From Catalinimonas niigatensis (GTDB lineage: Bacteria > Bacteroidota > Bacteroidia > Cytophagales > Cyclobacteriaceae): a DNA stretch of 64,000 nt. The position numbers and the translations under genes were made by a program. The DNA lies in the NCBI RefSeq assembly GCF_030506285.1, contig NZ_CP119422.1, positions 2,852,001-2,916,000 of the forward strand, in the 5' to 3' direction. The notes beneath the pieces are model-generated. The model searched no databases and was not told the origin of the DNA. It was given only the letters and a program-made list of their open reading frames with translations. Below are positions 1-64,000 of the stretch, in pieces. The first letter of the stretch is position 1. Every line of letters begins with the position of its first letter.

Positions 1-9
1 ACCTAAACC

Positions 10-504
10 ATGATTAAACGTTTTTATTTCGCTTGCATTTTTGCCATTGTACTGGCCTCCTGCAATACCAAAAGTAAACCTGCTGGAGAAAAAGCAGCAG
101 AGGAACCAGGAAAAACTGAAGCAACTTCCAAGAGTATTATCAAAACCGATAGGGCTCCTGAGCCGGTAGGCCCGTATAACCAGGCAATCATGGCGGACAA
201 TACTTTATATCTTGCCGGGCAGATTGCTATCAATCCGGAAAGTGGTGAAATGGTCACTTCCAACATAGAAGAAGAAGCAACTCAGGTGATGAACAACTTA
301 CGGGCTGTATTAGAAGAAGCGGATATGGATATGAGCCATGTCGTGCAAACAACGATTTACATGACTGATTTAAATGATTTTGGGAAAGTCAATGAAATTT
401 ACGGAGGCTACTTTGACCATATGGCACCTTCACGGGTCACGGTAGGTGTAGCTTCACTACCCAAAGGAGCGCATCTGGAGATCTCTATGATCGCGGTTGA
501 GTAA
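10..504 (+). CDS. RidA-family lipoprotein
   Basis: A 164-residue protein with a lipoprotein signal peptide ending in the lipobox LASC (Cys18), a polar linker to about residue 45, and then a complete RidA (YjgF/YER057c/UK114) domain starting near APEPVGPYNQAI. RidA proteins hydrolyse reactive enamine/imine intermediates. The catalytic-type Arg142 in PSRVTV and Glu157 are both present with the 15-residue spacing of E. coli RidA Arg105/Glu120, so the fold and site look intact. What is unusual is the export signal, because most RidA proteins are cytosolic; here it is predicted to be anchored in the periplasm. The start is the ATG that begins the signal peptide. Its upstream region lies outside the window. 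It converges on the cytochrome b5-like gene with a short spacer and no clear terminator. Confidence 0.88.
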   Translation: MIKRFYFACIFAIVLASCNTKSKPAGEKAAEEPGKTEATSKSIIKTDRAPEPVGPYNQAIMADNTLYLAGQIAINPESGEMVTSNIEEEATQVMNNLRAVLEEADMDMSHVVQTTIYMTDLNDFGKVNEIYGGYFDHMAPSRVTVGVASLPKGAHLEISMIAVE

Positions 505-563
505 GTTTAAGGATACTCATTAAAAATTGAAAGTTTATAAACAATACCCTTGAATCCAGATTT

Positions 564-812
564 TTAACTTTTAACCTTTAGCCTTCCCACTGCCTTGAAT
601 TTTGCAAAGACCTTATCAGTATGCGGTGCATCGGGTAGCTCATCGGTGAGGTCCTGCCCTGCCCAATGCTCATAATGCTTACCCTTGTACCAAAGACGAG
701 ACTTGCTCACATCATAAATAATATGCTGGTAGGCAATCCATATCTCTTCCCGGTCCTGTCCATTTCGCAACGCCAGCTGCGCTCTGCTATATTCTTTCAG
801 CACTTCTGTCAT
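564..812 (-). CDS. Cytochrome b5-like heme/steroid-binding domain protein
   Basis: An 82-residue single-domain protein. The central region, IIYDVSKSRLWYKGKHYEHW followed by AGQDLT and then APH, matches the short bacterial cytochrome b5-like heme/steroid-binding family, with histidines in the two expected heme-facing segments. No signal peptide or membrane segment is visible, so it is probably cytosolic. Its ATG follows directly on the TAG stop of the arginase-fold gene with no spacer, so the two are almost certainly co-transcribed and translationally coupled. The redox partner and the substrate or ligand are unknown. Assignment is by motif only, and heme binding is an inference. Confidence 0.7.
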   Translation of the reverse strand: MTEVLKEYSRAQLALRNGQDREEIWIAYQHIIYDVSKSRLWYKGKHYEHWAGQDLTDELPDAPHTDKVFAKFKAVGRLKVKS

Positions 813-1985
813 CTAAAGGTACTTGGCGTGGGTTTGTATCCAGCGATCAGGTAGTTCTCCTTTGGTAGCCATTTCGTAGTCCGAAGGATCGCAGGGGACA
901 ATGCTTTGGCGTTCTTTCACCGCTTCTACCTGTGGATTGGGTACTTCCATCCACCACTTCTCACTCTTCTTGGCTTTGTAGAAAGTAAGCATGGCAGGTT
1001 TGGAGGGCATAGGCACAATATATTTGATGAAATCGTTGCTTTCAAAATCACTTTCATAGGTCCGGTGATAATATCCTTCTATCAGGTACCAGACCATCGT
1101 GGCCACTACTGAGGCGGTTTTTTTGCGCTCGTTATCCCAGTCCGGATTGTACTCATAAAAACCTGCCGAAGTTAGCTTCTCGCTATGCCCGGCATACCAG
1201 CAAAGCTGGCAGGCCTCCTGTCCGCTCAGTCCAAAGGGCTGCGCATGTCGGTTACCGGGTGCATCATCCATTTTAATGGCGGTGATGTCAAAGCTAAGCA
1301 TATCTGCTGCCCGAATCACCGGCTCCATGGCATTAAGTTTCTGCTTTACCAGTCCCAGACGATAGGTATCAAAATAAAACTTATCCAAAAGCAAAGGCAC
1401 AGAATTATCTATCAGATAGCTCTGATACCCGATATGGCTGTAGTTGAGCAGATAATTGGGATCATGAACCAATATTTTGTGCAGGTGATGTTTCCATGCA
1501 CTACTTTCTTCTGCATCAGCATTGTTAGGATCGATATCAATCATGGCATCTACACTGAGGACGTTGATGAGTTTTTCCATACTTTCGTATGCCTGGTACT
1601 GTCCATAATCAAGGTCATGATTGCCACCAATCAGTATAGGAAAAGTCTGGTGGTTAATCAGTGTCTCACACACTTCTTTGATTCTGAGATAGGTTTCTTC
1701 TAAGCTATGTCCATTGTTCAGATTGCCCAGATCTACTACTTTATACGCACCGCTCCCTTTTTTGAGATGATACAATGCTTGCCGTACACTATTGGCAGCT
1801 CGTTCAACACCTCCATTTTCCTGGTTTCCCCTATTTTCACTCAACCCAATGATTGCAATATCAGCCTGTTCATAGTCAGGAAAAGTATGTGTATAAGCCT
1901 GGATGGAACGAAAAAAACTGTTGATCGCACTGATTTCCTGATACAGTTCGGGGGCAAGCGGTTTGAAGAAAATACTTAGATTCAT
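813..1985 (-). CDS. Arginase/formimidoylglutamase-fold (ureohydrolase) family protein
   Basis: A 390-residue member of the ureohydrolase superfamily, which normally uses a binuclear Mn centre to hydrolyse arginine, agmatine or formimidoylglutamate. The GGNHD motif is clear (LIGGNHDLDYGQ). The usual DAHxD motif reads DAMID and the usual SxDxD motif reads SFDIT, so at least two canonical Mn ligands (one His, one Asp) are replaced. It ends with a roughly 100-residue extension beyond the usual core. It is the first gene of a two-gene unit with the cytochrome b5-like gene. The fold is well supported. The activity is not: it may use an altered metal site or be a non-arginase hydrolase. Confidence 0.8.
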   Translation of the reverse strand: MNLSIFFKPLAPELYQEISAINSFFRSIQAYTHTFPDYEQADIAIIGLSENRGNQENGGVERAANSVRQALYHLKKGSGAYKVVDLGNLNNGHSLEETYLRIKEVCETLINHQTFPILIGGNHDLDYGQYQAYESMEKLINVLSVDAMIDIDPNNADAEESSAWKHHLHKILVHDPNYLLNYSHIGYQSYLIDNSVPLLLDKFYFDTYRLGLVKQKLNAMEPVIRAADMLSFDITAIKMDDAPGNRHAQPFGLSGQEACQLCWYAGHSEKLTSAGFYEYNPDWDNERKKTASVVATMVWYLIEGYYHRTYESDFESNDFIKYIVPMPSKPAMLTFYKAKKSEKWWMEVPNPQVEAVKERQSIVPCDPSDYEMATKGELPDRWIQTHAKYL

Positions 1986-2064
1986 AGCTCAATCAAATCA
2001 TTGAAAGTGGCAAATTACAAATTGCACTGCTGGAAATGAAGCCTTTTCTGAATGCATAGGGCAT

Positions 2065-2091
2065 AAAAAAAGGAGTGATTTCTCACTCCTT
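2065..2091 (-). terminator. Rho-independent terminator of nqrF
   Basis: A perfect stem of AGGAGTGA and TCACTCCT with a short loop. On the minus strand it is followed by a run of Ts (AAAAAAA on the plus strand at 2065-2071). It lies just past the nqrF stop and separates that gene from the arginase-fold gene. Confidence 0.85.
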
Positions 2092-2112
2092 AGTATTGAA
2101 ATTATGATTGTA

Positions 2113-3384
2113 TTACCCTCCAAAGTCGTCAAACCTGATGTTTTCAGAAGGAACGCCCATATCGTCCAGCATTTTGAGAACGGCAGCGTTCATCAAAGGA
2201 GGTCCGCAAAGGTAAAATTCTACTTCATCTGGCTCAGGATGATCTTTCAGATAGTTATCATACAGCGCCTGGTGTATAAATCCGGTATAGCCTTTCCAGT
2301 CATCCTCAGGCAGAGGCTCAGAGAGCGCAATGTTGTAAGTGAAGTTAGGAAACTCTTTTTCAATCTTACGGAAATGATCCGTATAAAATAACTCCCGCTT
2401 GGAACGTCCTCCGTACCAATAAGCCACTTTGCGGTCTGACCTTTCAGTGTGGAACAGATGGAAAATATGCGATCTGAGAGGAGCCATACCTGCACCACCA
2501 CCGATGTAAATCATTTCACGACCGGTAGGATTAATGAAGAATTCACCATAAGGACCAGAGATGGTCACTTTATCACCTGGTTTTCTGGAGAATACAAAAG
2601 AAGAACAAATACCGGGGTTCACGTCCATCCACTTGTTAGCCGCTCTATCCCAGGGTGGAGTAGCGATACGGATATTAAGCATCACGATATTACCTTCAGC
2701 GGGGTGATTAGCCATAGAATAGGCACGGAAGATAGGTTCAGGATTCTTCATTTTCAGCGACCACAGGTTAAACTTATCCCAGTCTTCCTTAAACTTATCG
2801 TCTGGATCACCGGTCTGCGGATCAGGTTTGATATCCATCGTACTGAAATCCACTTCAATCTCAGGTACGTCAATTTGAATATAACCGCCGGACTCAAATT
2901 CAAGCGTTTCACCTTCTGGCAACCTTACAATAAACTCCTTGATAAAAGTGGACACATTGTAATTGGATACCACTTCGCATTCCCACTTCTTGATACCGAA
3001 AATTTCTTCAGGGATGCGGATGCGCATATCATTTTTCACCTTCACCTGACATGACAGACGAACGTTTTCCTGCTGCTCTTTGCGGCTTAGGTGACCTACC
3101 TCAGTGGGCAGCACATCGCCTCCTCCTTCATCAATAGCACATTTACACATAGCACAAGTACCACCACCTCCACAGGCAGATGGTAGAAATATTTTCTCAC
3201 CGGAAAGCGTGGAAAGCAAGGTGCTTCCAGCCTGGGTAACGATAGGATTTTTCTCATCTCCGTTGATAATGATTTTCACGTCGCCCTGCTGCACCAGCTT
3301 AGACTGTGCATACAAAAGCAACATTACCAACAGCAGGATGATGAGTGTAAAAGCAATGATAGATGTTACAACAACCTGCGTCAT
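2113..3384 (-). CDS. nqrF: Na+-translocating NADH:quinone reductase subunit F
   Basis: A 423-residue NADH-oxidising subunit of the Na+-pumping NQR complex in the inner membrane. In order it has an N-terminal membrane helix (about residues 5-26), a [2Fe-2S] ferredoxin domain with Cys71, Cys77, Cys80 and Cys112, an FAD-binding domain with RAYSMANHP near residue 220, and an NADH-binding domain with [10 protein letters not shown] near residue 297. Length and domain order match NqrF closely. The gene stands alone: a divergent peptidase gene lies upstream, a terminator lies directly downstream, and nqrA-E are not in this window although nqrF is normally the last gene of nqrABCDEF. The 230-bp spacer to the divergent gene should hold its promoter. 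Confidence 0.96.
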
Positions 3385-3614
3385 TTGACTCGTGTGTTTG
3401 ATTTATGAATTAAAAGTTGGACTGCAAATATATCCAATAAATTGAGATTACGATGAATATATGTGCTCAAATTCTATGCTGTACGAAAACATCCTCATAA
3501 CACATGCATTAGCAAAAAAGTTGACATCTTCCGATGATTTTATCCTTCATTTTTCATAAACGAAAATTCGCAGTAAACCTTATATTTACCCCTCATTACA
3601 CCAAACCTTCCCTC

Positions 3615-4976
3615 ATGCATAAGTTTATACTTAGCTTCATTTTATTGATTATCGGAAACGTTGCATTTGCCCAACCCTCTACTATGCCTCATATTCTTCC
3701 TTTAAAAGAAAGGGCTGCCATCATGGATCGAGTACTAGAGGAGCGTTTCTATACTCTCTTACCTCGATTGATGGAAGAAGAAGGCGTTGATATGTGGCTA
3801 ATCATGGCACGCGAATACAATGAAGACCCGGTGATCAGGACGATGTTGCCCTCTACCTGGTTGTCGGCCCGCCGCCGTACGATTCTGGTAATATCTCATC
3901 AGCCCGGTAAAGATACAATAGAAGGACAGGCCATTGCCCGTTATAATGTAGGGACACTTTTTGGAAGTGCGTGGAACCCTGAGGAAGAACCCGATCAGTG
4001 GAAGCGGCTGGCAGCAGTCATCGCCGAAAAGAATCCTCAAAAAATTGGGATCAATATCTCCGAAACCTTCAATCATGCTGATGGCCTGACGAGCACAGAG
4101 CATCAGGCTTTTTTGAATTCCTTATCTAAGAAATTTCAAAACCGGGTAGTTTCTGCTGAAAAACTAGCTGTACGCTGGCTGGAAACGCGTACCGATACCG
4201 AACTGGCTATTTATGAGCAGATTTGCCGTATCGCACACACGATCATTGCTGAGGGTTTGTCTGAAAAGGTAATACAACCAGGAGTAACCAGCACCGAAGA
4301 TGTAAAATGGTGGTATCGCGAACGCATTGCAGAGTTGAAACTGCAGGCCTGGTTTCATCCTACCGTAGATGTTACCCGGGCCGATCCGGATGCCAACGAG
4401 GCAGGCCGATCATTCAGCGCACAGACTACACCCGAAGCAGATATCATTATGCCCGGTGATCTGGTACATATTGATTTTGGCATTACTTACCTGAGATTGA
4501 ATACCGATATGCAACAGAATGCTTATGTGCTGAAACCCGGAGAAACGACTCCTCCAAAGGGCTTAACTGAGGCTTTGAAAAAAGGAAACCGCTTGCAGGA
4601 TATCCTCACCGCTCACTTTGAAGAAGGCCGTACTGGCAATGAGGTATTACGCCTGACACGTGAGCAAGCGATCAGCGAAGGGCTTGTTCCCAGCATTTAC
4701 AGCCACCCCATTGGATATCATGGACATGCCGCTGGCCCGGCAGTGGGGATGTGGGACAATCAGGAGCATGTTGACTCCGGGGAGCATACTATTTTCAATA
4801 ACACTTGCTATGCCATTGAACTCAATGCACGTGAGAAAATTCCTGAATGGGGAAATAAAGAAATACGGGTGATGCTGGAAGAAACAGCGGTTTTTAAAGA
4901 TGGAAAAGTGCATTATATAGATGGCCGCCAGAAAGAACTGATGCTGATTCCCAGGGCTTCACCAAATCATCAATAG
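3615..4976 (+). CDS. Exported M24-family (Xaa-Pro aminopeptidase-like) metallopeptidase
   Basis: I place the start at the ATG at 3615, where a classic signal peptide begins (MHKFILSFILLIIGNVAFAQ); an upstream in-frame ATG at 3534 would add 27 residues with no signal-like features. The mature protein has an N-terminal creatinase-like domain and a C-terminal pita-bread M24 domain. All five metal-ligand positions can be found in order: Asp in HIDFG, Asp in NTDMQQ, His in SHPIGYHGH, Glu in AIELNA and Glu in MLEETA. It is therefore expected to be an active periplasmic dinuclear metallopeptidase, probably acting on X-Pro or related dipeptide bonds. It is transcribed alone and diverges from nqrF. 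Confidence 0.9.
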   Translation: MHKFILSFILLIIGNVAFAQPSTMPHILPLKERAAIMDRVLEERFYTLLPRLMEEEGVDMWLIMAREYNEDPVIRTMLPSTWLSARRRTILVISHQPGKDTIEGQAIARYNVGTLFGSAWNPEEEPDQWKRLAAVIAEKNPQKIGINISETFNHADGLTSTEHQAFLNSLSKKFQNRVVSAEKLAVRWLETRTDTELAIYEQICRIAHTIIAEGLSEKVIQPGVTSTEDVKWWYRERIAELKLQAWFHPTVDVTRADPDANEAGRSFSAQTTPEADIIMPGDLVHIDFGITYLRLNTDMQQNAYVLKPGETTPPKGLTEALKKGNRLQDILTAHFEEGRTGNEVLRLTREQAISEGLVPSIYSHPIGYHGHAAGPAVGMWDNQEHVDSGEHTIFNNTCYAIELNAREKIPEWGNKEIRVMLEETAVFKDGKVHYIDGRQKELMLIPRASPNHQ

Positions 4977-5069
4977 TGTTCGGGGATTAGGGCTTAATTT
5001 GGAGGTTCTAACTACAATACTATTGTATACTGACCTCATATGATGTAAGAAAAAAAGGAACGCAGCACC

Positions 5070-5397
5070 AAAGCAGTGCATTCATGCTTCGGCGACTCTG
5101 CCGGACGACAAAAGCAGTGCTTTAATCGTTGGGCAACGTTGCCAGCTCGCAAAAGCAGTGCATCAGAGGCTTGGCTGGCAAGCCGAAGCACATATGCAAT
5201 GCAATAGCGACTTGGTAGATTTGCCGGAGCATAAAAGCAGTGCTTTAGCGATCCGGCAGACTTTCCTGAAAGCTATGGAGGCTCCACAACGATATGGCGG
5301 AGCCGCCGAGGCATTTTGGAGCGTTAATAGAGGTTTGGCAGATTTTCCCGGAACTTACGGAGCTTTTACATCGCTTCGGTGCATTTGACCTCTTACT
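5070..5397 (+). repeat. 41-bp tandem repeat array, eight degenerate units
   Basis: Eight units of exactly 41 bp fill 5070-5397. Units 1, 2, 3 and 5 begin with AAAGCAGTGC at 5070, 5111, 5152 and 5234; unit 4 at 5193 begins TATGCAATGC; units 6-8 are more diverged. G at unit position 4 and GG at positions 22-23 are invariant in all eight, and positions 31-33 are GCC in five units with TCC or GAC in the rest, giving a small GGC-N7-GCC dyad per unit. The 41-bp period is not a multiple of three, which argues against a coding repeat. The 7-bp sequence TGACCTC occurs on both sides, at 5031-5037 and 5386-5392. A palindrome TACAATA-C-TATTGTA lies at 5013-5027. Strand is arbitrary. Confidence 0.85.
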
Positions 5398-5426
5398 TAA
5401 TCATGTTATAATGCGCTAATTTTACT

Positions 5427-6401
5427 TTACTCTTTCTCCGCAGCAGCCCGCTGTAAACGATCATTTATTGCTTTTCCAAGTCCGTATTCCGGCATAGGTT
5501 CGGCGATGATATACTTTACCGGCAGTTTATCTAACTCTCGTAAGGCGGAGAAAAGCTGCTGGGCAGCCTCATTCAAGTCTCCTACCACGGACAGGGCCAC
5601 CTGATGTTTGTCTGAAATCTGAGGATAGTAATCTTTGAGAGAAATTAAGGCTATGTCCTGCTTATCATAGCTATTAAGCAAATTGCTTATATTTCCTACG
5701 ATTACTTTTTTCTTGGGTGCATAATGACTTTTTAGCATACCGGGAGCCTGAGGATTTAGATTATCCTCCACCTGAGGATGCATGCTGATGTTTGCCCTTC
5801 CAACAATCTCTTCAATCGCTTCCAGGCTTGCTCCTCCCAAACGGTAAATCACCACCTGCTTCTCTTCAAAACCCACAATGGTTGATTCTATACCCACAGT
5901 ACACTCTCCACCATCCAGGATATAATCAATTCTATCCCCAAGTTGTTCTTCTACATGAGCAGCCCGGGTAGGACTGATATAACCAAAAGGATTGGCGCTG
6001 GGGGCTGCCAGCGGGAAGTCCAGCTTTTTCAGCAATTCTAATGTCAAAGGATGATTGGGGATACGGACGGCTACAGACTCTGAGCCTGCAGTGACAATAT
6101 CGGGAATGATATCTTTTTTGGGGAGTAACAAAGTAAGTGGGCCTGGCCAGAAGGTTTTAGACAATTGAATAGCTACCTCAGGCATTTGCTTTACATATCT
6201 TTTCACCTGCTCCACATCATGCGTATGCGTAATGAGAGGATTAAAAGAAGGCCGGTTTTTGGCAACAAATATCTTAGCCACTGCATTAGCACTGAATGCA
6301 TTCGCCGCAAGACCATATACAGTCTCGGTAGGAATTGCCACCAGGCCATCCTCTTGCAGATACTGCATGGCTTGTACTATATCTTTACCTATTTGCGCCA
6401 T
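5427..6401 (-). CDS. L-threonylcarbamoyladenylate synthase (Sua5/TsaC family)
   Basis: A 324-residue protein with a YrdC/Sua5 N-terminal domain (PTETVYGLAANA near residue 22, then GPLTLLLP, VAVRIPNHP and APSANPFGYISPT) and a C-terminal Sua5 domain after an APGMLKSHYAPKK linker. It makes threonylcarbamoyl-AMP from Thr, bicarbonate and ATP for the t6A modification at position 37 of ANN-decoding tRNAs. The two-domain length marks it as the Sua5 type rather than the short TsaC type. Cytosolic. It is monocistronic, reads toward the 41-bp array and diverges from the DnaJ-domain gene. Confidence 0.95.
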   Translation of the reverse strand: MAQIGKDIVQAMQYLQEDGLVAIPTETVYGLAANAFSANAVAKIFVAKNRPSFNPLITHTHDVEQVKRYVKQMPEVAIQLSKTFWPGPLTLLLPKKDIIPDIVTAGSESVAVRIPNHPLTLELLKKLDFPLAAPSANPFGYISPTRAAHVEEQLGDRIDYILDGGECTVGIESTIVGFEEKQVVIYRLGGASLEAIEEIVGRANISMHPQVEDNLNPQAPGMLKSHYAPKKKVIVGNISNLLNSYDKQDIALISLKDYYPQISDKHQVALSVVGDLNEAAQQLFSALRELDKLPVKYIIAEPMPEYGLGKAINDRLQRAAAEKE

Positions 6402-6521
6402 TTGATGAAATATACTCCCTAATGTACGTTAATAATTCTAAATTTAGCAATCTACATTTTGTAGATAACGGAAAATAAACAGGCATGATAAGTATACTAA
6501 GTAATTGCTAGTTTTGTAGGG

Positions 6522-7328
6522 ATGAATCAATACCTGGACACTTTGGGCTTACAGCCTGGCGTAACGGAGGCCGATATAAAAAAGGCTTATCGTAGGCTGG
6601 CCAAACTTTATCATCCTGATGTCAATAAAGACCCTGATGCACAGCGTAGGTTTGTGGAGATCACCGAGGCTTATAACTTTCTGCTGGAAGTAGGCGCCAC
6701 GCCCCATGAAGAGCAGGTTAATTATGCCTATAATGCCCATGCCCGGGAATATGCAGAGCGCAGAAGACAGGCTAGGGAATACGCCCGGGAAAGGCAAAGA
6801 CAGGCCGCTGAAGAGAAGTGGAGAACCCTGTCTGTCCTGTACAAATATTCAGACTATCTGGTAGGTATTTTTCTGTTGACAAACTTACTTTTTCTGGTAG
6901 ATTATCTTTTACCTACTATACCACAGGAAGAAAAAATCGTGCAGCTCACACGATCCTACGAAAGCGCCAATCAGTACGGCCAAAACCTGATTGATCGTCA
7001 TAGTGTTATTCATTTTGAGTTCCATTCCATACTTATTGACCGCAAAATAACCGATGAATGGTACGAGGTAGACTCACTAGCTCAAATATATACTACTCCT
7101 CTTCTTGGCACTGTCACTAGAGCAGATATTGTGCTGAATTCTTACGCCCTTGAGCTGCATCCTGTATTTAGTGTATATGATTTTTTCTTCTTTCTGATTC
7201 CAGCCATCATCATTTTGGGCGTACTTTACTTCCGCTGGCCTAAGACCTCCGACAATAAGATAGGAATTATTGTAATCTTACTTATGCTCTTTGTGATTCA
7301 GATGCTGGTTTTCTTTACTGGCCGATGA
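6522..7328 (+). CDS. DnaJ-domain membrane protein
   Basis: A 268-residue protein with an N-terminal J-domain at residues 1-60, including the HPD motif (LYHPDVNKD) needed to stimulate Hsp70 ATPase. A very basic Arg/Glu/Ala-rich helical stretch at about 70-105 follows, then a transmembrane segment near 112-130, a periplasmic-looking loop, and two C-terminal hydrophobic segments at about 212-265. It lacks the zinc-finger and C-terminal substrate domains of true DnaJ, so it is a J-protein that probably recruits DnaK to the membrane. The last bases overlap the reading frame leading into the next small gene. Its partner and client are unknown. A TAGTTTTG sequence resembling a Bacteroidota -7 box ends 5 nt before the ATG. 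Confidence 0.8.
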   Translation: MNQYLDTLGLQPGVTEADIKKAYRRLAKLYHPDVNKDPDAQRRFVEITEAYNFLLEVGATPHEEQVNYAYNAHAREYAERRRQAREYARERQRQAAEEKWRTLSVLYKYSDYLVGIFLLTNLLFLVDYLLPTIPQEEKIVQLTRSYESANQYGQNLIDRHSVIHFEFHSILIDRKITDEWYEVDSLAQIYTTPLLGTVTRADIVLNSYALELHPVFSVYDFFFFLIPAIIILGVLYFRWPKTSDNKIGIIVILLMLFVIQMLVFFTGR

Positions 7329-7399
7329 GATGGCAAGACTTTTGTCTTTCATTCAAAACCTTATATCATACAACACCTACTGTATTACTCACAACGCAT

Positions 7400-7561
7400 A
7401 TGGCAACCAAAAAATCGCGTAATCTCATTTTGTTACTTTCTGTGATACTTGCAATTCTGGCAGTGCTCATGCAATTTAGTGTGATCATCATTCCTGGACT
7501 TATGCCTTATAAGTTTTGGCTCATGGTCATTGCTTACGGACTGGTACTTGGTGCCCGCTGA
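7400..7561 (+). CDS. Small two-helix membrane protein
   Basis: From the ATG at 7400 this encodes 53 residues with a short basic start (MATKKSRN) and two hydrophobic segments that could both span the membrane. An earlier in-frame ATG at 7325 overlaps the end of the DnaJ-domain gene and adds 25 polar residues that look non-native, so I prefer 7400. It probably shares a transcript with the DnaJ membrane gene and converges on the TPR lipoprotein gene, with 9 bp between the stops. No family was recognised and no function is proposed. Confidence 0.6.
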   Translation: MATKKSRNLILLLSVILAILAVLMQFSVIIIPGLMPYKFWLMVIAYGLVLGAR

Positions 7562-7570
7562 TGGATTGGA

Positions 7571-8287
7571 TTAGTTGCAGTAGGTACTGATTGCCTGCTG
7601 AGCCTGTTCGCTGCCCAGAGCTTGCGCTTTTTGCCATGTAACACAGCTTTCTTCCCGCTGCTGAGTTTGAAGATATGCCATTCCCAAAAGATAAAAAGCC
7701 TCTGCATCCTCAGACTGCTTTTGAGTAAGCTTTTGCAAATCCTGCTGTGCAGCTTCCCAATTTTGCAATGCCATCTGTGTCTTAGCACGATTTAGCAAAA
7801 CTATGGGTTCATCCTCTTCCAGTTTCAGTGCAAAGTCAAAGTCCTCCAGCGCCCGCTGATAGTTATTCAGCACATAAAAAACAACTCCCCTATTGATGTA
7901 AATATCTTTGATATTAGGCTTTTTCAGAATGGCAACCGTATAGTCAGTAATGGCTTTCTGATAGTCTCCCTGCTCCTGGTAAGCATTCCCCCGATTGTAA
8001 TAAGGCTTATAGGATGAGCTATCCAACTTAATTGCCTGACTAAAGTCCGCAATGGCTTTGTCAAAATCCTGCTGCTCAAAATAGGCTACTGCCCTCACAT
8101 TATAAGCTTCGCTCCACTCAGGTTGCTGCTCAATCGCTCTGTCCAGATATTCAATGGACTGTTCGTATTGCCCTTCCTCCAACAAAGATTTGCTTTTGAG
8201 CAGTAGCTCCTCTGGCTCCGGTGAGCAGGCAGTAAGGCTTACAAAAGCAGCAACAGTTAAGACTAAGCGTGACAAAAATAATTTCAT
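7571..8287 (-). CDS. TPR-repeat lipoprotein
   Basis: A 238-residue protein with a lipoprotein signal (LVLTVAAFVSLTAC, Cys at about 21) followed by about six tetratricopeptide repeats filling the rest. Repeats show the usual W/L-G-Y-A-F-A-P pattern, for example EQGDYQKAITDYTVAILKKP. TPR lipoproteins are scaffolds for protein-protein contacts in the periplasm or at the outer membrane. The window holds two further TPR proteins, at 27062 and 27697, both also membrane-linked or exported. Partner unknown. Confidence 0.85.
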   Translation of the reverse strand: MKLFLSRLVLTVAAFVSLTACSPEPEELLLKSKSLLEEGQYEQSIEYLDRAIEQQPEWSEAYNVRAVAYFEQQDFDKAIADFSQAIKLDSSSYKPYYNRGNAYQEQGDYQKAITDYTVAILKKPNIKDIYINRGVVFYVLNNYQRALEDFDFALKLEEDEPIVLLNRAKTQMALQNWEAAQQDLQKLTQKQSEDAEAFYLLGMAYLQTQQREESCVTWQKAQALGSEQAQQAISTYCN

Positions 8288-8580
8288 TGTATGTGTAGTG
8301 GATATTGTAAAAAAATAAAGAATACTATTCCCAGTATCCAGGAATAGAGGTGCAAATATGGCTTTCAGGAATACTCCGGCTCAAAAGCCAATGCATTAGT
8401 AGCTACTTCTTAGTAAATACCTAATACTTTAGAGCGTAACATAATACCGCATAGTTACTTAAAAACATAAAAATACGGAGCCGGTTCATTGACATTACAT
8501 TCCTTAAAATAGGCGAAATTGGCAATCTGAGTACACTTATCTATACTTGTGTTGTTCATTATTCATTATCTCATACGATT
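8288..8580. other. Divergent intergenic region with a small dyad
   Basis: This AT-rich spacer separates the divergent TPR lipoprotein and TerB-like genes, so it should contain both promoters. The only structure I can point to is an inverted repeat, CTATTCC at 8325-8331 with GGAATAG at 8341-8347, about 40 bp upstream of the lipoprotein start. It could be an operator or a leader hairpin. No gene is visible. Confidence 0.4.
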
Positions 8581-8940
8581 ATGCCGGAAAGAAAAGTAAA
8601 ATTGGAGCATTTTAAAAATTTGGTGGCTGTTGCGGCTGCTGATGGTTACCTGAACTTCAGGGAGCGGGAATTTCTTTCAGAACGTGCTCAGGAAGCTGGT
8701 TTGGAAACTGAAGAAATTGATCGCCTGCTATTAGATGCTCATCAATTGCAGTACATGGTTCCCTTCAATCAGATTGAGCGTGAAGAACAGCTAAACGATG
8801 CTGTCTTTATGTCTATTATTGATGGTGAAATTGCAGACTCAGAGTATAAGTTGTGCCTTAGTATAGCACAGAAGCTGGGTTTTGAAAAGAGTTTGGTAGA
8901 TAATATGGTAGATGAAGTAAAGCGTATCTGGTCCCGATAA
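8581..8940 (+). CDS. TerB-like helical domain protein
   Basis: A 119-residue cytosolic all-alpha protein. The pattern LVAVAAADGYLNFREREFL near residue 14 and SIIDGEIADSEYKL near residue 80 are the two acidic DG-containing repeats typical of the TerB/DjlA-N superfamily, which can bind metal. TerB-type domains occur in tellurite-resistance operons but also alone; no other ter genes are here, so tellurite resistance should not be inferred. It is monocistronic and ends in a strong terminator shared with the convergent icd gene. Confidence 0.75.
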   Translation: MPERKVKLEHFKNLVAVAAADGYLNFREREFLSERAQEAGLETEEIDRLLLDAHQLQYMVPFNQIEREEQLNDAVFMSIIDGEIADSEYKLCLSIAQKLGFEKSLVDNMVDEVKRIWSR

Positions 8941-8964
8941 GTATGAAACAGATTTACTAATGAA

Positions 8965-8997
8965 AGCAGGTGGCCCACAAAGACCACCTGCTTTTTT
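8965..8997 (+). terminator. Terminator between the TerB-like gene and icd
   Basis: The arms AGCAGGTGG and CCACCTGCT form a 9-bp perfect stem with a roughly 10-nt loop, followed by TTTTTT on the plus strand. It serves the TerB-like gene; because it ends just before the icd stop it may also act, more weakly, on the opposite strand. Confidence 0.85.
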
Positions 8998-8998
8998 A

Positions 8999-10219
8999 TT
9001 ACATATAGCTGATGATGCTATCTCCAAATTCTGAACACTTAAGTAAGGTTGCCCCGTCCATCAGACGCTCAAAATCGTAAGTAACTTTTTTATTGGCAAT
9101 AGAACCTTCCAGTCCTTTTCTGATCAGATCAGCCGCTTCAGTCCAGCCCAGGTAGTCAAGCATCATTGCTCCTGACAGGATCACTGAACCAGGGTTTACT
9201 TTGTCCTGACCGGCGTATTTAGGCGCTGTACCATGCGTAGCTTCAAAGATCGCACTACCTTCTTTGTAATTGATATTCGCACCGGGGGCAATACCAATAC
9301 CACCTACGATAGCCGCCAGGGCATCAGAAATATAGTCTCCATTCAGGTTTAAAGTAGCTACTACTGAATACTCAGCAGGACGTAGCAGAATTTGCTGTAA
9401 GAATGCATCAGCAATTACATCTTTGATGATGACTTTGTGACCGTCTTTTTCAATGATTTGCCAGGGGCCACCTTCGTAGTCTTTTGCACCGTATTCTCTT
9501 TTGGCCAGGTCATATCCCCACTGCTTGAACGCTCCTTCGGTAAACTTCATGATGTTCCCTTTGTGTACCAGCGTAACAGAGGGCAACTTATGCATAAGGG
9601 CATAATCAATGGCCCCTTTCACCAGGCGTTCGGTTCCTTCAACAGAAACAGGCTTTACACCCAGGGAAGTAGTTTCGGGGAAACGGATATTTTTCACACC
9701 CATTTCTTTGATCAAAAAGTTCTTCACTTTATCACACTCCGGCGTACCGTTCATATATTCTATACCTGCATAGATATCCTCGGTATTCTCACGGAAGATC
9801 ACCATATCCGTAGCACCGGGATCTTTCACCGGAGAAGGCGTACCTTTGTACCAACGTACCGGGCGCACACAGGCATACAGGTCCAACTCCTGACGAAGCG
9901 CAACATTGAGGGAGCGAATACCGCCACCAACCGGGGTAGTCAAAGGGCCTTTGATGCCTACTAAGTATTCTCTGAAAGCATCCAGCGTTGCTTTAGGCAA
10001 CCATTCTCCATTTTTATTGTACGCTTTTTCTCCTGCGAGCACTTCTTTCCAGGCAATGCTTTTGCTTCCGTTGTATGCTTTTTCTACGGCAGCATCCAAC
10101 ACTTTCTGGGCAGCAGGCCAGATATCTACACCGATGCCATCGCCTTCAATAAAAGGGATTATAGGTTGGTCAGGTACAGAAAGTTGACCATTTTTGATAG
10201 TAATTTTTTGTTCGCTCAT
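8999..10219 (-). CDS. icd: NADP-type isocitrate dehydrogenase
   Basis: A 406-residue TCA-cycle enzyme converting isocitrate to 2-oxoglutarate and CO2. The sequence follows the E. coli-type homodimeric Icd throughout: [15 protein letters not shown] near the start, the substrate-binding [13 protein letters not shown] (containing the serine equivalent to E. coli Ser113), [14 protein letters not shown], and the late [11 protein letters not shown] motif. Length is close to the family norm. It is transcribed alone, diverging from the photolyase gene across 173 bp. Cofactor choice (NADP rather than NAD) is inferred from family similarity. Confidence 0.95.
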
Positions 10220-10392
10220 TGATTGATGAGGTTTGGTATTTGAAAAAATTTTCGGGCAAATTAAACAATTTTCGTTGGCTAAATGAAGCCTTAGCTAAGA
10301 ATTGCCAATATAACAATACTTTCTGAACAAACACTTTTCCCTTACCGAGGTTGTAAAAACTGTTTGTTTTACCTCCTTGAAGATCAGGCTGC

Positions 10393-11703
10393 ATGAGTGT
10401 TTCTAAAATTACTATTTTCTGGTTTCGCCGTGATTTGCGGTTTGAAGATAATACCGCTTTATACTATGCCCTGAAAGATAAATACCCGGTACTGCCTCTC
10501 TTTATCTTTGACAGGAACATTCTGGATGAATTGGATAATCGCGAAGATGCGCGGGTAAGCTTTATTTATGATACAGTCAAAAGCATGCAGAAGCAGCTGG
10601 AAGACAAAGGCAGTACGCTGCTGGTCAGATATGCTAAGCCAATGGACGTTTGGCAGGCTTTGCTTAAAGAATATGATATTGCTCAGGTATATACCAACCG
10701 TGACTATGAGCCTTATGCTAAAGAAAGAGATCAGACGATAGACAAGCTACTTTCTAAGCATGATGTCTCTTTTATGAGTTGTAAAGATCAGGTGATTTAT
10801 GAGAAAGATGAAGTGCTCACCAATGCCGGAGATTTTTATAAGGTTTTTACTCCTTATAAGCGAGCATGGCTGGATAAGCTCTCCCGGACTGAAGTTAACC
10901 CTTTGCCCTCTGCCCTCAGGTTTGACAATTGGTATCAGACCAAAACCAACGGCATGCCCAGCCTGGAAGATATGAATTTTAAACACTCTTCGCTGGAGAT
11001 TCCAGACAGCAATGTAGATGAAAAACTTATAAGTAATTATGATAAAAGCCGGGACTATCCCGGATTGCAAGCTACTACCCGACTAGGCATACACCTCCGC
11101 TTCGGCACCATCAGCATACGGAAGCTGGTCAATCAAACCAGAAAGCTCAACGATACCTTTTTGAATGAACTGATCTGGCGGGAGTTTTATATGCAGATAC
11201 TCCATCATAACCCGCAGGTGGTAGACAAAGCTTTCAAACCCCAATATGATAATATTCCCTGGCGCAATGATGAAGAGGAGTTTCAGCGCTGGTGTGAGGG
11301 CAAGACTGGTTATCCTATTGTGGATGCCGGGATGCGCCAGCTCAATGCCATTGGCTACATGCATAACCGTGTCCGCATGATTACCGCCAGTTTCCTGACC
11401 AAACACCTGCTGATAGACTGGCGCTGGGGCGAAGCTTACTTTGCTTCCAAGTTGTTGGATTATGAACTGGCCAATAATAATGGTGGCTGGCAGTGGGCTG
11501 CCGGTAGTGGCGTGGATGCACAGCCTTATTTCAGAATTTTCAATCCCTATAGTCAGACCGATAAGTTTGATAAGCAGCATGAATATATCAGGCGCTGGGT
11601 GCCCGAACTAGATACAGAAGATTACCCTGAACCAATGGTGGATCATAAAGAGGCGCGGGAACGTGCGTTGAATATTTATAAAAAAGCAGTAGGCAAGAAC
11701 TGA
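10393..11703 (+). CDS. Cryptochrome/DNA photolyase family protein
   Basis: A 436-residue flavoprotein. The N-terminal alpha/beta photolyase domain starts with FWFRRDLRFEDN, and the C-terminal FAD-binding domain carries TRLGIHLRFGTIS, ELIWREFYMQIL, DAGMRQLNAIGYMHNR and NNGGWQWAAG. These are the signature sequences of class I CPD photolyases and close cryptochromes, including the Trp/Asn-rich segment around the flavin. It most likely repairs UV-induced pyrimidine dimers with blue light. Length is slightly shorter than E. coli PhrB. Separating a CPD photolyase from a related cryptochrome needs a phylogeny. Confidence 0.93.
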   Translation: MSVSKITIFWFRRDLRFEDNTALYYALKDKYPVLPLFIFDRNILDELDNREDARVSFIYDTVKSMQKQLEDKGSTLLVRYAKPMDVWQALLKEYDIAQVYTNRDYEPYAKERDQTIDKLLSKHDVSFMSCKDQVIYEKDEVLTNAGDFYKVFTPYKRAWLDKLSRTEVNPLPSALRFDNWYQTKTNGMPSLEDMNFKHSSLEIPDSNVDEKLISNYDKSRDYPGLQATTRLGIHLRFGTISIRKLVNQTRKLNDTFLNELIWREFYMQILHHNPQVVDKAFKPQYDNIPWRNDEEEFQRWCEGKTGYPIVDAGMRQLNAIGYMHNRVRMITASFLTKHLLIDWRWGEAYFASKLLDYELANNNGGWQWAAGSGVDAQPYFRIFNPYSQTDKFDKQHEYIRRWVPELDTEDYPEPMVDHKEARERALNIYKKAVGKN

Positions 11704-11762
11704 TTAAATATTCCAAAAATTCTGTGAAAGCATTGACATAAGAATTTCTAACTTCGTGGTCT

Positions 11763-12665
11763 GTGAAAAAGCTGACCCACTTTTATATTACCCTCTTTCT
11801 ACTGCCTTATTTGCTTAAGTCGCAGCCTGTGCCGCAGCCGGATGTAGATAAGGTTCAACTTAGCCGTTTTCTGATCATCACCGGTGCAGGATATGCGGTC
11901 ACGCAGGCAGGACTGTACTCACTCTGGTACAAAGACCAGCAGAGCCAGTCTTTTCAGTTTTTTGACGACAGCCAACAATGGAAACAAGTAGATAAAGCAG
12001 GACATTTTTATACAGCTTTTCATCTCAGCCAACTAGGCAGTCACGCTTTCCACCGGGCGGGCATTGATGAGCAAAAATGTCACTGGTACGGTGCCCTCAT
12101 GGGAACGCTGATGCTGCTTCCTATAGAAATTTTTGATGGCTATTCCGAAGCTTATGGATTTTCATGGAGTGATGTAGCTGCCAACACAATGGGTGCCGCT
12201 TTTCTTCCCATTCAGTATAAAATCTGGCATGAAGTACGCATACAGCCCAAGTTCTCCTTTCATCGCACCGATTTTCCTAAGCTCCGCCCTAACACTTTGG
12301 GAAAAAGCTGGTATGAAGAGATAATTAAAGATTATAATGGACAAACGTATTGGCTTTCTTTTGACCTTTATCGCTTTTTTCCCAAGTCAGCCATTCCCAA
12401 ATGGATTAATCTGGCCATAGGCTATGGGGCGGAAAATATGGTGTATGCCCGTGAGCGTGAAAACGAAGCCTATGGGCTACAGGCTTATCGGCAGTACTAT
12501 CTTGCACCGGATATAGATTTCAGTCATTTTCGCCAGCCTCCCACTTCCTTGGGTAACAAACTGCTGAATGGCGTACTTTATGTTGCTAACCTGATACATC
12601 TTCCTGCACCTACCCTCAGCTACGAAGCGGGCAGGGGCTTGCGTTTTTATCCGCTTTATTTCTAA
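11763..12665 (+). CDS. DUF2279 (YfiM-like) exported protein
   Basis: A 300-residue protein with a GTG start followed by a hydrophobic signal sequence. The core (AGYAVTQAGLYSLWY, DKAGHFYTAF, then an SDVAANTMGA helix) matches the DUF2279 family, which includes YfiM and is typically associated with the outer membrane or periplasm in Bacteroidota. Several hydrophobic helices suggest a membrane-embedded or tightly membrane-attached domain at about residues 30-160. The family has no established biochemical role. It lies downstream of the photolyase gene in the same direction, with about 60 bp between them. Confidence 0.75.
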   Translation: MKKLTHFYITLFLLPYLLKSQPVPQPDVDKVQLSRFLIITGAGYAVTQAGLYSLWYKDQQSQSFQFFDDSQQWKQVDKAGHFYTAFHLSQLGSHAFHRAGIDEQKCHWYGALMGTLMLLPIEIFDGYSEAYGFSWSDVAANTMGAAFLPIQYKIWHEVRIQPKFSFHRTDFPKLRPNTLGKSWYEEIIKDYNGQTYWLSFDLYRFFPKSAIPKWINLAIGYGAENMVYARERENEAYGLQAYRQYYLAPDIDFSHFRQPPTSLGNKLLNGVLYVANLIHLPAPTLSYEAGRGLRFYPLYF

Positions 12666-12734
12666 TGCTTTAGGAAGTCAGGAGTTAGACTTACCTTTGT
12701 ATTAGTATTTTTTACAACCCAAAAGACCATCATT

Positions 12735-13712
12735 ATGAATATAGGAGATAAAGTCAGGATGCTGCGTGGCAGCGAAGAAGGTGTGATTACCCGCTTTCTG
12801 GATAAAGGACTCATAGAAGTAGAAATTGAAGATGGTTTTCCTATTCCGGTCATGCGGGAAGAGGTAGTGGTGGTTGCTAAAGAAGAGGCAGATTATTTCA
12901 GACGTGACACACCCGCCAAAACTACTCCTGCAGCCCCCTCTCGTGAAGAAGTAAGCAAAGCAAAGTCAAGCCAGGGGTCTTATCTTGCCTTTGTACAGTT
13001 CAACGATAAGCAACTTTCCGCTTATTTTGTTAATGCTACTGATTTTGATATGCCCTACCTGATTGGAGAAGAAGCCAATGAAAATTTCAAAGGTCTTTCG
13101 GCAGGCCTGGTCAGTGCAAACAATTATGTCAAGATCAAAGATGTGATGGTCAGCGAGTTTGATCAGTGGCCTACTTTGGTGATACAGAGCTTGTATTATC
13201 GGAATGGTTATTTTAGCTTAAGGGAGCCCCTGATGCGCAAAATGAAATTTAAGGCTGCTACTTTCTTCAAAAGTCAGCGGCAGGCACCACTGCTGAATAA
13301 ACCAGCTTTTTTGTTTCCTCTGGATGAGGGAAGCAGCGCGGGCAAACCCATTGATCCTGAAAAAATCAAAGAAAGGATGTATGCCAATACGCAGGAACAA
13401 GACGTGGCCAACCGTATTACTTTTAGTCGTCCGCCCTCACAGGTAGATCTGCATATTGAGAAACTGACTAAGAATTATGACACCATGAACAACAGCGATA
13501 TGCTGGAACTACAGCTCAAAACTTTTGAGGATGCCCTGGACAAAGCCATTGCTACCGGCATGGACGAAATCACCTTCATTCATGGCGTAGGTAGTGGTGC
13601 GCTCCGAAACAGTATCCATAAGAAACTTTCTAAAATGGATAACATCAAATACTTTGAAGATAGCATGAAAGAAAAATTTGGCTACGGCGCCACGCTAGTT
13701 CGCATCAAATAG
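12735..13712 (+). CDS. DUF2027-Smr domain protein
   Basis: A 325-residue protein. The N-terminus (IGDKVRMLRG then GLIEVEIEDGFPIPV) is a DUF2027/tudor-like beta domain, and the C-terminus after PPSQVDLHIEKL is an Smr domain, the small MutS-related module. It has the conserved FIHGVGSGALR, where the HGxG motif supports nuclease or nucleic-acid binding activity, and ends KFGYGATLVRIK. Smr domains are known DNA or RNA endonucleases in MutS2 and ribosome-rescue proteins; this two-domain form is common in Bacteroidota but not assigned a role. Cytosolic, apparently monocistronic. A TACCTTTG sequence at 12692-12699 is a possible -7 promoter box. Confidence 0.85.
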   Translation: MNIGDKVRMLRGSEEGVITRFLDKGLIEVEIEDGFPIPVMREEVVVVAKEEADYFRRDTPAKTTPAAPSREEVSKAKSSQGSYLAFVQFNDKQLSAYFVNATDFDMPYLIGEEANENFKGLSAGLVSANNYVKIKDVMVSEFDQWPTLVIQSLYYRNGYFSLREPLMRKMKFKAATFFKSQRQAPLLNKPAFLFPLDEGSSAGKPIDPEKIKERMYANTQEQDVANRITFSRPPSQVDLHIEKLTKNYDTMNNSDMLELQLKTFEDALDKAIATGMDEITFIHGVGSGALRNSIHKKLSKMDNIKYFEDSMKEKFGYGATLVRIK

Positions 13713-13838
13713 CGTTATCCTTTGTTAGTGGATAATATTATGCTTTTGACAAAAAAACATATCAAATGCAGTGAGTATACCAACAAATGAAGGAGACATG
13801 CTCATTCCATATGAATGTTGAAAATTAATTTTACAGAC

Positions 13839-15149
13839 ATGAAACATTGCCGGATAATCTTTACGATATGCATTCTATTGAGTAGCAGCATTAGTTTTGC
13901 CTTTTCGCAAGACAGCACGCTGATACAAACTTACTATGATTCTGCGCAAACCATACTTAAGGAAAAATATTTTGTACTGAATGAGGATAGTAGTCAGGTA
14001 CAGGGCTTATATCAGAAATTCTATGAAGATGGGGCATTGGCTGCCTCTGCTCATTTCGCAAAAGGCAAACTGAATGGTAAACTGGAAGATTATTATGCAG
14101 ATGGATCATTGCAAAGACTTACACCTTATCAGGAGGGAGTAAAGCATGGTGAGGTGATTATATTCAGTCCTCAGGGTGATACTTTACAAACAGCTACTTA
14201 CGTCAATGATAAGCTGCAAGGTGATCTTCGACTATATTACGATAATGGTACCCTTAAGAGCAAAACTCAGTTTCTGAATGGAAAGCCCGAAGGTACTATA
14301 GAAGCTTATTATCCAAACGGCAACTTGCAGGAAGTCCTTACTTATCAGGCAGGTAATCAGCATGGTCCTGTCAGGCGATATTATGAAGATGGTTCTTTAC
14401 GCGCAGACTTTGTCTATCAGAAAGGTATTGTAGAGGGCTTGGTCACAGAATATCACCTCAATGGCGAGATTGCTGATAAAACTTCTTTCCTCAAAGGACA
14501 ACGCCATGGAAGTTCTCAGTCATTCAATGATAAAGGTCAGCTCGTGCGGGATGAGCATTACAAAAATGGTTTTCTGGAAGGGCAAGCTAAATACTACTAT
14601 CCTGATGGTTCTCTTAAAATGGAGCACAACTATCGTAATGGAAAGGCAGTGGGCGAACATAAGTCCTATCATGAAAATGGGAAGCTTTCCTCCGTAACTG
14701 TCTATGAAGAAGGAGGCAATATTTTAAAAAATTATTTTGAGGATGGCACATTGAAATCCGAGCAGGCTTATACTATTAGTAAAAAACCAAGAGGCACGTG
14801 GAAATTTTATTATCATGATGGACAGCTTGAGCGAGAAGAGCCTTATCTGAATGGTGAGATTCATGGAACCAAGATCACATATCATCCCAACGGCAAGGTT
14901 CAAAGCACGCAGGATTATAACAAAGGACGAAAAACAGGCAAAGGGAAAACGTATTTTCCTTCCGGGGAGTTAAAAAGCGAGACTTCTTACTATTTTGGAG
15001 TAGCGCAGGGCGAGTATCGTGCTTACCATGAAAACAAAGAACTCGCAGTAGAAGGCAGCTACAACGGAGGCAAAAAAGTAGGGGAGTGGATTACTTATGA
15101 TCCACAGGGCAACGTACTAGAGACCAAAGAGCATGGAGGTAATAAATAA
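13839..15149 (+). CDS. Exported YwqK-like (MORN-type) repeat protein
   Basis: I choose the ATG at 13839 because a signal peptide begins there (basic MKHCR, a long hydrophobic stretch, then FAFSQ); the ATG at 13815 would only add eight residues. After the signal the protein is a string of about 16 repeats of roughly 23 residues, each with YY.DG.L followed by Y..G...G, as in YYEDGSLRADFVYQKG. This is the MORN-variant repeat found in proteins labelled YwqK-family antitoxin. The exported location and solenoid architecture do not suggest a toxin-antitoxin function; a surface or periplasmic binding role is more likely. A longer paralogue with an extra C-terminal domain is at 51199-53058. Confidence 0.85.
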   Translation: MKHCRIIFTICILLSSSISFAFSQDSTLIQTYYDSAQTILKEKYFVLNEDSSQVQGLYQKFYEDGALAASAHFAKGKLNGKLEDYYADGSLQRLTPYQEGVKHGEVIIFSPQGDTLQTATYVNDKLQGDLRLYYDNGTLKSKTQFLNGKPEGTIEAYYPNGNLQEVLTYQAGNQHGPVRRYYEDGSLRADFVYQKGIVEGLVTEYHLNGEIADKTSFLKGQRHGSSQSFNDKGQLVRDEHYKNGFLEGQAKYYYPDGSLKMEHNYRNGKAVGEHKSYHENGKLSSVTVYEEGGNILKNYFEDGTLKSEQAYTISKKPRGTWKFYYHDGQLEREEPYLNGEIHGTKITYHPNGKVQSTQDYNKGRKTGKGKTYFPSGELKSETSYYFGVAQGEYRAYHENKELAVEGSYNGGKKVGEWITYDPQGNVLETKEHGGNK

Positions 15150-15182
15150 GCCTAAGCTTTGCCAGTAAGTTTTGAGAAGTCC

Positions 15183-15215
15183 TTGCATTTTTTTCTTTAC
15201 ATATCATTAACTTTG
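15183..15215 (+). promoter_or_regulatory. Candidate Bacteroidota-type promoter of purC
   Basis: TTG at 15183-15185 and TAACTTTG at 15208-15215 match the -33 (TTG) and -7 (TAnnTTTG) boxes of the Bacteroidota major sigma factor. The 22-bp gap is slightly wider than the usual 19-21. The -7 box ends 7 bp before the purC ATG, so the transcript would have almost no leader. Confidence 0.5.
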
Positions 15216-15222
15216 CCCGCTT

Positions 15223-16158
15223 ATGGGAAACACACTAACAGAAACCCGTTTTGAGCTGCCCGGTCAAACCGGCTTTTACCGGGGTAAGGTACGGGATGTT
15301 TATTTTTTAGATCGGCGAATTGTTTTGATTGCTACTGACCGCATTTCTGCTTTCGATGTGATATTACCCCGTGCCATTCCTTATAAAGGACAGGTACTCA
15401 GTCAGATAGCTTTTGAGTTTTTGAATGCCACTGCTGATATTGTACCTAACTGGGTTACCAACATGCCTGATCCAAACGTCATGCTTGGCTTCAACTGTAA
15501 ACCTTATCCTGTAGAAATGGTCATCCGGGGCTACCTCGCCGGGCATGCCTGGCGCGAGTACCGTGAGGGAAAGCGTACGCTTTGTGGCGTTAGCCTGCCC
15601 GAGGGGCTGAAGGAGAATGACCCTCTGCCGCAACCGATTATTACGCCAGCAACCAAGGCACAGGAAGGACATGATGAAGACATCTCTCGGGACGAGATCA
15701 TTGCCCGGGGTTTAGTGCCTGAAGAACAATACAAGCTGCTGGAAGAGTATACCTATCGTTTATTTGAACGAGGTACCAGCATTGCACGCAGCAGAGGGCT
15801 GATTTTGGTAGATACCAAATACGAATTTGGCACCTTTGAAGATAGTATTCACCTGATAGATGAGATTCATACACCGGATTCCTCGCGCTACTTCTATGCA
15901 GAAGGCTTTGAAGAGCGACAGCAAAAAGGAGAGGCACAGAAGCAGCTTTCCAAAGAATTTGTACGCCAATGGCTGATTTCTCAGGGTTTCCAGGGCCTAG
16001 AAGGGCAGACCATGCCCGAAATGACAGATGAAGTGGTGTACAATATCTCCGAACGCTATATTGAGTTGTATGAGCAACTTACTGCCAAATCATTTGTCAG
16101 AGATAATCCGGATAATATTATCGATAGAATCCACCAAAACATAATAAATGCCCTATAG
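15223..16158 (+). CDS. purC: Phosphoribosylaminoimidazole-succinocarboxamide synthase
   Basis: A 311-residue SAICAR synthetase of purine biosynthesis, joining CAIR with aspartate using ATP. Hallmarks include [11 protein letters not shown] near residue 20, [27 protein letters not shown], and the late [11 protein letters not shown] segment. The length matches the longer single-domain form found in yeast and Bacteroidota. Cytosolic. It is read alone, with a candidate promoter directly upstream and a 130-bp gap before the STAS gene. Confidence 0.96.
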
Positions 16159-16288
16159 TTTTGTAAATTAGCATCTTTACTAACACTCAAAAATTGCATA
16201 TTTGATAAAACGTTCCTACGATAAATTTCCTACAGAGAAATACTATCAGGCCGTTCTACATGACCGTTAAAGAAATAATTATAGACAC

Positions 16289-16687
16289 ATGAAATATTCT
16301 ATAGACAAAAAAGAGCAGTATAGCACTTTCCTTCTTCAGGAGGAAAAATTAGATGCATCTATTGCTCCTGAACTTAAGTCAGAACTTATTACCATGCACG
16401 CAGAAGGCGTACATAACCTGATCCTGGACATGAGCCAGGTAAAATATACGGATTCTTCCGGACTCAGTGCTTTACTGGTAGGGAACCGGATTTTTCGTGA
16501 AGATGGAGGCATGTTTATCATGTGCGGACTGAATGAGCACGTAATGAAGCTGATAAAAATTTCTCAACTCGATAATGTAATGACAGTAATTCCTACGCTT
16601 GAAGAAGCTGTAGACGCTGTATTTATGAATGAAATTGAAAAAGATCTAAACAAAAGTGGCTCTGACCACGATAATGGTGTCGAGTAA
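16289..16687 (+). CDS. STAS-domain anti-sigma-factor antagonist-like protein
   Basis: A 132-residue protein that is essentially one STAS domain, with LDASIAPELKSEL and LILDMSQVKYTDSSGLSALL. The serine pair in YTDSSGL sits where SpoIIAA-type antagonists are phosphorylated by an anti-sigma kinase. No matching HPK-like kinase or phosphatase is in the window, so its partner is elsewhere. It is the first gene of a tight operon: its stop is 3 bp from the TTG start of rnz, which in turn is 2 bp from yhhQ. Confidence 0.85.
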   Translation: MKYSIDKKEQYSTFLLQEEKLDASIAPELKSELITMHAEGVHNLILDMSQVKYTDSSGLSALLVGNRIFREDGGMFIMCGLNEHVMKLIKISQLDNVMTVIPTLEEAVDAVFMNEIEKDLNKSGSDHDNGVE

Positions 16688-16690
16688 ACC

Positions 16691-17611
16691 TTGGCTTTTC
16701 AGCTCAAAATATTAGGTTCAAATTCAGCAACTCCGGCCTATGGCAGACACCAAACCAGCCAGCTACTGAATCTGGAAAATCACTACATCCTTATCGACTG
16801 TGGGGAAGGTACTCAAATGCAGTTGTTGAGATACAAAGCCAAAGTAAGCAGGATTAACCATATCTTTATCAGCCATTTGCATGGTGATCATGTCTTTGGG
16901 CTGGTTGGCCTGATCAATACCATGAACCTGAATGGAAGGACCGAAGATTTAAACATCTACGGTCCTTACAAGCTCTCTGATATGATCAGTGTACAAATGA
17001 GGGCTACTCATGCTAATCTTAAATTCAGCATTCACTTCAATGCAGTAGATTATCGTCAATCTCAGCTATTGTTAGACCATTCACTATTTACCGTGCATAG
17101 CATTCCTCTTGATCACGGTATTGAGTGTAACGGTTTCTTGTTCAGAGAAAAGGAAAAACCAAGGCGAATCAATAAAGAAAAGCTTAGCCCTGACCTTTCC
17201 GTAACCGATATTCTGGATTTGAAAGAAGGAAAAGATTTGTATCATCCTGATGGTCAGCTACGCTATGCCAATGAAGTATTGACATTAGCTCCGAAGAAAA
17301 GCCGGTCATATGCATACTGTTCTGACACCCGATATTGTGAGGCTATACTAAGCCACATTAAAGGCATAGACTTACTCTATCATGAAGCTACTTTTATGCA
17401 CAATCAGGCAGAAAAAGCTAGAGAGCGATATCATAGTACTACCATAGATGCGGCAAGCATTGCGTCCAAAGCCAGGGTTGGTAAACTTATCATTGGTCAT
17501 TATTCCAGCAGGTATCAGGAGCTCGAGCCCTTACTAGAAGAAGCAAAAACTGTTTTTCCCGATACTTTACTCGCTTTAGAAGGAAAGGATTATTTTATTG
17601 ATGATATATAA
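16691..17611 (+). CDS. rnz: Ribonuclease Z
   Basis: A 306-residue metallo-beta-lactamase-fold endonuclease that removes 3' trailers from pre-tRNAs. The Zn ligands are visible: the HxHxDH motif in ISHLHGDHVFG, a later conserved Asp in YCSDTRYCE, and His in IIGHYSSRY. A flexible exosite arm lies around residues 150-170. The start is TTG at 16691, because the N-terminal LKILGSNSATP motif is complete from there and no ATG is available. It sits 3 bp after the STAS gene and 2 bp before the queuosine-precursor transporter, so all three share one mRNA. Confidence 0.94.
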   Translation: MAFQLKILGSNSATPAYGRHQTSQLLNLENHYILIDCGEGTQMQLLRYKAKVSRINHIFISHLHGDHVFGLVGLINTMNLNGRTEDLNIYGPYKLSDMISVQMRATHANLKFSIHFNAVDYRQSQLLLDHSLFTVHSIPLDHGIECNGFLFREKEKPRRINKEKLSPDLSVTDILDLKEGKDLYHPDGQLRYANEVLTLAPKKSRSYAYCSDTRYCEAILSHIKGIDLLYHEATFMHNQAEKARERYHSTTIDAASIASKARVGKLIIGHYSSRYQELEPLLEEAKTVFPDTLLALEGKDYFIDDI

Positions 17612-17613
17612 AC

Positions 17614-18417
17614 GTGACCAGTACCCACACTACAATAGACAAGCATAAAAGAAACATTCTTTTTATCATTCTCAGTGGTATATTTTTGACCAATGCATTA
17701 CTTGCCGAGTTAATAGGAGTAAAAATATTCTCGGCAGAAGCTACAGCAGGCTTTCCACCTGCGCAAATTCCTCTCTTTGGAGAGTTTATCCTGGATTTCA
17801 ATCTTACGGCTGGTGCTGTTATCTGGCCTGTTGTTTTCATTACTACCGATGTAATTAATGAATATTTTGGTAAAAGAGGAGTAAAGCAGATCAGTTACCT
17901 TACTGTTATGCTTATCGCTTATTCTTTTATTGTCATTTATCTGGTCACTGAGTTAGCCCCTGCTTCGTTCTGGATTGACGTAAACAGCATGGATGCTGCG
18001 GGAAATACGTTTAACATTGATTTTGCCTTCCGTAAAATTTTCCGACAGGGCCTGGGTATCATCATAGGCTCACTATTCGCTTTCCTGATCGGTCAGTTAC
18101 TAGATGTAATCGTTTTTCAAAAGCTCAGAAGCATTACGGGTAATAAAAAAATATGGCTCAGAGCCACGGGTTCTACTTTAGTTTCTCAATTGGTGGATAG
18201 CTTTGTTGTTCTTTTTATTGCTTTCTATGTTTTCGGCAACTGGCCCATCACACAGATCCTGGCAGTAGGTATTGTAAACTATATATACAAATTTGTAGTA
18301 GCAGTAGTACTCACTCCCTTATTGTATATAGCCCATTATCTCATTGATCAGTATTTGGGTAAACAACTGGCAGAAGACATGATGAAAGAAGCCAGCCAAA
18401 ACACTTCTCTTGCCTAA
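17614..18417 (+). CDS. Queuosine precursor transporter (YhhQ/QPTR family)
   Basis: A 267-residue inner-membrane protein with about six hydrophobic segments, matching the vitamin-uptake-like YhhQ family that imports preQ0/preQ1. Recognisable stretches are TNALLAELIGVKIF near residue 25, ITTDVINEYFGKRGVKQ, and AFLIGQLLDVIVFQKL in the middle. The GTG at 17614 is the only sensible start and lies 2 bp after the rnz stop. Grouping a tRNA 3'-processing enzyme with a tRNA-modification precursor importer fits a tRNA-maturation operon. Its stop overlaps the tail of the convergent regulator gene by 4 bp. Confidence 0.9.
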   Translation: MTSTHTTIDKHKRNILFIILSGIFLTNALLAELIGVKIFSAEATAGFPPAQIPLFGEFILDFNLTAGAVIWPVVFITTDVINEYFGKRGVKQISYLTVMLIAYSFIVIYLVTELAPASFWIDVNSMDAAGNTFNIDFAFRKIFRQGLGIIIGSLFAFLIGQLLDVIVFQKLRSITGNKKIWLRATGSTLVSQLVDSFVVLFIAFYVFGNWPITQILAVGIVNYIYKFVVAVVLTPLLYIAHYLIDQYLGKQLAEDMMKEASQNTSLA

Positions 18418-19082
18418 TCCATACTGTAGAAACCGCTGCGCAGAGCAAATTTGACAAGTCCGGCAGTATTTTTCATACCTGTTTTCTTAAGAATGCGATT
18501 GCGATGCCCATCAATTGTACGCACACTTAAACCAAGTTCTTTCGCTACTTCCCGATTGGTATACTCTTTACAAATCAATGTCAGAATTTCCTCTTCACGT
18601 GGAGTAAGCTTTTCAGTATCCTGATCTAAATAATTTTGAAATTTTGTACTCTTAATAAGCCTTTTACGAAGTGCATTAAAGGTTCGCTGACTAATATAAT
18701 ACTGTCCATTGTCTACAATTCTAATAGCTTTCAGGACTTCTTCTATATCAGCATCTTTAAAGAGATATCCATACACTCCTTTTTCAATGAGCTCCAGCAT
18801 AAATTCCTCATTCTCATGCATAGTAAGAATGATGATCTTGATGTCTTTATACTTAGCATGATTAAGCAGAATATGAGAAGTTTCCAATCCATCCATCTCT
18901 GGCATTTCTAAATCCAAAAGAATAATATCAGGACTTTGCTCGTCAATCATGTCCATAAGTTCTTTTCCATTACTTGCTTCTTTGATACTAACCATCTCAA
19001 GCGTTACTGCCAATAGTCGACTGAGACTTTGTCTAAAAAGTGTATGATCATCAACAATGATCAACTTTAGTTCTTTTTCCAT
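18414..19082 (-). CDS. NarL/FixJ-family response regulator
   Basis: A 222-residue two-domain protein: an N-terminal receiver with the phospho-acceptor Asp in LLDLEMPEMDG and acidic DD near the start, and a C-terminal LuxR-type helix-turn-helix beginning LTPREEEILTLI and containing GLSVRTIDGHRNRI. It binds DNA once phosphorylated. No histidine kinase gene is next to it, so it is an orphan regulator here. A second regulator of the same class lies at 34079-34735. Upstream is an AT-rich region. Confidence 0.92.
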   Translation of the reverse strand: MEKELKLIIVDDHTLFRQSLSRLLAVTLEMVSIKEASNGKELMDMIDEQSPDIILLDLEMPEMDGLETSHILLNHAKYKDIKIIILTMHENEEFMLELIEKGVYGYLFKDADIEEVLKAIRIVDNGQYYISQRTFNALRKRLIKSTKFQNYLDQDTEKLTPREEEILTLICKEYTNREVAKELGLSVRTIDGHRNRILKKTGMKNTAGLVKFALRSGFYSMD

Positions 19083-19497
19083 ATAGCCAGCTTGTAGTAT
19101 ATACTTGTTTTTGGGGATGGTCTACTTGGTAGTAGAAGTTTATTATACTTAATTGTCATGATGGGCATGACATATAGCTTTTGTTTTCACTTGAGATTTC
19201 ATGTATTTATACAGTGCCACTATTTAGACTTACTTGCATGAACAAGTATTAATACCATAAAAAGTATTGTTTTAGAATGCGTTATATAAAAAAACAAGTT
19301 CTTTGTAAGTATATTCTGTAGCAGATTCTTTGGCAAATGAAGAGTCTAAGGCTAAAGACTCTTACTAGTATATATACTTTGCTTTTTTATTAAGTAAAAA
19401 TACTTTATTGGAGAAAAATAAAAAATATTTAAGGAAGTATTATTTGAAAATTTGGGAGAAACACAGTCTTAAAGTTAGAAATATCTTTGCTCTTCAC
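19083..19497. other. AT-rich intergenic region with a hairpin
   Basis: No gene was found in this spacer between the regulator start and the end of the TrmH-family gene. It contains an 8-bp inverted repeat at about 19340-19363 (AAGAGTCT, AGACTCTT) with an 8-nt loop and no T-tract, which could be a regulatory site or leader hairpin. A very AT-rich run covers 19370-19450. The promoter of the regulator gene must lie here. Confidence 0.4.
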
Positions 19498-20286
19498 TTA
19501 GTTTATATTTTGAGAGTGAAGAGCAGAGTCTTGATTAGTAATACTTCTTCGCATGTTGTCACAAATGATAGATGTAGCAATACTTACATTTAATGACTCT
19601 GCCTGTCCGTATGCAGGAATATTTACTTTATAATTTACAAAAGGGCTGTAGCGAGGATGAATCCCATGAGATTCACTTCCCATAAGTATAACACCACTCT
19701 TACTAAATTTTATAGTATGCACATTGGTACCTGCGTCTGCATAAGCTCCATACACAGGTTTATGATTTTCTTTGAAAAATAAATCTAGTGCCATATAACA
19801 AATATTTACTCTCAAGAATGAACCCATGCTGGCACTAATCACCTTTGGATTGTACAAGTCAGTTGTTTCTGGTGAGCAAATAATCTGATGAATTCCATAC
19901 CAGTCAGCGATGCGAAGAATTGTTCCAAAGTTTCCAGGATCTTTTACATCATCCAAGGCCAGCACATAATCTTCCTCCCGGCTTTGATCAGGAAGTGCTT
20001 CCGGAATTTCTACTATTGCGACTGCCGCATTATTATTTTTAAAGGAACTGATAGATGATAGATTTTTTTCATCTGTAAGAATAACTTCTATGATATTAGA
20101 AATATTGAGTATTTCTTGATGTTTCTCTGAAAACACTGGGGTCATTATCAATGTTCTAATGCTATAACTGGTGGACAGGAGTTCTAAAACATTTTTACTC
20201 CCTTCCACTAAAAAAAGCTTATATTTTTTCCTATACTTCTTTTGTTGAAGTGACTTAATTAATTTTAGAATACTTTTTGAAACCAT
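19498..20286 (-). CDS. TrmH-family (SpoU) RNA 2'-O-methyltransferase
   Basis: A 262-residue SPOUT methyltransferase. It has an N-terminal substrate-binding domain (KYRKKYKLFLVEGSKNV) and a C-terminal knotted SAM domain with the three SpoU motifs: ALDDVKDPGNFGTILRIADW, GVILMGSESHGI, and IPAYGQAESLNVSIATSI. It should methylate a ribose 2'-OH in rRNA or tRNA; the exact nucleotide cannot be read from sequence. The ATG at 20286 is followed by a normal N-terminus. Its 5' end lies right against the divergent BamA-like gene, leaving no conventional promoter space. Confidence 0.92.
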   Translation of the reverse strand: MVSKSILKLIKSLQQKKYRKKYKLFLVEGSKNVLELLSTSYSIRTLIMTPVFSEKHQEILNISNIIEVILTDEKNLSSISSFKNNNAAVAIVEIPEALPDQSREEDYVLALDDVKDPGNFGTILRIADWYGIHQIICSPETTDLYNPKVISASMGSFLRVNICYMALDLFFKENHKPVYGAYADAGTNVHTIKFSKSGVILMGSESHGIHPRYSPFVNYKVNIPAYGQAESLNVSIATSIICDNMRRSITNQDSALHSQNIN

Positions 20287-20306
20287 TTTTAGTTATTAAA
20301 ACCACA

Positions 20307-22778
20307 TTGTCACATCGCGCCCTGAAAAGTATTATATATACTCTTTCTTTAGGTTTTCTTTTGTCTGGCTGCCTAGGCACTCAGCATTTGGATGAAGGAG
20401 AATACCTGCTATATAATCAAAAAATAAACAATGCTGAAAACCTGGATGAAGAAGAGCTTTATGACTTTTATCGCCAGGAACCTAATCGCAAGTTTCCTAT
20501 TATTCCTTTTACTCCTTTTGTGTGGATATACCATATAGGCCTTGATTTTTATGACAAAGAAGAACTACAACAAGAGAAGCAGGAAACTATTGAAAAGTAT
20601 AATAATAAAATAGCAGAAGCTGAAAAAGAAAAGAAAAAGCAACGACTTGAGTCCAAAAAAGAGAGTAAAGTAGATAAGATAGACCGAAAGCTTGAAGAGG
20701 GAAACCTACTGATGCGCTGGGGAGAGTCCTTATCTATTTATGATAGCGCTCAGGCAGAAGTTACTCGCCAGCAAATGGAAAACTATCTTCATACCAAAGG
20801 TTTTTTCAATGGATCAGTCGATCATGAAACCACTCTGGATGGAAAGAAAATAACATCAATTTATACAATCAATGAGCAACTTCCATATCTTATAGATACT
20901 ATTATTTATCAAACACAGGATAGTGTGATAGAACGCTTGATTTCTGAAACTTATGAAGAGCAGATTATTCAGCAGGGACAGATTTATGATCAGGATAAAC
21001 TGGCTCAGGAAAGAGAAAGGATAGAGGGATTATTGAGGAATCATGGTTTTTATGACTTTAGCAGGCAATACATTGAATATCGAGTGGATTCTACTATTCA
21101 GAATAGGAAAGTAAGAATAAATACTGTCATCCGAGATCCTGCTAAAAGAGGTTATCATAAGAGGTTTACAATAGATTCAGTAATCTTTGTTACGGATTCT
21201 GATATAAGCGATGACAGATTGCAAGGTCAGCGCCAGTCCAGCAAATACAATAACATCATTTATCGCTATCATGATTACCAGTATTACACTAAAATATTGG
21301 ATCGTCGTATTTTTATCTATCCTGATAGCACATACAGTCTGGAAGAGTCGCTGCAAACACAACGTCAATTGTCTAACCTGGACATTTTCAAATTTATCAA
21401 TGTCAATTACGACACTACAGGCAACAAATTTATTGCCCGCATCTATGCCAGCCCTCTTAAAAAGTATCAAACTTCCAATGAAGTAGGACTTAATGTAAGC
21501 CAGGGGCTTCCCGGTCCCTTTATCAACTCATCACTCAAAGTAAGAAATGTATTTGGAGGACTTGAAATTTTAGAGTTAAATGGGAGAGCAGGTATTGAAG
21601 GTGTCCCCCCTCCCGTTGGAGCAGGAGAACAAAGTGCTTACCGAAGTACTGAGGCTGGAGGGTCTTTGTCTCTTACCTTTCCCCAATTCATTTTTCCCTT
21701 ACCTGAAGATTGGAAGTCTCGCTTGGGAGCACTTAATCCTCGTACCAGACTTCAAACTGGATATAATTATGCAAATCGTAGAGAGTATGTGAGAAATAAC
21801 TTTAACACTTCCCTCTCATATACCTGGCAAAAACGCCAAAGAGTCAGTTTTGTATTCACTCCTATAGACATTAACTTAATTAATTCGAGAAATATCAGTG
21901 ACGAATTCCAGGCTGAACTTGATAGACAAGACTCATTAGGGATTCCATTGAGCCGTTCTTTTTCCCCTTCATTTGTAAGTAGTATCAATTTCTCCGCAAT
22001 ATTTAATTTTAATGGATATGGCAATTATACCAACAGGAAAAGTAATGCTACCTACCTAAAGCTCTATGCGGAAAGCGGAGGAACCATCTTCAATTTTATC
22101 AATCCTAGTATAGTAACTGATAGAGGTCTTGAATACTTTAAGTACTTTAAGATTAATACAGATTTTCGCCAGTATATCCCAATATCAAGAGCTTCAGAAT
22201 TTGCCTATCGCTTCAACGTAGGAGTAGCGATACCTTATGGAGATACTACGGGTAATGTCTTACCCTACGAAAAGTATTTTTTTGCTGGTGGTAGCAATAG
22301 TATCCGGGCATGGAGACCTCGTCGCCTTGGTCCTGGAGGTTCTGCGCCTCAAACTCCTCCTGATGAGGATGGATATTTTGTGTATGGCAACGAACAGCCT
22401 GGAGAAATACTGCTGGAAGCAAGTATAGAGCTTCGCAGAAAATTATTTGGATTTGTCAGTGGAGGGTTCTTCATTGATGCTGGTAATGTATGGCGTTTTT
22501 ATGAAAACGCTTCACGTCCCGATGCAAATTTTGAATTGAGTTCATTTTATAAGCAGATTGCTATTGGTTCCGGACTAGGGCTAAGGCTTGACTTTTCATT
22601 TCTAATTGTTCGCTTTGACTATGGTGTTAAAATTTATGACCCTGCCCGTCTAAATACACCTTCCAGCGAACCAGGACAACCTACTCTTCCCAGTCAGCCA
22701 TGGATCGGTCAAAGATTCAGTGTATGGCAAGAAATTGCCCATGGTGTATTTAATATCGGTATAGGTTACCCGTTTTAG
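20307..22778 (+). CDS. BamA/TamA-family outer-membrane lipoprotein
   Basis: No ATG is available. I prefer the TTG at 20307, giving a compact lipoprotein signal (SLGFLLSGC), over the TTG at 20277, which would overlap the divergent gene by 10 bp. The protein is about 823 residues. After the lipid-modified Cys come a charged coiled-coil-like segment near residues 85-130, POTRA-like domains with QLSNLDIFKFINVNYD, and a C-terminal 16-strand surface-antigen (D15) barrel ending in GIGYPF with the terminal aromatic expected for BAM-folded proteins. It resembles the TamA-like, lipid-anchored Omp85 members of Bacteroidota, which help assemble or export outer-membrane proteins. Exact substrate unknown. 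Confidence 0.85.
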   Translation: MSHRALKSIIYTLSLGFLLSGCLGTQHLDEGEYLLYNQKINNAENLDEEELYDFYRQEPNRKFPIIPFTPFVWIYHIGLDFYDKEELQQEKQETIEKYNNKIAEAEKEKKKQRLESKKESKVDKIDRKLEEGNLLMRWGESLSIYDSAQAEVTRQQMENYLHTKGFFNGSVDHETTLDGKKITSIYTINEQLPYLIDTIIYQTQDSVIERLISETYEEQIIQQGQIYDQDKLAQERERIEGLLRNHGFYDFSRQYIEYRVDSTIQNRKVRINTVIRDPAKRGYHKRFTIDSVIFVTDSDISDDRLQGQRQSSKYNNIIYRYHDYQYYTKILDRRIFIYPDSTYSLEESLQTQRQLSNLDIFKFINVNYDTTGNKFIARIYASPLKKYQTSNEVGLNVSQGLPGPFINSSLKVRNVFGGLEILELNGRAGIEGVPPPVGAGEQSAYRSTEAGGSLSLTFPQFIFPLPEDWKSRLGALNPRTRLQTGYNYANRREYVRNNFNTSLSYTWQKRQRVSFVFTPIDINLINSRNISDEFQAELDRQDSLGIPLSRSFSPSFVSSINFSAIFNFNGYGNYTNRKSNATYLKLYAESGGTIFNFINPSIVTDRGLEYFKYFKINTDFRQYIPISRASEFAYRFNVGVAIPYGDTTGNVLPYEKYFFAGGSNSIRAWRPRRLGPGGSAPQTPPDEDGYFVYGNEQPGEILLEASIELRRKLFGFVSGGFFIDAGNVWRFYENASRPDANFELSSFYKQIAIGSGLGLRLDFSFLIVRFDYGVKIYDPARLNTPSSEPGQPTLPSQPWIGQRFSVWQEIAHGVFNIGIGYPF

Positions 22779-23043
22779 ATTTTATTCTAAAATATCATTC
22801 CCAGTAGTTAGTTTATTACATATGTACTTTTTGATTGAGAATTTCCCCTATTCTCATTAACTTAAATAGCTTATTACTGCACCAGTGGAGATTAATAAAT
22901 CATTTTATTAATACTACATGTTTTTATGCAAGTATTAAATTTTACAAATTATTAAATAATATAAGTGCAATTAATTATTTTTATTGTTACATTTGTTAAA
23001 CATAACGTATGTAAGCTTTTTACCATTTTTGAACTTATTAATA

Positions 23044-25836
23044 ATGGCGCTCTACAAAACCCTTAGAACTTTTGCCACAGTACTGATAGTAAGCTTAAGT
23101 TTCCACCTCAACGCTCAGCAAATCATTTTCTCCGATAATTTTGAGGAGGGAAGTTTCCGTCCTGAATGGCAGATATCTCCAGGGCAGCCCAATGGAGCAA
23201 TAGAAGTGTTTCCTAGCAATACGCTAGAAGGGGAATATGCAGCTCGTCTTGGTAAAAGTAATGATGGTGATTACGCACTCAATCGTCTGGATTTACCAAT
23301 AGACCTCTCAGGAGGGCAGTTGATTATGCTTCAACTGATGATTTACAATAACCAAGAGGAGACTCATGTACAGGATGGCATCTTTTTGAGTGTTGATGGA
23401 GGGGCCTCTTTTGAAAAAATTGTTAGCTTCAGATTTGAAGACTGGCCGCAAAAATATACAGGTACACTAGCTCCTATACATATCAATGCACTTGCCAGGG
23501 CAAAAGGATTGCTTCTCAGTAAGCAGAGCATCATTCGTATTCAGCAATATGGTAAAGATGATTTTATTGGAGGCAAAGAGTTTTCTGATGGTATCTATAT
23601 AGATAAGGTAGAAGTGATTGCTCATAATCCGGAATATGCTTCCCTTCCTTTTAAAGAAAATTTTAATTCAGGCCAATTATCATCCTCAGTTCTGAAGGGA
23701 GATCCTATGCTTTCTGACAGTAGCGGAATAACTTCCCCGACCAGCGTGATAGAAATCATAGATTTTGATAGTACACAGGGAAAAGTGTTGCGTATGGGTA
23801 GTAGACTCGATAAAAGCCCTGCTACCAATGCTTTAGATTTGTACTTGAACTTGGCTTCGCAGCAATTTGTAAAGTTAAAGTTCGATATATATGACAATCG
23901 GGATGAAACTCATCCTGCTGATGGAATACTTTTTAGTGATGATGGAGGCTACTCTTTTCATAAAGTCTTTGCTTTTGATCCTGATCACTGGAGTGATAAT
24001 GGTTTTGGTTCTTTCCCTCCCCTGGATGTAAATACACTTGCCCTAAAATATGGCCTTAAGCTTAGTGAGCATTTTGTTATAAGGTTCCAGCAACATGATG
24101 ATGACGATTTTGAGGGCAGTAGGCTTTCAAGTGATGGCTTAATATTTGATAATTTCCATATTTACAATGCAGTTCCTAGCTATGCTACCCTTCCCTTTAA
24201 TGAATCCTTTGATGATACTCCGCTTGCTTCTTATTGGCAAGAAGGATCTCCCTCCTTTACCAGCATAGTGAAACCTAATGGAATAGTAGAAATAGTGACT
24301 ATGGAAGATGGAAACAGAGCGGTTAGACTAGGAAGCAGTGCTGACAAAAGCTACACAACCAACGCACTTGATTTATATCTCAATTTAAAAGGCCGTTATG
24401 AAGCAGAACTTAGCTTCCGATACTATGATAATTATGATGAAACGCATGAACAGGATGGCATTTTCTTCAGTAATGATGGAGGTAAAAGTTTTAAGAAAGT
24501 CTTTGATTTTGATGGGGATAACTGGACAGATAAGCAGTTTGGTAAAATAAAATCGCTTAATATTCAAGAACTTTCCAGAAAGCAACAGCTGGAATTAACC
24601 GAAAATTTTGTGATACGTTTTCAGCAGTATGATGATGATGATTTTGAAGGCACCCGTACTATAAGCGATGGTATTTATCTGGATGATATCAGCGTTGTAG
24701 AACCGGAACGATTTTATGCAAATATTCCTTTTTCAGAAAATTTTGAAGATACGCTGGCATCTCACTGGAGATATGGAAACCCTATGCTGACGACTACAAT
24801 TCAAAATATTAAACCTGGAGGTATGGTACAGATAGTAGACTCTATTGGATGCAGGAAAAGTAAAGGACTGGCCATAGGACGTAGAGAAGACGGAAAGCAA
24901 ACGACTAATTCTATTGACCTACATCTTAATCTTGATCATCAGCAAAATTTGCAACTGAATTTTTTGCTAAATAATAATTATGATGAAATTGATGAAGAAG
25001 ATGGCCTATGGTTTAGTAATGATGGAGGAAAAAGCTTTAAAAAAGCATGGAATTTCCCTGAATTTAAAGGCAAATACAAAGCGTATTCGCTCAACTTTGA
25101 TTCTCTTGTTACAATAACCAATCATCGTTTTTCAAATCAATTTGTAATCCGTTTTCAACAATCAGGTAGCAGGAAGTTTTCAGGAATGGGCAATCTGAAA
25201 GGAGGAATATACATAGATAATATTACAGTTGCGCAAAATATAACTAAGCCAGAAATCTTATGGCCACCTGATTCTACACAATTGACTGAGTGCGGTGTGC
25301 ATACTTTTTCTTGGACAAAAACTCCTCTTGCAGAAAATTATCAAATGCAGATTTATACTTACAAAGGCGGAAATGAAGTAATCGTTCAAGATACTATTAT
25401 AACTGAGGTGTCTCATACAGTCAAAAATTTGATAGAGGATAGTGCTTATTACTGCAAAGTGAAGGCCTTTAACACCTATACCAGTAGCAAATGGTCTAGC
25501 CCTGTCGCATTTCGTACATTTTCAACTTTTGAAGCTGACCTACAGATCTCTGGAAAACTAAAAGAAGAAAACAAAGTGATACTACAGGCAAGTGAATTTC
25601 CTTCCTATGAGTACCAATGGTACAAAAACGGAGAGCCCTTAAATAGTAAAGCGAACCATCGGTTTACGGTAGATGAACCCGGAAAATATACTGTGTTTAT
25701 TTCTAATAAAATATGTGGGATGATGTCTCCAACTTTGGAAATAAGCCCAAGTACTTTGGGATTTATAGAAGACTACACAAAAAATGATGCTGAATTAAGT
25801 TTTCCTAACATGTATAGCGACAAATCAGAGGAATAA
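23044..25836 (+). CDS. Secreted protein with four tandem jelly-roll-like domains, FN3 and Ig-like domains
   Basis: I place the start at the ATG at 23044, where a signal peptide begins (MALYKTLRTFATV and then LNAQQ); the ATG at 22984 only adds 20 hydrophobic residues. The product is 930 residues. Four domains of about 180 residues begin near residues 25, 193, 378 and 556; each carries an acidic DGIFFSNDGG-like motif and a FVIRFQQ segment, and repeats 2 and 3 contain a DDDDFEG motif. An FN3-like domain at about 735-827 and an Ig-like domain with QWYKNGEPL follow. There is no visible T9SS C-terminal sorting signal or cell-wall anchor. A surface adhesin or glycan/calcium-binding role is likely but unproven. 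TACATTTG at 22988-22995 could be its -7 box. Confidence 0.75.
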   Translation: MALYKTLRTFATVLIVSLSFHLNAQQIIFSDNFEEGSFRPEWQISPGQPNGAIEVFPSNTLEGEYAARLGKSNDGDYALNRLDLPIDLSGGQLIMLQLMIYNNQEETHVQDGIFLSVDGGASFEKIVSFRFEDWPQKYTGTLAPIHINALARAKGLLLSKQSIIRIQQYGKDDFIGGKEFSDGIYIDKVEVIAHNPEYASLPFKENFNSGQLSSSVLKGDPMLSDSSGITSPTSVIEIIDFDSTQGKVLRMGSRLDKSPATNALDLYLNLASQQFVKLKFDIYDNRDETHPADGILFSDDGGYSFHKVFAFDPDHWSDNGFGSFPPLDVNTLALKYGLKLSEHFVIRFQQHDDDDFEGSRLSSDGLIFDNFHIYNAVPSYATLPFNESFDDTPLASYWQEGSPSFTSIVKPNGIVEIVTMEDGNRAVRLGSSADKSYTTNALDLYLNLKGRYEAELSFRYYDNYDETHEQDGIFFSNDGGKSFKKVFDFDGDNWTDKQFGKIKSLNIQELSRKQQLELTENFVIRFQQYDDDDFEGTRTISDGIYLDDISVVEPERFYANIPFSENFEDTLASHWRYGNPMLTTTIQNIKPGGMVQIVDSIGCRKSKGLAIGRREDGKQTTNSIDLHLNLDHQQNLQLNFLLNNNYDEIDEEDGLWFSNDGGKSFKKAWNFPEFKGKYKAYSLNFDSLVTITNHRFSNQFVIRFQQSGSRKFSGMGNLKGGIYIDNITVAQNITKPEILWPPDSTQLTECGVHTFSWTKTPLAENYQMQIYTYKGGNEVIVQDTIITEVSHTVKNLIEDSAYYCKVKAFNTYTSSKWSSPVAFRTFSTFEADLQISGKLKEENKVILQASEFPSYEYQWYKNGEPLNSKANHRFTVDEPGKYTVFISNKICGMMSPTLEISPSTLGFIEDYTKNDAELSFPNMYSDKSEE

Positions 25837-25855
25837 TTGCCCTGAATTTTTAAGA

Positions 25856-25893
25856 AAAGAGCTGTACTAACAAAGTTGGTGCAGCTCTTTTTA
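25856..25893 (+). terminator. Terminator after the tandem-domain secreted protein
   Basis: AAAGAGCTGTAC pairs with GTGCAGCTCTTT across an 8-nt loop, with one G-U pair, followed by TTTTTATT. A typical intrinsic terminator about 20 bp past the stop codon. Confidence 0.85.
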
Positions 25894-26053
25894 TTGAATA
25901 AATTTCTGGTCCTATCTCTTTTTGCTTATTATCTAGCTTACTGCTTTAAAGGTTATAGAGATCTTCTTTGTACACCTTTGGCATTTATTAAATTAGTGGC
26001 CTAACAATAACTAGTCATGGGAAATGAATTAACTATATAAAGTATTACTGTTT

Positions 26054-26953
26054 ATGTATAATAAAGAAGAAATTACGCAATGGTTTATGTCTTTGCAAGA
26101 TGATATATGCGACGAACTGGAAACTGCTGACGGTAGCGCAAAATTTTTAGAAGATCCCTGGGAGCGGGAGGAGGGTGGCGGTGGCCGAACACGTATCCTC
26201 ACTCAGGGTAATGTAATTGAAAAAGGGGGTGTTGCGTTTTCTGCAGTGTATGGTAAAACACCTGAAAAGATACAGCGGGCACTTCAACTCTCTCCTTCTG
26301 ATTTTTATGCTACCGGTGTTTCCATAGTCATACACCCACAAAGTCCTATGGTTCCCATTATTCATATGAATGTACGATATTTTGAGATGGACAATGGAAT
26401 CAAATGGTTTGGTGGAGGTATTGACCTTACACCCCATTATATAAACTTATCTGACGCACAATACTTCCATCAAGCCTTAAAAGAGGTTTGTGATCGCCAT
26501 CGTCCTGAATATTATGACCGTTTCAAAAACTGGGCTGATGACTATTTCTATATCAAGCATAGAGATGAAAGCAGAGGGATTGGAGGTATTTTCTTTGACC
26601 GGCTTTCACCTACTGAAGAAACTTCTTTAGATACGATTTTTCATTTTGTACAGGATGTAGGTCGTGCTTTCGCTCCTATATACACGCACCTTATGCAAAA
26701 AAACAGTAATCTTGCTTACGGAGAGCAAGAGAAAAACTGGCAATTAGTGAGAAGAGGACGTTATGTAGAATTCAACTTAGTGCTGGACAAAGGGACAAAA
26801 TTTGGGCTGGATACTCAGGGACGTATAGAATCCATTCTCATGAGCCTCCCTCCACAAGCAAATTGGCAGTACAATTACATCCCACCTATAGATAGTCCAG
26901 AGTACCAAACCTTACAATACCTCAAAAAGGGAATTAACTGGGTAAAAGCCTGA
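26054..26953 (+). CDS. hemF: Oxygen-dependent coproporphyrinogen-III oxidase
   Basis: A 299-residue aerobic heme-biosynthesis enzyme that decarboxylates two propionates of coproporphyrinogen III to vinyls using O2. Characteristic segments are WEREEGGGGRTRIL near residue 37, KWFGGGIDLTPHY, RGIGGIFFDRL, and RGRYVEFNLVLDKGTKFGL. Length agrees with HemF. It stands alone in this window, between the tandem-domain protein and a TPR gene, each with its own spacer. Confidence 0.96.
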   Translation: MYNKEEITQWFMSLQDDICDELETADGSAKFLEDPWEREEGGGGRTRILTQGNVIEKGGVAFSAVYGKTPEKIQRALQLSPSDFYATGVSIVIHPQSPMVPIIHMNVRYFEMDNGIKWFGGGIDLTPHYINLSDAQYFHQALKEVCDRHRPEYYDRFKNWADDYFYIKHRDESRGIGGIFFDRLSPTEETSLDTIFHFVQDVGRAFAPIYTHLMQKNSNLAYGEQEKNWQLVRRGRYVEFNLVLDKGTKFGLDTQGRIESILMSLPPQANWQYNYIPPIDSPEYQTLQYLKKGINWVKA

Positions 26954-27061
26954 TAGATTTTTGTCTGGATATTACATATGTCCTTACTTAACTTTATTAA
27001 GCTTTATATTTAATCCTATTTTATAGTATTTTGTTAATATATTATTAAAATATATAGCGAC

Positions 27062-27691
27062 ATGTTAGCAAAATATAACTTAGTCCTAAGCTTTACTCTT
27101 CTTATTTCATTTGGAGTTCAAGCCCAAAAAGAGGGCACTCTATATGTGGAGAAAGGTCGTAAGCTTTTTGGAGAAGGTGCATACAAGGAGGCCTTAATTA
27201 ATTTTAATAAAGCTATAGAGGCAGATTCTCTAAATTATCTAGCCTATTTCTTTCGCGGAGACACCAAAAAAATTTTTGAGGATTATCATGGTGCAATGAA
27301 GGATTACAATATGGTGGTAGATATTAACCCTGCATATGCTGAAGCTTATTATGAGCGCGGGAATGTTAAATTTTCTTTGCAAGACTATTATGGTGCAATA
27401 GGTGACTATGGTGAGGCGATAAAAATGAATGAAAATCACGTACAGGCATATTATCAGAGAGGACAAGCTAGAAGAGAACTGGAAGCATACAATGATGCAA
27501 TCAATGACTGTACAAAGATTTTACAGATTAACCCTAAAAATGTTGATGCCTATTTTTTAAGGGGAGTATTACGTATTGAACACGGCTTATTACAAGATGG
27601 TTGTCTAGATCTAAGTAAGGCCGGTGAATTAGGTGATTTGAAAGCTTATGATATGATAAGAGACGTTTGTAATCGTAGAGCTATCAGATAA
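27062..27691 (+). CDS. Exported TPR-repeat protein
   Basis: A 209-residue protein with a signal peptide (LSFTLLISFGVQAQ) and five or six TPR units, for example YAEAYYERGNVKF and HVQAYYQRGQARRE. It lacks a lipobox cysteine at the cleavage site, so it is likely soluble in the periplasm. It ends within 5 bp of the convergent DnaJ-TPR gene, with no terminator visible between them, so antisense read-through is possible. Function unknown beyond a scaffold role. Confidence 0.82.
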   Translation: MLAKYNLVLSFTLLISFGVQAQKEGTLYVEKGRKLFGEGAYKEALINFNKAIEADSLNYLAYFFRGDTKKIFEDYHGAMKDYNMVVDINPAYAEAYYERGNVKFSLQDYYGAIGDYGEAIKMNENHVQAYYQRGQARRELEAYNDAINDCTKILQINPKNVDAYFLRGVLRIEHGLLQDGCLDLSKAGELGDLKAYDMIRDVCNRRAIR

Positions 27692-27696
27692 ATTAT

Positions 27697-28782
27697 TTAT
27701 AAGCAGTATTTTTCTTTAAGCTTATCAGCTTCTCTTACATGATAACGAGAAGCTTTTTTTATGGCCTTACATGCCTGTTCTGGCTGATTTAATTTATCTG
27801 CAATTTGTGCTTGCATTAAATAAGCTTCTCCATTTAATTTCTCTTTAGACAAATAGAAATCAATGTCTTCAGAAGCCTCTTCATAAGCTCCTAAGTTATA
27901 GTTACAGTAAGCCCGTGTAAAATAAGCCTCTGAAAAAGCATTATTCTGAGCCAATAACTTATCAAGAACAACTTTAGCTTCTGCATATTCTCCTAAATGA
28001 TAGGCATTTATGCTACCTATCGCAAAATAAAGGCTATCATAGGTAGGCCAGAGAGAGGCGGCTGTTTCAAACTGATCAAGTGCACTATGATAGTCGGCAT
28101 TACCTTTCAAGCACATACCTTTTAGATAAAGGAGCTGAACCTTTTCCAAAGGAGTAGAAGCACGCTTTAACCCAATATCTGCATATTCCATAGCAGTTGA
28201 ATATTGCCCATATTTGGTCATTAATATATTTCCAGAAAGCAAACAAGCTTCTATATCTTTACTTCCAAAGTCAATAATAGCACGATGTAAGCTGTTGAGA
28301 GCCGCAAAATACTGCCCATTGTTATAATATTCTAAGCCTTTATCATAGTGATATGCAGAGGAATAATGGGACAAACTAAATGGGATAATCAGGATAGATA
28401 GAGCTACTACTACTACTAAGGCTGTCACGGACGCATACACTTGTTTGGAATACGTTACAGGCTCTCTTTTGGGAGGATGATAGTGAGACGAATAATAGGC
28501 ACGTCTTCGTCCATAACGGTAACGCCGTTCTTCTTCCTCAATACTTTCTGTATAAATATCGTTGATACCCAACAGCAGTGAAAGATCATATGCAGCTTTT
28601 TTATTACCGTCAGATAATACATTATAAGCTTCACTTACCATCTTAAACATTTCCTCTTTCTCGCTATCATCAGAATTTACATCAGGATGATATTGCTTTG
28701 CCAGAGCACGGTATGCTACTTTGAGATCCGTGGATGTCACATCATAATCTACTCCTAATAAATGATAATAATTTTTTACCAT
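27697..28782 (-). CDS. DnaJ-domain TPR membrane protein
   Basis: A 361-residue protein with an N-terminal J-domain at about 1-65 (HPDVNSDDSE preserves the HPD motif), a basic RRYRYGRRR stretch, one transmembrane segment near residues 117-135 (ASVTALVVVVALSILIIPF), and a C-terminal array of about seven TPR units. It is a membrane-tethered J-protein whose C-terminal part faces the other side of the membrane, a layout distinct from the 6522-7328 J-protein but built on the same idea. It lies 35 bp downstream of dprA and may be co-transcribed with it. Confidence 0.85.
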   Translation of the reverse strand: MVKNYYHLLGVDYDVTSTDLKVAYRALAKQYHPDVNSDDSEKEEMFKMVSEAYNVLSDGNKKAAYDLSLLLGINDIYTESIEEEERRYRYGRRRAYYSSHYHPPKREPVTYSKQVYASVTALVVVVALSILIIPFSLSHYSSAYHYDKGLEYYNNGQYFAALNSLHRAIIDFGSKDIEACLLSGNILMTKYGQYSTAMEYADIGLKRASTPLEKVQLLYLKGMCLKGNADYHSALDQFETAASLWPTYDSLYFAIGSINAYHLGEYAEAKVVLDKLLAQNNAFSEAYFTRAYCNYNLGAYEEASEDIDFYLSKEKLNGEAYLMQAQIADKLNQPEQACKAIKKASRYHVREADKLKEKYCL

Positions 28783-28817
28783 AGCTATATATGCTTAGTT
28801 AAATAATTATCATACAC

Positions 28818-29963
28818 CTAGCTGCTTACCATTTGGTATTTCTTCCCAGGTAATGCCCTGATTACACCTTTAAATTCTAAACTTAACAAAACTGAAGCAA
28901 GTTGGCTGACTGAAAGCTGAGCATGCCAGCTAATGGTATCCATTATCATTGCCTCTGTCTGTTGAATCAAAACATCCACTACTCTTTGCTCCTGTTCGTC
29001 TATTGCTACCTGTATTACAGGTTTATTTTCTTTCTTCTTTGCAGGTGATTCAGTAAAGTCCCAATTCAGCATCTCTACGATATCATTTGCCTGCACCAGA
29101 ATATGCGCTTTATGCTCCTTTATCAACTTATTACAGCCTGTAGAATAGGTCTGATTCCAACTGCCTGGCACTGCAAATACCTCTCGGTCATACTCATTGG
29201 CAAAGTTAGCAGTAATCAATGCTCCACCTTTTGCTGCCGCTTCTACTACAATAGTAGCATCTGTTAATGCTGCTATTATTCTATTTCTTGCAGGAAATTT
29301 TCTTGCATCCGGTTTGGTGCCCAAAGGGTTTTCAGTCAATATACCTCCTTCTTCCAGCATTTGCCAGGCATCACGCTTATGAACAGCAGGGTATATAATA
29401 TCCATACCGCTTCCCATAATACCTACAGTAGGTAAGCCTACTTGTAGTGCCATACGATGGGCGAGAATATCAATTCCATATGCCAAACCGCTCACAATAA
29501 TGGCTTGATAAGGTAGCAACTCACTTATCAACTTCTCAACTACTTCTTTGCCATAAGCAGTTGCTTGTCGTGTACCCACAATACTCAACATCCTGTGGTG
29601 GTTCAAATCTGCCTTACCTTTGTAATAAAGCAAAATTGGCGCGTCATAAATATGCCTAAGCCGCCCAGGAAACTTTTCATCTGTGTATGCTAAAATCTCT
29701 ATCCCTTCCTGATGGCAACGAAATACTTCCTTTTCCGCCTGATCCAATACAGAAGAAGCATTTTTTATACCCCCGATTATCTTCTCTCCTATACCGGGAA
29801 TACGGCTTAAATGTCTTATAGGGCTGGTAAAGACAGCCTCTGCTGATCCGCAGTAGTTGATTAGTTGTCTGGCAAGTGTACCTCCTACAAAGGGAAGCAT
29901 ACTTAATGCTACCTGGTATATCTTAGTATCTATACCTGAATGACTACTGCCTACTAAATTCAT
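28818..29963 (-). CDS. dprA: DNA-processing protein DprA
   Basis: A 381-residue protein with an N-terminal HhH-like region (LSRIPGIGEKIIGGIKNA), a central Rossmann-fold DprA/Smf domain (SIVGTRQATAYGKEVVEKL, VSGLAYGIDILAHRMAL, GSGMDIIYPAVH, FPARNRIIAALTD, VEAAAKGGALITANFA) and a C-terminal winged-helix region. DprA loads RecA on incoming single-stranded DNA during natural transformation. No other competence genes are nearby, but rmuC, another DNA-recombination function, is 520 bp upstream on the same strand, with a MerR regulator between them. Confidence 0.95.
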   Translation of the reverse strand: MNLVGSSHSGIDTKIYQVALSMLPFVGGTLARQLINYCGSAEAVFTSPIRHLSRIPGIGEKIIGGIKNASSVLDQAEKEVFRCHQEGIEILAYTDEKFPGRLRHIYDAPILLYYKGKADLNHHRMLSIVGTRQATAYGKEVVEKLISELLPYQAIIVSGLAYGIDILAHRMALQVGLPTVGIMGSGMDIIYPAVHKRDAWQMLEEGGILTENPLGTKPDARKFPARNRIIAALTDATIVVEAAAKGGALITANFANEYDREVFAVPGSWNQTYSTGCNKLIKEHKAHILVQANDIVEMLNWDFTESPAKKKENKPVIQVAIDEQEQRVVDVLIQQTEAMIMDTISWHAQLSVSQLASVLLSLEFKGVIRALPGKKYQMVSS

Positions 29964-30037
29964 TTTTACTAAAGTCTATTACGATAATTTTAAGTGCATA
30001 AAACATTACGTTTAGAAAACTATCATAATAATGTCTA

Positions 30038-30379
30038 CTAATTATCTAGCTTTTGTCTAATCTCTATCAGAAATGCTTTTACTTCTTCTAAGGACTCAAT
30101 CATTTCTATCTTATCTTTGAGTCCTTTATTATTATTTTTCAGCATTTGCTTGGCACCTTGCAGTGTATATCCTTTCTCTTTGACCAGATGATATACCATC
30201 TTTAACTTTTCAATGTCATCTCTTGTAAATTGCCGCTTCCCATTCCGGTTTTTCTGGGGTTTAATAATCTCAAATTCACCTTCCCAAAACCTAATTTGCG
30301 AAGGGGCTATGTTTAGTTGTTCTGCTACCTCTCCTATGGAAAAGTATTTCTTTTCAATTTCTTTTTCCCTATAGGTCAT
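30038..30379 (-). CDS. MerR-family transcriptional regulator
   Basis: A 113-residue protein with a MerR-type winged-helix DNA-binding domain (YFSIGEVAEQLNIAPSQIRF then the RQFTRDDIEKL wing) and a short helical dimerisation tail. There is no obvious metal- or drug-binding cysteine pair or effector domain. It belongs to the short MerR-like regulators common in Bacteroidota. It sits on the same strand between rmuC and dprA, with about 75-105 bp on each side. Target unknown. Confidence 0.88.
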   Translation of the reverse strand: MTYREKEIEKKYFSIGEVAEQLNIAPSQIRFWEGEFEIIKPQKNRNGKRQFTRDDIEKLKMVYHLVKEKGYTLQGAKQMLKNNNKGLKDKIEMIESLEEVKAFLIEIRQKLDN

Positions 30380-30483
30380 AATTGCTTAATTTGTTATTTG
30401 ATAGCACCACATTTCTATTAAGGATGCTAATTTAATCACATTTTAATTAAAAAAGTAATATTTATAATAAATAAAGTTAAATA

Positions 30484-31791
30484 TTACACCTTCCTTACTT
30501 CAATACTCTTATCTAAAAGGTTATCTGGAATAGATTTACTGGCATTAGCTCCTAACTCTTTTAGTTTCTCCACTCTTCTTACCAGATTTCCCTTACCGTA
30601 GCAGAGTTTATTCATGGCCTGCTGATAGTTTGTCTGAGCCGATTGCAAACTGTTTTCTATCTTTCCGAGGTCATCTACAAATCCAACGAACTTATCATAC
30701 AATTTACCACTTTCCACTGCGATTTCTACTACATTTTTTTTCTGATTTTCCTGTTTCCAGATATAAGAGATAGTTCTAAGAGTAGCTAGCAAAGTAGAAG
30801 TAGAAACCAGGACAATATTTTTATCCAGACACTTCTCAAAAACTCTGGCATCTTCGCGGAGAGCTGCTGTAAGTGCAGGTTCCAAAGGCACAAACATGAT
30901 CACATAATCTGGCTGATTGATTTCGTAGAGATGCTGATAATTCTTTTCACTTAATATTTTCATGTGCCGGTATACACTATCCAGATGATCTTTTAAATAG
31001 CCGGTTCTTTGTATTTCATCTTCTGAATTATAGTAATTTTCATAAGCTGTCAGCGAAACTTTAGCATCCAAAATCAGGTGCTTTCTGTCAGGGAGGTTGA
31101 TAATATAATCAGGGCGCTGAATACGTTGATCCACCTGATCAGTAAAACTGCTTTGACTGGTGTAATGGATGTTTTTTTCCAGACCTGCTTTTTCCAGAAT
31201 GAGTTCCAGTTGCATCTCTCCCCAGTCACCCTGCACCTTATTATCACCCTTAAGTGCTTTGGTCAGGCGAATGGCATCTTCGCTCACTTGTCGGTTAAGT
31301 TGGATTAACTGCTCTATTTCCTTTTTGAGAGAAGCTCTCTCGCGGATCTCATCATGATAGGTTTCCTCCATTTTACTACGAAAGTCTGTAATTTTTTCTT
31401 TCAGAGGATTAAGAATACCTCCCAGCTTTTCTTCATTCAGTGCAGTGAATTTCTGACTTTTTTCTTCCAGTAGCTCATTGGCCAGATTTTTAAATTCATG
31501 TCTGAATTGCTGTTGAATTTGTAATGTTTCATCTTTTTGATGGAGTAATTGTTCATGCAAAGCCTGGCTCTGCTGCTCTTTGGTTGCTAATGATTTGGTC
31601 ATACGAAGCAACTGCTGCTGGCAATCATAAAGCTCACGCTTGGCATCACCATACATTTCTTTGGATACGTACTTCCGCTCTATTTCATGAGGACTGGTAA
31701 ATGGTCGTTGATATCTGAATTTAGCAGCCAACCAACCTCCTGCTGCACCTAGCACTACTGCTATCAATACCACCAAAGATTCTACCATCAT
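30484..31791 (-). CDS. rmuC: DNA recombination protein RmuC
   Basis: A 435-residue protein with an N-terminal membrane helix (LVVLIAVVLGAAGGWLAA), a long coiled coil at about residues 45-170, and a conserved RmuC domain (QGDWGEMQLELILEKAGL, RPDYIINLPDRKHLILDAKV, DYVIMFVPLEPAL). RmuC limits recombination at inverted repeats and resembles nucleases by fold. The start ATG at 31791 begins the membrane helix. It is first in a same-strand series rmuC, merR, dprA, dnaJ-TPR and reads away from a terminator of the phosphomutase gene. Confidence 0.93.
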   Translation of the reverse strand: MMVESLVVLIAVVLGAAGGWLAAKFRYQRPFTSPHEIERKYVSKEMYGDAKRELYDCQQQLLRMTKSLATKEQQSQALHEQLLHQKDETLQIQQQFRHEFKNLANELLEEKSQKFTALNEEKLGGILNPLKEKITDFRSKMEETYHDEIRERASLKKEIEQLIQLNRQVSEDAIRLTKALKGDNKVQGDWGEMQLELILEKAGLEKNIHYTSQSSFTDQVDQRIQRPDYIINLPDRKHLILDAKVSLTAYENYYNSEDEIQRTGYLKDHLDSVYRHMKILSEKNYQHLYEINQPDYVIMFVPLEPALTAALREDARVFEKCLDKNIVLVSTSTLLATLRTISYIWKQENQKKNVVEIAVESGKLYDKFVGFVDDLGKIENSLQSAQTNYQQAMNKLCYGKGNLVRRVEKLKELGANASKSIPDNLLDKSIEVRKV

Positions 31792-31821
31792 ATATATATT
31801 TTATCTAACCTTATTTAAAAT

Positions 31822-31857
31822 AAAAAAGCTATCCTCCATAAACAAAAGAAGGATAGC
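31822..31857 (-). terminator. Terminator of the phosphohexomutase gene
   Basis: Read on the minus strand, GCTATCCT pairs with AGGATAGC across a loop of about 12-14 nt, followed by TTTTTTATTTT (A-run at 31822-31827 on the plus strand). It lies 25 bp past the phosphomutase stop. Confidence 0.8.
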
Positions 31858-31880
31858 CTATTATATTGAATTTGTCGTTT

Positions 31881-33608
31881 TTATATAGCCATTTCCTGAA
31901 TGATTCTTTTGATCTTTTCATCCAGTTGTTGGATCTGCTTGTCATAATTAGCCTTACTATCCAGTTGGCCTCTTATGCTAAAATAAAATTTAATTTTCGG
32001 CTCAGTACCTGAGGGGCGTGCAGATATTTTACTACCGCCTTCGGTAAAAAACTGAAGTACATTGGACTCAGGAAAGTCTATAGGTTTTATATCTCCGCTC
32101 AGCATATTTTTCTCTTTACCTTCCTGATAGTCAATAATTCTGACAACTTTTTCTCCCCCGATTATCTTAGGAGGATCACTCCTGAGCTCGATCATCATCT
32201 GTTGAATTTCCTCAAGACCTGTTTTACCTTTTTTGGTAAGTGAATGCAGATGCTCACGGTACAATCCAAACGTTAGATAGGTGTCCAACAGAAAGTCAAA
32301 CAGGTTCATGCCCTGATCTTTAACATAAGCTGCCATCTCTGCGATCATCATACATGAAGCTACAGCATCTTTGTCGCGAACTTTATCACCAAAGAGATAA
32401 CCATAGCTTTCTTCTCCACCTCCAATAAATTCTTCTTCTCCTTCTTTTTCAAGAATGAGTGCAGCAATGTATTTAAAGCCCGTTAAAGTATCGTAACATT
32501 TAACTTTATAGCGCTCAGCAATTTTCTCGATCAGGTCAGTTGTCACAATTGTTTTGGCTACAAACTGCCTGCCATCAAGTTTGCCTTTTTCCTGCCACAT
32601 TTTCAGGAGATAATGAATCAGCATGCTTCCGGTCTGGTTTCCATTCAATAGCTGAAACTCTCCTTGCGGATTTTTTACAGCAATTCCTACCCGGTCAGCA
32701 TCAGGATCTGTTCCCATCAGAATATCGGCATCTATTTTACTGGCTTGTTTCAGCGCAATATCCAATGCCTCCGCCTCTTCAGGATTTGGATATACTACTG
32801 TGGGGAAATTACCATCCGGTTTGGCCTGTTCTTCTACAATATGTACGTTAGTAAAGCCCAGCTTTTCTAATGCAGGAGGAACAAGTTTGATTCCTGTACC
32901 ATGAATAGGTGTAAAAACGATTTTCAGATCCTTCTGTCGTTTGATAGCTTCTGGAGAGAGAGAGAGACCTTTAAGCATATCCAGATATTGATCGTCTATA
33001 TCCTTGCCGATAATTTGAATCTTACTTTCGTCTTTATCAAACTTCACCGCATTAATCCCCTCGATTTTCCCTACTTCCTGAATTACATTTTTATCATGAG
33101 GGGCAATAAGTTGCCCTCCATCATTCCAGTAGGCTTTGTAGCCATTGTATTCTTTAGGATTATGGGAGGCTGTCACTACTACACCGCTGTGGCAGTTGAG
33201 GGTACGAACGGCAAAGGAAAGTTCAGGTGTAGGGCGCAGATCGTCAAAGAAGTACACTTTTATACCATTGGCAGAGAACACATCAGCGGTTACTTCTGCA
33301 AAGTAGCGGCTATTGTTTCGGCTATCATGGGCAATAGCCACACTAATATCTTCGTTCGGATAAGTTTTTAAAAGATAATTACTTAATCCTTGGGTAGCCA
33401 TGCCTATTGTGTATTTATTGATACGGTTAGAGCCCACTCCCATCACACCTCTTAAGCCTCCGGTGCCAAATTCCAGATCTTTATAAAAAGCGTCTACCAA
33501 TTCTTCTTCATTACTGTTTTGTAGCATTTTTTCAATGGCAGCTTTACTCTCCTTATCAATATTGCTATCTAACCATGTTTGGGCTTTTTCTTTAATTTTG
33601 ATATCCAT
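31881..33608 (-). CDS. Phosphoglucomutase/phosphomannomutase family protein
   Basis: A 575-residue alpha-D-phosphohexomutase. All four family motifs are present: the phosphoserine loop TASHNPKEYNGYKAY, the Mg-binding DPDADRVGIAV, the sugar-binding GGEESYGYLFG, and the C-terminal phosphate-binding RPSGTEPKIKFYFS. The length and the GGLRG start segment match the bacterial phosphoglucomutase/phosphopentomutase-like group. It interconverts hexose-1- and hexose-6-phosphates, feeding cell-envelope sugar and glycogen metabolism. The exact sugar cannot be fixed. A hairpin with a T-tract lies in its upstream region at 33646-33686. Confidence 0.93.
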   Translation of the reverse strand: MDIKIKEKAQTWLDSNIDKESKAAIEKMLQNSNEEELVDAFYKDLEFGTGGLRGVMGVGSNRINKYTIGMATQGLSNYLLKTYPNEDISVAIAHDSRNNSRYFAEVTADVFSANGIKVYFFDDLRPTPELSFAVRTLNCHSGVVVTASHNPKEYNGYKAYWNDGGQLIAPHDKNVIQEVGKIEGINAVKFDKDESKIQIIGKDIDDQYLDMLKGLSLSPEAIKRQKDLKIVFTPIHGTGIKLVPPALEKLGFTNVHIVEEQAKPDGNFPTVVYPNPEEAEALDIALKQASKIDADILMGTDPDADRVGIAVKNPQGEFQLLNGNQTGSMLIHYLLKMWQEKGKLDGRQFVAKTIVTTDLIEKIAERYKVKCYDTLTGFKYIAALILEKEGEEEFIGGGEESYGYLFGDKVRDKDAVASCMMIAEMAAYVKDQGMNLFDFLLDTYLTFGLYREHLHSLTKKGKTGLEEIQQMMIELRSDPPKIIGGEKVVRIIDYQEGKEKNMLSGDIKPIDFPESNVLQFFTEGGSKISARPSGTEPKIKFYFSIRGQLDSKANYDKQIQQLDEKIKRIIQEMAI

Positions 33609-33645
33609 AGTCTGTATTTAGAATGATTAGCTATACATTGTAATA

Positions 33646-33686
33646 TAAAAAAGTTTGGACGATCCATAATGGACGACAATCCAAAT
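33646..33686 (-). terminator. Terminator-like hairpin upstream of the phosphomutase gene
   Basis: On the minus strand TTTGGA and TCCAAA pair, with TCC/GGA pairing inside them around ATTAT, and are followed by CTTTTTTA. The element lies about 40-75 nt upstream of the phosphomutase ATG and nearly 400 nt after the regulator gene that ends at 34079. It could end transcripts from that gene or act as a leader attenuator for the phosphomutase. Confidence 0.45.
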
Positions 33687-34078
33687 TTACGGGATAATTT
33701 TGATTATTATAACCGTAACCTCTTCTTTCAAGGCCAGGGAAAAGCAAACAAAAGATCGATTTGACAGGGAGCCTTGCAGAATCTCTAAAATGTCTTCAGA
33801 TGATTTTTAAGATAAGCTATTTCTTATGCTACCTCACCAGATTTTCAATTAAAAATACCATAAAGGTCTTATTGGTTCTTTCATACAAAAAAATGGAAAA
33901 TCATGAAGCTTTGGTTCTGACTCCTAAAACCTACAAATCATTGGTTAGAGCCTGCCTTTAGTTTGAATACGTCGAGATTAAGATACTCAAATATCCCTTT
34001 TTGGGCCTCTTTGGGTTGTGAAGACCAAGCTCCGGCGGTACAGGTTCACAGTAATAAAATTGATTTCGTATACACATT
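33687..34078. other. Intergenic region with no convincing gene
   Basis: About 390 bp between the leader hairpin of the phosphomutase gene and the end of the next regulator gene. A 66-codon plus-strand reading frame (33761-33961) has no recognisable domain. On the minus strand a 35-codon stop-free stretch contains the phrase EAQKGIFEYLNLDVFKLKAG but has no start codon. Neither is supported as a gene. It may be decayed coding DNA. Confidence 0.35.
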
Positions 34079-34735
34079 CTAGTTAAGTACATCATGTTGT
34101 AAAGTATAACGAACCAGTTCAGCTGTATTTTTTACCCCCACCTTCCTTAAAATATTTGCCCGGTGATTTTCAACTGTGCGTACGCTGATCTCTAATTTGT
34201 CCGCTATGATTGAGTTGCTCACCCCATCTATGACCAGACCCAGGATTTCCTTCTCTCTTTTGGTAAGAGACCGGCTTGATTCGCCTACTCCATAGCGACG
34301 TATATTTTTATTGATAAATGCCTTAATGATCAGGTCAGATATTTTTTTATCATAGTAAATATCTCCTTCATGGATAGTTTTAATAGCATTTACCAATGTA
34401 CTGACAGATACATCTTTCGGAAGATATCCATCTGCTCCATATTCAACAGCCTGTAGTGCATAATGCTCCTCAATATACATGCTTAGAAAAAGAAACTGTA
34501 AGCCTTCATATTCTTTTTTCACAATTTTGAGTAGGTCTAAACCATCTTGCTTGGGTAAGGAGATATCTGAGATAATCAAGCTAACATTATTTTGGCGTTC
34601 TAATATCGCTAATGCTTCAGACACATTGGATGCTTCTTCTGCAATCCTGATAAACTCATTGTCTTGTAACATTAATTTAATACCGTCGCGAATAATCTGA
34701 TGGTCATCCACTAAGAGGATATTAATCTTATCCAT
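34079..34735 (-). CDS. NarL/FixJ-family response regulator
   Basis: A 218-residue orphan response regulator. The receiver domain has DDHQ near the start and the phospho-acceptor Asp in IISDISLPKQDG; a C-terminal LuxR-type HTH begins LTKREKEILGLV and contains KLEISVRTVENHRANILRKV. The protein is related to but distinct from that at 18414-19082. No histidine kinase is adjacent. Downstream transcription may run through the intergenic region to the hairpin at 33646. Confidence 0.92.
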   Translation of the reverse strand: MDKINILLVDDHQIIRDGIKLMLQDNEFIRIAEEASNVSEALAILERQNNVSLIISDISLPKQDGLDLLKIVKKEYEGLQFLFLSMYIEEHYALQAVEYGADGYLPKDVSVSTLVNAIKTIHEGDIYYDKKISDLIIKAFINKNIRRYGVGESSRSLTKREKEILGLVIDGVSNSIIADKLEISVRTVENHRANILRKVGVKNTAELVRYTLQHDVLN

Positions 34736-35346
34736 TTAAAAAGGGAATTAAAATATAAAGTCTAAATATGTTTATTTACTACCTCAAGAATCTTTCCAAG
34801 CACCTGATACACAGAAATATATCTGAGGTTAATTATTCTTGCACTAACGAGTATTACCTTATAACCTCTAAAATCACTATTATCTGGATAAAAGACACAC
34901 AAAACAGACGATTATTCTACGATGAGTGCAAAAAATTAGATCAGCGTGTACAGGTAAGAGTTTTCCACACAAATTTATATGTAATTTGTAATGAATTATT
35001 CCATTTAGGTACGGGCATTTAGATTATATTGGTTTCATTCAGAAAAAATTTCTACTCAGCTAACTCCCTTATCAGAAAGTATAGTGGTACTTTTTTATTG
35101 AAAGCAAAAAGTTAAATACCATAGATTTTCAAAAAAGTTTGATTGTATGGGAGAATTATATACACAATGTTTTGTTTAAAATTTATGTAAAAAAGATAAA
35201 CTAAATGATTAATTTGGCAATTTATAAAAGAATATGTGGGTTTGTAAAACATTTTAAGCGCTTATTTTGCAAGTTCCGATTAGTCTTTTGAATTTTGCAC
35301 ATTTAAGCCCTATTCTTAATTCCCGATTATTAAATTTATTTTTTCT
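34736..35346. other. AT-rich divergent intergenic region
   Basis: About 610 bp between the divergent regulator and the 137-residue protein gene. It is strongly AT-rich. A possible 84-codon plus-strand frame (34768-35022) has a biased composition and no recognisable domain, and I do not call it. The rest has no clear ORF, dyad or consensus promoter. Promoters for both flanking genes are expected here. Confidence 0.4.
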
Positions 35347-35760
35347 ATGAATATTGAAGATATTGACCAAGCCTTAGTGAAAATTGTCGAGAAGAAAAAT
35401 ACACTAAGTAAGCTTAACTACAATGACGAAAATTATGATCAAGTGGAAGAAGAACTCCACGATCTGGAAGATGAATTTGTTGAAGAGTACGGCGAATATC
35501 TGGAAGAGGTATTGGCTGATGTACATGATGAGCTTTGCCCTGATAATGATGTGTTGCTTCCTATTGCATATTTAGCTAACAAATATGTAAAAAAAGAGGA
35601 GGATGGGCAGGTGACTTATCATGCAGCCGATGGTGGAGTACTGGTAGATGTAGATGAGTATCCAGATAAGCTTACGCGCCTGGTACTGGTTCCTAAACCT
35701 ACTCGCCTGATGCTGCAAATCGGCAATAACCAAGAAGAACAGGTCTGGATTGGAAAATAA
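35347..35760 (+). CDS. Acidic hypothetical protein
   Basis: A 137-residue, very acidic, probably cytosolic protein. The first half is predicted helical (EDIDQALVKIVEKKNTLSKL, then EEELHDLEDEFVEEYGEYLE); the second half (VDEYPDKLTRLVLVPKPTRL) looks like a small beta domain. The normal codon use and strong terminator support a real gene, but I recognise no established family. It is likely a Cytophagales-type conserved protein of unknown function. Confidence 0.7.
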   Translation: MNIEDIDQALVKIVEKKNTLSKLNYNDENYDQVEEELHDLEDEFVEEYGEYLEEVLADVHDELCPDNDVLLPIAYLANKYVKKEEDGQVTYHAADGGVLVDVDEYPDKLTRLVLVPKPTRLMLQIGNNQEEQVWIGK

Positions 35761-35770
35761 AATAACTACA

Positions 35771-35800
35771 AAGCCAGCATGATTGCTGGCTTTTCTTTTT
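35771..35800 (+). terminator. Terminator after the acidic protein gene
   Basis: AAGCCAGC pairs with GCTGGCTT across a 6-nt loop (ATGATT), followed by TTTTCTTTTTT. Starts 10 bp past the stop codon. Confidence 0.9.
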
Positions 35801-35931
35801 TAAGCTTATCTTTCCTTAAACTTTATGGCGCCCTTCGTCTGAAATAGAACTTATTATTCTATTTTATCATTATTATTCCTGCGTATATTGCAAGCTTGTG
35901 TAATATTTAAGGCATAAAACAATCCAATCTA

Positions 35932-38172
35932 ATGAAATATATTTCAGCAATATTGATAGCTCTACTGAGCTTTGGCACTGTCTGGGCGCAGGAAGGTTAT
36001 AAGGGAAAATTTGAGCAGCTAGGCACCACTCTACCTACACCTAATGAATACCGCAACGCTTCCGGAGCACCTGGCTATAAGTACTGGCAGCAGCAGGCTG
36101 ATTATGATATACAGGTTGAGCTTGATGACGATAAGCAGTCGGTGACCGGCTCTGAAAAGATTACCTATTATAACAATTCTCCTGAACCACTTACTTATCT
36201 CTGGCTACAACTTGACCAGAACATGAGGGCTCAGGATTCTAACACTCCGATCACTGAGCAAAGTAGTGTCAAAGATTCCTTGCCTGCCCGAGTCTTCCAG
36301 AAATATGTGATGTACGAAAACGATTTCGAAGGAGGATTTAAAATCAAGTCAGTGACTGATGACAAAAAGCAAGATTTGAAGTATATCATCAATAAAACGA
36401 TGATGAAAATTGCTCTCCCTCAAACGCTCAATCCGGGTGAGAATTTCAGTTTTCATATAGACTGGTCATATAACATTAATGACCGGATGCAGGATGGAGG
36501 CCGCTCAGGTTACGAGCATTTTCCGGAGGATGACAATTACCTCTACACCATAGCGCAATTTTATCCACGTATGGTTAGGTATGATGATGTGAATGGGTGG
36601 CAGAATAAGCAGTTTCTGGGAAACGGTGAGTTCACCCTATCTTTTGGAGATTTTAAAGTAGCCATCACTGTTCCTGATGATCATATTGTAGCCTCTACCG
36701 GAGAACTACAAAATGCAAAAGAAGTACTTACTGCTGAACAGAATAAACGATTGGCTCAGGCCAAAACTGAGTTTGAGAAGCCAGTGCTGATTGTCACAGA
36801 AGTAGAAGCCCGTGAAAATGAGAAGACCAAAGCTACCGGCAAAAAGACCTGGATTTTTAAGGCAGACCGGGTACGCGATTTTGCTTTTGCCTCTTCCCGC
36901 AAGTTTATCTGGGATGCGATGGCCGTCAAAATCAATGACAAACAGCCAATGGCCATGTCTTTTTATCCAAAAGAAGGAAATCCTCTCTGGGAAAAGGAAT
37001 CTACTTTGGCCGTCAAAAACACCTTGGTAGGCTATTCTAACCGTAGCTTTGATTATCCTTATCCGGTTGCTATTTCCGTACATGCTGCTTCTATTGGCAT
37101 GGAGTACCCGATGATTTGCTTCAATTTTGGGCGTCCCGAACCCGATGGCTCTTATACTGACAGTAAAAAGTGGGGGATGATTGCCGTAATTATACATGAA
37201 GTGGGGCATAACTTCTTTCCCATGATCGTCAATTCTGACGAGCGTCAATGGACCTGGATGGACGAAGGCCTGAATACTTTCCTGGAGAATTTAACTGCCG
37301 AAGAATTTTATCCTGACATGCCTCTTAAGTTTGGTACTCCACAAACTATTGTTACCTACATGGGAGGAGATAAGGAATTCATTCGTCCCATCATGACCAA
37401 CTCCGAACAAATCATGCAGTTTGGTTATAATGCTTATGGAAAGCCCTCTGCTGCACTTTATACCCTGCGCAATACCATCATGGGACCTGAGCTATTTGAT
37501 GTGGCTTTTAAAGAATATGCACAGCGGTGGAAGTTTAAAAGCCCTACTCCAGCTGACTTTTTCCGTACGATGGAAGATGCTTCTGCAGTAGATCTGGATT
37601 GGTTCTGGAAAGGATGGTTCTACACTACCGACCACGTTGACCTCACCGTAGACAATGTAAAGTGGTACAAAATGGAGCCTGAGGAAGCCACTGTTGAGAA
37701 AAATGTAAAAGCTAAGAAAGGCAGTCTGAATAAAGAAGAAGCTTCAGCTGAAGCCTCTACTGATGCCAAGCAATGGCCTGATACTTACGAGCCGCTTACA
37801 GTGACAGATACTGACCCTCGCTTTTATGGTGAGTTTATGAACCGCCAGAATGATGACGCTATCCGCAAACAGTACGAGGGCAAAAATATTTACGAAGTTT
37901 CTTTCAAAAATGAAGGAGGCCTGGTGATGCCCCTTATCGTAGTATTTAATTATGCTGATGGTAGCTCTGAAACCCGAAAAATCCCTGCTGAAATTTGGCG
38001 TAAAAATGAAAATACAGCAACTAAAGTTTTTGCATTAGATAAAGAAGTGGTATCCATCTCTCTTGATCCTGACAATCAAACTGCTGATGTGGATTTAGCT
38101 GATAATGTTTTCCCAAGGGCGGAAGACAGCTCTAAATTTGATCAGTTTAAAAACAAGAATACCAGAGAGTAA
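35932..38172 (+). CDS. Exported M1-family metallopeptidase
   Basis: A 746-residue protein with a signal peptide (MKYISAILIALLSFGTVWAQ). The aminopeptidase N-like zinc site is complete: HEVGH, then exactly 18 residues, then the third ligand Glu in MDEGLNTF. The substrate-side motif reads IGMEYPMI, a known Bacteroidota variant of GAMEN. N-terminal beta domain at about 50-280, catalytic thermolysin-like domain at about 290-560, then a Lys/Glu-rich linker and a C-terminal beta domain. It should trim peptides in the periplasm or at the surface. Start chosen at the signal-peptide ATG. It converges on trpS. Confidence 0.94.
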   Translation: MKYISAILIALLSFGTVWAQEGYKGKFEQLGTTLPTPNEYRNASGAPGYKYWQQQADYDIQVELDDDKQSVTGSEKITYYNNSPEPLTYLWLQLDQNMRAQDSNTPITEQSSVKDSLPARVFQKYVMYENDFEGGFKIKSVTDDKKQDLKYIINKTMMKIALPQTLNPGENFSFHIDWSYNINDRMQDGGRSGYEHFPEDDNYLYTIAQFYPRMVRYDDVNGWQNKQFLGNGEFTLSFGDFKVAITVPDDHIVASTGELQNAKEVLTAEQNKRLAQAKTEFEKPVLIVTEVEARENEKTKATGKKTWIFKADRVRDFAFASSRKFIWDAMAVKINDKQPMAMSFYPKEGNPLWEKESTLAVKNTLVGYSNRSFDYPYPVAISVHAASIGMEYPMICFNFGRPEPDGSYTDSKKWGMIAVIIHEVGHNFFPMIVNSDERQWTWMDEGLNTFLENLTAEEFYPDMPLKFGTPQTIVTYMGGDKEFIRPIMTNSEQIMQFGYNAYGKPSAALYTLRNTIMGPELFDVAFKEYAQRWKFKSPTPADFFRTMEDASAVDLDWFWKGWFYTTDHVDLTVDNVKWYKMEPEEATVEKNVKAKKGSLNKEEASAEASTDAKQWPDTYEPLTVTDTDPRFYGEFMNRQNDDAIRKQYEGKNIYEVSFKNEGGLVMPLIVVFNYADGSSETRKIPAEIWRKNENTATKVFALDKEVVSISLDPDNQTADVDLADNVFPRAEDSSKFDQFKNKNTRE

Positions 38173-38183
38173 TAAAAATGCTG

Positions 38184-38234
38184 GGTGTTATGGTGTTATG
38201 GGAAATAATAAAGTAACTGTAACACTATAACACC
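38184..38234. terminator. Long inverted repeat between the convergent M1 peptidase and trpS genes
   Basis: GGTGTTATGGTGTTA at 38184-38198 pairs with TAACACTATAACACC at 38220-38234: 14 Watson-Crick pairs and one G-U, with a 21-nt loop. It lies between the two stop codons, so it probably ends transcription from both sides, although the T-tracts are weak. Each arm is itself an imperfect tandem of GTGTTAT. Confidence 0.7.
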
Positions 38235-38246
38235 TTGATACTTTAT

Positions 38247-39215
38247 TTAATACCCCAACTTTTCTTTTACTCTTCCCAGTACTTCTCTGGCGATTTCTCT
38301 GGCTTTTCCTTCTCCTTTTTCAAGCCTGGCGTGTAGTTCTGGCAGGTTTTCCATATAATAATTGAAAGCCTTACGTTCTTCCGCGTATCTTTCAAGGATC
38401 AGTTCATACAAGGCTTGCTTGGCATAGCCGTAGCCATAGTTTCCTCCCTCATAATTGTCCCGCATCTCTTTGACCTGTTGCTCATCTGCCAGTAGGGTAT
38501 ACAAAGCAAATACAGTGTCATTGTCGGGATTTTTAGGTTCTTCCAGGGGAGTGCTGTCGGTTACAATGCCCATTACCTGCTTACGCAGTTGTTTGTCTGG
38601 CAGGAAGATATCAATGGTATTGCCATAAGATTTGCTCATCTTTTGACCATCCGTACCAGGAATGATCATGCGGCTTTCATCAATTTTAGCTTCCGGCAGC
38701 ACAAAAGTTTCTCCATACAAATTGTTAAAAGTACTGGCGATATCACGTGCCATTTCCAGATGCTGCTGTTGGTCTTTGCCCACCGGCACAAAGTTCGCAT
38801 CATACAAAATAATATCAGAGGTCATCAGCACAGGATAAGTGAATAAGCCTGCATTGACATTAGAGAGCCTGTCTGATTTATCTTTGAAAGAATGGGCATT
38901 GGCCAGCATCGGATAAGGAGTGAAGCAATTGAGATACCAGGTCAGCTCACATACCTCAGGAATACGGGATTGCCTGTAAAAAATATTCTGATTGGTATCA
39001 AAACCAAATGCCAGCCAGGCAGCTGCCACAGCATTTGTGTTTTGCTTTCTGGTTTCAGCATCTTTGATGGTGGTTAGGGAATGAAGATCGGCGATAAAAA
39101 ACAGTGATTCATTGTTCTTTTCGTTAGATAAAGCAATGGCCGGAGCGATAGCACCCAGTATGTTTCCCAAATGAGGCCTTCCTGTGCTTTGTATCCCTGT
39201 TAGAATTCTTGACAT
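38247..39215 (-). CDS. trpS: Tryptophanyl-tRNA synthetase
   Basis: A 322-residue class Ic aminoacyl-tRNA synthetase charging tRNA-Trp. The HIGH-like motif is TGRPHLGNILGA near the start, and the KMSKS motif is complete in GTDGQKMSKSYGNT. Length and arrangement match bacterial TrpS. Cytosolic. It is read alone, diverging from the DUF1573 gene across about 250 bp. Confidence 0.97.
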   Translation of the reverse strand: MSRILTGIQSTGRPHLGNILGAIAPAIALSNEKNNESLFFIADLHSLTTIKDAETRKQNTNAVAAAWLAFGFDTNQNIFYRQSRIPEVCELTWYLNCFTPYPMLANAHSFKDKSDRLSNVNAGLFTYPVLMTSDIILYDANFVPVGKDQQQHLEMARDIASTFNNLYGETFVLPEAKIDESRMIIPGTDGQKMSKSYGNTIDIFLPDKQLRKQVMGIVTDSTPLEEPKNPDNDTVFALYTLLADEQQVKEMRDNYEGGNYGYGYAKQALYELILERYAEERKAFNYYMENLPELHARLEKGEGKAREIAREVLGRVKEKLGY

Positions 39216-39418
39216 CTTTTCTCCAATTTTTTTGACAAAGTAAACGAAAATATCACTTCAAGGGCAAAATAAAGTGTAAAGGCGAACTTTTCTCGTCAAA
39301 TACATTTTAACTTAATGCTGATTAGATTCCGGCTGCTATAAAAAGCTAAATTGCTTATCAGAAGGAAATTTGTAGCATAAAAATTGTTCATCATCAGAAA
39401 AACTTATTCAGCCGAGCG

Positions 39419-39441
39419 GGTCTCGCAGACCGGCGGCCGCC
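39419..39441. other. Paired GC-rich palindromes in the DUF1573 gene leader
   Basis: GGTCT-CGC-AGACC (39419-39431) is followed directly by the perfect 10-bp palindrome GGCGGCCGCC (39432-39441). Both lie 24-46 bp upstream of the DUF1573 start and are far more GC-rich than their surroundings. They could form RNA hairpins affecting translation or be a protein-binding site; a chance origin or a mobile repeat copy is possible too. Confidence 0.5.
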
Positions 39442-39464
39442 TCATCACATTAGCTAAAAATGAC

Positions 39465-40568
39465 ATGGAAAGAAAATTGTTGCTTATCCCTTATTTAATT
39501 TTTCTTTCAGCCTTCGCCTGGGCGCAAGATAAAAAACCTTCTGTAGTCTTCGAGACAACCAATCATGATTTCGGTAATATCACAGAAGAGGCGGGACCTG
39601 TTTCTTATGAATTTCTTTTTACCAATACCGGAGAGTCGCCCCTCATTCTTAGCGATGTGCGTCCTTCCTGTGGATGTACTACACCTCTCTGGTCCAAAGA
39701 GCCTATTGCTCCCGGCGATACCGGAACCATTGTGGCTCAATACAATCCCCTGAACCGTCCGGGTACCTTTCGCAAGTCCATTACTGTAACTTCTAATGCT
39801 GAGACCAGCAGCATGATATTGTATATACAGGGTATTGTAGAGCCTAAACCCAAAGCTCCTGCTGATGACTATCCAACCCAATTAGGCAACTTACGTGTAA
39901 AGTACCGCTCGCTTAACATGGGAAAAGTTTTGACTAAAGAACCTACGGTAAAATCTTTTGATGTGTTCAATGCTAGTGAGGAGACTTTAATTTTTAGTGC
40001 CACTGCTGTTACTCCTGACTACATTGCAGTAGAAGTAGACCCTAAAGAACTGCTGCCTAACCAGAAAGGTAGCATCAAGCTTACTTATGATGCACAAGCT
40101 CGCAAAAATCTGGGATTTGCTTCTGACCACATTCGGCTGTTTACCAATGAAGCCGAAGACAGTGTAAAAGAGTTTACCGTGATGGCTACCATTGAGGAGT
40201 ACTTTCCGCCTATGACAGAAGAAGAACTGAAGCAGGCTCCCAGACTTACTTTGGCCAAAACCAGTCATGATTTTGGTAGTATACAGGAAGGAAAAGTAGT
40301 AAAAGCTGATTTTACCTTTACCAATACTGGCAGAAGTCCTCTGAATATACGCGAAACCAAAGCCAATTGCGGTTGTACAGTATCTCAGCCAGAAAAAAGC
40401 ACATTGGCTCCGGGAGAAAGTAGCAATCTTACGGTTACCTTTAATTCCAGTGGACGCAGAGGAAAGCAGCAAAAAATAGTCACCATTTTCTCTAATGATC
40501 CTAAAGCACCCACACAGCAAATCAGCATCAATGGCAGGGTAATTACTTCAGACTCAGATAGTGAGTGA
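39465..40568 (+). CDS. Exported DUF1573 protein
   Basis: The ATG at 39465 begins a signal peptide (MERKLLLIPYLIFLSAFAW); an in-frame ATG at 39384 adds 27 residues, including the paired palindromes, and is unlikely. The mature protein of about 345 residues has two DUF1573 Ig-like domains: FETTNHDFGNITEE with PSCGCTTP near the start, and LAKTSHDFGSIQEG with ANCGCTVSQP near the end, separated by a middle beta domain. This family is abundant in Bacteroidota envelopes; the NCGCT cysteines may form disulfides or bind a metal. Molecular role unknown. A shared terminator lies between it and the convergent YceI gene. Confidence 0.9.
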   Translation: MERKLLLIPYLIFLSAFAWAQDKKPSVVFETTNHDFGNITEEAGPVSYEFLFTNTGESPLILSDVRPSCGCTTPLWSKEPIAPGDTGTIVAQYNPLNRPGTFRKSITVTSNAETSSMILYIQGIVEPKPKAPADDYPTQLGNLRVKYRSLNMGKVLTKEPTVKSFDVFNASEETLIFSATAVTPDYIAVEVDPKELLPNQKGSIKLTYDAQARKNLGFASDHIRLFTNEAEDSVKEFTVMATIEEYFPPMTEEELKQAPRLTLAKTSHDFGSIQEGKVVKADFTFTNTGRSPLNIRETKANCGCTVSQPEKSTLAPGESSNLTVTFNSSGRRGKQQKIVTIFSNDPKAPTQQISINGRVITSDSDSE

Positions 40569-40577
40569 TAAAATACA

Positions 40578-40603
40578 AAAGGCTATCAGTTACGATAGCC
40601 TTT
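40578..40603. terminator. Bidirectional terminator between the DUF1573 and YceI genes
   Basis: A perfect 10-bp stem, AAAGGCTATC with GATAGCCTTT, and a 6-nt loop. The arms end in A- and T-tracts, so it can terminate both convergent genes. Confidence 0.85.
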
Positions 40604-40624
40604 CTTATGTCTATACATTTGATC

Positions 40625-41410
40625 TTAGCTTCCGGAATTTGCTGCAGCAGGTTCTTCACTTACCTGAGAAGAAGCTCCCTGAGTTGCAGTGATATCAAAA
40701 CCTATGTTTACAGTATTGTAAATAAATTTATCCTGAGCTACGCGTACCGGATCTCCCTCGTCATTGTAAGATACATTCCATTTAGTACGATCAATATTGA
40801 ATTTAGCTTCTGCAGTCACCTGATCACCGCTCATCTGGATGCGTGCGGGAAAAGTCACACTCAATGTAGTATCTCGCATGGTGAGGTTACCCGTTACCCA
40901 ATGTGTAGGATTTTCCAGCTTATATTCACTTATTTCTTCATTGTTAACCTTTACTGCCATATCATCACTCTCTTCTGTAGAGGCAGTCGCACTGCTATAA
41001 TCCTTTACTTCAGTAATGACAAATTCAGCAGTTGGGTGCTGCTCCACATGGAAAAAATCTTCTGACTTAAGATGCCCTGTCAACTTATCACGATCTTCTC
41101 CTTTAAGATCCTGTACATCAATATCATTCAAATCCACAGTGAAATTTCCTCCCACTACCTGATCATTTTCTACTGCTAATGAGCCATCCTCAATGCCGAT
41201 TGTTCCGTAATGCTGACCGGTAGGTTTAAACCCATTCCATGTCAATTCACTTTGAGAAAGGTCTAGAGAATAACTGTTTGCGCTGGCACTTACTTCCTCA
41301 ACTTCTTGTGCTTCTGAAACTTCTGCTTCGTCGCTTTGAGGGTTTTGTGCACAGCTTGCCATAAGAAACGATGCGAGGATAGCCAAAGAAAAATAATTCA
41401 ATGTCTTCAT
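40625..41410 (-). CDS. YceI-like lipoprotein
   Basis: A 261-residue lipoprotein (LASFLMASC, Cys20) with an acidic linker to about residue 45 and then a YceI-type lipocalin-like domain: LTWNGFKPTGQHYG, GGNFTVDLNDIDVQDLKG, HLKSEDFFHVEQHPTAEF, and FNIDRTKWNVSY. YceI proteins are small periplasmic beta-barrels that bind isoprenoid or lipid-like ligands. The lipid anchor fits this family in Bacteroidota. Apparently monocistronic. Confidence 0.92.
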   Translation of the reverse strand: MKTLNYFSLAILASFLMASCAQNPQSDEAEVSEAQEVEEVSASANSYSLDLSQSELTWNGFKPTGQHYGTIGIEDGSLAVENDQVVGGNFTVDLNDIDVQDLKGEDRDKLTGHLKSEDFFHVEQHPTAEFVITEVKDYSSATASTEESDDMAVKVNNEEISEYKLENPTHWVTGNLTMRDTTLSVTFPARIQMSGDQVTAEAKFNIDRTKWNVSYNDEGDPVRVAQDKFIYNTVNIGFDITATQGASSQVSEEPAAANSGS

Positions 41411-41543
41411 AAATTAGCTTGTTTAGTAAAAATTTTTTGTTGTAAACAGTCAATAATAACTGTTGCTACATCAAAATGTTACATATAAGTTTAATACTTA
41501 CATAGAATCAATGTACTGTTTTTCTTTAAATACCATTTGGATT

Positions 41544-43508
41544 CTATTGCATTTTTTCCCACGCATCCGTACGAAAAGGTGAAGCTGGCAGAAAAGCTTC
41601 GTTGTATAAATTGGTTACCGGATTATTGGCCCATCCGTAGCGCACAGCTTCCGGATTGGCTACCTGAGGGTTTTTGACAGACACTTCATTTTCACTGATG
41701 ATTTTGGCTGTAGCTGGGTAAAATTGACGATTAGCCCCAGCTATTGTAAAACCTCTTAGCTTTTCTCCGGGAATCACCATCAAGCCTTCCGCTACTTCAT
41801 CAAAAGTAAGAATGGCTGAATCTCCCTCTACCCGCATAGATTCATACATAGGGCCTGACCAAACATTGTCCTGATCATAAGCTACCTTGAGTGCGGCGAG
41901 TGCCAGGCGTTTTCCTACATCCTGCTTATTTCTTGGATGTATATCGGTAGAATCACCGATATCTATAGTTACAGCCATACCAGTATTATCCAGGTCCAAA
42001 GCCATCAGTTGCGCTTCCCTTAGCTCCGCCCAGCTTTCATCTCCGGGACCTCCGGTAATATAGTTTGCCAACTGAACGAAGAGAAATGGAAATTTTCCGA
42101 TATTCCACTGATTGCGCCAGTCTTCTATCATCAATGGAAATAAGGTCTGGTACTGCCGGGCACGGTTGGCATTACTTTCACCCTGATACCAGATTACCCC
42201 CCTGATCTTGAAGGGAATCAATGGGTTGATCATTGCATTGTAAAGGATAGCAGGTTCGCTGGGAAACATATCTACCGTCGGCAAAGGCTCAGATGCATCA
42301 TATTTCCATGCTCCGGCCAGTGAAATTTCTAACTTTTCCCCATTTTGCTCCAGATACATTTCTTCCTGAGGTCCTGTAAATCCTCCGTTCCCGCTATTGT
42401 CTTCTACCCGAACTGTGATAATATTTGAACCTGCCTGTACTGCTGAAGCAGGAATTTCGTAGGTTCTGTAATTATTGTAGCCTCTTGTCTGGCCCACTTT
42501 TTCGCCATTAAACCAAGTGATATCTGCATCATCAATGCTACCTAGGTGCAATGTCAAGGCCTGATTGGCATTGCTGGCAGGAATATCAATCTGCTTCTGA
42601 AACCACACAAAGCCATCAAAGGCAGCCATACTACTGTCAGCCTCTTCCCAGGAAGAAGGGATTTGCATCTCTGCCCATCCCTCAGTATCAAAATCAGGCG
42701 TAAAACCTTCATCTTTCATCTGTGCATTGGCTTCTTCAAAAATGCGGTCTCGTACTTTCCTTTTTTCTACATCCGTGTTAGAAGGTGCTGTCTGCAACTG
42801 CTGTTCTATTTCCTGAATCTCTTCTTCAAATTCGCTCATACTACCCAGTGCTGCTTCACTGGTCCAGGCTTCTGCTGGTGTACCTCCCCAACTGGAGTTG
42901 ATCAACCCGATAGGCACGCCTACTTCCTGCTGAATTTCTCTTCCAAAAAAGTAGGCTACTGCTGAGAAATTTCCGATGGTTTCTGGTGAAGTCTGCTTCC
43001 AGTTGCCTTCATCCAGATGCTCCAAGGGTTCGTAGCTGGCATTGCGGGAGATAGTAAACAGCCTGATCTCCGGGTAATTAGCATTGGCTATCTCTTCTTC
43101 AAAATTATCTACCTGAGCACTGAGCGGCCATTCCATATTGGATTGACCGGAGGCCAGCCATACATCACCGATCAGAATATCTTGTAAAACAATGGTGGTA
43201 TCCTCTCCCACTATCTCTAATTCATATGGCCCACCTGCTTCCATTTCTGCAAACTCCACTGCCCACTTACCCTCAGCATCTGCTTCTGCTGTTTGTGAGT
43301 TTCCTCCCAGGCTCACCTGCACGGTGCCCCCAGGATCAGCTGTACCCCATACATTTAACGGAATTTCTCTCTGCAACACCGCATGATCGGTAAAAAGCTG
43401 ATGGGTATGAATGTTAGTCGCATCCGGAGAAGCACAGGATGCAAGCAAAAGTAAAATAAGAAAAGTGTGAACTGTGGCTACTGCTTTAGGCATATTGTAT
43501 AATTCCAT
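41544..43508 (-). CDS. Sialate O-acetylesterase-like lipoprotein (SGNH hydrolase)
   Basis: A 654-residue lipoprotein with a lipobox at LLLASC; either the ATG at 43508 or the one five codons later (43493) could start it. The SGNH-type core is split by an inserted beta-sandwich domain: GQSNMEWPL carries the nucleophile Ser, NSSWGGTPAEAW the second block, QGESN the oxyanion segment, and IHPRNKQDVGKRL the C-terminal Asp/His region. It probably removes acetyl groups from sialic acid or plant glycans in the periplasm. No SusC/SusD genes surround it, so it is not part of a visible polysaccharide locus here. Confidence 0.9.
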   Translation of the reverse strand: MELYNMPKAVATVHTFLILLLLASCASPDATNIHTHQLFTDHAVLQREIPLNVWGTADPGGTVQVSLGGNSQTAEADAEGKWAVEFAEMEAGGPYELEIVGEDTTIVLQDILIGDVWLASGQSNMEWPLSAQVDNFEEEIANANYPEIRLFTISRNASYEPLEHLDEGNWKQTSPETIGNFSAVAYFFGREIQQEVGVPIGLINSSWGGTPAEAWTSEAALGSMSEFEEEIQEIEQQLQTAPSNTDVEKRKVRDRIFEEANAQMKDEGFTPDFDTEGWAEMQIPSSWEEADSSMAAFDGFVWFQKQIDIPASNANQALTLHLGSIDDADITWFNGEKVGQTRGYNNYRTYEIPASAVQAGSNIITVRVEDNSGNGGFTGPQEEMYLEQNGEKLEISLAGAWKYDASEPLPTVDMFPSEPAILYNAMINPLIPFKIRGVIWYQGESNANRARQYQTLFPLMIEDWRNQWNIGKFPFLFVQLANYITGGPGDESWAELREAQLMALDLDNTGMAVTIDIGDSTDIHPRNKQDVGKRLALAALKVAYDQDNVWSGPMYESMRVEGDSAILTFDEVAEGLMVIPGEKLRGFTIAGANRQFYPATAKIISENEVSVKNPQVANPEAVRYGWANNPVTNLYNEAFLPASPFRTDAWEKMQ

Positions 43509-43589
43509 CGTACTTGTTTAAGGTGAGTCAGATGCCTATATTATAAAAAGAAGCACAATTTTGAAAACTTCAGCACCGGCTCACTTCTT

Positions 43590-44114
43590 ATGGCTTATCA
43601 AAACTTACAAAACTATTTTCATTCAGCAGCAGACAATACCTGCCTGTTCTGGCAAAAATAGATACCAGAAGAAGCCATAAGCTCCGTTCTAGTCATTCAG
43701 TATGGATAAGTGAACACTCGGGGACGTTATTTTCTGGATGCTATGGAAGGGATAGGCCCCGCTTTCTGCGCCATGTATGCATGAGGTCATGGCAGAAGCG
43801 AAGGAAAGAAATGTAGAAGATTTCCCGAAAAACATCCGTCTTACTGGAGCACGCTATGTTTACCATTCATAAAGAATTGTATGTACAGCCAGCGGAATTA
43901 AAAATACTTCTCCTGATTGTTCACGGTACGGGAGATAAAATTACTGATCCGAAAGGCCCTGAGAGATTTTATCATTGGCAGGTAGTGCTGACAAAGCCTT
44001 AAACTTTACGATGGGCTGTATCATAAAATAATGAACAAAATCCCAATCGCTAAGATAGATGTACTCAGGGGTATCAAAGAATGGGTTCAGCAGAGGCCGC
44101 TTACTTATGACTAA
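43590..44114 (+). pseudogene. Decayed alpha/beta hydrolase gene (monoacylglycerol-lipase-like)
   Basis: Stitched across several frames, this region spells an alpha/beta hydrolase of the Hydrolase_4/monoglyceride-lipase type. From the ATG at 43590: SAADNTCLFWQK, TAG, IPEEAISSVLVI, a damaged H-G region, GRYFLDAMEGIG, TGA, GHGRSEGK, a frameshift, RNVEDFPKNI. Further on: LLLIVHGTGDKITDPKGPER, another frameshift, SADKA, another frameshift, LKLYDGLYHKIMNK and finally DVLRGIKEWVQQRPLTYD. At least three in-frame stops, three frameshifts and a central deletion including the nucleophile elbow (GxSxG) show it is non-functional. Confidence 0.85.
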
Positions 44115-44137
44115 CACACTGGTTAGCTCATTGCAAC

Positions 44138-45091
44138 TCAGAACACCTCTTTAGCCACTCTTTTCACCAGTTCCGAACGGCTCATAGTGTAAAAATGAAG
44201 TACCGGGACGCCAAACTCAATGAGTTCTTTGCACTGCTGGACACACCACTCTATGCCTACTTCTTTTACTTCTTTGTTATCCTTACACTTGGCTACTTCG
44301 AGAGAAAGCGCTTCGGGAATATCCAGGTGAAAAAACTGGGGCAGCAAAGTCAAATGATTCATCGTAGCCATAGGCTTAAGTCCGGGAATAATCGGCACGT
44401 TTATATCATGCTCGCGACAACGCCTTACAAAATCAAAATAGGCTTGGTTATTGAAAAACATTTGCGTTACGATGAATTCTGCTCCTAATTCTACCTTCTT
44501 TTTGAGGTGCTGAAAATCAGTATTTATATTGGGTGACTCAAAATGCTTCTCGGGATAACCTGCTGCTCCAATACAGAAATTGGTAGGAGTGGCATCCTGT
44601 AATTCGGCATCCAGATAAACCCCGCGGTTCATATCTGCTACTTGTTTGATCATCTCGCTGGCATAGCAATGCCCCTCCGGATGAGCTACGAAGCCCGGCT
44701 CAGACTTGATAGGATCGCCTCTCAGTACCAGCACATTCTCGATACCTAAAAAGTCCAGTTCAATCAACATGTTTTCGGTATCTTCTTTAGAAAATCCTCC
44801 ACAGATCAGGTGGGGTACGGTATCTATGTTATAACGATTTTGAATAGATGCACAAATCCCTACCGTACCCGGACGCTTGCGGGTAACGATTTTTTTGTAA
44901 CTACCATCCGTTTGTTCTCTATATATGTATTCCTCCCGATGGTAAGTCACATCAATGAAGGAGGGTTCAAACTCCAGTAAAGATTCTACATGACTAAAGA
45001 GGGTCTCAATGTTTTCCCCTTTCTTAGGAGGAAGTATCTCAATGGTAAACAGAGTGCGTTCTGCTTTTTGTATGTGTTCAATTACTCTCAT
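44138..45091 (-). CDS. metF: 5,10-methylenetetrahydrofolate reductase
   Basis: A 317-residue FAD-dependent enzyme that makes 5-methyl-THF for methionine synthesis. The N-terminal FTIEILPPKKGENIETLF, the LVLRGDPIKSEPG loop, and the VTQMFFNN and PIIPGLKPM segments match MetF. The usual catalytic Glu (in EILPP) is present. Cytosolic. No methionine-cycle neighbours are present; it reads toward the hydrolase pseudogene and diverges from the ppx gene. Confidence 0.96.
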   Translation of the reverse strand: MRVIEHIQKAERTLFTIEILPPKKGENIETLFSHVESLLEFEPSFIDVTYHREEYIYREQTDGSYKKIVTRKRPGTVGICASIQNRYNIDTVPHLICGGFSKEDTENMLIELDFLGIENVLVLRGDPIKSEPGFVAHPEGHCYASEMIKQVADMNRGVYLDAELQDATPTNFCIGAAGYPEKHFESPNINTDFQHLKKKVELGAEFIVTQMFFNNQAYFDFVRRCREHDINVPIIPGLKPMATMNHLTLLPQFFHLDIPEALSLEVAKCKDNKEVKEVGIEWCVQQCKELIEFGVPVLHFYTMSRSELVKRVAKEVF

Positions 45092-45271
45092 GATAGCGCG
45101 AAATTACAAAAACTCTTAGGAGTCAACAGCATATCTCTTTCATTTTTCATTTCTACTTGTAATAGACATTCTTTGCTTATTTAAAGTTTGCCTCTGGAAT
45201 GCACTCATATTTAAATGAATTTCTTTTTTACTTTTGCACAAGTTTTAATTCCAGATGAAGATTTAGATGAT

Positions 45272-46177
45272 ATGATAAAATTAGCTGCTATTGACATCGG
45301 TTCCAATGCTATACGTCTGCAAGTGACCAGCGTCATTAGTTACGAAGAAAAAGTTACCCTCAAAAAACTGGAGTATGTCCGCTTTCCCCTCCGCCTGGGG
45401 CAGGATGTGTTTGAAGTTACTGAAGATAATCCCACGCAACGTATAGGACCTGAACGCGCAGCTAAATTCCTGAAATTAATGAAAGCTTTCAAATTACTGA
45501 TAGACTTGTATGAAGTAGATGGTTATCTGGGCTGTGCTACTTCTGCCATGCGAGAAGCAGAAAATGGGGCTGAATTGATAGAACAGGTTCGCAATGATTA
45601 TGACCTCGAGCTACAGATTATTGACGGTGATACTGAAGCAGAAATTCTCAACAAAGCGATGATAAGTTTTCTGGAAGAAAATAAAACGTATCTCCATATA
45701 GATGTGGGAGGGGGTAGTACGGAGCTCAACCTCTATGTAAATAAGGAAAAAATCATGGCACGCTCTTTTCCCATAGGTTCTGTAAGGAGGCTCAACCCCC
45801 GCAAATCTTTGGCTCAGGTTGGGGAGGAGATGCAGCAGTGGATCAAAGCGAATGTCAAAAAAGAATACGGTAAGGTGACTGCGATTGGTACGGGTGGAAA
45901 CATCAACAAAATATTTGACCTGGCCGGCAAAAAAAGCGGAAAGATACTTCCCATCAATAAAGTAATCAGCACCCGGGATTTTGTAGCCGGACATACACTG
46001 GAAGAGCGTATCAACAAACTACAACTCAATCCTGACCGGGCCGATGTGATTGTGTATGCCTCCGACATCTATATTTCCGCTATGCAATGGGCCAAATCCG
46101 CAACAATACTGGTGCCTAATGTAGGACTCAAAGATGGGGTAATGCAGATGTTGTACCAAAAGCATCTGAATAAGTGA
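45272..46177 (+). CDS. ppx: Ppx/GppA-family exopolyphosphatase
   Basis: The ATG at 45272 begins directly at MIKLAAIDIGSNAIRLQV, the first ATPase-fold phosphate-binding block; an upstream ATG at 45215 adds 19 unlikely residues. About 301 residues, with the second block IDVGGGSTELNLY and a downstream GTGGNI segment. It removes terminal phosphates from polyphosphate or pppGpp. It is shorter than E. coli Ppx and lacks its C-terminal HD-like domain, as in many Bacteroidota. It converges on ppk, so synthesis and breakdown of polyphosphate are encoded side by side. Confidence 0.92.
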   Translation: MIKLAAIDIGSNAIRLQVTSVISYEEKVTLKKLEYVRFPLRLGQDVFEVTEDNPTQRIGPERAAKFLKLMKAFKLLIDLYEVDGYLGCATSAMREAENGAELIEQVRNDYDLELQIIDGDTEAEILNKAMISFLEENKTYLHIDVGGGSTELNLYVNKEKIMARSFPIGSVRRLNPRKSLAQVGEEMQQWIKANVKKEYGKVTAIGTGGNINKIFDLAGKKSGKILPINKVISTRDFVAGHTLEERINKLQLNPDRADVIVYASDIYISAMQWAKSATILVPNVGLKDGVMQMLYQKHLNK

Positions 46178-46224
46178 TGTAAGTATATATTCTCTACTCC
46201 CTTATTACCCTGATCCGTTGTTTT

Positions 46225-48339
46225 TTAAAACAAGCTTACCCTGTCTAACTCCTCGCGGGTAACTTTGTAAAACTCCCGATGGATATTGAACACCGGCTCT
46301 TTGCCACGCTCTCTGAGTACATATTCGCCACTTTCCTGCATGACATAGGTATTTACATTGTCTCTCAGGTTATAGGCTAATATATTGATTGCTTGTTTTT
46401 TCACAATAGGGTCAACAAATAGAAATAGAGACTCCAACCGCCTGTCAAAGCTACGTACCATAATATCGGCACTCCCTCCATAAACTTTAGGGTCATTATT
46501 GTTATGGAAATAGTAGATCCGTGAATGCTCTAGATAATCTCCTACAATAGACCACACATAGATATTTTCACTCAAACCTGCCCTTCCAGGGCGCAAACAG
46601 CAGATACCTCGTACAATCAGCTTAATAGTTACTCCTGCCTGGGAAGCCTGGTACAACTCCTCGATGGTTTCCCTATCTTCCAATGAGTTGATCTTAATCA
46701 CGATGCCACTTGGCAAGCCGTTTCTTGCATTCTCTGCTTCATTTCTGATCAGTTGGATCAACTGCTGGCGCATATCTTTGGGTGCTGTGAGCAGGTATTG
46801 ATAATTGGCTGGAAGCGAATGTCCGGTAATTACATTAAAAAACTCCGACACATCATGGGCATATACTTCATTGGTACTCAGCACACTGAGGTCGGTATAT
46901 AGTTTGGCAGTCTGTTCGTTATAGTTACCACTCGACATGTGTACATAGCGGGTAATACTTTTGCCATCCCGCCTCACAATCAGTAGTAGCTTGGTATGTG
47001 TCTTAAAGTTGCTGATGCCATAGATAACAAAACAACCGGCTTTATGCAGCTTTTGCGCTTCGCGCATGTTATTTTCCTCATCAAAGCGGGCTTTCACTTC
47101 AAAAAGTACTGAGACGTGTTTCCCGTTTTCTGCTGCTTTAAGAAGCGCTGTCGTAATGCGTGAATCTTTGGCCAGGCGATAAATCGTAAGCTTAATGGCC
47201 AGTACGTTCGGATCTTCAGCTGACAGCTCAATCAGTTCAAGCAGTGGCTCAATATCGTTGTAAGGGTGATGCAACAAGATGTCACGGTCCTTCAGCACTT
47301 CAAGAATATCGTCGGAGCCGGTTTCGGGATAAGTTACCGGGGGTACCGGCAAATGGGGTTTAGGAAGCTTATTTTTAAACTCGCTATTTCCAATCACCTC
47401 AAAAAGTACTGTATAGTCTATAATGCCTCCTGCCGGCACTTCAAATATGTTGTCTTTGTCAATATTCCAGCGATTGAGCAGCAGCCGCATCATCCAACTG
47501 CTGTATCCTTCTTCTACCTCTATCCTTACTACGCGTCCTGTCTTTCTGGTTTTTAGCTTTCGCCTTACTTCCTCAATAAAGTTGGCTTCAATATCATCAC
47601 TTTCATCCAGCGTAAAATCTCCATTTCTGGTGATCCGAAAGAGACTTACTGATAAGATCTCAATATTTCTAAACAATAAATCTATATGTTCCCGAATAGC
47701 TTCCTCTATAGGTACAAATAAAAGCTCTTCTCCCCGGTCTATCTGATAAAAACGAGGCAGGTTTTGAGGAATCTGTACAAAGGAGAGTTTCTTTTGGTCT
47801 TTCTTTTCCTGAGGGTTTCTTGTTACCACACCAAAAATGAGGATTTTATTCATCAGGGTAGGAAAAGCATGGTAGCTATCATACACCATTGGGGTAAGCA
47901 TGGGGTAGATGGTGCGATTAAAGTAATCGGAAACCTTTTTTTTCTCGTTCGCCTCCAGTTCTTTGATATCTTTGACAATCCGAAAATGTTGCTTCTTAAA
48001 TTCCGGCACCAGCTTATTGATATAATAATCATTCTGCTCTTTGAAAAACTGGTGCACCTCTTTCAGTAGTTTTTTTCGAAATGGCCTTTCTCTAAGTCCT
48101 GAATAGTCTATCCTCTCTTTTCCATAGTCCAGATAATTATACAAACTCCCCAGCCTGATCATAAAAAATTCATCCAGGTTGGAAGAAGTAATCGCCATAA
48201 ACTTGAGCTTCTCAAAAATATTACGATTGGATTTTTTGGCCTGATCAAACACTCTGTAATTAAATTTCATCCAGCTCAGGTCGCGGCTGATATAATTACT
48301 CGAGGCTATGGAAGATTGTACTCTATCTTTGACTAACAT
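46225..48339 (-). CDS. ppk1: Polyphosphate kinase 1
   Basis: A 704-residue enzyme polymerising ATP gamma-phosphates into polyphosphate. The N-terminal helical domain has YISRDLSWMKFNYRV, the head domain follows, and the catalytic C domains contain the autophosphorylated His in RYVHMSSGNYNEQTA and the second conserved His in RIYYFHNNND, together with LPSGIVIKINSLED. Length fits PPK1. It is the convergent neighbour of ppx, separated by about 47 bp with no strong terminator seen. Confidence 0.97.
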   Translation of the reverse strand: MLVKDRVQSSIASSNYISRDLSWMKFNYRVFDQAKKSNRNIFEKLKFMAITSSNLDEFFMIRLGSLYNYLDYGKERIDYSGLRERPFRKKLLKEVHQFFKEQNDYYINKLVPEFKKQHFRIVKDIKELEANEKKKVSDYFNRTIYPMLTPMVYDSYHAFPTLMNKILIFGVVTRNPQEKKDQKKLSFVQIPQNLPRFYQIDRGEELLFVPIEEAIREHIDLLFRNIEILSVSLFRITRNGDFTLDESDDIEANFIEEVRRKLKTRKTGRVVRIEVEEGYSSWMMRLLLNRWNIDKDNIFEVPAGGIIDYTVLFEVIGNSEFKNKLPKPHLPVPPVTYPETGSDDILEVLKDRDILLHHPYNDIEPLLELIELSAEDPNVLAIKLTIYRLAKDSRITTALLKAAENGKHVSVLFEVKARFDEENNMREAQKLHKAGCFVIYGISNFKTHTKLLLIVRRDGKSITRYVHMSSGNYNEQTAKLYTDLSVLSTNEVYAHDVSEFFNVITGHSLPANYQYLLTAPKDMRQQLIQLIRNEAENARNGLPSGIVIKINSLEDRETIEELYQASQAGVTIKLIVRGICCLRPGRAGLSENIYVWSIVGDYLEHSRIYYFHNNNDPKVYGGSADIMVRSFDRRLESLFLFVDPIVKKQAINILAYNLRDNVNTYVMQESGEYVLRERGKEPVFNIHREFYKVTREELDRVSLF

Positions 48340-48480
48340 TCACTTAATAAGGGTTATGATGCTTTGCTTAAAAACTTCAATTTATATATTCTAATAATGA
48401 AACATGCAAAAATGTTCTCTCCATTTGTGTATTGCCACTACTAAAATGAAAGATATCATACATAATACCGAGTGCATAAA

Positions 48481-48581
48481 AAAAACCGTCACAAAGTAAG
48501 TTGAAGCTACGCTGTAAGAAGAAACAATCTTCTTTTTGACTTCAGCAGTGATCAGTAGCCACTAATCCTTGAGACGGTTTT
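48481..48581 (-). ncRNA. Structured RNA or extended terminator downstream of gyrB
   Basis: Read on the minus strand, about 40 nt past the gyrB stop, the outer arms AAAAACCGTC and GACGGTTTTT close a roughly 100-nt element and run into TTTTTTTT. Inside, GCTAC pairs with GTAGC, GCTG with CAGC, and a strong AAGAAGA-TTGTT-TCTTCTT hairpin caps it, giving a long multi-stem rod. The terminal U-tract means it acts at least as a terminator. Size and internal stems exceed what termination needs, so a stable small RNA processed from the gyrB 3' end is possible. Confidence 0.6.
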
Positions 48582-48593
48582 TATGAATGAAAA

Positions 48594-48613
48594 TTCACTC
48601 TGACAAGAGTGAA
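48594..48613 (-). terminator. Small hairpin after gyrB
   Basis: TTCACTCT and AGAGTGAA form a perfect 8-bp stem with a 4-nt loop, 7 bp past the gyrB stop; on the minus strand it is followed by TTTTC. It precedes the larger structured element and may protect the mRNA 3' end. Confidence 0.6.
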
Positions 48614-48619
48614 ATAAAT

Positions 48620-50635
<2,016 letters not shown>

Positions 50636-50751
50636 TTACAATTTTTTAGTGGCTTTTGCATGCTTTTTTCGCATTCCCTTTGGCCAGGCAGTAAAACTCA
50701 TTGTATTGGCTTTCAATGCGTAACTGTCCTGTTTATTAACAAATTTTTGCC

Positions 50752-51126
50752 TCAATAAATCCCTGTCCGGAGCATCACTAATGTACAGCCTGCTACTACT
50801 TCTATACCCTGCTCCTCGGCTTTCTGCATAAACTCAGGATTTTCCGTACCCGGATTGAAAATAATGCGCTTGGGAGAGAGACTAAGCAAATAGTCCATCC
50901 ACTCCGCATGATGGCGAGAACCTATATACAGTGTGAGGGTATCTACTTCCGGAATAAGTGGTTTTTGTCTAAGATCCATGATCTCTTCTCCAGCTACACT
51001 ACCCTGCTTTATGCTTAGTGGAATAAATGTATGTCCGTAGCGGCTCAGCATATGTGCAGCCTGATAAGCATAGCGAGATGGGTTAGGAGTGGCTCCTACT
51101 ACTACTGTTTTTTTACTATCTGTCAT
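50752..51126 (-). CDS. CoA-binding domain protein (YccU type)
   Basis: A 124-residue single-domain Rossmann-like protein. TVVVGATPNPSRYAYQAAHM near the start and IIFNPGTENPEF in the middle match the CoA_binding_2/YccU family, which binds CoA through a Rossmann fold similar to the N-terminal part of succinyl-CoA synthetase alpha. A cysteine occurs in GCTLVML near the C-terminus. Cytosolic. Its physiological role is unknown. It lies downstream of a YwqK-like gene and upstream of gyrB, all on the minus strand. Confidence 0.9.
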   Translation of the reverse strand: MTDSKKTVVVGATPNPSRYAYQAAHMLSRYGHTFIPLSIKQGSVAGEEIMDLRQKPLIPEVDTLTLYIGSRHHAEWMDYLLSLSPKRIIFNPGTENPEFMQKAEEQGIEVVAGCTLVMLRTGIY

Positions 51127-51198
51127 AAATTAGTTTTTTTGATCAATGTTAAAAATCCTGTTCATCCACAGTGATTAAGCACGAATGCGATTAAAAAG

Positions 51199-53058
51199 TT
51201 AAAATACATAGCCTACAGTTGCTCCTAAATATATAGGAAACACTACTTTCGACTGGCTCACATCCTTCAGCATAAGATCAAAGTTAGCATTGTCATCATA
51301 GACTTTATTAAAAAACCGGTAGCCAATGCCCAGACCTAATGACAGATCAAAGGTAAGGCTATGCGCGTTTTTTTCTTTGGTAAGTCTGGTGTTGATGATG
51401 TCGGCATCTTTCATCAGACGGGTTCCCAACAGCATCATGTAAGTTACTTTCTGTTCTCTGGCAACAATTTGGGGTTCCGGATCGGGTATACTGCTATCTT
51501 CTATATTGGCCATGTGGTAGAGATAGTCAAAGCCCAGACGATGGCCAAAATACAGAATACCTGAGCGTGTATCGGGGTGATAAAACTTTTGCTTCAAAGC
51601 GACAAAGCCTCCTCGCTGGTAGACCGTACCAGTCTCTAAGTTTTTGCCTGAATAGAAAAATGGATTTCTTTCTAATCCTATCTCTACTTCATAACCAAGC
51701 CTCTCCTGCATATAATACTCAATGCTGAGTGGCAAGCGGTACATCACCAAGCCCAGCGGATTGATGCCTACGATTACCGCCCTCAATTCATTGATGCGTG
51801 GGCTATAGTAGCGAAGTCTTTTCTTACGATACAAATACTCCGGATTAAGGGCCACTCCCTCTTTATCTGCTTTTTCTTTAGCCTTTTCAGCATCTCTCAG
51901 CGCCCGAAACGCTGGCTTATTGTCTTCGTAAATGCTTTCGTAGTAACCGGCCAATGTGCCATCCGGTTTGTATAACTCCCAGATGCCCGTACGCTCTCCA
52001 TGCTCTACTGTACCTTTCATCTTCAGCTCACCGTCTTTATAATATCCGGTATAGCTACCCTTGCCGTTTACAAAAATCCCTTCGCCTTCCAGCGTTCCAT
52101 CCTCATAATAATACTCCCACTTGCCCTGATTGAGTCCATTTTTGATATAACCCTTAACCTTCACTTTATCTTCTTCATAAAACTCACGATAGGCTCCTTC
52201 TCCTTCGTTGAACAGCGCCTCTCCTTTGAAATCACCATCACTATGGTAGAGCTTCCAATAGCCTTCTTTGACACCCTCCTTTTCAGCTCCTTCAGCACTA
52301 ATGCTGCCATTTTCATAGTAATAAGTCCACTTGCCAATGGTAGAACCATCCAGAAAGTCTCCTACTGATGAGAGTTTTCCGTTTTCATGATAAAATTTCC
52401 AGGGACCGTGGCGCGCTCCTCCCTTATACCGGCCTTCGGAACGAACGGCTCCATTTTCGTAATAAGAAATCCAAAGGTCTGTATTGATGTCATTGACTTT
52501 GGTTCCTTCAAGTTTGAGATCCCCACTGGCATAGTACTCTGTATACTGCACTGTATCCCCTTTGTATAGCTCTTCCGATTTTAGGGGGCCACCCTCGTAG
52601 TAATTGAGCCACTTACCGGATTTCTTTCCATCTACAAAAACACCAGAACTTTTGGCGCTTCCATTTTCATAAAAGTACTGCCAGGGGCCCTGACGGATGC
52701 TGTCATACACCGCGCCTTTCATCTGTGGATTACCATTTTCATAAAAGTATTCCCAAATTCCATGATTGACGTTGTTTTTCAACTCTCCCCGCATCTTGGG
52801 ATAGGCATTCTCATAAAAGTACTCCCAGTATCCGGTGGCTACATTGTGCTCATAATGTCCTTTGATACGAATAGCCCCATTGTTAAAAAATGCGGTATAT
52901 GAACCATCTAAAACCGAAGGATCGGAAGGGCTTACTGTAAATTGCTCTTTGGGTACAGTTTTCTCACTATCATAGTACAGCGTAATTTCCTGCTGCGCCA
53001 TGAGGCTATTAACCGATATTATACCGGTGAGTACCATGAGAAAAACTGTTTTAACCAC
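51199..53058 (-). CDS. Exported YwqK-like repeat protein with a C-terminal beta-barrel-like domain
   Basis: A 619-residue protein with a signal peptide (FLMVLTGIISVNSLMAQ). Residues 30-370 hold about 14 MORN-like units of the form YYENG.., for example KSGKWLNYYEGGPLKSEELY. A charged linker (EKAKEKADKEG) and a C-terminal domain of about 200 residues follow. The last part has alternating hydrophobic strands and ends in LGATVGYVF with a terminal aromatic, as expected for a small outer-membrane beta barrel. It is a longer relative of the 13839-15149 protein with an added barrel. Being barrel-linked, it is likely anchored in the outer membrane, not a cytosolic antitoxin. Confidence 0.8.
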   Translation of the reverse strand: MVKTVFLMVLTGIISVNSLMAQQEITLYYDSEKTVPKEQFTVSPSDPSVLDGSYTAFFNNGAIRIKGHYEHNVATGYWEYFYENAYPKMRGELKNNVNHGIWEYFYENGNPQMKGAVYDSIRQGPWQYFYENGSAKSSGVFVDGKKSGKWLNYYEGGPLKSEELYKGDTVQYTEYYASGDLKLEGTKVNDINTDLWISYYENGAVRSEGRYKGGARHGPWKFYHENGKLSSVGDFLDGSTIGKWTYYYENGSISAEGAEKEGVKEGYWKLYHSDGDFKGEALFNEGEGAYREFYEEDKVKVKGYIKNGLNQGKWEYYYEDGTLEGEGIFVNGKGSYTGYYKDGELKMKGTVEHGERTGIWELYKPDGTLAGYYESIYEDNKPAFRALRDAEKAKEKADKEGVALNPEYLYRKKRLRYYSPRINELRAVIVGINPLGLVMYRLPLSIEYYMQERLGYEVEIGLERNPFFYSGKNLETGTVYQRGGFVALKQKFYHPDTRSGILYFGHRLGFDYLYHMANIEDSSIPDPEPQIVAREQKVTYMMLLGTRLMKDADIINTRLTKEKNAHSLTFDLSLGLGIGYRFFNKVYDDNANFDLMLKDVSQSKVVFPIYLGATVGYVF

Positions 53059-53151
53059 GTGCTTTTACTAAAAAGAAGTGTTCAGAAAAGAAACGCTTAA
53101 ATTGCCTAAAAAATTGATCATCAGGAAGCAAAAAGGCCCGCATATAATATA

Positions 53152-53757
53152 TCAATGCATTCTGTCTGCTCTCACTTCCAAGCGGCTGATGATATCAGCC
53201 TCTATTTCCAGCAGCTCTGCCCAGCGGGCCTTAACTACCTCTTCGGGCATATATTCTTTGGCTAGTTTGATAAAGGTAACATAATGCCCTGCTTCTGAAG
53301 CCATCAGCTCGTAATAAAACTGTTTTAACTCCTCATCCTGCAAATTTTTCCAGAGAATTTTGAAACGCTCGCAGCTTCGTGCCTCTATCAGCGCATTGAT
53401 AAGCAGCTTATCCATAAGCTGGCGCTCTATACGATCGCCTTTGCGTTCGTGCTTGCTCAGCTCTACCACATAAGCATCTGTACGTTTTTTCCCCAGCTGA
53501 AACCCTCTCTTCCTTAACTGGTCTACCACCCTGCTGAAATGCTCCCATTCTTCTGCCACGATGGGCGTCAGTATTTCTACCAGCTTATCTTTGTCCGGAA
53601 ATTGAATGATCAGTGAAATACAGGAGGAGGCTGCTTTCTGTTCGCAATAAGCATGGTCTACCAAAATCTCTTCCAGATTTTCATCTACCAGGCTTACCCA
53701 GCGAGGATCGGTAGGTAACTGCAATTTGAGAATTGTCTGCTTAGGCTCTATCATCAT
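53152..53757 (-). CDS. miaE: tRNA-(ms2io6A37) hydroxylase
   Basis: About 201 residues from the ATG at 53757, just before the family's LQLPTDPRWV start; a longer frame begins at 53784 and adds nine residues. The diiron carboxylate site shows as E/H-rich helices: VAEEWEHFSRVVDQLRKRGF, EARSCERFKIL, and MASEAGHYVTFIKLA. MiaE uses O2 to hydroxylate the isopentenyl group of modified A37 in tRNA. Cytosolic; upstream of it on the same strand is the porin gene, and the spacing suggests separate transcription. Confidence 0.93.
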   Translation of the reverse strand: MMIEPKQTILKLQLPTDPRWVSLVDENLEEILVDHAYCEQKAASSCISLIIQFPDKDKLVEILTPIVAEEWEHFSRVVDQLRKRGFQLGKKRTDAYVVELSKHERKGDRIERQLMDKLLINALIEARSCERFKILWKNLQDEELKQFYYELMASEAGHYVTFIKLAKEYMPEEVVKARWAELLEIEADIISRLEVRADRMH

Positions 53758-53833
53758 GCTTATCAGGGTATTTGAAGACTGCAAGATACAATGCTGCCTC
53801 TACTGTGAACAATGCATCATGTTCAAAAGTGCG

Positions 53834-55852
53834 TCAATCAAAAAACAGCCACTTAATCCCCACATCCAGCACTCTGGGCTGACCTACATAATAAGGAGTG
53901 GTGAAGTATCCATTTTCCACCATGCCCTGGTTGACATAAGGCATTTTGAGGTACACAATCGCTGTGCGTACTTTCAGATTCACAAAGGCATCAAACACAA
54001 TATAACCTATCTCCGTAGGGAAAGGCGTTTCAAAATTGTCAAGCAGCTCATTGTTGGTACCATATAGCCGCTGTTGGGTAAAGAACTGCTGAGTTGCTAC
54101 ATCATAATCATAGGAGAGATAAGAGGGCGTAAGTTGGAAATCTACCCCAATCTGGAGGGTAATTTTATCTTCTATAAACTTATTCTGATAATACAGGCTG
54201 CCACTGGCGTAGATTGAAGGTATGGCAAAAGCCTCTGTAGCTCTGCCTGTCATGAGCGTATAGATCGCTTCCCCTCTGAAATGCATCCGTTTGAGAAAAT
54301 CAACAGAAAACTCCAGACCGGGTGAAAGGATCTGGACTGCACCATCTACCTGTGCCGGTACAGCCTGTCGACTTACAAAAAGGGTGTCATTACGTACCGG
54401 AGTATCCCTACGGTAATAAATTGGCTTATTGATATTGGTAAGGGTTACAAAAGGCCGCAGGTAAATGAATGGAAACTGGTATTCTATGGAGCCTTTGATC
54501 TGATCCATCCCGACAGGCTCAAAATCATTTTCCCATGCACTATGATTACCCAGGTAGCGCAACGACAGGTAAGAAGGTAAATTACGGGAGCGTGTATAGC
54601 TACCCTTGAGAATAGGATTGTTGAATATAGCCTCTATCCGGTAGTTTTGTGTCGACTGATAATCTGCCCCCCCACTGAGAAATGTGTTTTCTCCTAATTC
54701 AAGACGTAGGTCAAAACCACCATACAACTCTACATCTGCAAAATCCGGCACAAAGATATAATCCATCATCGGGCGGCGCAGGCGGTAATGTAGACTGTAA
54801 AACAAAGAAGCTAGCTTACCTTTCAGTCCGATTTCCGTATCCCATTCATCATAATAAAGCCTATCGGCAGTAACAGCATCATTGACCAATGTTCTTCTAA
54901 AGTATTCAGTGGTATCAATGCCTGTATTTCCGGGGTTGTACAAGAAGAACACATTCTGATGCTTACGGTCTATTTCATGATAAAACTGTAATCTATCACT
55001 CAGTTTGTATTCATGGTAAATATGATAGTTGAGCCTAAATTCTCTATTAACAAAATTGTTCAGATAAATATCAGAGTTATTGTATCTAAAATACTCTTGC
55101 AGTAGGTTTTCATCAAAAGGCCGACCTACTACTCCTCCGGTTTCATTTACCTCATGGTTGAGCCTGCCAAAGTGACCCATAAAACGATAGCGATCATTTT
55201 GAGACTTAAAAAAAGTAAAAAACTCCATAAAGTAAGACTCTGAGCGGCGGTCGCCCCGTCCGGCTCTGGCAGTTTGTTTGTCTGCGGTAATAGTACGCAA
55301 TGAGGCGCCCACACTCCAATTAGGAGTAACATTACGAGCAAAGCTGACATCTACAATATTACGGTTATTGCCTCCAAAAGTAAGGTACAATTGAGAGTAG
55401 GGCGACTGTGTATCGTAGTACTTAACATCTTCAGGCGTATTTACATAAATATCGTAAGCATTTAGGCCGGAAGTAGCTCCACTCACTTTGGGAATGACAG
55501 GAAAGATAGGTGTATTGGCTGTACCAATGGTACCCAGGTACTGAAGTTTGCTGCCCGATTGCTCTACGCGGCTAAAGCGATGCGCAAATTCAATGAGGGT
55601 ATCTAATGTATCGTACTCGACCTGATTATACTTGAAAGCATCTTTGTAAATATAGGTAGTAGTATTGGGGCCATACTTTACCGAATCTTCACTATTTTGA
55701 GCACGATTGGTAGTATCTCCCGGAATCACTACACGTTGGGCATGTACCACAGGGGCAAACACCAGAGCGAGGGCAAAGAAGAGAAAGGAGAGCGTAAAGA
55801 CCTTGTTTGACACTTTATAATTATTCTTTTTCTGCTGATCGTATTTTATCAC
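53834..55852 (-). CDS. Putative outer-membrane porin (Porin_10/DUF4289-like)
   Basis: A 672-residue beta-barrel protein. The N-terminus has a signal peptide (FTLSFLFFALALVFAPVVHAQ), then a Thr/Asn-rich short region (GPNTTTYIY), then many amphipathic strands with girdle aromatics, ending in KWLFFD. It resembles the putative-porin family found only in Bacteroidota. The ATG at 55852 overlaps lpxK by 32 bp; a GTG at 55813 would avoid the overlap and still begin the signal peptide, so the start is uncertain. The overlap or short gap suggests co-transcription with lpxK, linking an outer-membrane protein with lipid A synthesis. Confidence 0.8.
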   Translation of the reverse strand: MIKYDQQKKNNYKVSNKVFTLSFLFFALALVFAPVVHAQRVVIPGDTTNRAQNSEDSVKYGPNTTTYIYKDAFKYNQVEYDTLDTLIEFAHRFSRVEQSGSKLQYLGTIGTANTPIFPVIPKVSGATSGLNAYDIYVNTPEDVKYYDTQSPYSQLYLTFGGNNRNIVDVSFARNVTPNWSVGASLRTITADKQTARAGRGDRRSESYFMEFFTFFKSQNDRYRFMGHFGRLNHEVNETGGVVGRPFDENLLQEYFRYNNSDIYLNNFVNREFRLNYHIYHEYKLSDRLQFYHEIDRKHQNVFFLYNPGNTGIDTTEYFRRTLVNDAVTADRLYYDEWDTEIGLKGKLASLFYSLHYRLRRPMMDYIFVPDFADVELYGGFDLRLELGENTFLSGGADYQSTQNYRIEAIFNNPILKGSYTRSRNLPSYLSLRYLGNHSAWENDFEPVGMDQIKGSIEYQFPFIYLRPFVTLTNINKPIYYRRDTPVRNDTLFVSRQAVPAQVDGAVQILSPGLEFSVDFLKRMHFRGEAIYTLMTGRATEAFAIPSIYASGSLYYQNKFIEDKITLQIGVDFQLTPSYLSYDYDVATQQFFTQQRLYGTNNELLDNFETPFPTEIGYIVFDAFVNLKVRTAIVYLKMPYVNQGMVENGYFTTPYYVGQPRVLDVGIKWLFFD

Positions 55853-56939
55853 TAATATATTGTTGAAAAGCAGTTTCGTTTGCTAAAAATTTTACCTGTA
55901 TGGGTAGATAATGAAGTGGTATATCTGTCCATAAATTTGATTGAGACGGATCGATCAGCTTTACCATATCTTTTTCGGTAGTGAGTACAGACTTGGCTCC
56001 ACTTGCTTTTAGAACTTCCTGCACCTTTTTTACATCCGACTCACTATAACGATGATGGTCTTCCCATCTTATATGTTCTGCTACCTTAAATTGCTGCCGG
56101 GCATAGGCTTCAAAAAGATCAGCATTGGCAATACCCGAAAAAAGCAAGACCGGCTCCTTTAGCATCAAATCCGGTTCAAACACTGTTTCAGGCGATTGAT
56201 AACTGATTGCAGTAAAAAAAACCTGAATCTTTTCACCTGCATAAGCCTGTATGGCTACGCGCATCCTGTTTTTTTCTTCTTCCTTTATGTCTTCCGGACA
56301 TTTGGTTACGATGACCACATCTGCCCTTTTCGCACCTTTCCTGCTTTCCCTTAGCAAACCTAAAGGTAGTATACGGTCTTTGTAAAAAGGACGCTGATAA
56401 GTAGTCAATAAAATTTGAACATCCGATTTCACTTTTCTGTGCTGAAAAGCATCATCCAGCAAAATCATATTTATCTCCGGATGATGATGCAGTATCTCCG
56501 GTATCGCCAGCGCACGTTCTTCCCCTACAGCCACTACTACAGGAGTATTCTCAGAAGCTGTCTGACCAGGAGAAAGAGCGCCAAACTTGCGATAAAACTG
56601 ATAAGGTTCATCACCCAATGTCTCTGCGTTATCCTGATCGCCGGCAATACGAATTCCACTGGTCTTGCGCCTGTAACCCCTGCTCAACACAGCCAGCGCG
56701 TGTTCTCTGCGGAGCATAGGCACCAGGTACTCTATCATCGGCGACTTGCCTGTACCACCCACACTCAGATTTCCTACACTAATCATCAGGGGATCAAAAG
56801 ACAAGGAAGGGGTGTAGCCAATGTTGAATAAATAATTACGCAAAGAGGTAACACCCCAGTAAAGCCCTGCCAGGGGCGCTAAGCCCCAATGTAGAGGCCT
56901 TAAGATGGATCTCAGTCCGCTATTGTTTCTTTGCGACAA
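55821..56939 (-). CDS. lpxK: Tetraacyldisaccharide 4'-kinase
   Basis: A 372-residue inner-membrane-associated kinase that phosphorylates the 4' position of the lipid A disaccharide. The Walker-like P-loop is SVGNLSVGGTGKSP near residue 55, followed by the family motifs VLSRGYRRKTSG and LDDAFQHRKV. An N-terminal membrane-associating helix precedes. It is first in the two-gene unit with the porin and diverges from the Nif3-like gene over about 70 bp. Confidence 0.95.
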   Translation of the reverse strand: MSQRNNSGLRSILRPLHWGLAPLAGLYWGVTSLRNYLFNIGYTPSLSFDPLMISVGNLSVGGTGKSPMIEYLVPMLRREHALAVLSRGYRRKTSGIRIAGDQDNAETLGDEPYQFYRKFGALSPGQTASENTPVVVAVGEERALAIPEILHHHPEINMILLDDAFQHRKVKSDVQILLTTYQRPFYKDRILPLGLLRESRKGAKRADVVIVTKCPEDIKEEEKNRMRVAIQAYAGEKIQVFFTAISYQSPETVFEPDLMLKEPVLLFSGIANADLFEAYARQQFKVAEHIRWEDHHRYSESDVKKVQEVLKASGAKSVLTTEKDMVKLIDPSQSNLWTDIPLHYLPIQVKFLANETAFQQYISDKIRSAEKE

Positions 56940-57012
56940 ATTCTCTATATCTTTTGCTGAAATTATTGCGAAATAACATAAAACCTACTTTCTATCAAAC
57001 ACTTACGAAGCT

Positions 57013-58113
57013 ATGACCAAGATTAAAGAAATAATTAACCATCTGGAAACCATAGCCCCCCGCTCATATCAGGAAAGTTATGACAATTCAGGCCTGATCA
57101 CCGGCAATAAAAAAGATGTGGTAACAGGTGCGATAATCAGTCTGGATTGTACGGAAGCAGTAGTAAAGGAGGCGATTGAAAAAGATTGTAACCTTATCAT
57201 ATCCCATCATCCTATTATTTTCAGAGGCCTCAAGAGCCTGACCGGAGGTAATTATATTGAAAGAACAGTAATTAAAGCTATCAAACATGATATTGCCATC
57301 TATGCCATCCATACCAATCTGGACAACATCAGCCAGGGTGTGAACCGGAAGATCTGCGAGAAGATAGGCTTACAGAAACCTCGGATATTGCTTCCCAAGG
57401 CACAGACACTGAATAAGCTGACGGTCTTTGTCCCTACTGAAAACAGTGATGCTTTGCTCAATGCATTGAGCGAAGCTGGCGCAGGACATATCGGAAATTA
57501 TACCAACTGTAGCTTTCAGGTAGAAGGCACCGGTACTTTTCAGCCCAACGAGCTGGCTAATCCTACAATAGGAGAGCGGGGCAAACTGGAAAAAGTAAAA
57601 GAACGACGCATAGAAGTAATTTTTCCTGCCTACCTGGCCAATCAAATACTGGCTGCTATGCATCAGGCTCATCCCTATGAAGAAGTAGCCTATTACCTCC
57701 ATGCACTGGAAAATAAAAACCAGGAGGTAGGCTCAGGCATGATAGGCTCATTGTCCGAAGCTATGCCAGCCGAAACATTTCTGGCTCATCTCAAGGAAAG
57801 TATGCAACTTCACTGTATCCGCCATACCCAGCCTCCGAAGGGCAAAATCCAGCGAGTAGCCGTATGCGGAGGCGCGGGTAGTTTTCTGCTGCCTCACGCA
57901 ATTCGTCAACAGGCAGATGTATTTGTTGCTGCTGATTTCAAATACCACGAATTTTTTGATGCCGAAGATCACCTTATGATTGCTGATATAGGTCACTATG
58001 AAAGCGAGGTGTACACAAAAGAGTTAATCATGGAATTATTGTCGCAGAAATTTGTTACTTTTGCAGTTCATTTGGCAAAGACCAACACAAACCCAGTTTT
58101 TTACTATAAGTAA
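57013..58113 (+). CDS. Nif3-like dinuclear-metal-center protein
   Basis: A 366-residue member of the NIF3/YqfO/DUF34 family, which form ring hexamers with a dinuclear metal site. SHHPIIFRG and HTNLDNISQGVN contribute His and Asp ligands, and the C-terminal part contains HYESE. An inserted PII-like domain at about residues 130-235 (KLTVFVPTENSDALLNALSE) marks the long form. Its biochemical role is debated. It overlaps no gene but its stop is 1 bp from the start of the coiled-coil gene, a conserved Nif3/zinc-ribbon pairing. Confidence 0.92.
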   Translation: MTKIKEIINHLETIAPRSYQESYDNSGLITGNKKDVVTGAIISLDCTEAVVKEAIEKDCNLIISHHPIIFRGLKSLTGGNYIERTVIKAIKHDIAIYAIHTNLDNISQGVNRKICEKIGLQKPRILLPKAQTLNKLTVFVPTENSDALLNALSEAGAGHIGNYTNCSFQVEGTGTFQPNELANPTIGERGKLEKVKERRIEVIFPAYLANQILAAMHQAHPYEEVAYYLHALENKNQEVGSGMIGSLSEAMPAETFLAHLKESMQLHCIRHTQPPKGKIQRVAVCGGAGSFLLPHAIRQQADVFVAADFKYHEFFDAEDHLMIADIGHYESEVYTKELIMELLSQKFVTFAVHLAKTNTNPVFYYK

Positions 58114-58114
58114 T

Positions 58115-58909
58115 ATGGAAACAGCACAAATAAAGACGGTAGCCGACAAGCTAGATATTCTTCTTACCCTGCAGAACATAGATTTGGAGCTTGACGATAT
58201 TAAAAAGATTCGCGGTGCCCTGCCGGAAGAGGTGAGTGATTTGGAAGATGAAATTACCGGCTATCAAACTCGTATGGATAAGTTTGAGAACGATGTTGAA
58301 AACATGGAGCAGGATATTGCTTCTAACCGCGCAGCCGTCAAAAAAGCTGAGGATCTCATCAGAAAGTACGGAGAGCAACAGATGAATGTGCGCAATAACC
58401 GTGAGTACGATGCCATTACCAAAGAGATAGAGCTGCAAAATCTGGAAATCCAGATCTCTGAAAAACGCATCAAAGAAGGTTATGCAAAAATTGAAGCAAA
58501 GAAAGGAGAGATAGATACTACCAAAGAACTGATCGACCACCGGACCAAAGACCTGGAAAGCAAGCGTCAGGAACTTGAAAAGATCATTGCTGACAGCCAG
58601 GAAGATGAGGAAAAACTTGTCAAAGAACGCGAAGAGGTAGTTCAGGAAATCATTGATATGGATGAAAAGCTATATCGTTACTACGAAAAACTCAGAACCA
58701 GCCTTTCCAACGGACTTGCCGTGGTAAAAGTAAAAAGAGGAGCGGCTGAGGGTTGTAATATTATTATTCCTCCTCAACGCCTGGTTGAGATCAAAGAGAA
58801 AAAACGCATCATCTTTGATGAATATTCCGGACGCATACTGGCGGATGTAGAAGACGAAGAAGTAGAAGAAGAACCCAAAGGAAGAAGGGCAAGCAGCAGA
58901 AGAAAGTAA
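58115..58909 (+). CDS. Coiled-coil protein with a degenerate zf-RING_7/C4-type zinc ribbon
   Basis: About 264 residues from the ATG at 58115, 1 bp after the Nif3 stop; an ATG inside the Nif3 gene at 58052 is less likely. Residues 15-190 are a long antiparallel coiled coil with the NVRNNREYDAITKEIE hairpin. The C-terminal ribbon, which in relatives carries four Cys, here reads AAEGCNIIIPPQRLVEIKEK and then IFDEYSGRIL: only one of the four positions is still Cys. So the zinc site appears lost while the IPPQ and GRIL framework remains. Relatives bind nucleic acid; the role here is unknown. Confidence 0.85.
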   Translation: METAQIKTVADKLDILLTLQNIDLELDDIKKIRGALPEEVSDLEDEITGYQTRMDKFENDVENMEQDIASNRAAVKKAEDLIRKYGEQQMNVRNNREYDAITKEIELQNLEIQISEKRIKEGYAKIEAKKGEIDTTKELIDHRTKDLESKRQELEKIIADSQEDEEKLVKEREEVVQEIIDMDEKLYRYYEKLRTSLSNGLAVVKVKRGAAEGCNIIIPPQRLVEIKEKKRIIFDEYSGRILADVEDEEVEEEPKGRRASSRRK

Positions 58910-58943
58910 TCCCTGGATTTTATTTTTCTTTGTAACCTTATTT

Positions 58944-58973
58944 AAGTAGCAATTTCCATTGCTACTTTTTTTT
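58944..58973 (+). terminator. Terminator of the Nif3/coiled-coil operon
   Basis: A perfect 9-bp stem, AAGTAGCAA with TTGCTACTT, a 6-nt loop and a run of eight Ts. It isolates the following sigma factor operon. Confidence 0.9.
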
Positions 58974-58991
58974 GTCCGTTAGTGAACATTC

Positions 58992-59020
58992 TTGCACGAT
59001 TACGTACAATCGTTGCAACG
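58992..59020 (+). promoter_or_regulatory. Dyad upstream of the ECF sigma gene
   Basis: TTGCACGATT and AATCGTTGCAA form an inverted repeat with one bulged base around ACGTAC (58992-59018), and CGTTGCAACG at 59011-59020 is a perfect 10-bp palindrome. This pattern before an ECF sigma gene could be an operator or autoregulatory promoter region. TTGCAACG lies about 100 bp upstream of the ATG. Confidence 0.5.
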
Positions 59021-59068
59021 AAGAACTTCATTTTTGCGTCTGTAAACTAACTTAATTTCATGGCACAT

Positions 59069-59107
59069 ATATTGGTAAGATGGGTTTGTCTTACTATATA
59101 CCAATAT
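59069..59107 (+). promoter_or_regulatory. Leader hairpin before the ECF sigma gene
   Basis: ATATTGGTA at 59069-59077 and TACCAATAT at 59099-59107 are perfect 9-bp complements; inside them GTAAGA (59075-59080) pairs with TCTTAC (59089-59094) around TGGGTTTG. The two pairings share GTA, so they could be alternative. The hairpin sits 18 bp before the sigma ATG and could control its translation. Confidence 0.5.
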
Positions 59108-59124
59108 TCTGACCGGCAAATACA

Positions 59125-59799
59125 ATGTTACTCCATCAGCCAACCATTGCCTTAAAGTTCTTATCTCTTTACCGAGTTTTTACTGGCTCCTATCTTGCTT
59201 CCTCCTATAGTAAGTTTAAGCCTAAAGCTTACTATGCCACCACCGAAGAGCAAGACAGCACTTTTTTGCTCAGGCTCAAAGAGCAGGACGAGGAGAAATT
59301 TATGGAGCATCTTTTTCGTACCTATTATGCGCCTCTATGCAAAACTGTATACAACATCACACACGACGCAGATAGTGCCGAAGATATAGTGCAGGATGTT
59401 TTTATGAAAGTGTGGCGGCGCAAAGACCAGATTGACCTGAGCCAGTCTATCAAATCTTATCTTTTTCGCTCCTCCATCAATACTGCACTCAATTACCTGG
59501 AGAAAAACCGGAAAAATATTTCTATGGAAGAAGTTACGCCTGACCCTGTTCAGTACAGCAGTAATGCTACTGAAGAGAGCCTAAGGTATCAGGAAGTAAG
59601 CCAGCGTATTGACCTGGCAGTACAATCTCTTCCTCCCAAATGCCGCACTGTGTTTGCCTTAAGCCGCTTTGAAGAACTAAGCTATGCTGAAATAGCAGGG
59701 CAGCTAAGCATCTCTGTCAAAGCTGTAGAAAAACATATGGGAAAGGCGCTCAAGCTCATGCGGGAGCATTTACAAAGTTTTATTAACCATTCAGCTTAA
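59125..59799 (+). CDS. ECF-type RNA polymerase sigma factor
   Basis: A 224-residue sigma factor. Region 2 is visible as EEKFMEHLFRTYYAPLC and DSAEDIVQDVFMKVWRRK, and region 4 as LPPKCRTVFALSRFEELSYA with SISVKAVEKHMGKALKLM. It belongs to the Bacteroidota sigma-70 ECF group regulated by FecR-like anti-sigmas. The first 45 residues have no family similarity and the ATG at 59125 is the only ATG start; a TTG at 59266 could instead begin just before region 2. Located directly upstream of the FecR gene in one operon, so it is activated through it. Confidence 0.9.
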   Translation: MLLHQPTIALKFLSLYRVFTGSYLASSYSKFKPKAYYATTEEQDSTFLLRLKEQDEEKFMEHLFRTYYAPLCKTVYNITHDADSAEDIVQDVFMKVWRRKDQIDLSQSIKSYLFRSSINTALNYLEKNRKNISMEEVTPDPVQYSSNATEESLRYQEVSQRIDLAVQSLPPKCRTVFALSRFEELSYAEIAGQLSISVKAVEKHMGKALKLMREHLQSFINHSA

Positions 59800-59863
59800 T
59801 TTTTTTCTAATCAAGGTAGGGTAAAGTAGTTCTCACCTGTATTAATGATAGTTGGAAAGATTT

Positions 59864-60895
59864 ATGGGACAAGCTCAAGAAGATATCTGGTTACTTGTGG
59901 CTAAACACCTCAGCGATGACCTTTCTGAAAAGGAAGAAGAAAAACTTCAGTCCTGGAAAGAACATCATCCTGACAACCAGGCTACTTTCGATCAGATGCT
60001 ACGCATGTGGGAACAAACACCGCGCCCTGCTGAAAACTATCAACCGGAGATAGACAAAGGCTGGCAACGTTTCAAATTCCGCATGGACAGCGAAGCAACG
60101 CACTATGAGCAGGCAGCAGTAAAAAAGAAACCTGCTGCACGCATCGTGAGCTTCAGCTATCAGCAACTGGCGGCCGTCGCGGCTTCTATCGTACTTCTAT
60201 TGTCTGTAGGCATCTGGTGGTGGAATATGTCAGGTGAACCTTATATGATCTCACAAAATACCGCAGAAGGTGAACGCAAAATGGTATGGCTGCCTGATAG
60301 TAGCCAGGTATGGCTGAATGAAAGCAGCCAGTTGAGCTATGCAGAAAGTTTCAATGTAGATCATCGGGTAGTGCACCTGAGCGGCGAGGCTTTCTTTGAG
60401 GTCAAAGAGGCAGAAGGGAGAAGGTTTACCATTTTCAGCGAAGGCTCTAAAACTGAAGTGATTGGTACTTCCTTCAACCTGCAGGCTTATCCGGATACTC
60501 CTGTCAAGGTGCAGGTAGTAAGCGGAAAAGTAGCATTTTCACCGGCTGATGATGACAATGCCGTGTTCCTGGAGCCTGGTTATGAGGCAGTATTGTACCA
60601 AGAAAAACAAATAGTGCAGGAGAAAGCGTTAATAGAAGACCCAAATTTCCGGGCCTGGCAAAATCAGCACATACAGTTTCAGAATACCAGCCTCACAGAA
60701 GTAATTGACATACTAGAAGACATTTACCATACGGATATAGAATTTATCAATCCCGATCTGGCCAACTGCCGTTATACAGCAACTTTTGATGGAGCCAATT
60801 TGCAGGAAGTTCTGCACATTCTCTCTGTCACCGGAGATCTTTCTTTTGAGCAGCAAGGCACAAAATACCTGCTCTCCGGACAAGGTTGCCAATAA
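59864..60895 (+). CDS. FecR-family anti-sigma factor
   Basis: From the ATG at 59864 (a TTG lies four codons earlier) it is 343 residues. A cytoplasmic N-terminal part with a helical anti-sigma region, one transmembrane segment near 103-120 (LAAVAASIVLLLSVGIWWW), then the periplasmic FecR domain (AEGERKMVWLPDSSQVWLNE, LSGEAFFEVKEAEGRRFTIF, VIGTSFNLQAY) and a C-terminal DUF4974-like segment with FQNTSLTEVIDILEDIY. It holds the upstream sigma factor at the membrane until a signal is passed from the outer membrane. The next gene supplies the signalling STN domain. Confidence 0.92.
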   Translation: MGQAQEDIWLLVAKHLSDDLSEKEEEKLQSWKEHHPDNQATFDQMLRMWEQTPRPAENYQPEIDKGWQRFKFRMDSEATHYEQAAVKKKPAARIVSFSYQQLAAVAASIVLLLSVGIWWWNMSGEPYMISQNTAEGERKMVWLPDSSQVWLNESSQLSYAESFNVDHRVVHLSGEAFFEVKEAEGRRFTIFSEGSKTEVIGTSFNLQAYPDTPVKVQVVSGKVAFSPADDDNAVFLEPGYEAVLYQEKQIVQEKALIEDPNFRAWQNQHIQFQNTSLTEVIDILEDIYHTDIEFINPDLANCRYTATFDGANLQEVLHILSVTGDLSFEQQGTKYLLSGQGCQ

Positions 60896-60922
60896 GTAAG
60901 TACTATTTAATTTACAAAGACT

Positions 60923-62770
60923 ATGAAATTGGCTACGATCATTCATATGGCCTGGCTTTGCCTGGCGCTTCATACCCCTACACAGGACAATCTCCTCCAC
61001 CAAAAGGTAAACCTGAGTTATCAGGAAGCCAGCATCGTGGAGGTATTGCAGCATATCCAGCAAGAATATGATATTCGCTTCTCTTATCTGAATAACGAGA
61101 TACCTGAAGATGTAAAGGTAAATATCAATATGCAGGACCAGCCGCTTTATTTGGCGCTGGATAAAATTCTGGAAGAAACGACACTTTCTTATCAAGTTGT
61201 AAGTGGTCAGGTAATTTTGAAGAAAGATGTACAAAAAGCAAAAAAGGAAAGTAAACCAAAACCAGCACTTGGAGAAGGCAAGCCTGACAGAGAAAGAAGT
61301 TCATCTGCAATCAAGCCTGAGCCAGCAAAAAAAGTTAAATCCGATACACTTGCCCAACAGGCTACAGATGAAACAGCTACAGTATCTATCAGTAAAAGCC
61401 AGCAATCGGTGAGTAGGCTTCCTTCAGAAAAAGTAAAAATTAACGTTGAAGAAAAGGATGAGCTTACTGAAAAAATAATGCCCGCTCCGGCTGCTGAGGA
61501 AAATAAAAGACCTGTCATTCCGACTAATAAAAAAGAAGAGAAGACCAAACTGGGAGAAAAATTTAAGCACGTAGGTTTGGGGCTCAGAAAACTATTCCAG
61601 CGTATGCCGGGAGAAGATAAGGATGATTATGAAAGAAGAAGCTTTCATTTAGGAATTATCTATCCTCTGAGTACCAATGGTACAGACGCAGGTAAATACG
61701 TGAATGAGTTTTCTCTGCATTGGCTGGTAGGCTATGCTGCCGGATTGGATGGCGTAGAGTTTTCGGGTTTCGGCAACATTGAAAATGACTTTGTAAAAGG
61801 TGTTCAGTTTGCCGGCTTTTTTAACGTCGTAAAAAACAATGTAAACGGAGGACAGTTCGCTGGCTTTCTGAATGTCAATGGCGGAAACTTGGAGGGTGCA
61901 CAATTTGCAGGCTTTATCAATACAGCAGTGGGCGAGGTAGATGGGGTACAGGGAGCAGGTTTTATAAATATGGCAACTGGTTACACCAATGGGGCACAGT
62001 TTGCGGGGTTTATGAATGTAATTACCGATGACGCAGAAGGTATTCAGGGTGCGGGCTTTGCCAACTTTGCTTCAGGAAACATAGCAGGTGCGCAGCTTGC
62101 TGGTTTTATCAACTACAGCCATGATGTAAATGTGCAATTGTCAGGTTTTATGAATGTAGCCTCTGGCGATGTCAAGGGATTACAGGGTGCTGGTTTTATC
62201 AACATCGCCCGGAATGTAAGGGGCGCCCAGTTAGGTGTTTTTAACGTAGCAGATAGCGTTGATGGCGTACCCGTTGGTTTCTTAAGCATAGTCCGCAAAA
62301 ACGGCTATCGTAAGCTGGAAGTATGGGGAGGGGAAACTTTACATACCAATGTTGGCTTTAAAATAGGAGTAGAAAAATTCTATAACATCTTTGCTTTCGG
62401 CTCACAGTTTGCTGCTGAAAACTTCAGATGGGGCTTCGGATATGGAGCAGGTACACAGATCGGACTTACTTCACGAGACTACCTTAATATTGACCTGATG
62501 AGTTTTCAGATTCAGGAAGATGGAGATCGGATATTTGAGGAGACAGAACTCAACCTGCTCAATACATTGAGGATCGCTTATACCCATCAGTTCTCAGAGC
62601 ACTTTAGCCTTTTTGTAGCACCTACTTTCAACGTTATGGTATCTCAAAGGCAGAATGGAGTAGACGGCAACATTGGGACTGACATTGCTCCCTGGACTGT
62701 TTTTGATAAAACTTATACAGATACGAATGTACAAATGTGGCCTGGCTTCCATCTAGGCCTAAGATTTTAG
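60923..62770 (+). CDS. STN-domain protein fused to a LA_2272-like surface repeat domain
   Basis: A 615-residue exported protein. Signal peptide (MKLATIIHMAWLCLAL), then an STN (secretin/TonB short N-terminal) domain at about 28-97 (SYQEASIVEVLQHIQQEYDI ... GQVILKK), as in transducers that talk to FecR proteins. A 130-residue Lys/Glu/Ser-rich linker follows. Then about 9 GGxFAGFxN-type repeats at residues 280-455 (GVQFAGFFNVV, GGQFAGFLNVN, GAQFAGFINTA ...), matching the LA_2272-family surface repeat, and a C-terminal beta-strand-rich end (HLGLRF). In standard systems this place is held by a TonB-dependent receptor; none is here. The signal, if any, would be sensed by the repeat domain. Confidence 0.85.
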   Translation: MKLATIIHMAWLCLALHTPTQDNLLHQKVNLSYQEASIVEVLQHIQQEYDIRFSYLNNEIPEDVKVNINMQDQPLYLALDKILEETTLSYQVVSGQVILKKDVQKAKKESKPKPALGEGKPDRERSSSAIKPEPAKKVKSDTLAQQATDETATVSISKSQQSVSRLPSEKVKINVEEKDELTEKIMPAPAAEENKRPVIPTNKKEEKTKLGEKFKHVGLGLRKLFQRMPGEDKDDYERRSFHLGIIYPLSTNGTDAGKYVNEFSLHWLVGYAAGLDGVEFSGFGNIENDFVKGVQFAGFFNVVKNNVNGGQFAGFLNVNGGNLEGAQFAGFINTAVGEVDGVQGAGFINMATGYTNGAQFAGFMNVITDDAEGIQGAGFANFASGNIAGAQLAGFINYSHDVNVQLSGFMNVASGDVKGLQGAGFINIARNVRGAQLGVFNVADSVDGVPVGFLSIVRKNGYRKLEVWGGETLHTNVGFKIGVEKFYNIFAFGSQFAAENFRWGFGYGAGTQIGLTSRDYLNIDLMSFQIQEDGDRIFEETELNLLNTLRIAYTHQFSEHFSLFVAPTFNVMVSQRQNGVDGNIGTDIAPWTVFDKTYTDTNVQMWPGFHLGLRF

Positions 62771-62804
62771 ATTATATCGCTAACCCAATTTAACCTTTTT
62801 AGTC

Positions 62805-62948
62805 ATGAAGAGATTCACTACTGTTCGTAATTATTTAATGATAGTCAACATGAGCTATGCCCGGGGATGGGAAGAATCCATACGCACATTTGACGAAGTT
62901 GAGAAAAATGTAAGAAAGAGGAAGAGGGCAGCTGTGCAGATGAATTAG
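62805..62948 (+). CDS. Small basic hypothetical protein
   Basis: A 47-codon frame starting at the ATG at 62805 and ending just before the strong terminator at 62971. It begins MKRFTTVRNYLMIVNMSYAR and ends in a basic KRKRAAVQMN tail. Its position between the STN gene and the terminator, and its own ATG, support a real small gene of the sigma operon, but I know of no family and the sequence gives no function. Confidence 0.4.
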   Translation: MKRFTTVRNYLMIVNMSYARGWEESIRTFDEVEKNVRKRKRAAVQMN

Positions 62949-62970
62949 CTGCTGTCCACGTTCAGATATT

Positions 62971-63004
62971 AAGTCAGAAGTTCTACTAAGCTTCTGACTT
63001 TTTT
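62971..63004 (+). terminator. Terminator of the sigma/FecR/STN operon
   Basis: A perfect 10-bp stem, AAGTCAGAAG with CTTCTGACTT, around a 10-nt loop, then TTTTTT. It closes the operon before the SDR gene. Confidence 0.9.
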
Positions 63005-63058
63005 ATTTGTTCCCCTGCCTTTTCCAAAACCTCTCTTTACCTGCACAGTTACTGATGT

Positions 63059-63829
63059 ATGAACTCTTTTGCCAACAAAGTAGCGATTATTACCGGAGCA
63101 GGCCAGGGTATTGGAAAAGCCATTGCTCAAGCATTCTCTCACCATGAAGTGCATGTAATCATTGCAGACAATGATGAGGAATCAGGAAAAGAAACACAGC
63201 AATGGATTGAAGAAAAGGGAGGAACAGCCACTTTTATTCCTTGTGATGTAGCTCAGGAAGCATCTATCAAATCCCTGATTCATCAGGTAATGGATGACAA
63301 TGGAAGAATAGATTTCCTGATCAATAATGCAGGAGTTTCCCGTTTCAAACCCATCCGTGAATTGAGTGTAAAAGAATTTGATGAAGTGTTGACTATTAAC
63401 CTGCGTAGCGCTTTTATCTTTGCCAAGTATGCAGAACCTCTCCTCAGAAAATCCGGCAAAGGTGCAATTGTAAATATTGCCTCTACCCGTGCACTCATGT
63501 CCGAACCTGACTCTGAAGCCTATGCTGCCAGCAAAGGAGGTATCCTGGCATTGACGCATGCTCTTGCCAATAGCCTGGCTCCTGATATCAGGGTCAATGC
63601 GATTAGCCCTGGCTGGATAGAAGTCAGAGATTGGAAAAAAACTTCTGCCCGACAGGAAGTGCAACATCGTGAGATTGATAAAAAGCAACATCTGGTAGGC
63701 CGGGTAGGCACGCCTGAAGATATTGGAAGAGCAGCCGTTTTTCTCTGTTCCGGTGAATTAACTTTCATGACCGGACAAAATATGGTGATTGATGGAGGAA
63801 TGACCGTGAAAATGATGTATGAAGAGTAA
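63059..63829 (+). CDS. Short-chain dehydrogenase/reductase
   Basis: A 256-residue classical SDR oxidoreductase. It has the NAD(P)-binding GAGQGIGKA motif near the start, the central NNAG motif, the catalytic Tyr-Lys pair in SEAYAASKGG, preceded by IVNIAS with the active-site serine, and SPGWIEV in the substrate-loop region. Substrate cannot be predicted. Cytosolic. It starts 55 bp after the sigma-operon terminator, so it is probably a separate unit. Confidence 0.93.
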   Translation: MNSFANKVAIITGAGQGIGKAIAQAFSHHEVHVIIADNDEESGKETQQWIEEKGGTATFIPCDVAQEASIKSLIHQVMDDNGRIDFLINNAGVSRFKPIRELSVKEFDEVLTINLRSAFIFAKYAEPLLRKSGKGAIVNIASTRALMSEPDSEAYAASKGGILALTHALANSLAPDIRVNAISPGWIEVRDWKKTSARQEVQHREIDKKQHLVGRVGTPEDIGRAAVFLCSGELTFMTGQNMVIDGGMTVKMMYEE

Positions 63830-63889
63830 CTTTTATACGATTTGCCTGTTTTGCTTAAAGTCTTAATCAATTTTTTAAACTCAAATTTT

Positions 63890-64000
63890 ATGACAAATTA
63901 TATAGTTATTTCCCATTTTGACGATGTTCAGGATCAGGAATCATTTGAAAAAAAAATGAAAGATAACTTTCCTCGTTATCATGAAGAACAAAATGATGAA
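63890..64000 (+). CDS. Partial hypothetical protein at the window edge
   Basis: An ATG at 63890 begins 37 codons that run off the end of the window (MTNYIVISHFDDVQDQESFE...). The gene is incomplete, and the visible part shows only a charged helical segment with no recognisable domain. Confidence 0.5.
   Translation, partial: MTNYIVISHFDDVQDQESFEKKMKDNFPRYHEEQNDE

Follow-up and report, generated by a model that had tools for sequence, protein, structure and literature searches.

FecR switches are usually read as reporters of TonB-dependent import. The docking of an STN signalling domain with FecR has been described for the Fox and Pup systems (PMC11637429, in excerpt). A second layout, that of Dma, has been described for Bacteroides, and its tether is thought to span the periplasm (PMC13088901, in excerpt). 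In the open-licence PMC literature, no description was found of a FecR system with an STN partner that is not a receptor. The window analysed here (the whole stretch of 64,000 nucleotides, bases 2852001–2916000 of a single 7.13 Mb contig) carries genes for an ECF sigma factor, a FecR anti-sigma factor and a third, STN-type protein. With a probability of about 0.5, we read this locus as a switch of cell-surface signalling in which something other than a TonB receptor acts as the transducer in the outer membrane, in a genus that deleted the receptor and kept the switch.

The features of the locus are listed in Table 1. The normal order of the ECF sigma, FecR and STN genes, which a preliminary description had read from the letters, was confirmed by Pfam, NCBIfam and the predicted fold. 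The span given there for the system, 58992–62948, ends with the small ORF; its first base falls in the region upstream of the ECF ORF. The ECF protein exceeded the Pfam cut-offs for Sigma70_r2 (48.3 bits) and Sigma70_r4_2 (60.1 bits) and the NCBIfam cut-off for TIGR02985 (157.7 vs 126.4 bits). The FecR protein likewise exceeded those for FecR (52.6 bits) and FecR_C (59.3 bits), scored below the cut-off for DUF4880 (18.7 vs 25 bits), and has one hydrophobic segment of the transmembrane (TM) type. The FecR gene could also begin at the ATG at 59864. On the 5′ side, the locus is preceded by genes for a NIF3 and a zinc-ribbon protein, on the 3′ side an SDR gene follows (Pfam), and flanking genes of similar size and start surround the locus in the congeners L047 and L048 and in L049. 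Among three species, the differences in the ECF gene, the FecR gene, the third gene and the small ORF lie mostly at codon position 3: the values at positions 3 and 2 are 0.51–0.57 and 0.12–0.18 for the third gene, and 0.51–0.64 and 0.09–0.19 for the small ORF.

The alignment of the regions upstream of the ECF gene revealed a candidate promoter element that is shared by three species of the window's genus and retained in part in L049. At up to two mismatches, it occurs as a single copy in the 7.13 Mb genome; the search thus gave one promoter-like site and none further for a regulon. Such an element in front of the ECF gene is compatible with autoregulation, while its single copy says nothing on other targets. 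Between this element and the ECF gene lies an imperfect palindrome, whose core, TATTGGTA and TACCAATA, is retained in L047 and L048 in the same alignment.

Table 1. Features of the locus, in coordinates of the window
Feature	Position	Strand	Basis
Candidate promoter element 5′ of the ECF gene	58971..58994	+	Alignment of upstream regions
Imperfect palindrome ATATTGGTA...TACCAATAT, possible operator or 5′ hairpin	59069..59107	.	By eye
ECF sigma factor, 224 aa	59125..59799	+	Pfam and NCBIfam above cut-off
FecR anti-sigma factor (N-terminus, TM-type segment 106–124, FecR, FecR_C)	59852..60895	+	Pfam, hydrophobicity
Third gene, STN / beta-helix / barrel protein, 615 aa	60923..62770	+	AF2 model, relatives
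STN-type signalling domain, residues 26–108	60998..61246	+	VIA match to 6ovk_B
Mostly disordered tether, residues 114–202	61262..61528	+	pLDDT
Beta-helix of 16-residue GFxN repeats, residues 235–459	61625..62299	+	VIA match, repeat count
8-strand outer-membrane-type barrel, C-terminal Phe, residues 460–615	62300..62767	+	VIA matches
47-aa ORF	62805..62948	+	Similarity to L049 receptor leader, codon-position pattern
Terminator-like hairpin and T run	62971..63005	+	By eye; kept in L047 and L048

The third protein was modelled with AF2 (57-row alignment; mean pLDDT 85.2, pTM 0.64), a step that the preliminary description had proposed for the repeat domain. A Foldseek search of the model against the PDB gave nothing at E ≤ 0.001 (the best hit, at 9.5e-3, was a porin), and the folds were assigned by a second look with VIA-align, among the matches listed. 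After a hydrophobic N-terminus (residues 1–19), which reads as a putative signal peptide, the STN-type domain matched 6ovk_B, which we take to be the signalling domain of PupB (Z 9.4, 80 residues, rmsd 2.2). The secretin domains 4av2 and 3gr5 scored nearly as high (Z 9.2 and 9.0), as is expected for an STN domain. In Pfam, the window protein stays below the cut-offs for STN (PF07660; 17.3 vs 28.4 bits) and FecR_C (19.3 vs 24.4 bits), so that the STN call rests on the relatives and the fold; among the 32 rows of the A1 alignment, the window's included, STN was matched at E ≤ 0.01 by 22 rows, FecR_C by 15 and CarbopepD_reg_2 by 19. The window protein has no middle domain of the CarbopepD_reg_2 type and carries a low-complexity linker in its place. 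This long linker had been noted before, and in the model it is a tether with pLDDT below 50 over residues 114–182 and 190–202.

The repeat domain is a predicted beta-helix that matched the beta-helical 3p4g_D (Z 19.0, 218 residues, rmsd 2.6). It contains ten GFxN units with a spacing of 16, apart from one spacing of 14; in 2000 shuffles of residues 236–460, the mean was 0.4 units and the maximum was 4. The preliminary description had counted nine GGxFAGFxN repeats of the LA_2272 surface type. The repeats themselves are present, the literal GGxFAGFxN occurs once, and NF047436 scored 15.0 bits against a cut-off of 25, which makes LA_2272 a resemblance and not a membership. Nor is a location on the surface favoured: because the barrel that follows has eight strands and its C-terminus would lie in the periplasm, the beta-helix is probably periplasmic. 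This barrel matched those of OprF, NspA and OmpA (Z 12.0–13.5), and the protein ends in GFHLGLRF, which fits the C-terminal signature of outer-membrane barrels. Neither Plug nor a receptor-barrel family was matched in the third protein by Pfam at E ≤ 1. Thus, the earlier statement that plug and receptor-type barrel are missing holds, but a barrel is not missing altogether, since the model has this small one.

Within its genome, the arrangement is rare. Thirty FecR matches were found, all above the cut-off, and a script run on the 1.5-kb surroundings of each showed that the gene after FecR is SusC/TBDT-like in 28 of the 30; one FecR gene stands at the contig end, and one, the window's, is followed by the repeat protein. 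At the other end of the contig begins an STN receptor-sized frame, which fits a circular chromosome. Outside the genome, by contrast to this single case, the same trio recurs, as the preliminary description had suggested checking. When 59 genomes (the window's own and 58 relatives) were searched for relatives of the third protein, 43 matched at E ≤ 0.001, many of them through STN-only matches to receptor-sized frames. In all, 51 loci were assembled: the window region, 40 regions hand-picked from the listed matches, where receptors matched through STN alone and some of the weaker repeat proteins were passed over, and 10 loci from a narrower profile, A2. No stretch of the A1 profile was conserved enough for a scan of contigs, and the named relatives therefore stem from A2, which gave 12 loci; two of these, L087 and L090, are duplicates of L049 and L050 and were not counted. 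The repeat protein stands directly after FecR in 38 of the 51 loci, and in 36 of these 38 the three genes upstream include an ECF gene in the same orientation. These trio loci cannot be taken as independent, since they include three from the window's genus, four from Adhaeribacter and two from Sporocytophaga, and same-genome sets of three (G040), two (G017) and two (G029); their recurrence rules out a chance neighbourhood. The A1 profile was also run on 247 genomes sampled from the phylum and found matches in 111 of them at E ≤ 1e-10, a number that includes receptors and stand-alone repeat proteins.

The relatives also provided, in part, the finding that, according to the preliminary description, would undo its model, namely a TonB receptor gene next door. 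Seventeen of the 38 trio loci contain, within the gene run itself, a receptor-like gene that lacks STN (TBDTa in 14, DUF4249-linked in three). The other 21 have no such receptor under the adjacency rule, which misses L072, where an ORF on the opposite strand interrupts the run, and L074, where the receptor itself is on the opposite strand. As a control, none of 169 genes more than 5 kb from the repeat gene matched the receptor queries at 100 bits; this control uses the same three queries, chosen from trio neighbourhoods, and speaks for those receptor types only. An 843-aa protein of L052 with a CarboxypepD domain is DUF5686 according to Pfam and was excluded from the receptor count. Pfam was run on seven of the 17 adjacent receptors, and the other ten were identified by phmmer. 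Plug exceeded its cut-off in L049, L051, L058 and L063 and fell just below it in L079, L088 and L093, and the receptor-barrel family was matched in L058 alone. STN was absent from all seven in Pfam and from the other ten by phmmer, which places the signalling domain still on the repeat protein. The receptor in these relatives looks like a partner or an output of the switch.

In L049, which shares the flanks of the window, an 848-aa receptor (CarboxypepD, Plug) is encoded between the third gene and the SDR-like gene. Its N-terminus is 40% identical to the window's 47-aa ORF (E 2e-6). This receptor is 60% identical to the receptor in the same place in L051, a member of another family, and 42–45% identical to the best copies in the window's genus. 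One clade of the tree (support 100/99) holds the operon receptors from L049, L051 and four Adhaeribacter loci and has no member from the window's genus; overall, the operon receptors are not one clade (15 rows, 2 changes). The 47-aa ORF, described earlier as a small basic ORF, is real and is conserved, intact, in the window's species and two others. Beyond the genus and G026, a same-family relative of the window's species, its matches are at chance level (E 0.17 or more), and a search of G040, the genome of L051, gave no match. By eye alone, an ORF like it is seen in L051 and leaders are seen in L088 and L091. Given the receptor neighbours in the 17 loci and the homology of the 47-aa ORF to a receptor leader, the genus appears to have lost the receptor; as judged from synteny and the tree, this loss is well supported for the three sampled species and is the simplest history. 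A receptor further downstream in the window was considered and rejected: a terminator-like hairpin follows the small ORF, and none of the next three same-strand genes of at least 80 aa matched the receptor queries. The two nearest receptors of the genome were likewise rejected as the displaced partner, as the tree groups them with G026 paralogues.

The position of the signalling domain varies among the loci. Loci in which the repeat protein was not found are L147 (ECF, FecR, an 887-aa STN receptor, DUF4249) and L149 (FecR, STN receptor and DUF4249, where a contig begins); of this pair, Pfam was run on the L147 receptor, which scored 27.8 bits for STN (cut-off 28.4) and 26.1 for FecR_C (cut-off 24.4). 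L063 has an ECF gene, FecR, the STN-repeat protein, a receptor without STN and DUF4249, and in L058 and L089 the receptor and DUF4249 stand between ECF and FecR. A comparison of these orders shows that STN can be on either the receptor or the repeat protein. In the tree, the Sporocytophaga operon receptors of L093 and L096 group with the 899-aa receptor of L146 (support 100/100), which carries an STN domain itself; the 15-kb region of L146 gave no match to ECF or FecR. Other variants are a minimal ECF-FecR-STN-barrel locus (L180; OMP_b-brl_2 31.6 bits, cut-off 27), and, after ECF-FecR pairs, an STN fusion with an HExxH motif (L148) and one of 468 aa (L179). In L075, the helix-barrel is fused in one chain to an N-terminal helix and a TM-type segment (residues 62–80), with about 210 low-confidence residues between this segment and the helix-barrel, and its gene directly follows an ECF gene, without FecR. 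The AF2 model of this protein has a mean pLDDT of 66.1 with a weak N-terminal half, and when its N-terminal 220 residues were searched against 11 genomes of its family, only its own genome matched. The combination of an anti-sigma-like membrane segment with a helix-barrel is Dma-like.

Based on these results, the following mechanism can be proposed. The third protein would be exported, and its 8-strand barrel would insert in the outer membrane. The periplasmic beta-helix and the flexible tether would then allow the STN domain to reach FecR at the inner membrane and meet its STN-like C-terminal domain. The barrel or the helix may sense the state of the outer membrane, a bound partner or, in the relatives, a loaded receptor, and the STN-FecR contact would be altered; FecR would consequently be cleaved or released, and the freed ECF sigma would transcribe its own operon and its targets. 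The switch descends from a receptor without a signalling domain and in many relatives still adjoins it; in the window's genus, this receptor would have been deleted from the gene run and the switch kept. We favour a history in which the signalling domain was transferred from a receptor to another protein of the outer membrane; the switch of the window's genus now seems to operate with no receptor of its own. The earlier proposal that the system senses something other than an imported ligand is thus upheld in part: the recurrent trio (36 of 38 with ECF), the N-terminal hydrophobic segment, the modelled barrel and the STN domain speak for it, and the adjacent receptors in 17 of 38 loci speak against it.

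Those neighbours mean that the protein may be a receptor subunit and not a free sensor. It might be the accessory half of a split TonB transducer that carries the signalling domain in trans for an STN-less receptor, as the contrast of 17 of 38 trio loci with 0 of 169 distant genes, the two kinds of receptor involved, and the stand-alone repeat proteins that also precede STN-less receptors in L059 and L098 would suggest. This is a possibility to which we give limited weight, as 21 of the 38 loci have no such receptor by the adjacency rule and the window's genus is apparently receptor-less with an intact trio in three species. For the window's species, it would need a receptor encoded elsewhere, for example the 45%-identical copies G000:C1:3227840 or 3353874. 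One of these two nearest receptors may have taken over the partner role; the receptor homologues remaining in the genus group with the G026 paralogues, outside the operon clade.

It is unlikely that the repeat protein is merely an output of the sigma factor, that is, an envelope protein whose STN-like domain has another role such as oligomerisation. STN domains do interact with each other in secretins (PMC11637429, in excerpt), and in 13 of the 51 loci repeat proteins occur without FecR directly before, one of them with STN (L050, whose 6.1-kb contig gave no FecR or ECF match). Nevertheless, in the 38 trio loci the protein takes the place right behind FecR that SusC-like genes occupy in the window's genome, and STN is on the receptor in L147 and L149, precisely where the repeat protein was not found. 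Least probable is a decaying remnant on its way out after the loss of its receptor; this is already disfavoured. The apparent loss in three species, with only a leader-like ORF left, would agree with decay, but all three have intact ORFs that differ mainly at third codon positions, and they keep the terminator-like hairpin.

If an STN domain can leave the receptor and act from an 8-strand barrel, other ECF/FecR pairs of Bacteroidota may sense otherwise as well. The replacement of a receptor by a smaller membrane-anchored protein suggests that such switches can sense something other than nutrient import, and the receptor-less genus provides a clean place to ask which outer-membrane part suffices for the switch. 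A more tentative extension is that the helix-barrel is a general TonB-independent sensor cassette of the outer membrane in Bacteroidota, wired either through STN and FecR or as a one-piece anti-sigma as in L075. If the cassette is wired in both ways, FecR-type switches could report the state of the outer membrane and not only nutrient import.

Compared with the known systems, the locus shares with FecI-FecR-FecA, FoxI-FoxR-FoxA and PupI-PupR-PupB an ECF gene beside the gene for a FecR that crosses the membrane once and has an STN-like domain at its C-terminus, and an STN-bearing outer-membrane protein encoded alongside, which in the window is recognised by its fold and relatives, below the Pfam cut-off. 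It differs in that this partner is not a TonB-dependent receptor with a plug and a 22-strand barrel; it has a tether, a beta-helix and an 8-strand barrel instead. With the SusC-type receptors and their ECF-FecR pairs, the gene order is shared, but after the window's pair, unlike after 28 of the 30 FecR genes here, comes a protein that has no receptor part. The likeness to Dma lies in an ECF sigma factor under an anti-sigma system that ends in a barrel on a long disordered tether, and the STN domain on its tether would extend from the outer membrane to FecR in a manner like the proposed span of the Dma tether across the periplasm. In Dma, however, whose cognate sigma factor belongs to group ECF21, the anti-sigma part, the TM helix, the tether and the barrel form one polypeptide, whereas in the window the chain is split in the periplasm into FecR and the STN protein, which, unlike Dma, has a beta-helix before the barrel; in L075, this helix-barrel is part of a one-piece version. 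The locus forms a bridge between signalling through receptors and the Dma family, whose single protein crosses both membranes.

The palindrome lying 5′ of the window's ECF gene is conserved in the congeners. Its counterpart in L049, a relative with the window's flanks and a receptor, is TTGAT...ATCAA, which could represent a compensatory change.

Among the 38 trio loci, five (L053, L057, L061, L066, and L076) carry a second repeat protein (of the kind of the window's third protein) no more than three genes after the first, and in L057, L061, and L076 it precedes a receptor. DUF2807 (head GIN) genes are repeated neighbours of these loci, called by Pfam for L088 alone and by phmmer for L091, L092, L095, L051, and L097; in the four Adhaeribacter loci, one such gene is placed between ECF and FecR. 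Free-standing TBDTa receptors (TonB-receptor-like) at L150, L154, L157, and L159 adjoin, by eye, apparent LytTR-type response regulator and sensor genes.

Coordinates of the features
Locus	Positions	Feature
Window	59069-59107	Palindrome TATTGGTA...TACCAATA
L075	5634-8190	ECF gene, then one-piece protein
L088	4038-4766	DUF2807 gene
L148	6349-8718	STN-CarboxypepD protein (789 aa) after ECF-FecR
L180	4678-5817	Minimal ECF-FecR-STN-barrel, protein of 379 aa

The L180 protein has an OMP_b-brl_2 barrel above the cut-off, sub-threshold STN and FecR_C matches, and no beta-helix repeats. In the L148 protein, an HExxH (metallopeptidase-type) motif was spotted by eye.

At the L075 locus, neither FecR nor STN was found. 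The N-terminal part of its one-piece protein has a match, among 11 genomes of its family, in its own genome only. This protein consists, in order, of a helix, a TM-type segment, about 210 low-confidence residues, and the beta-helix and barrel that it has in common with the window's third protein; its layout is like that of Dma, the one-polypeptide anti-sigma family described in Bacteroides (TM helix, disordered tether, and outer-membrane barrel).
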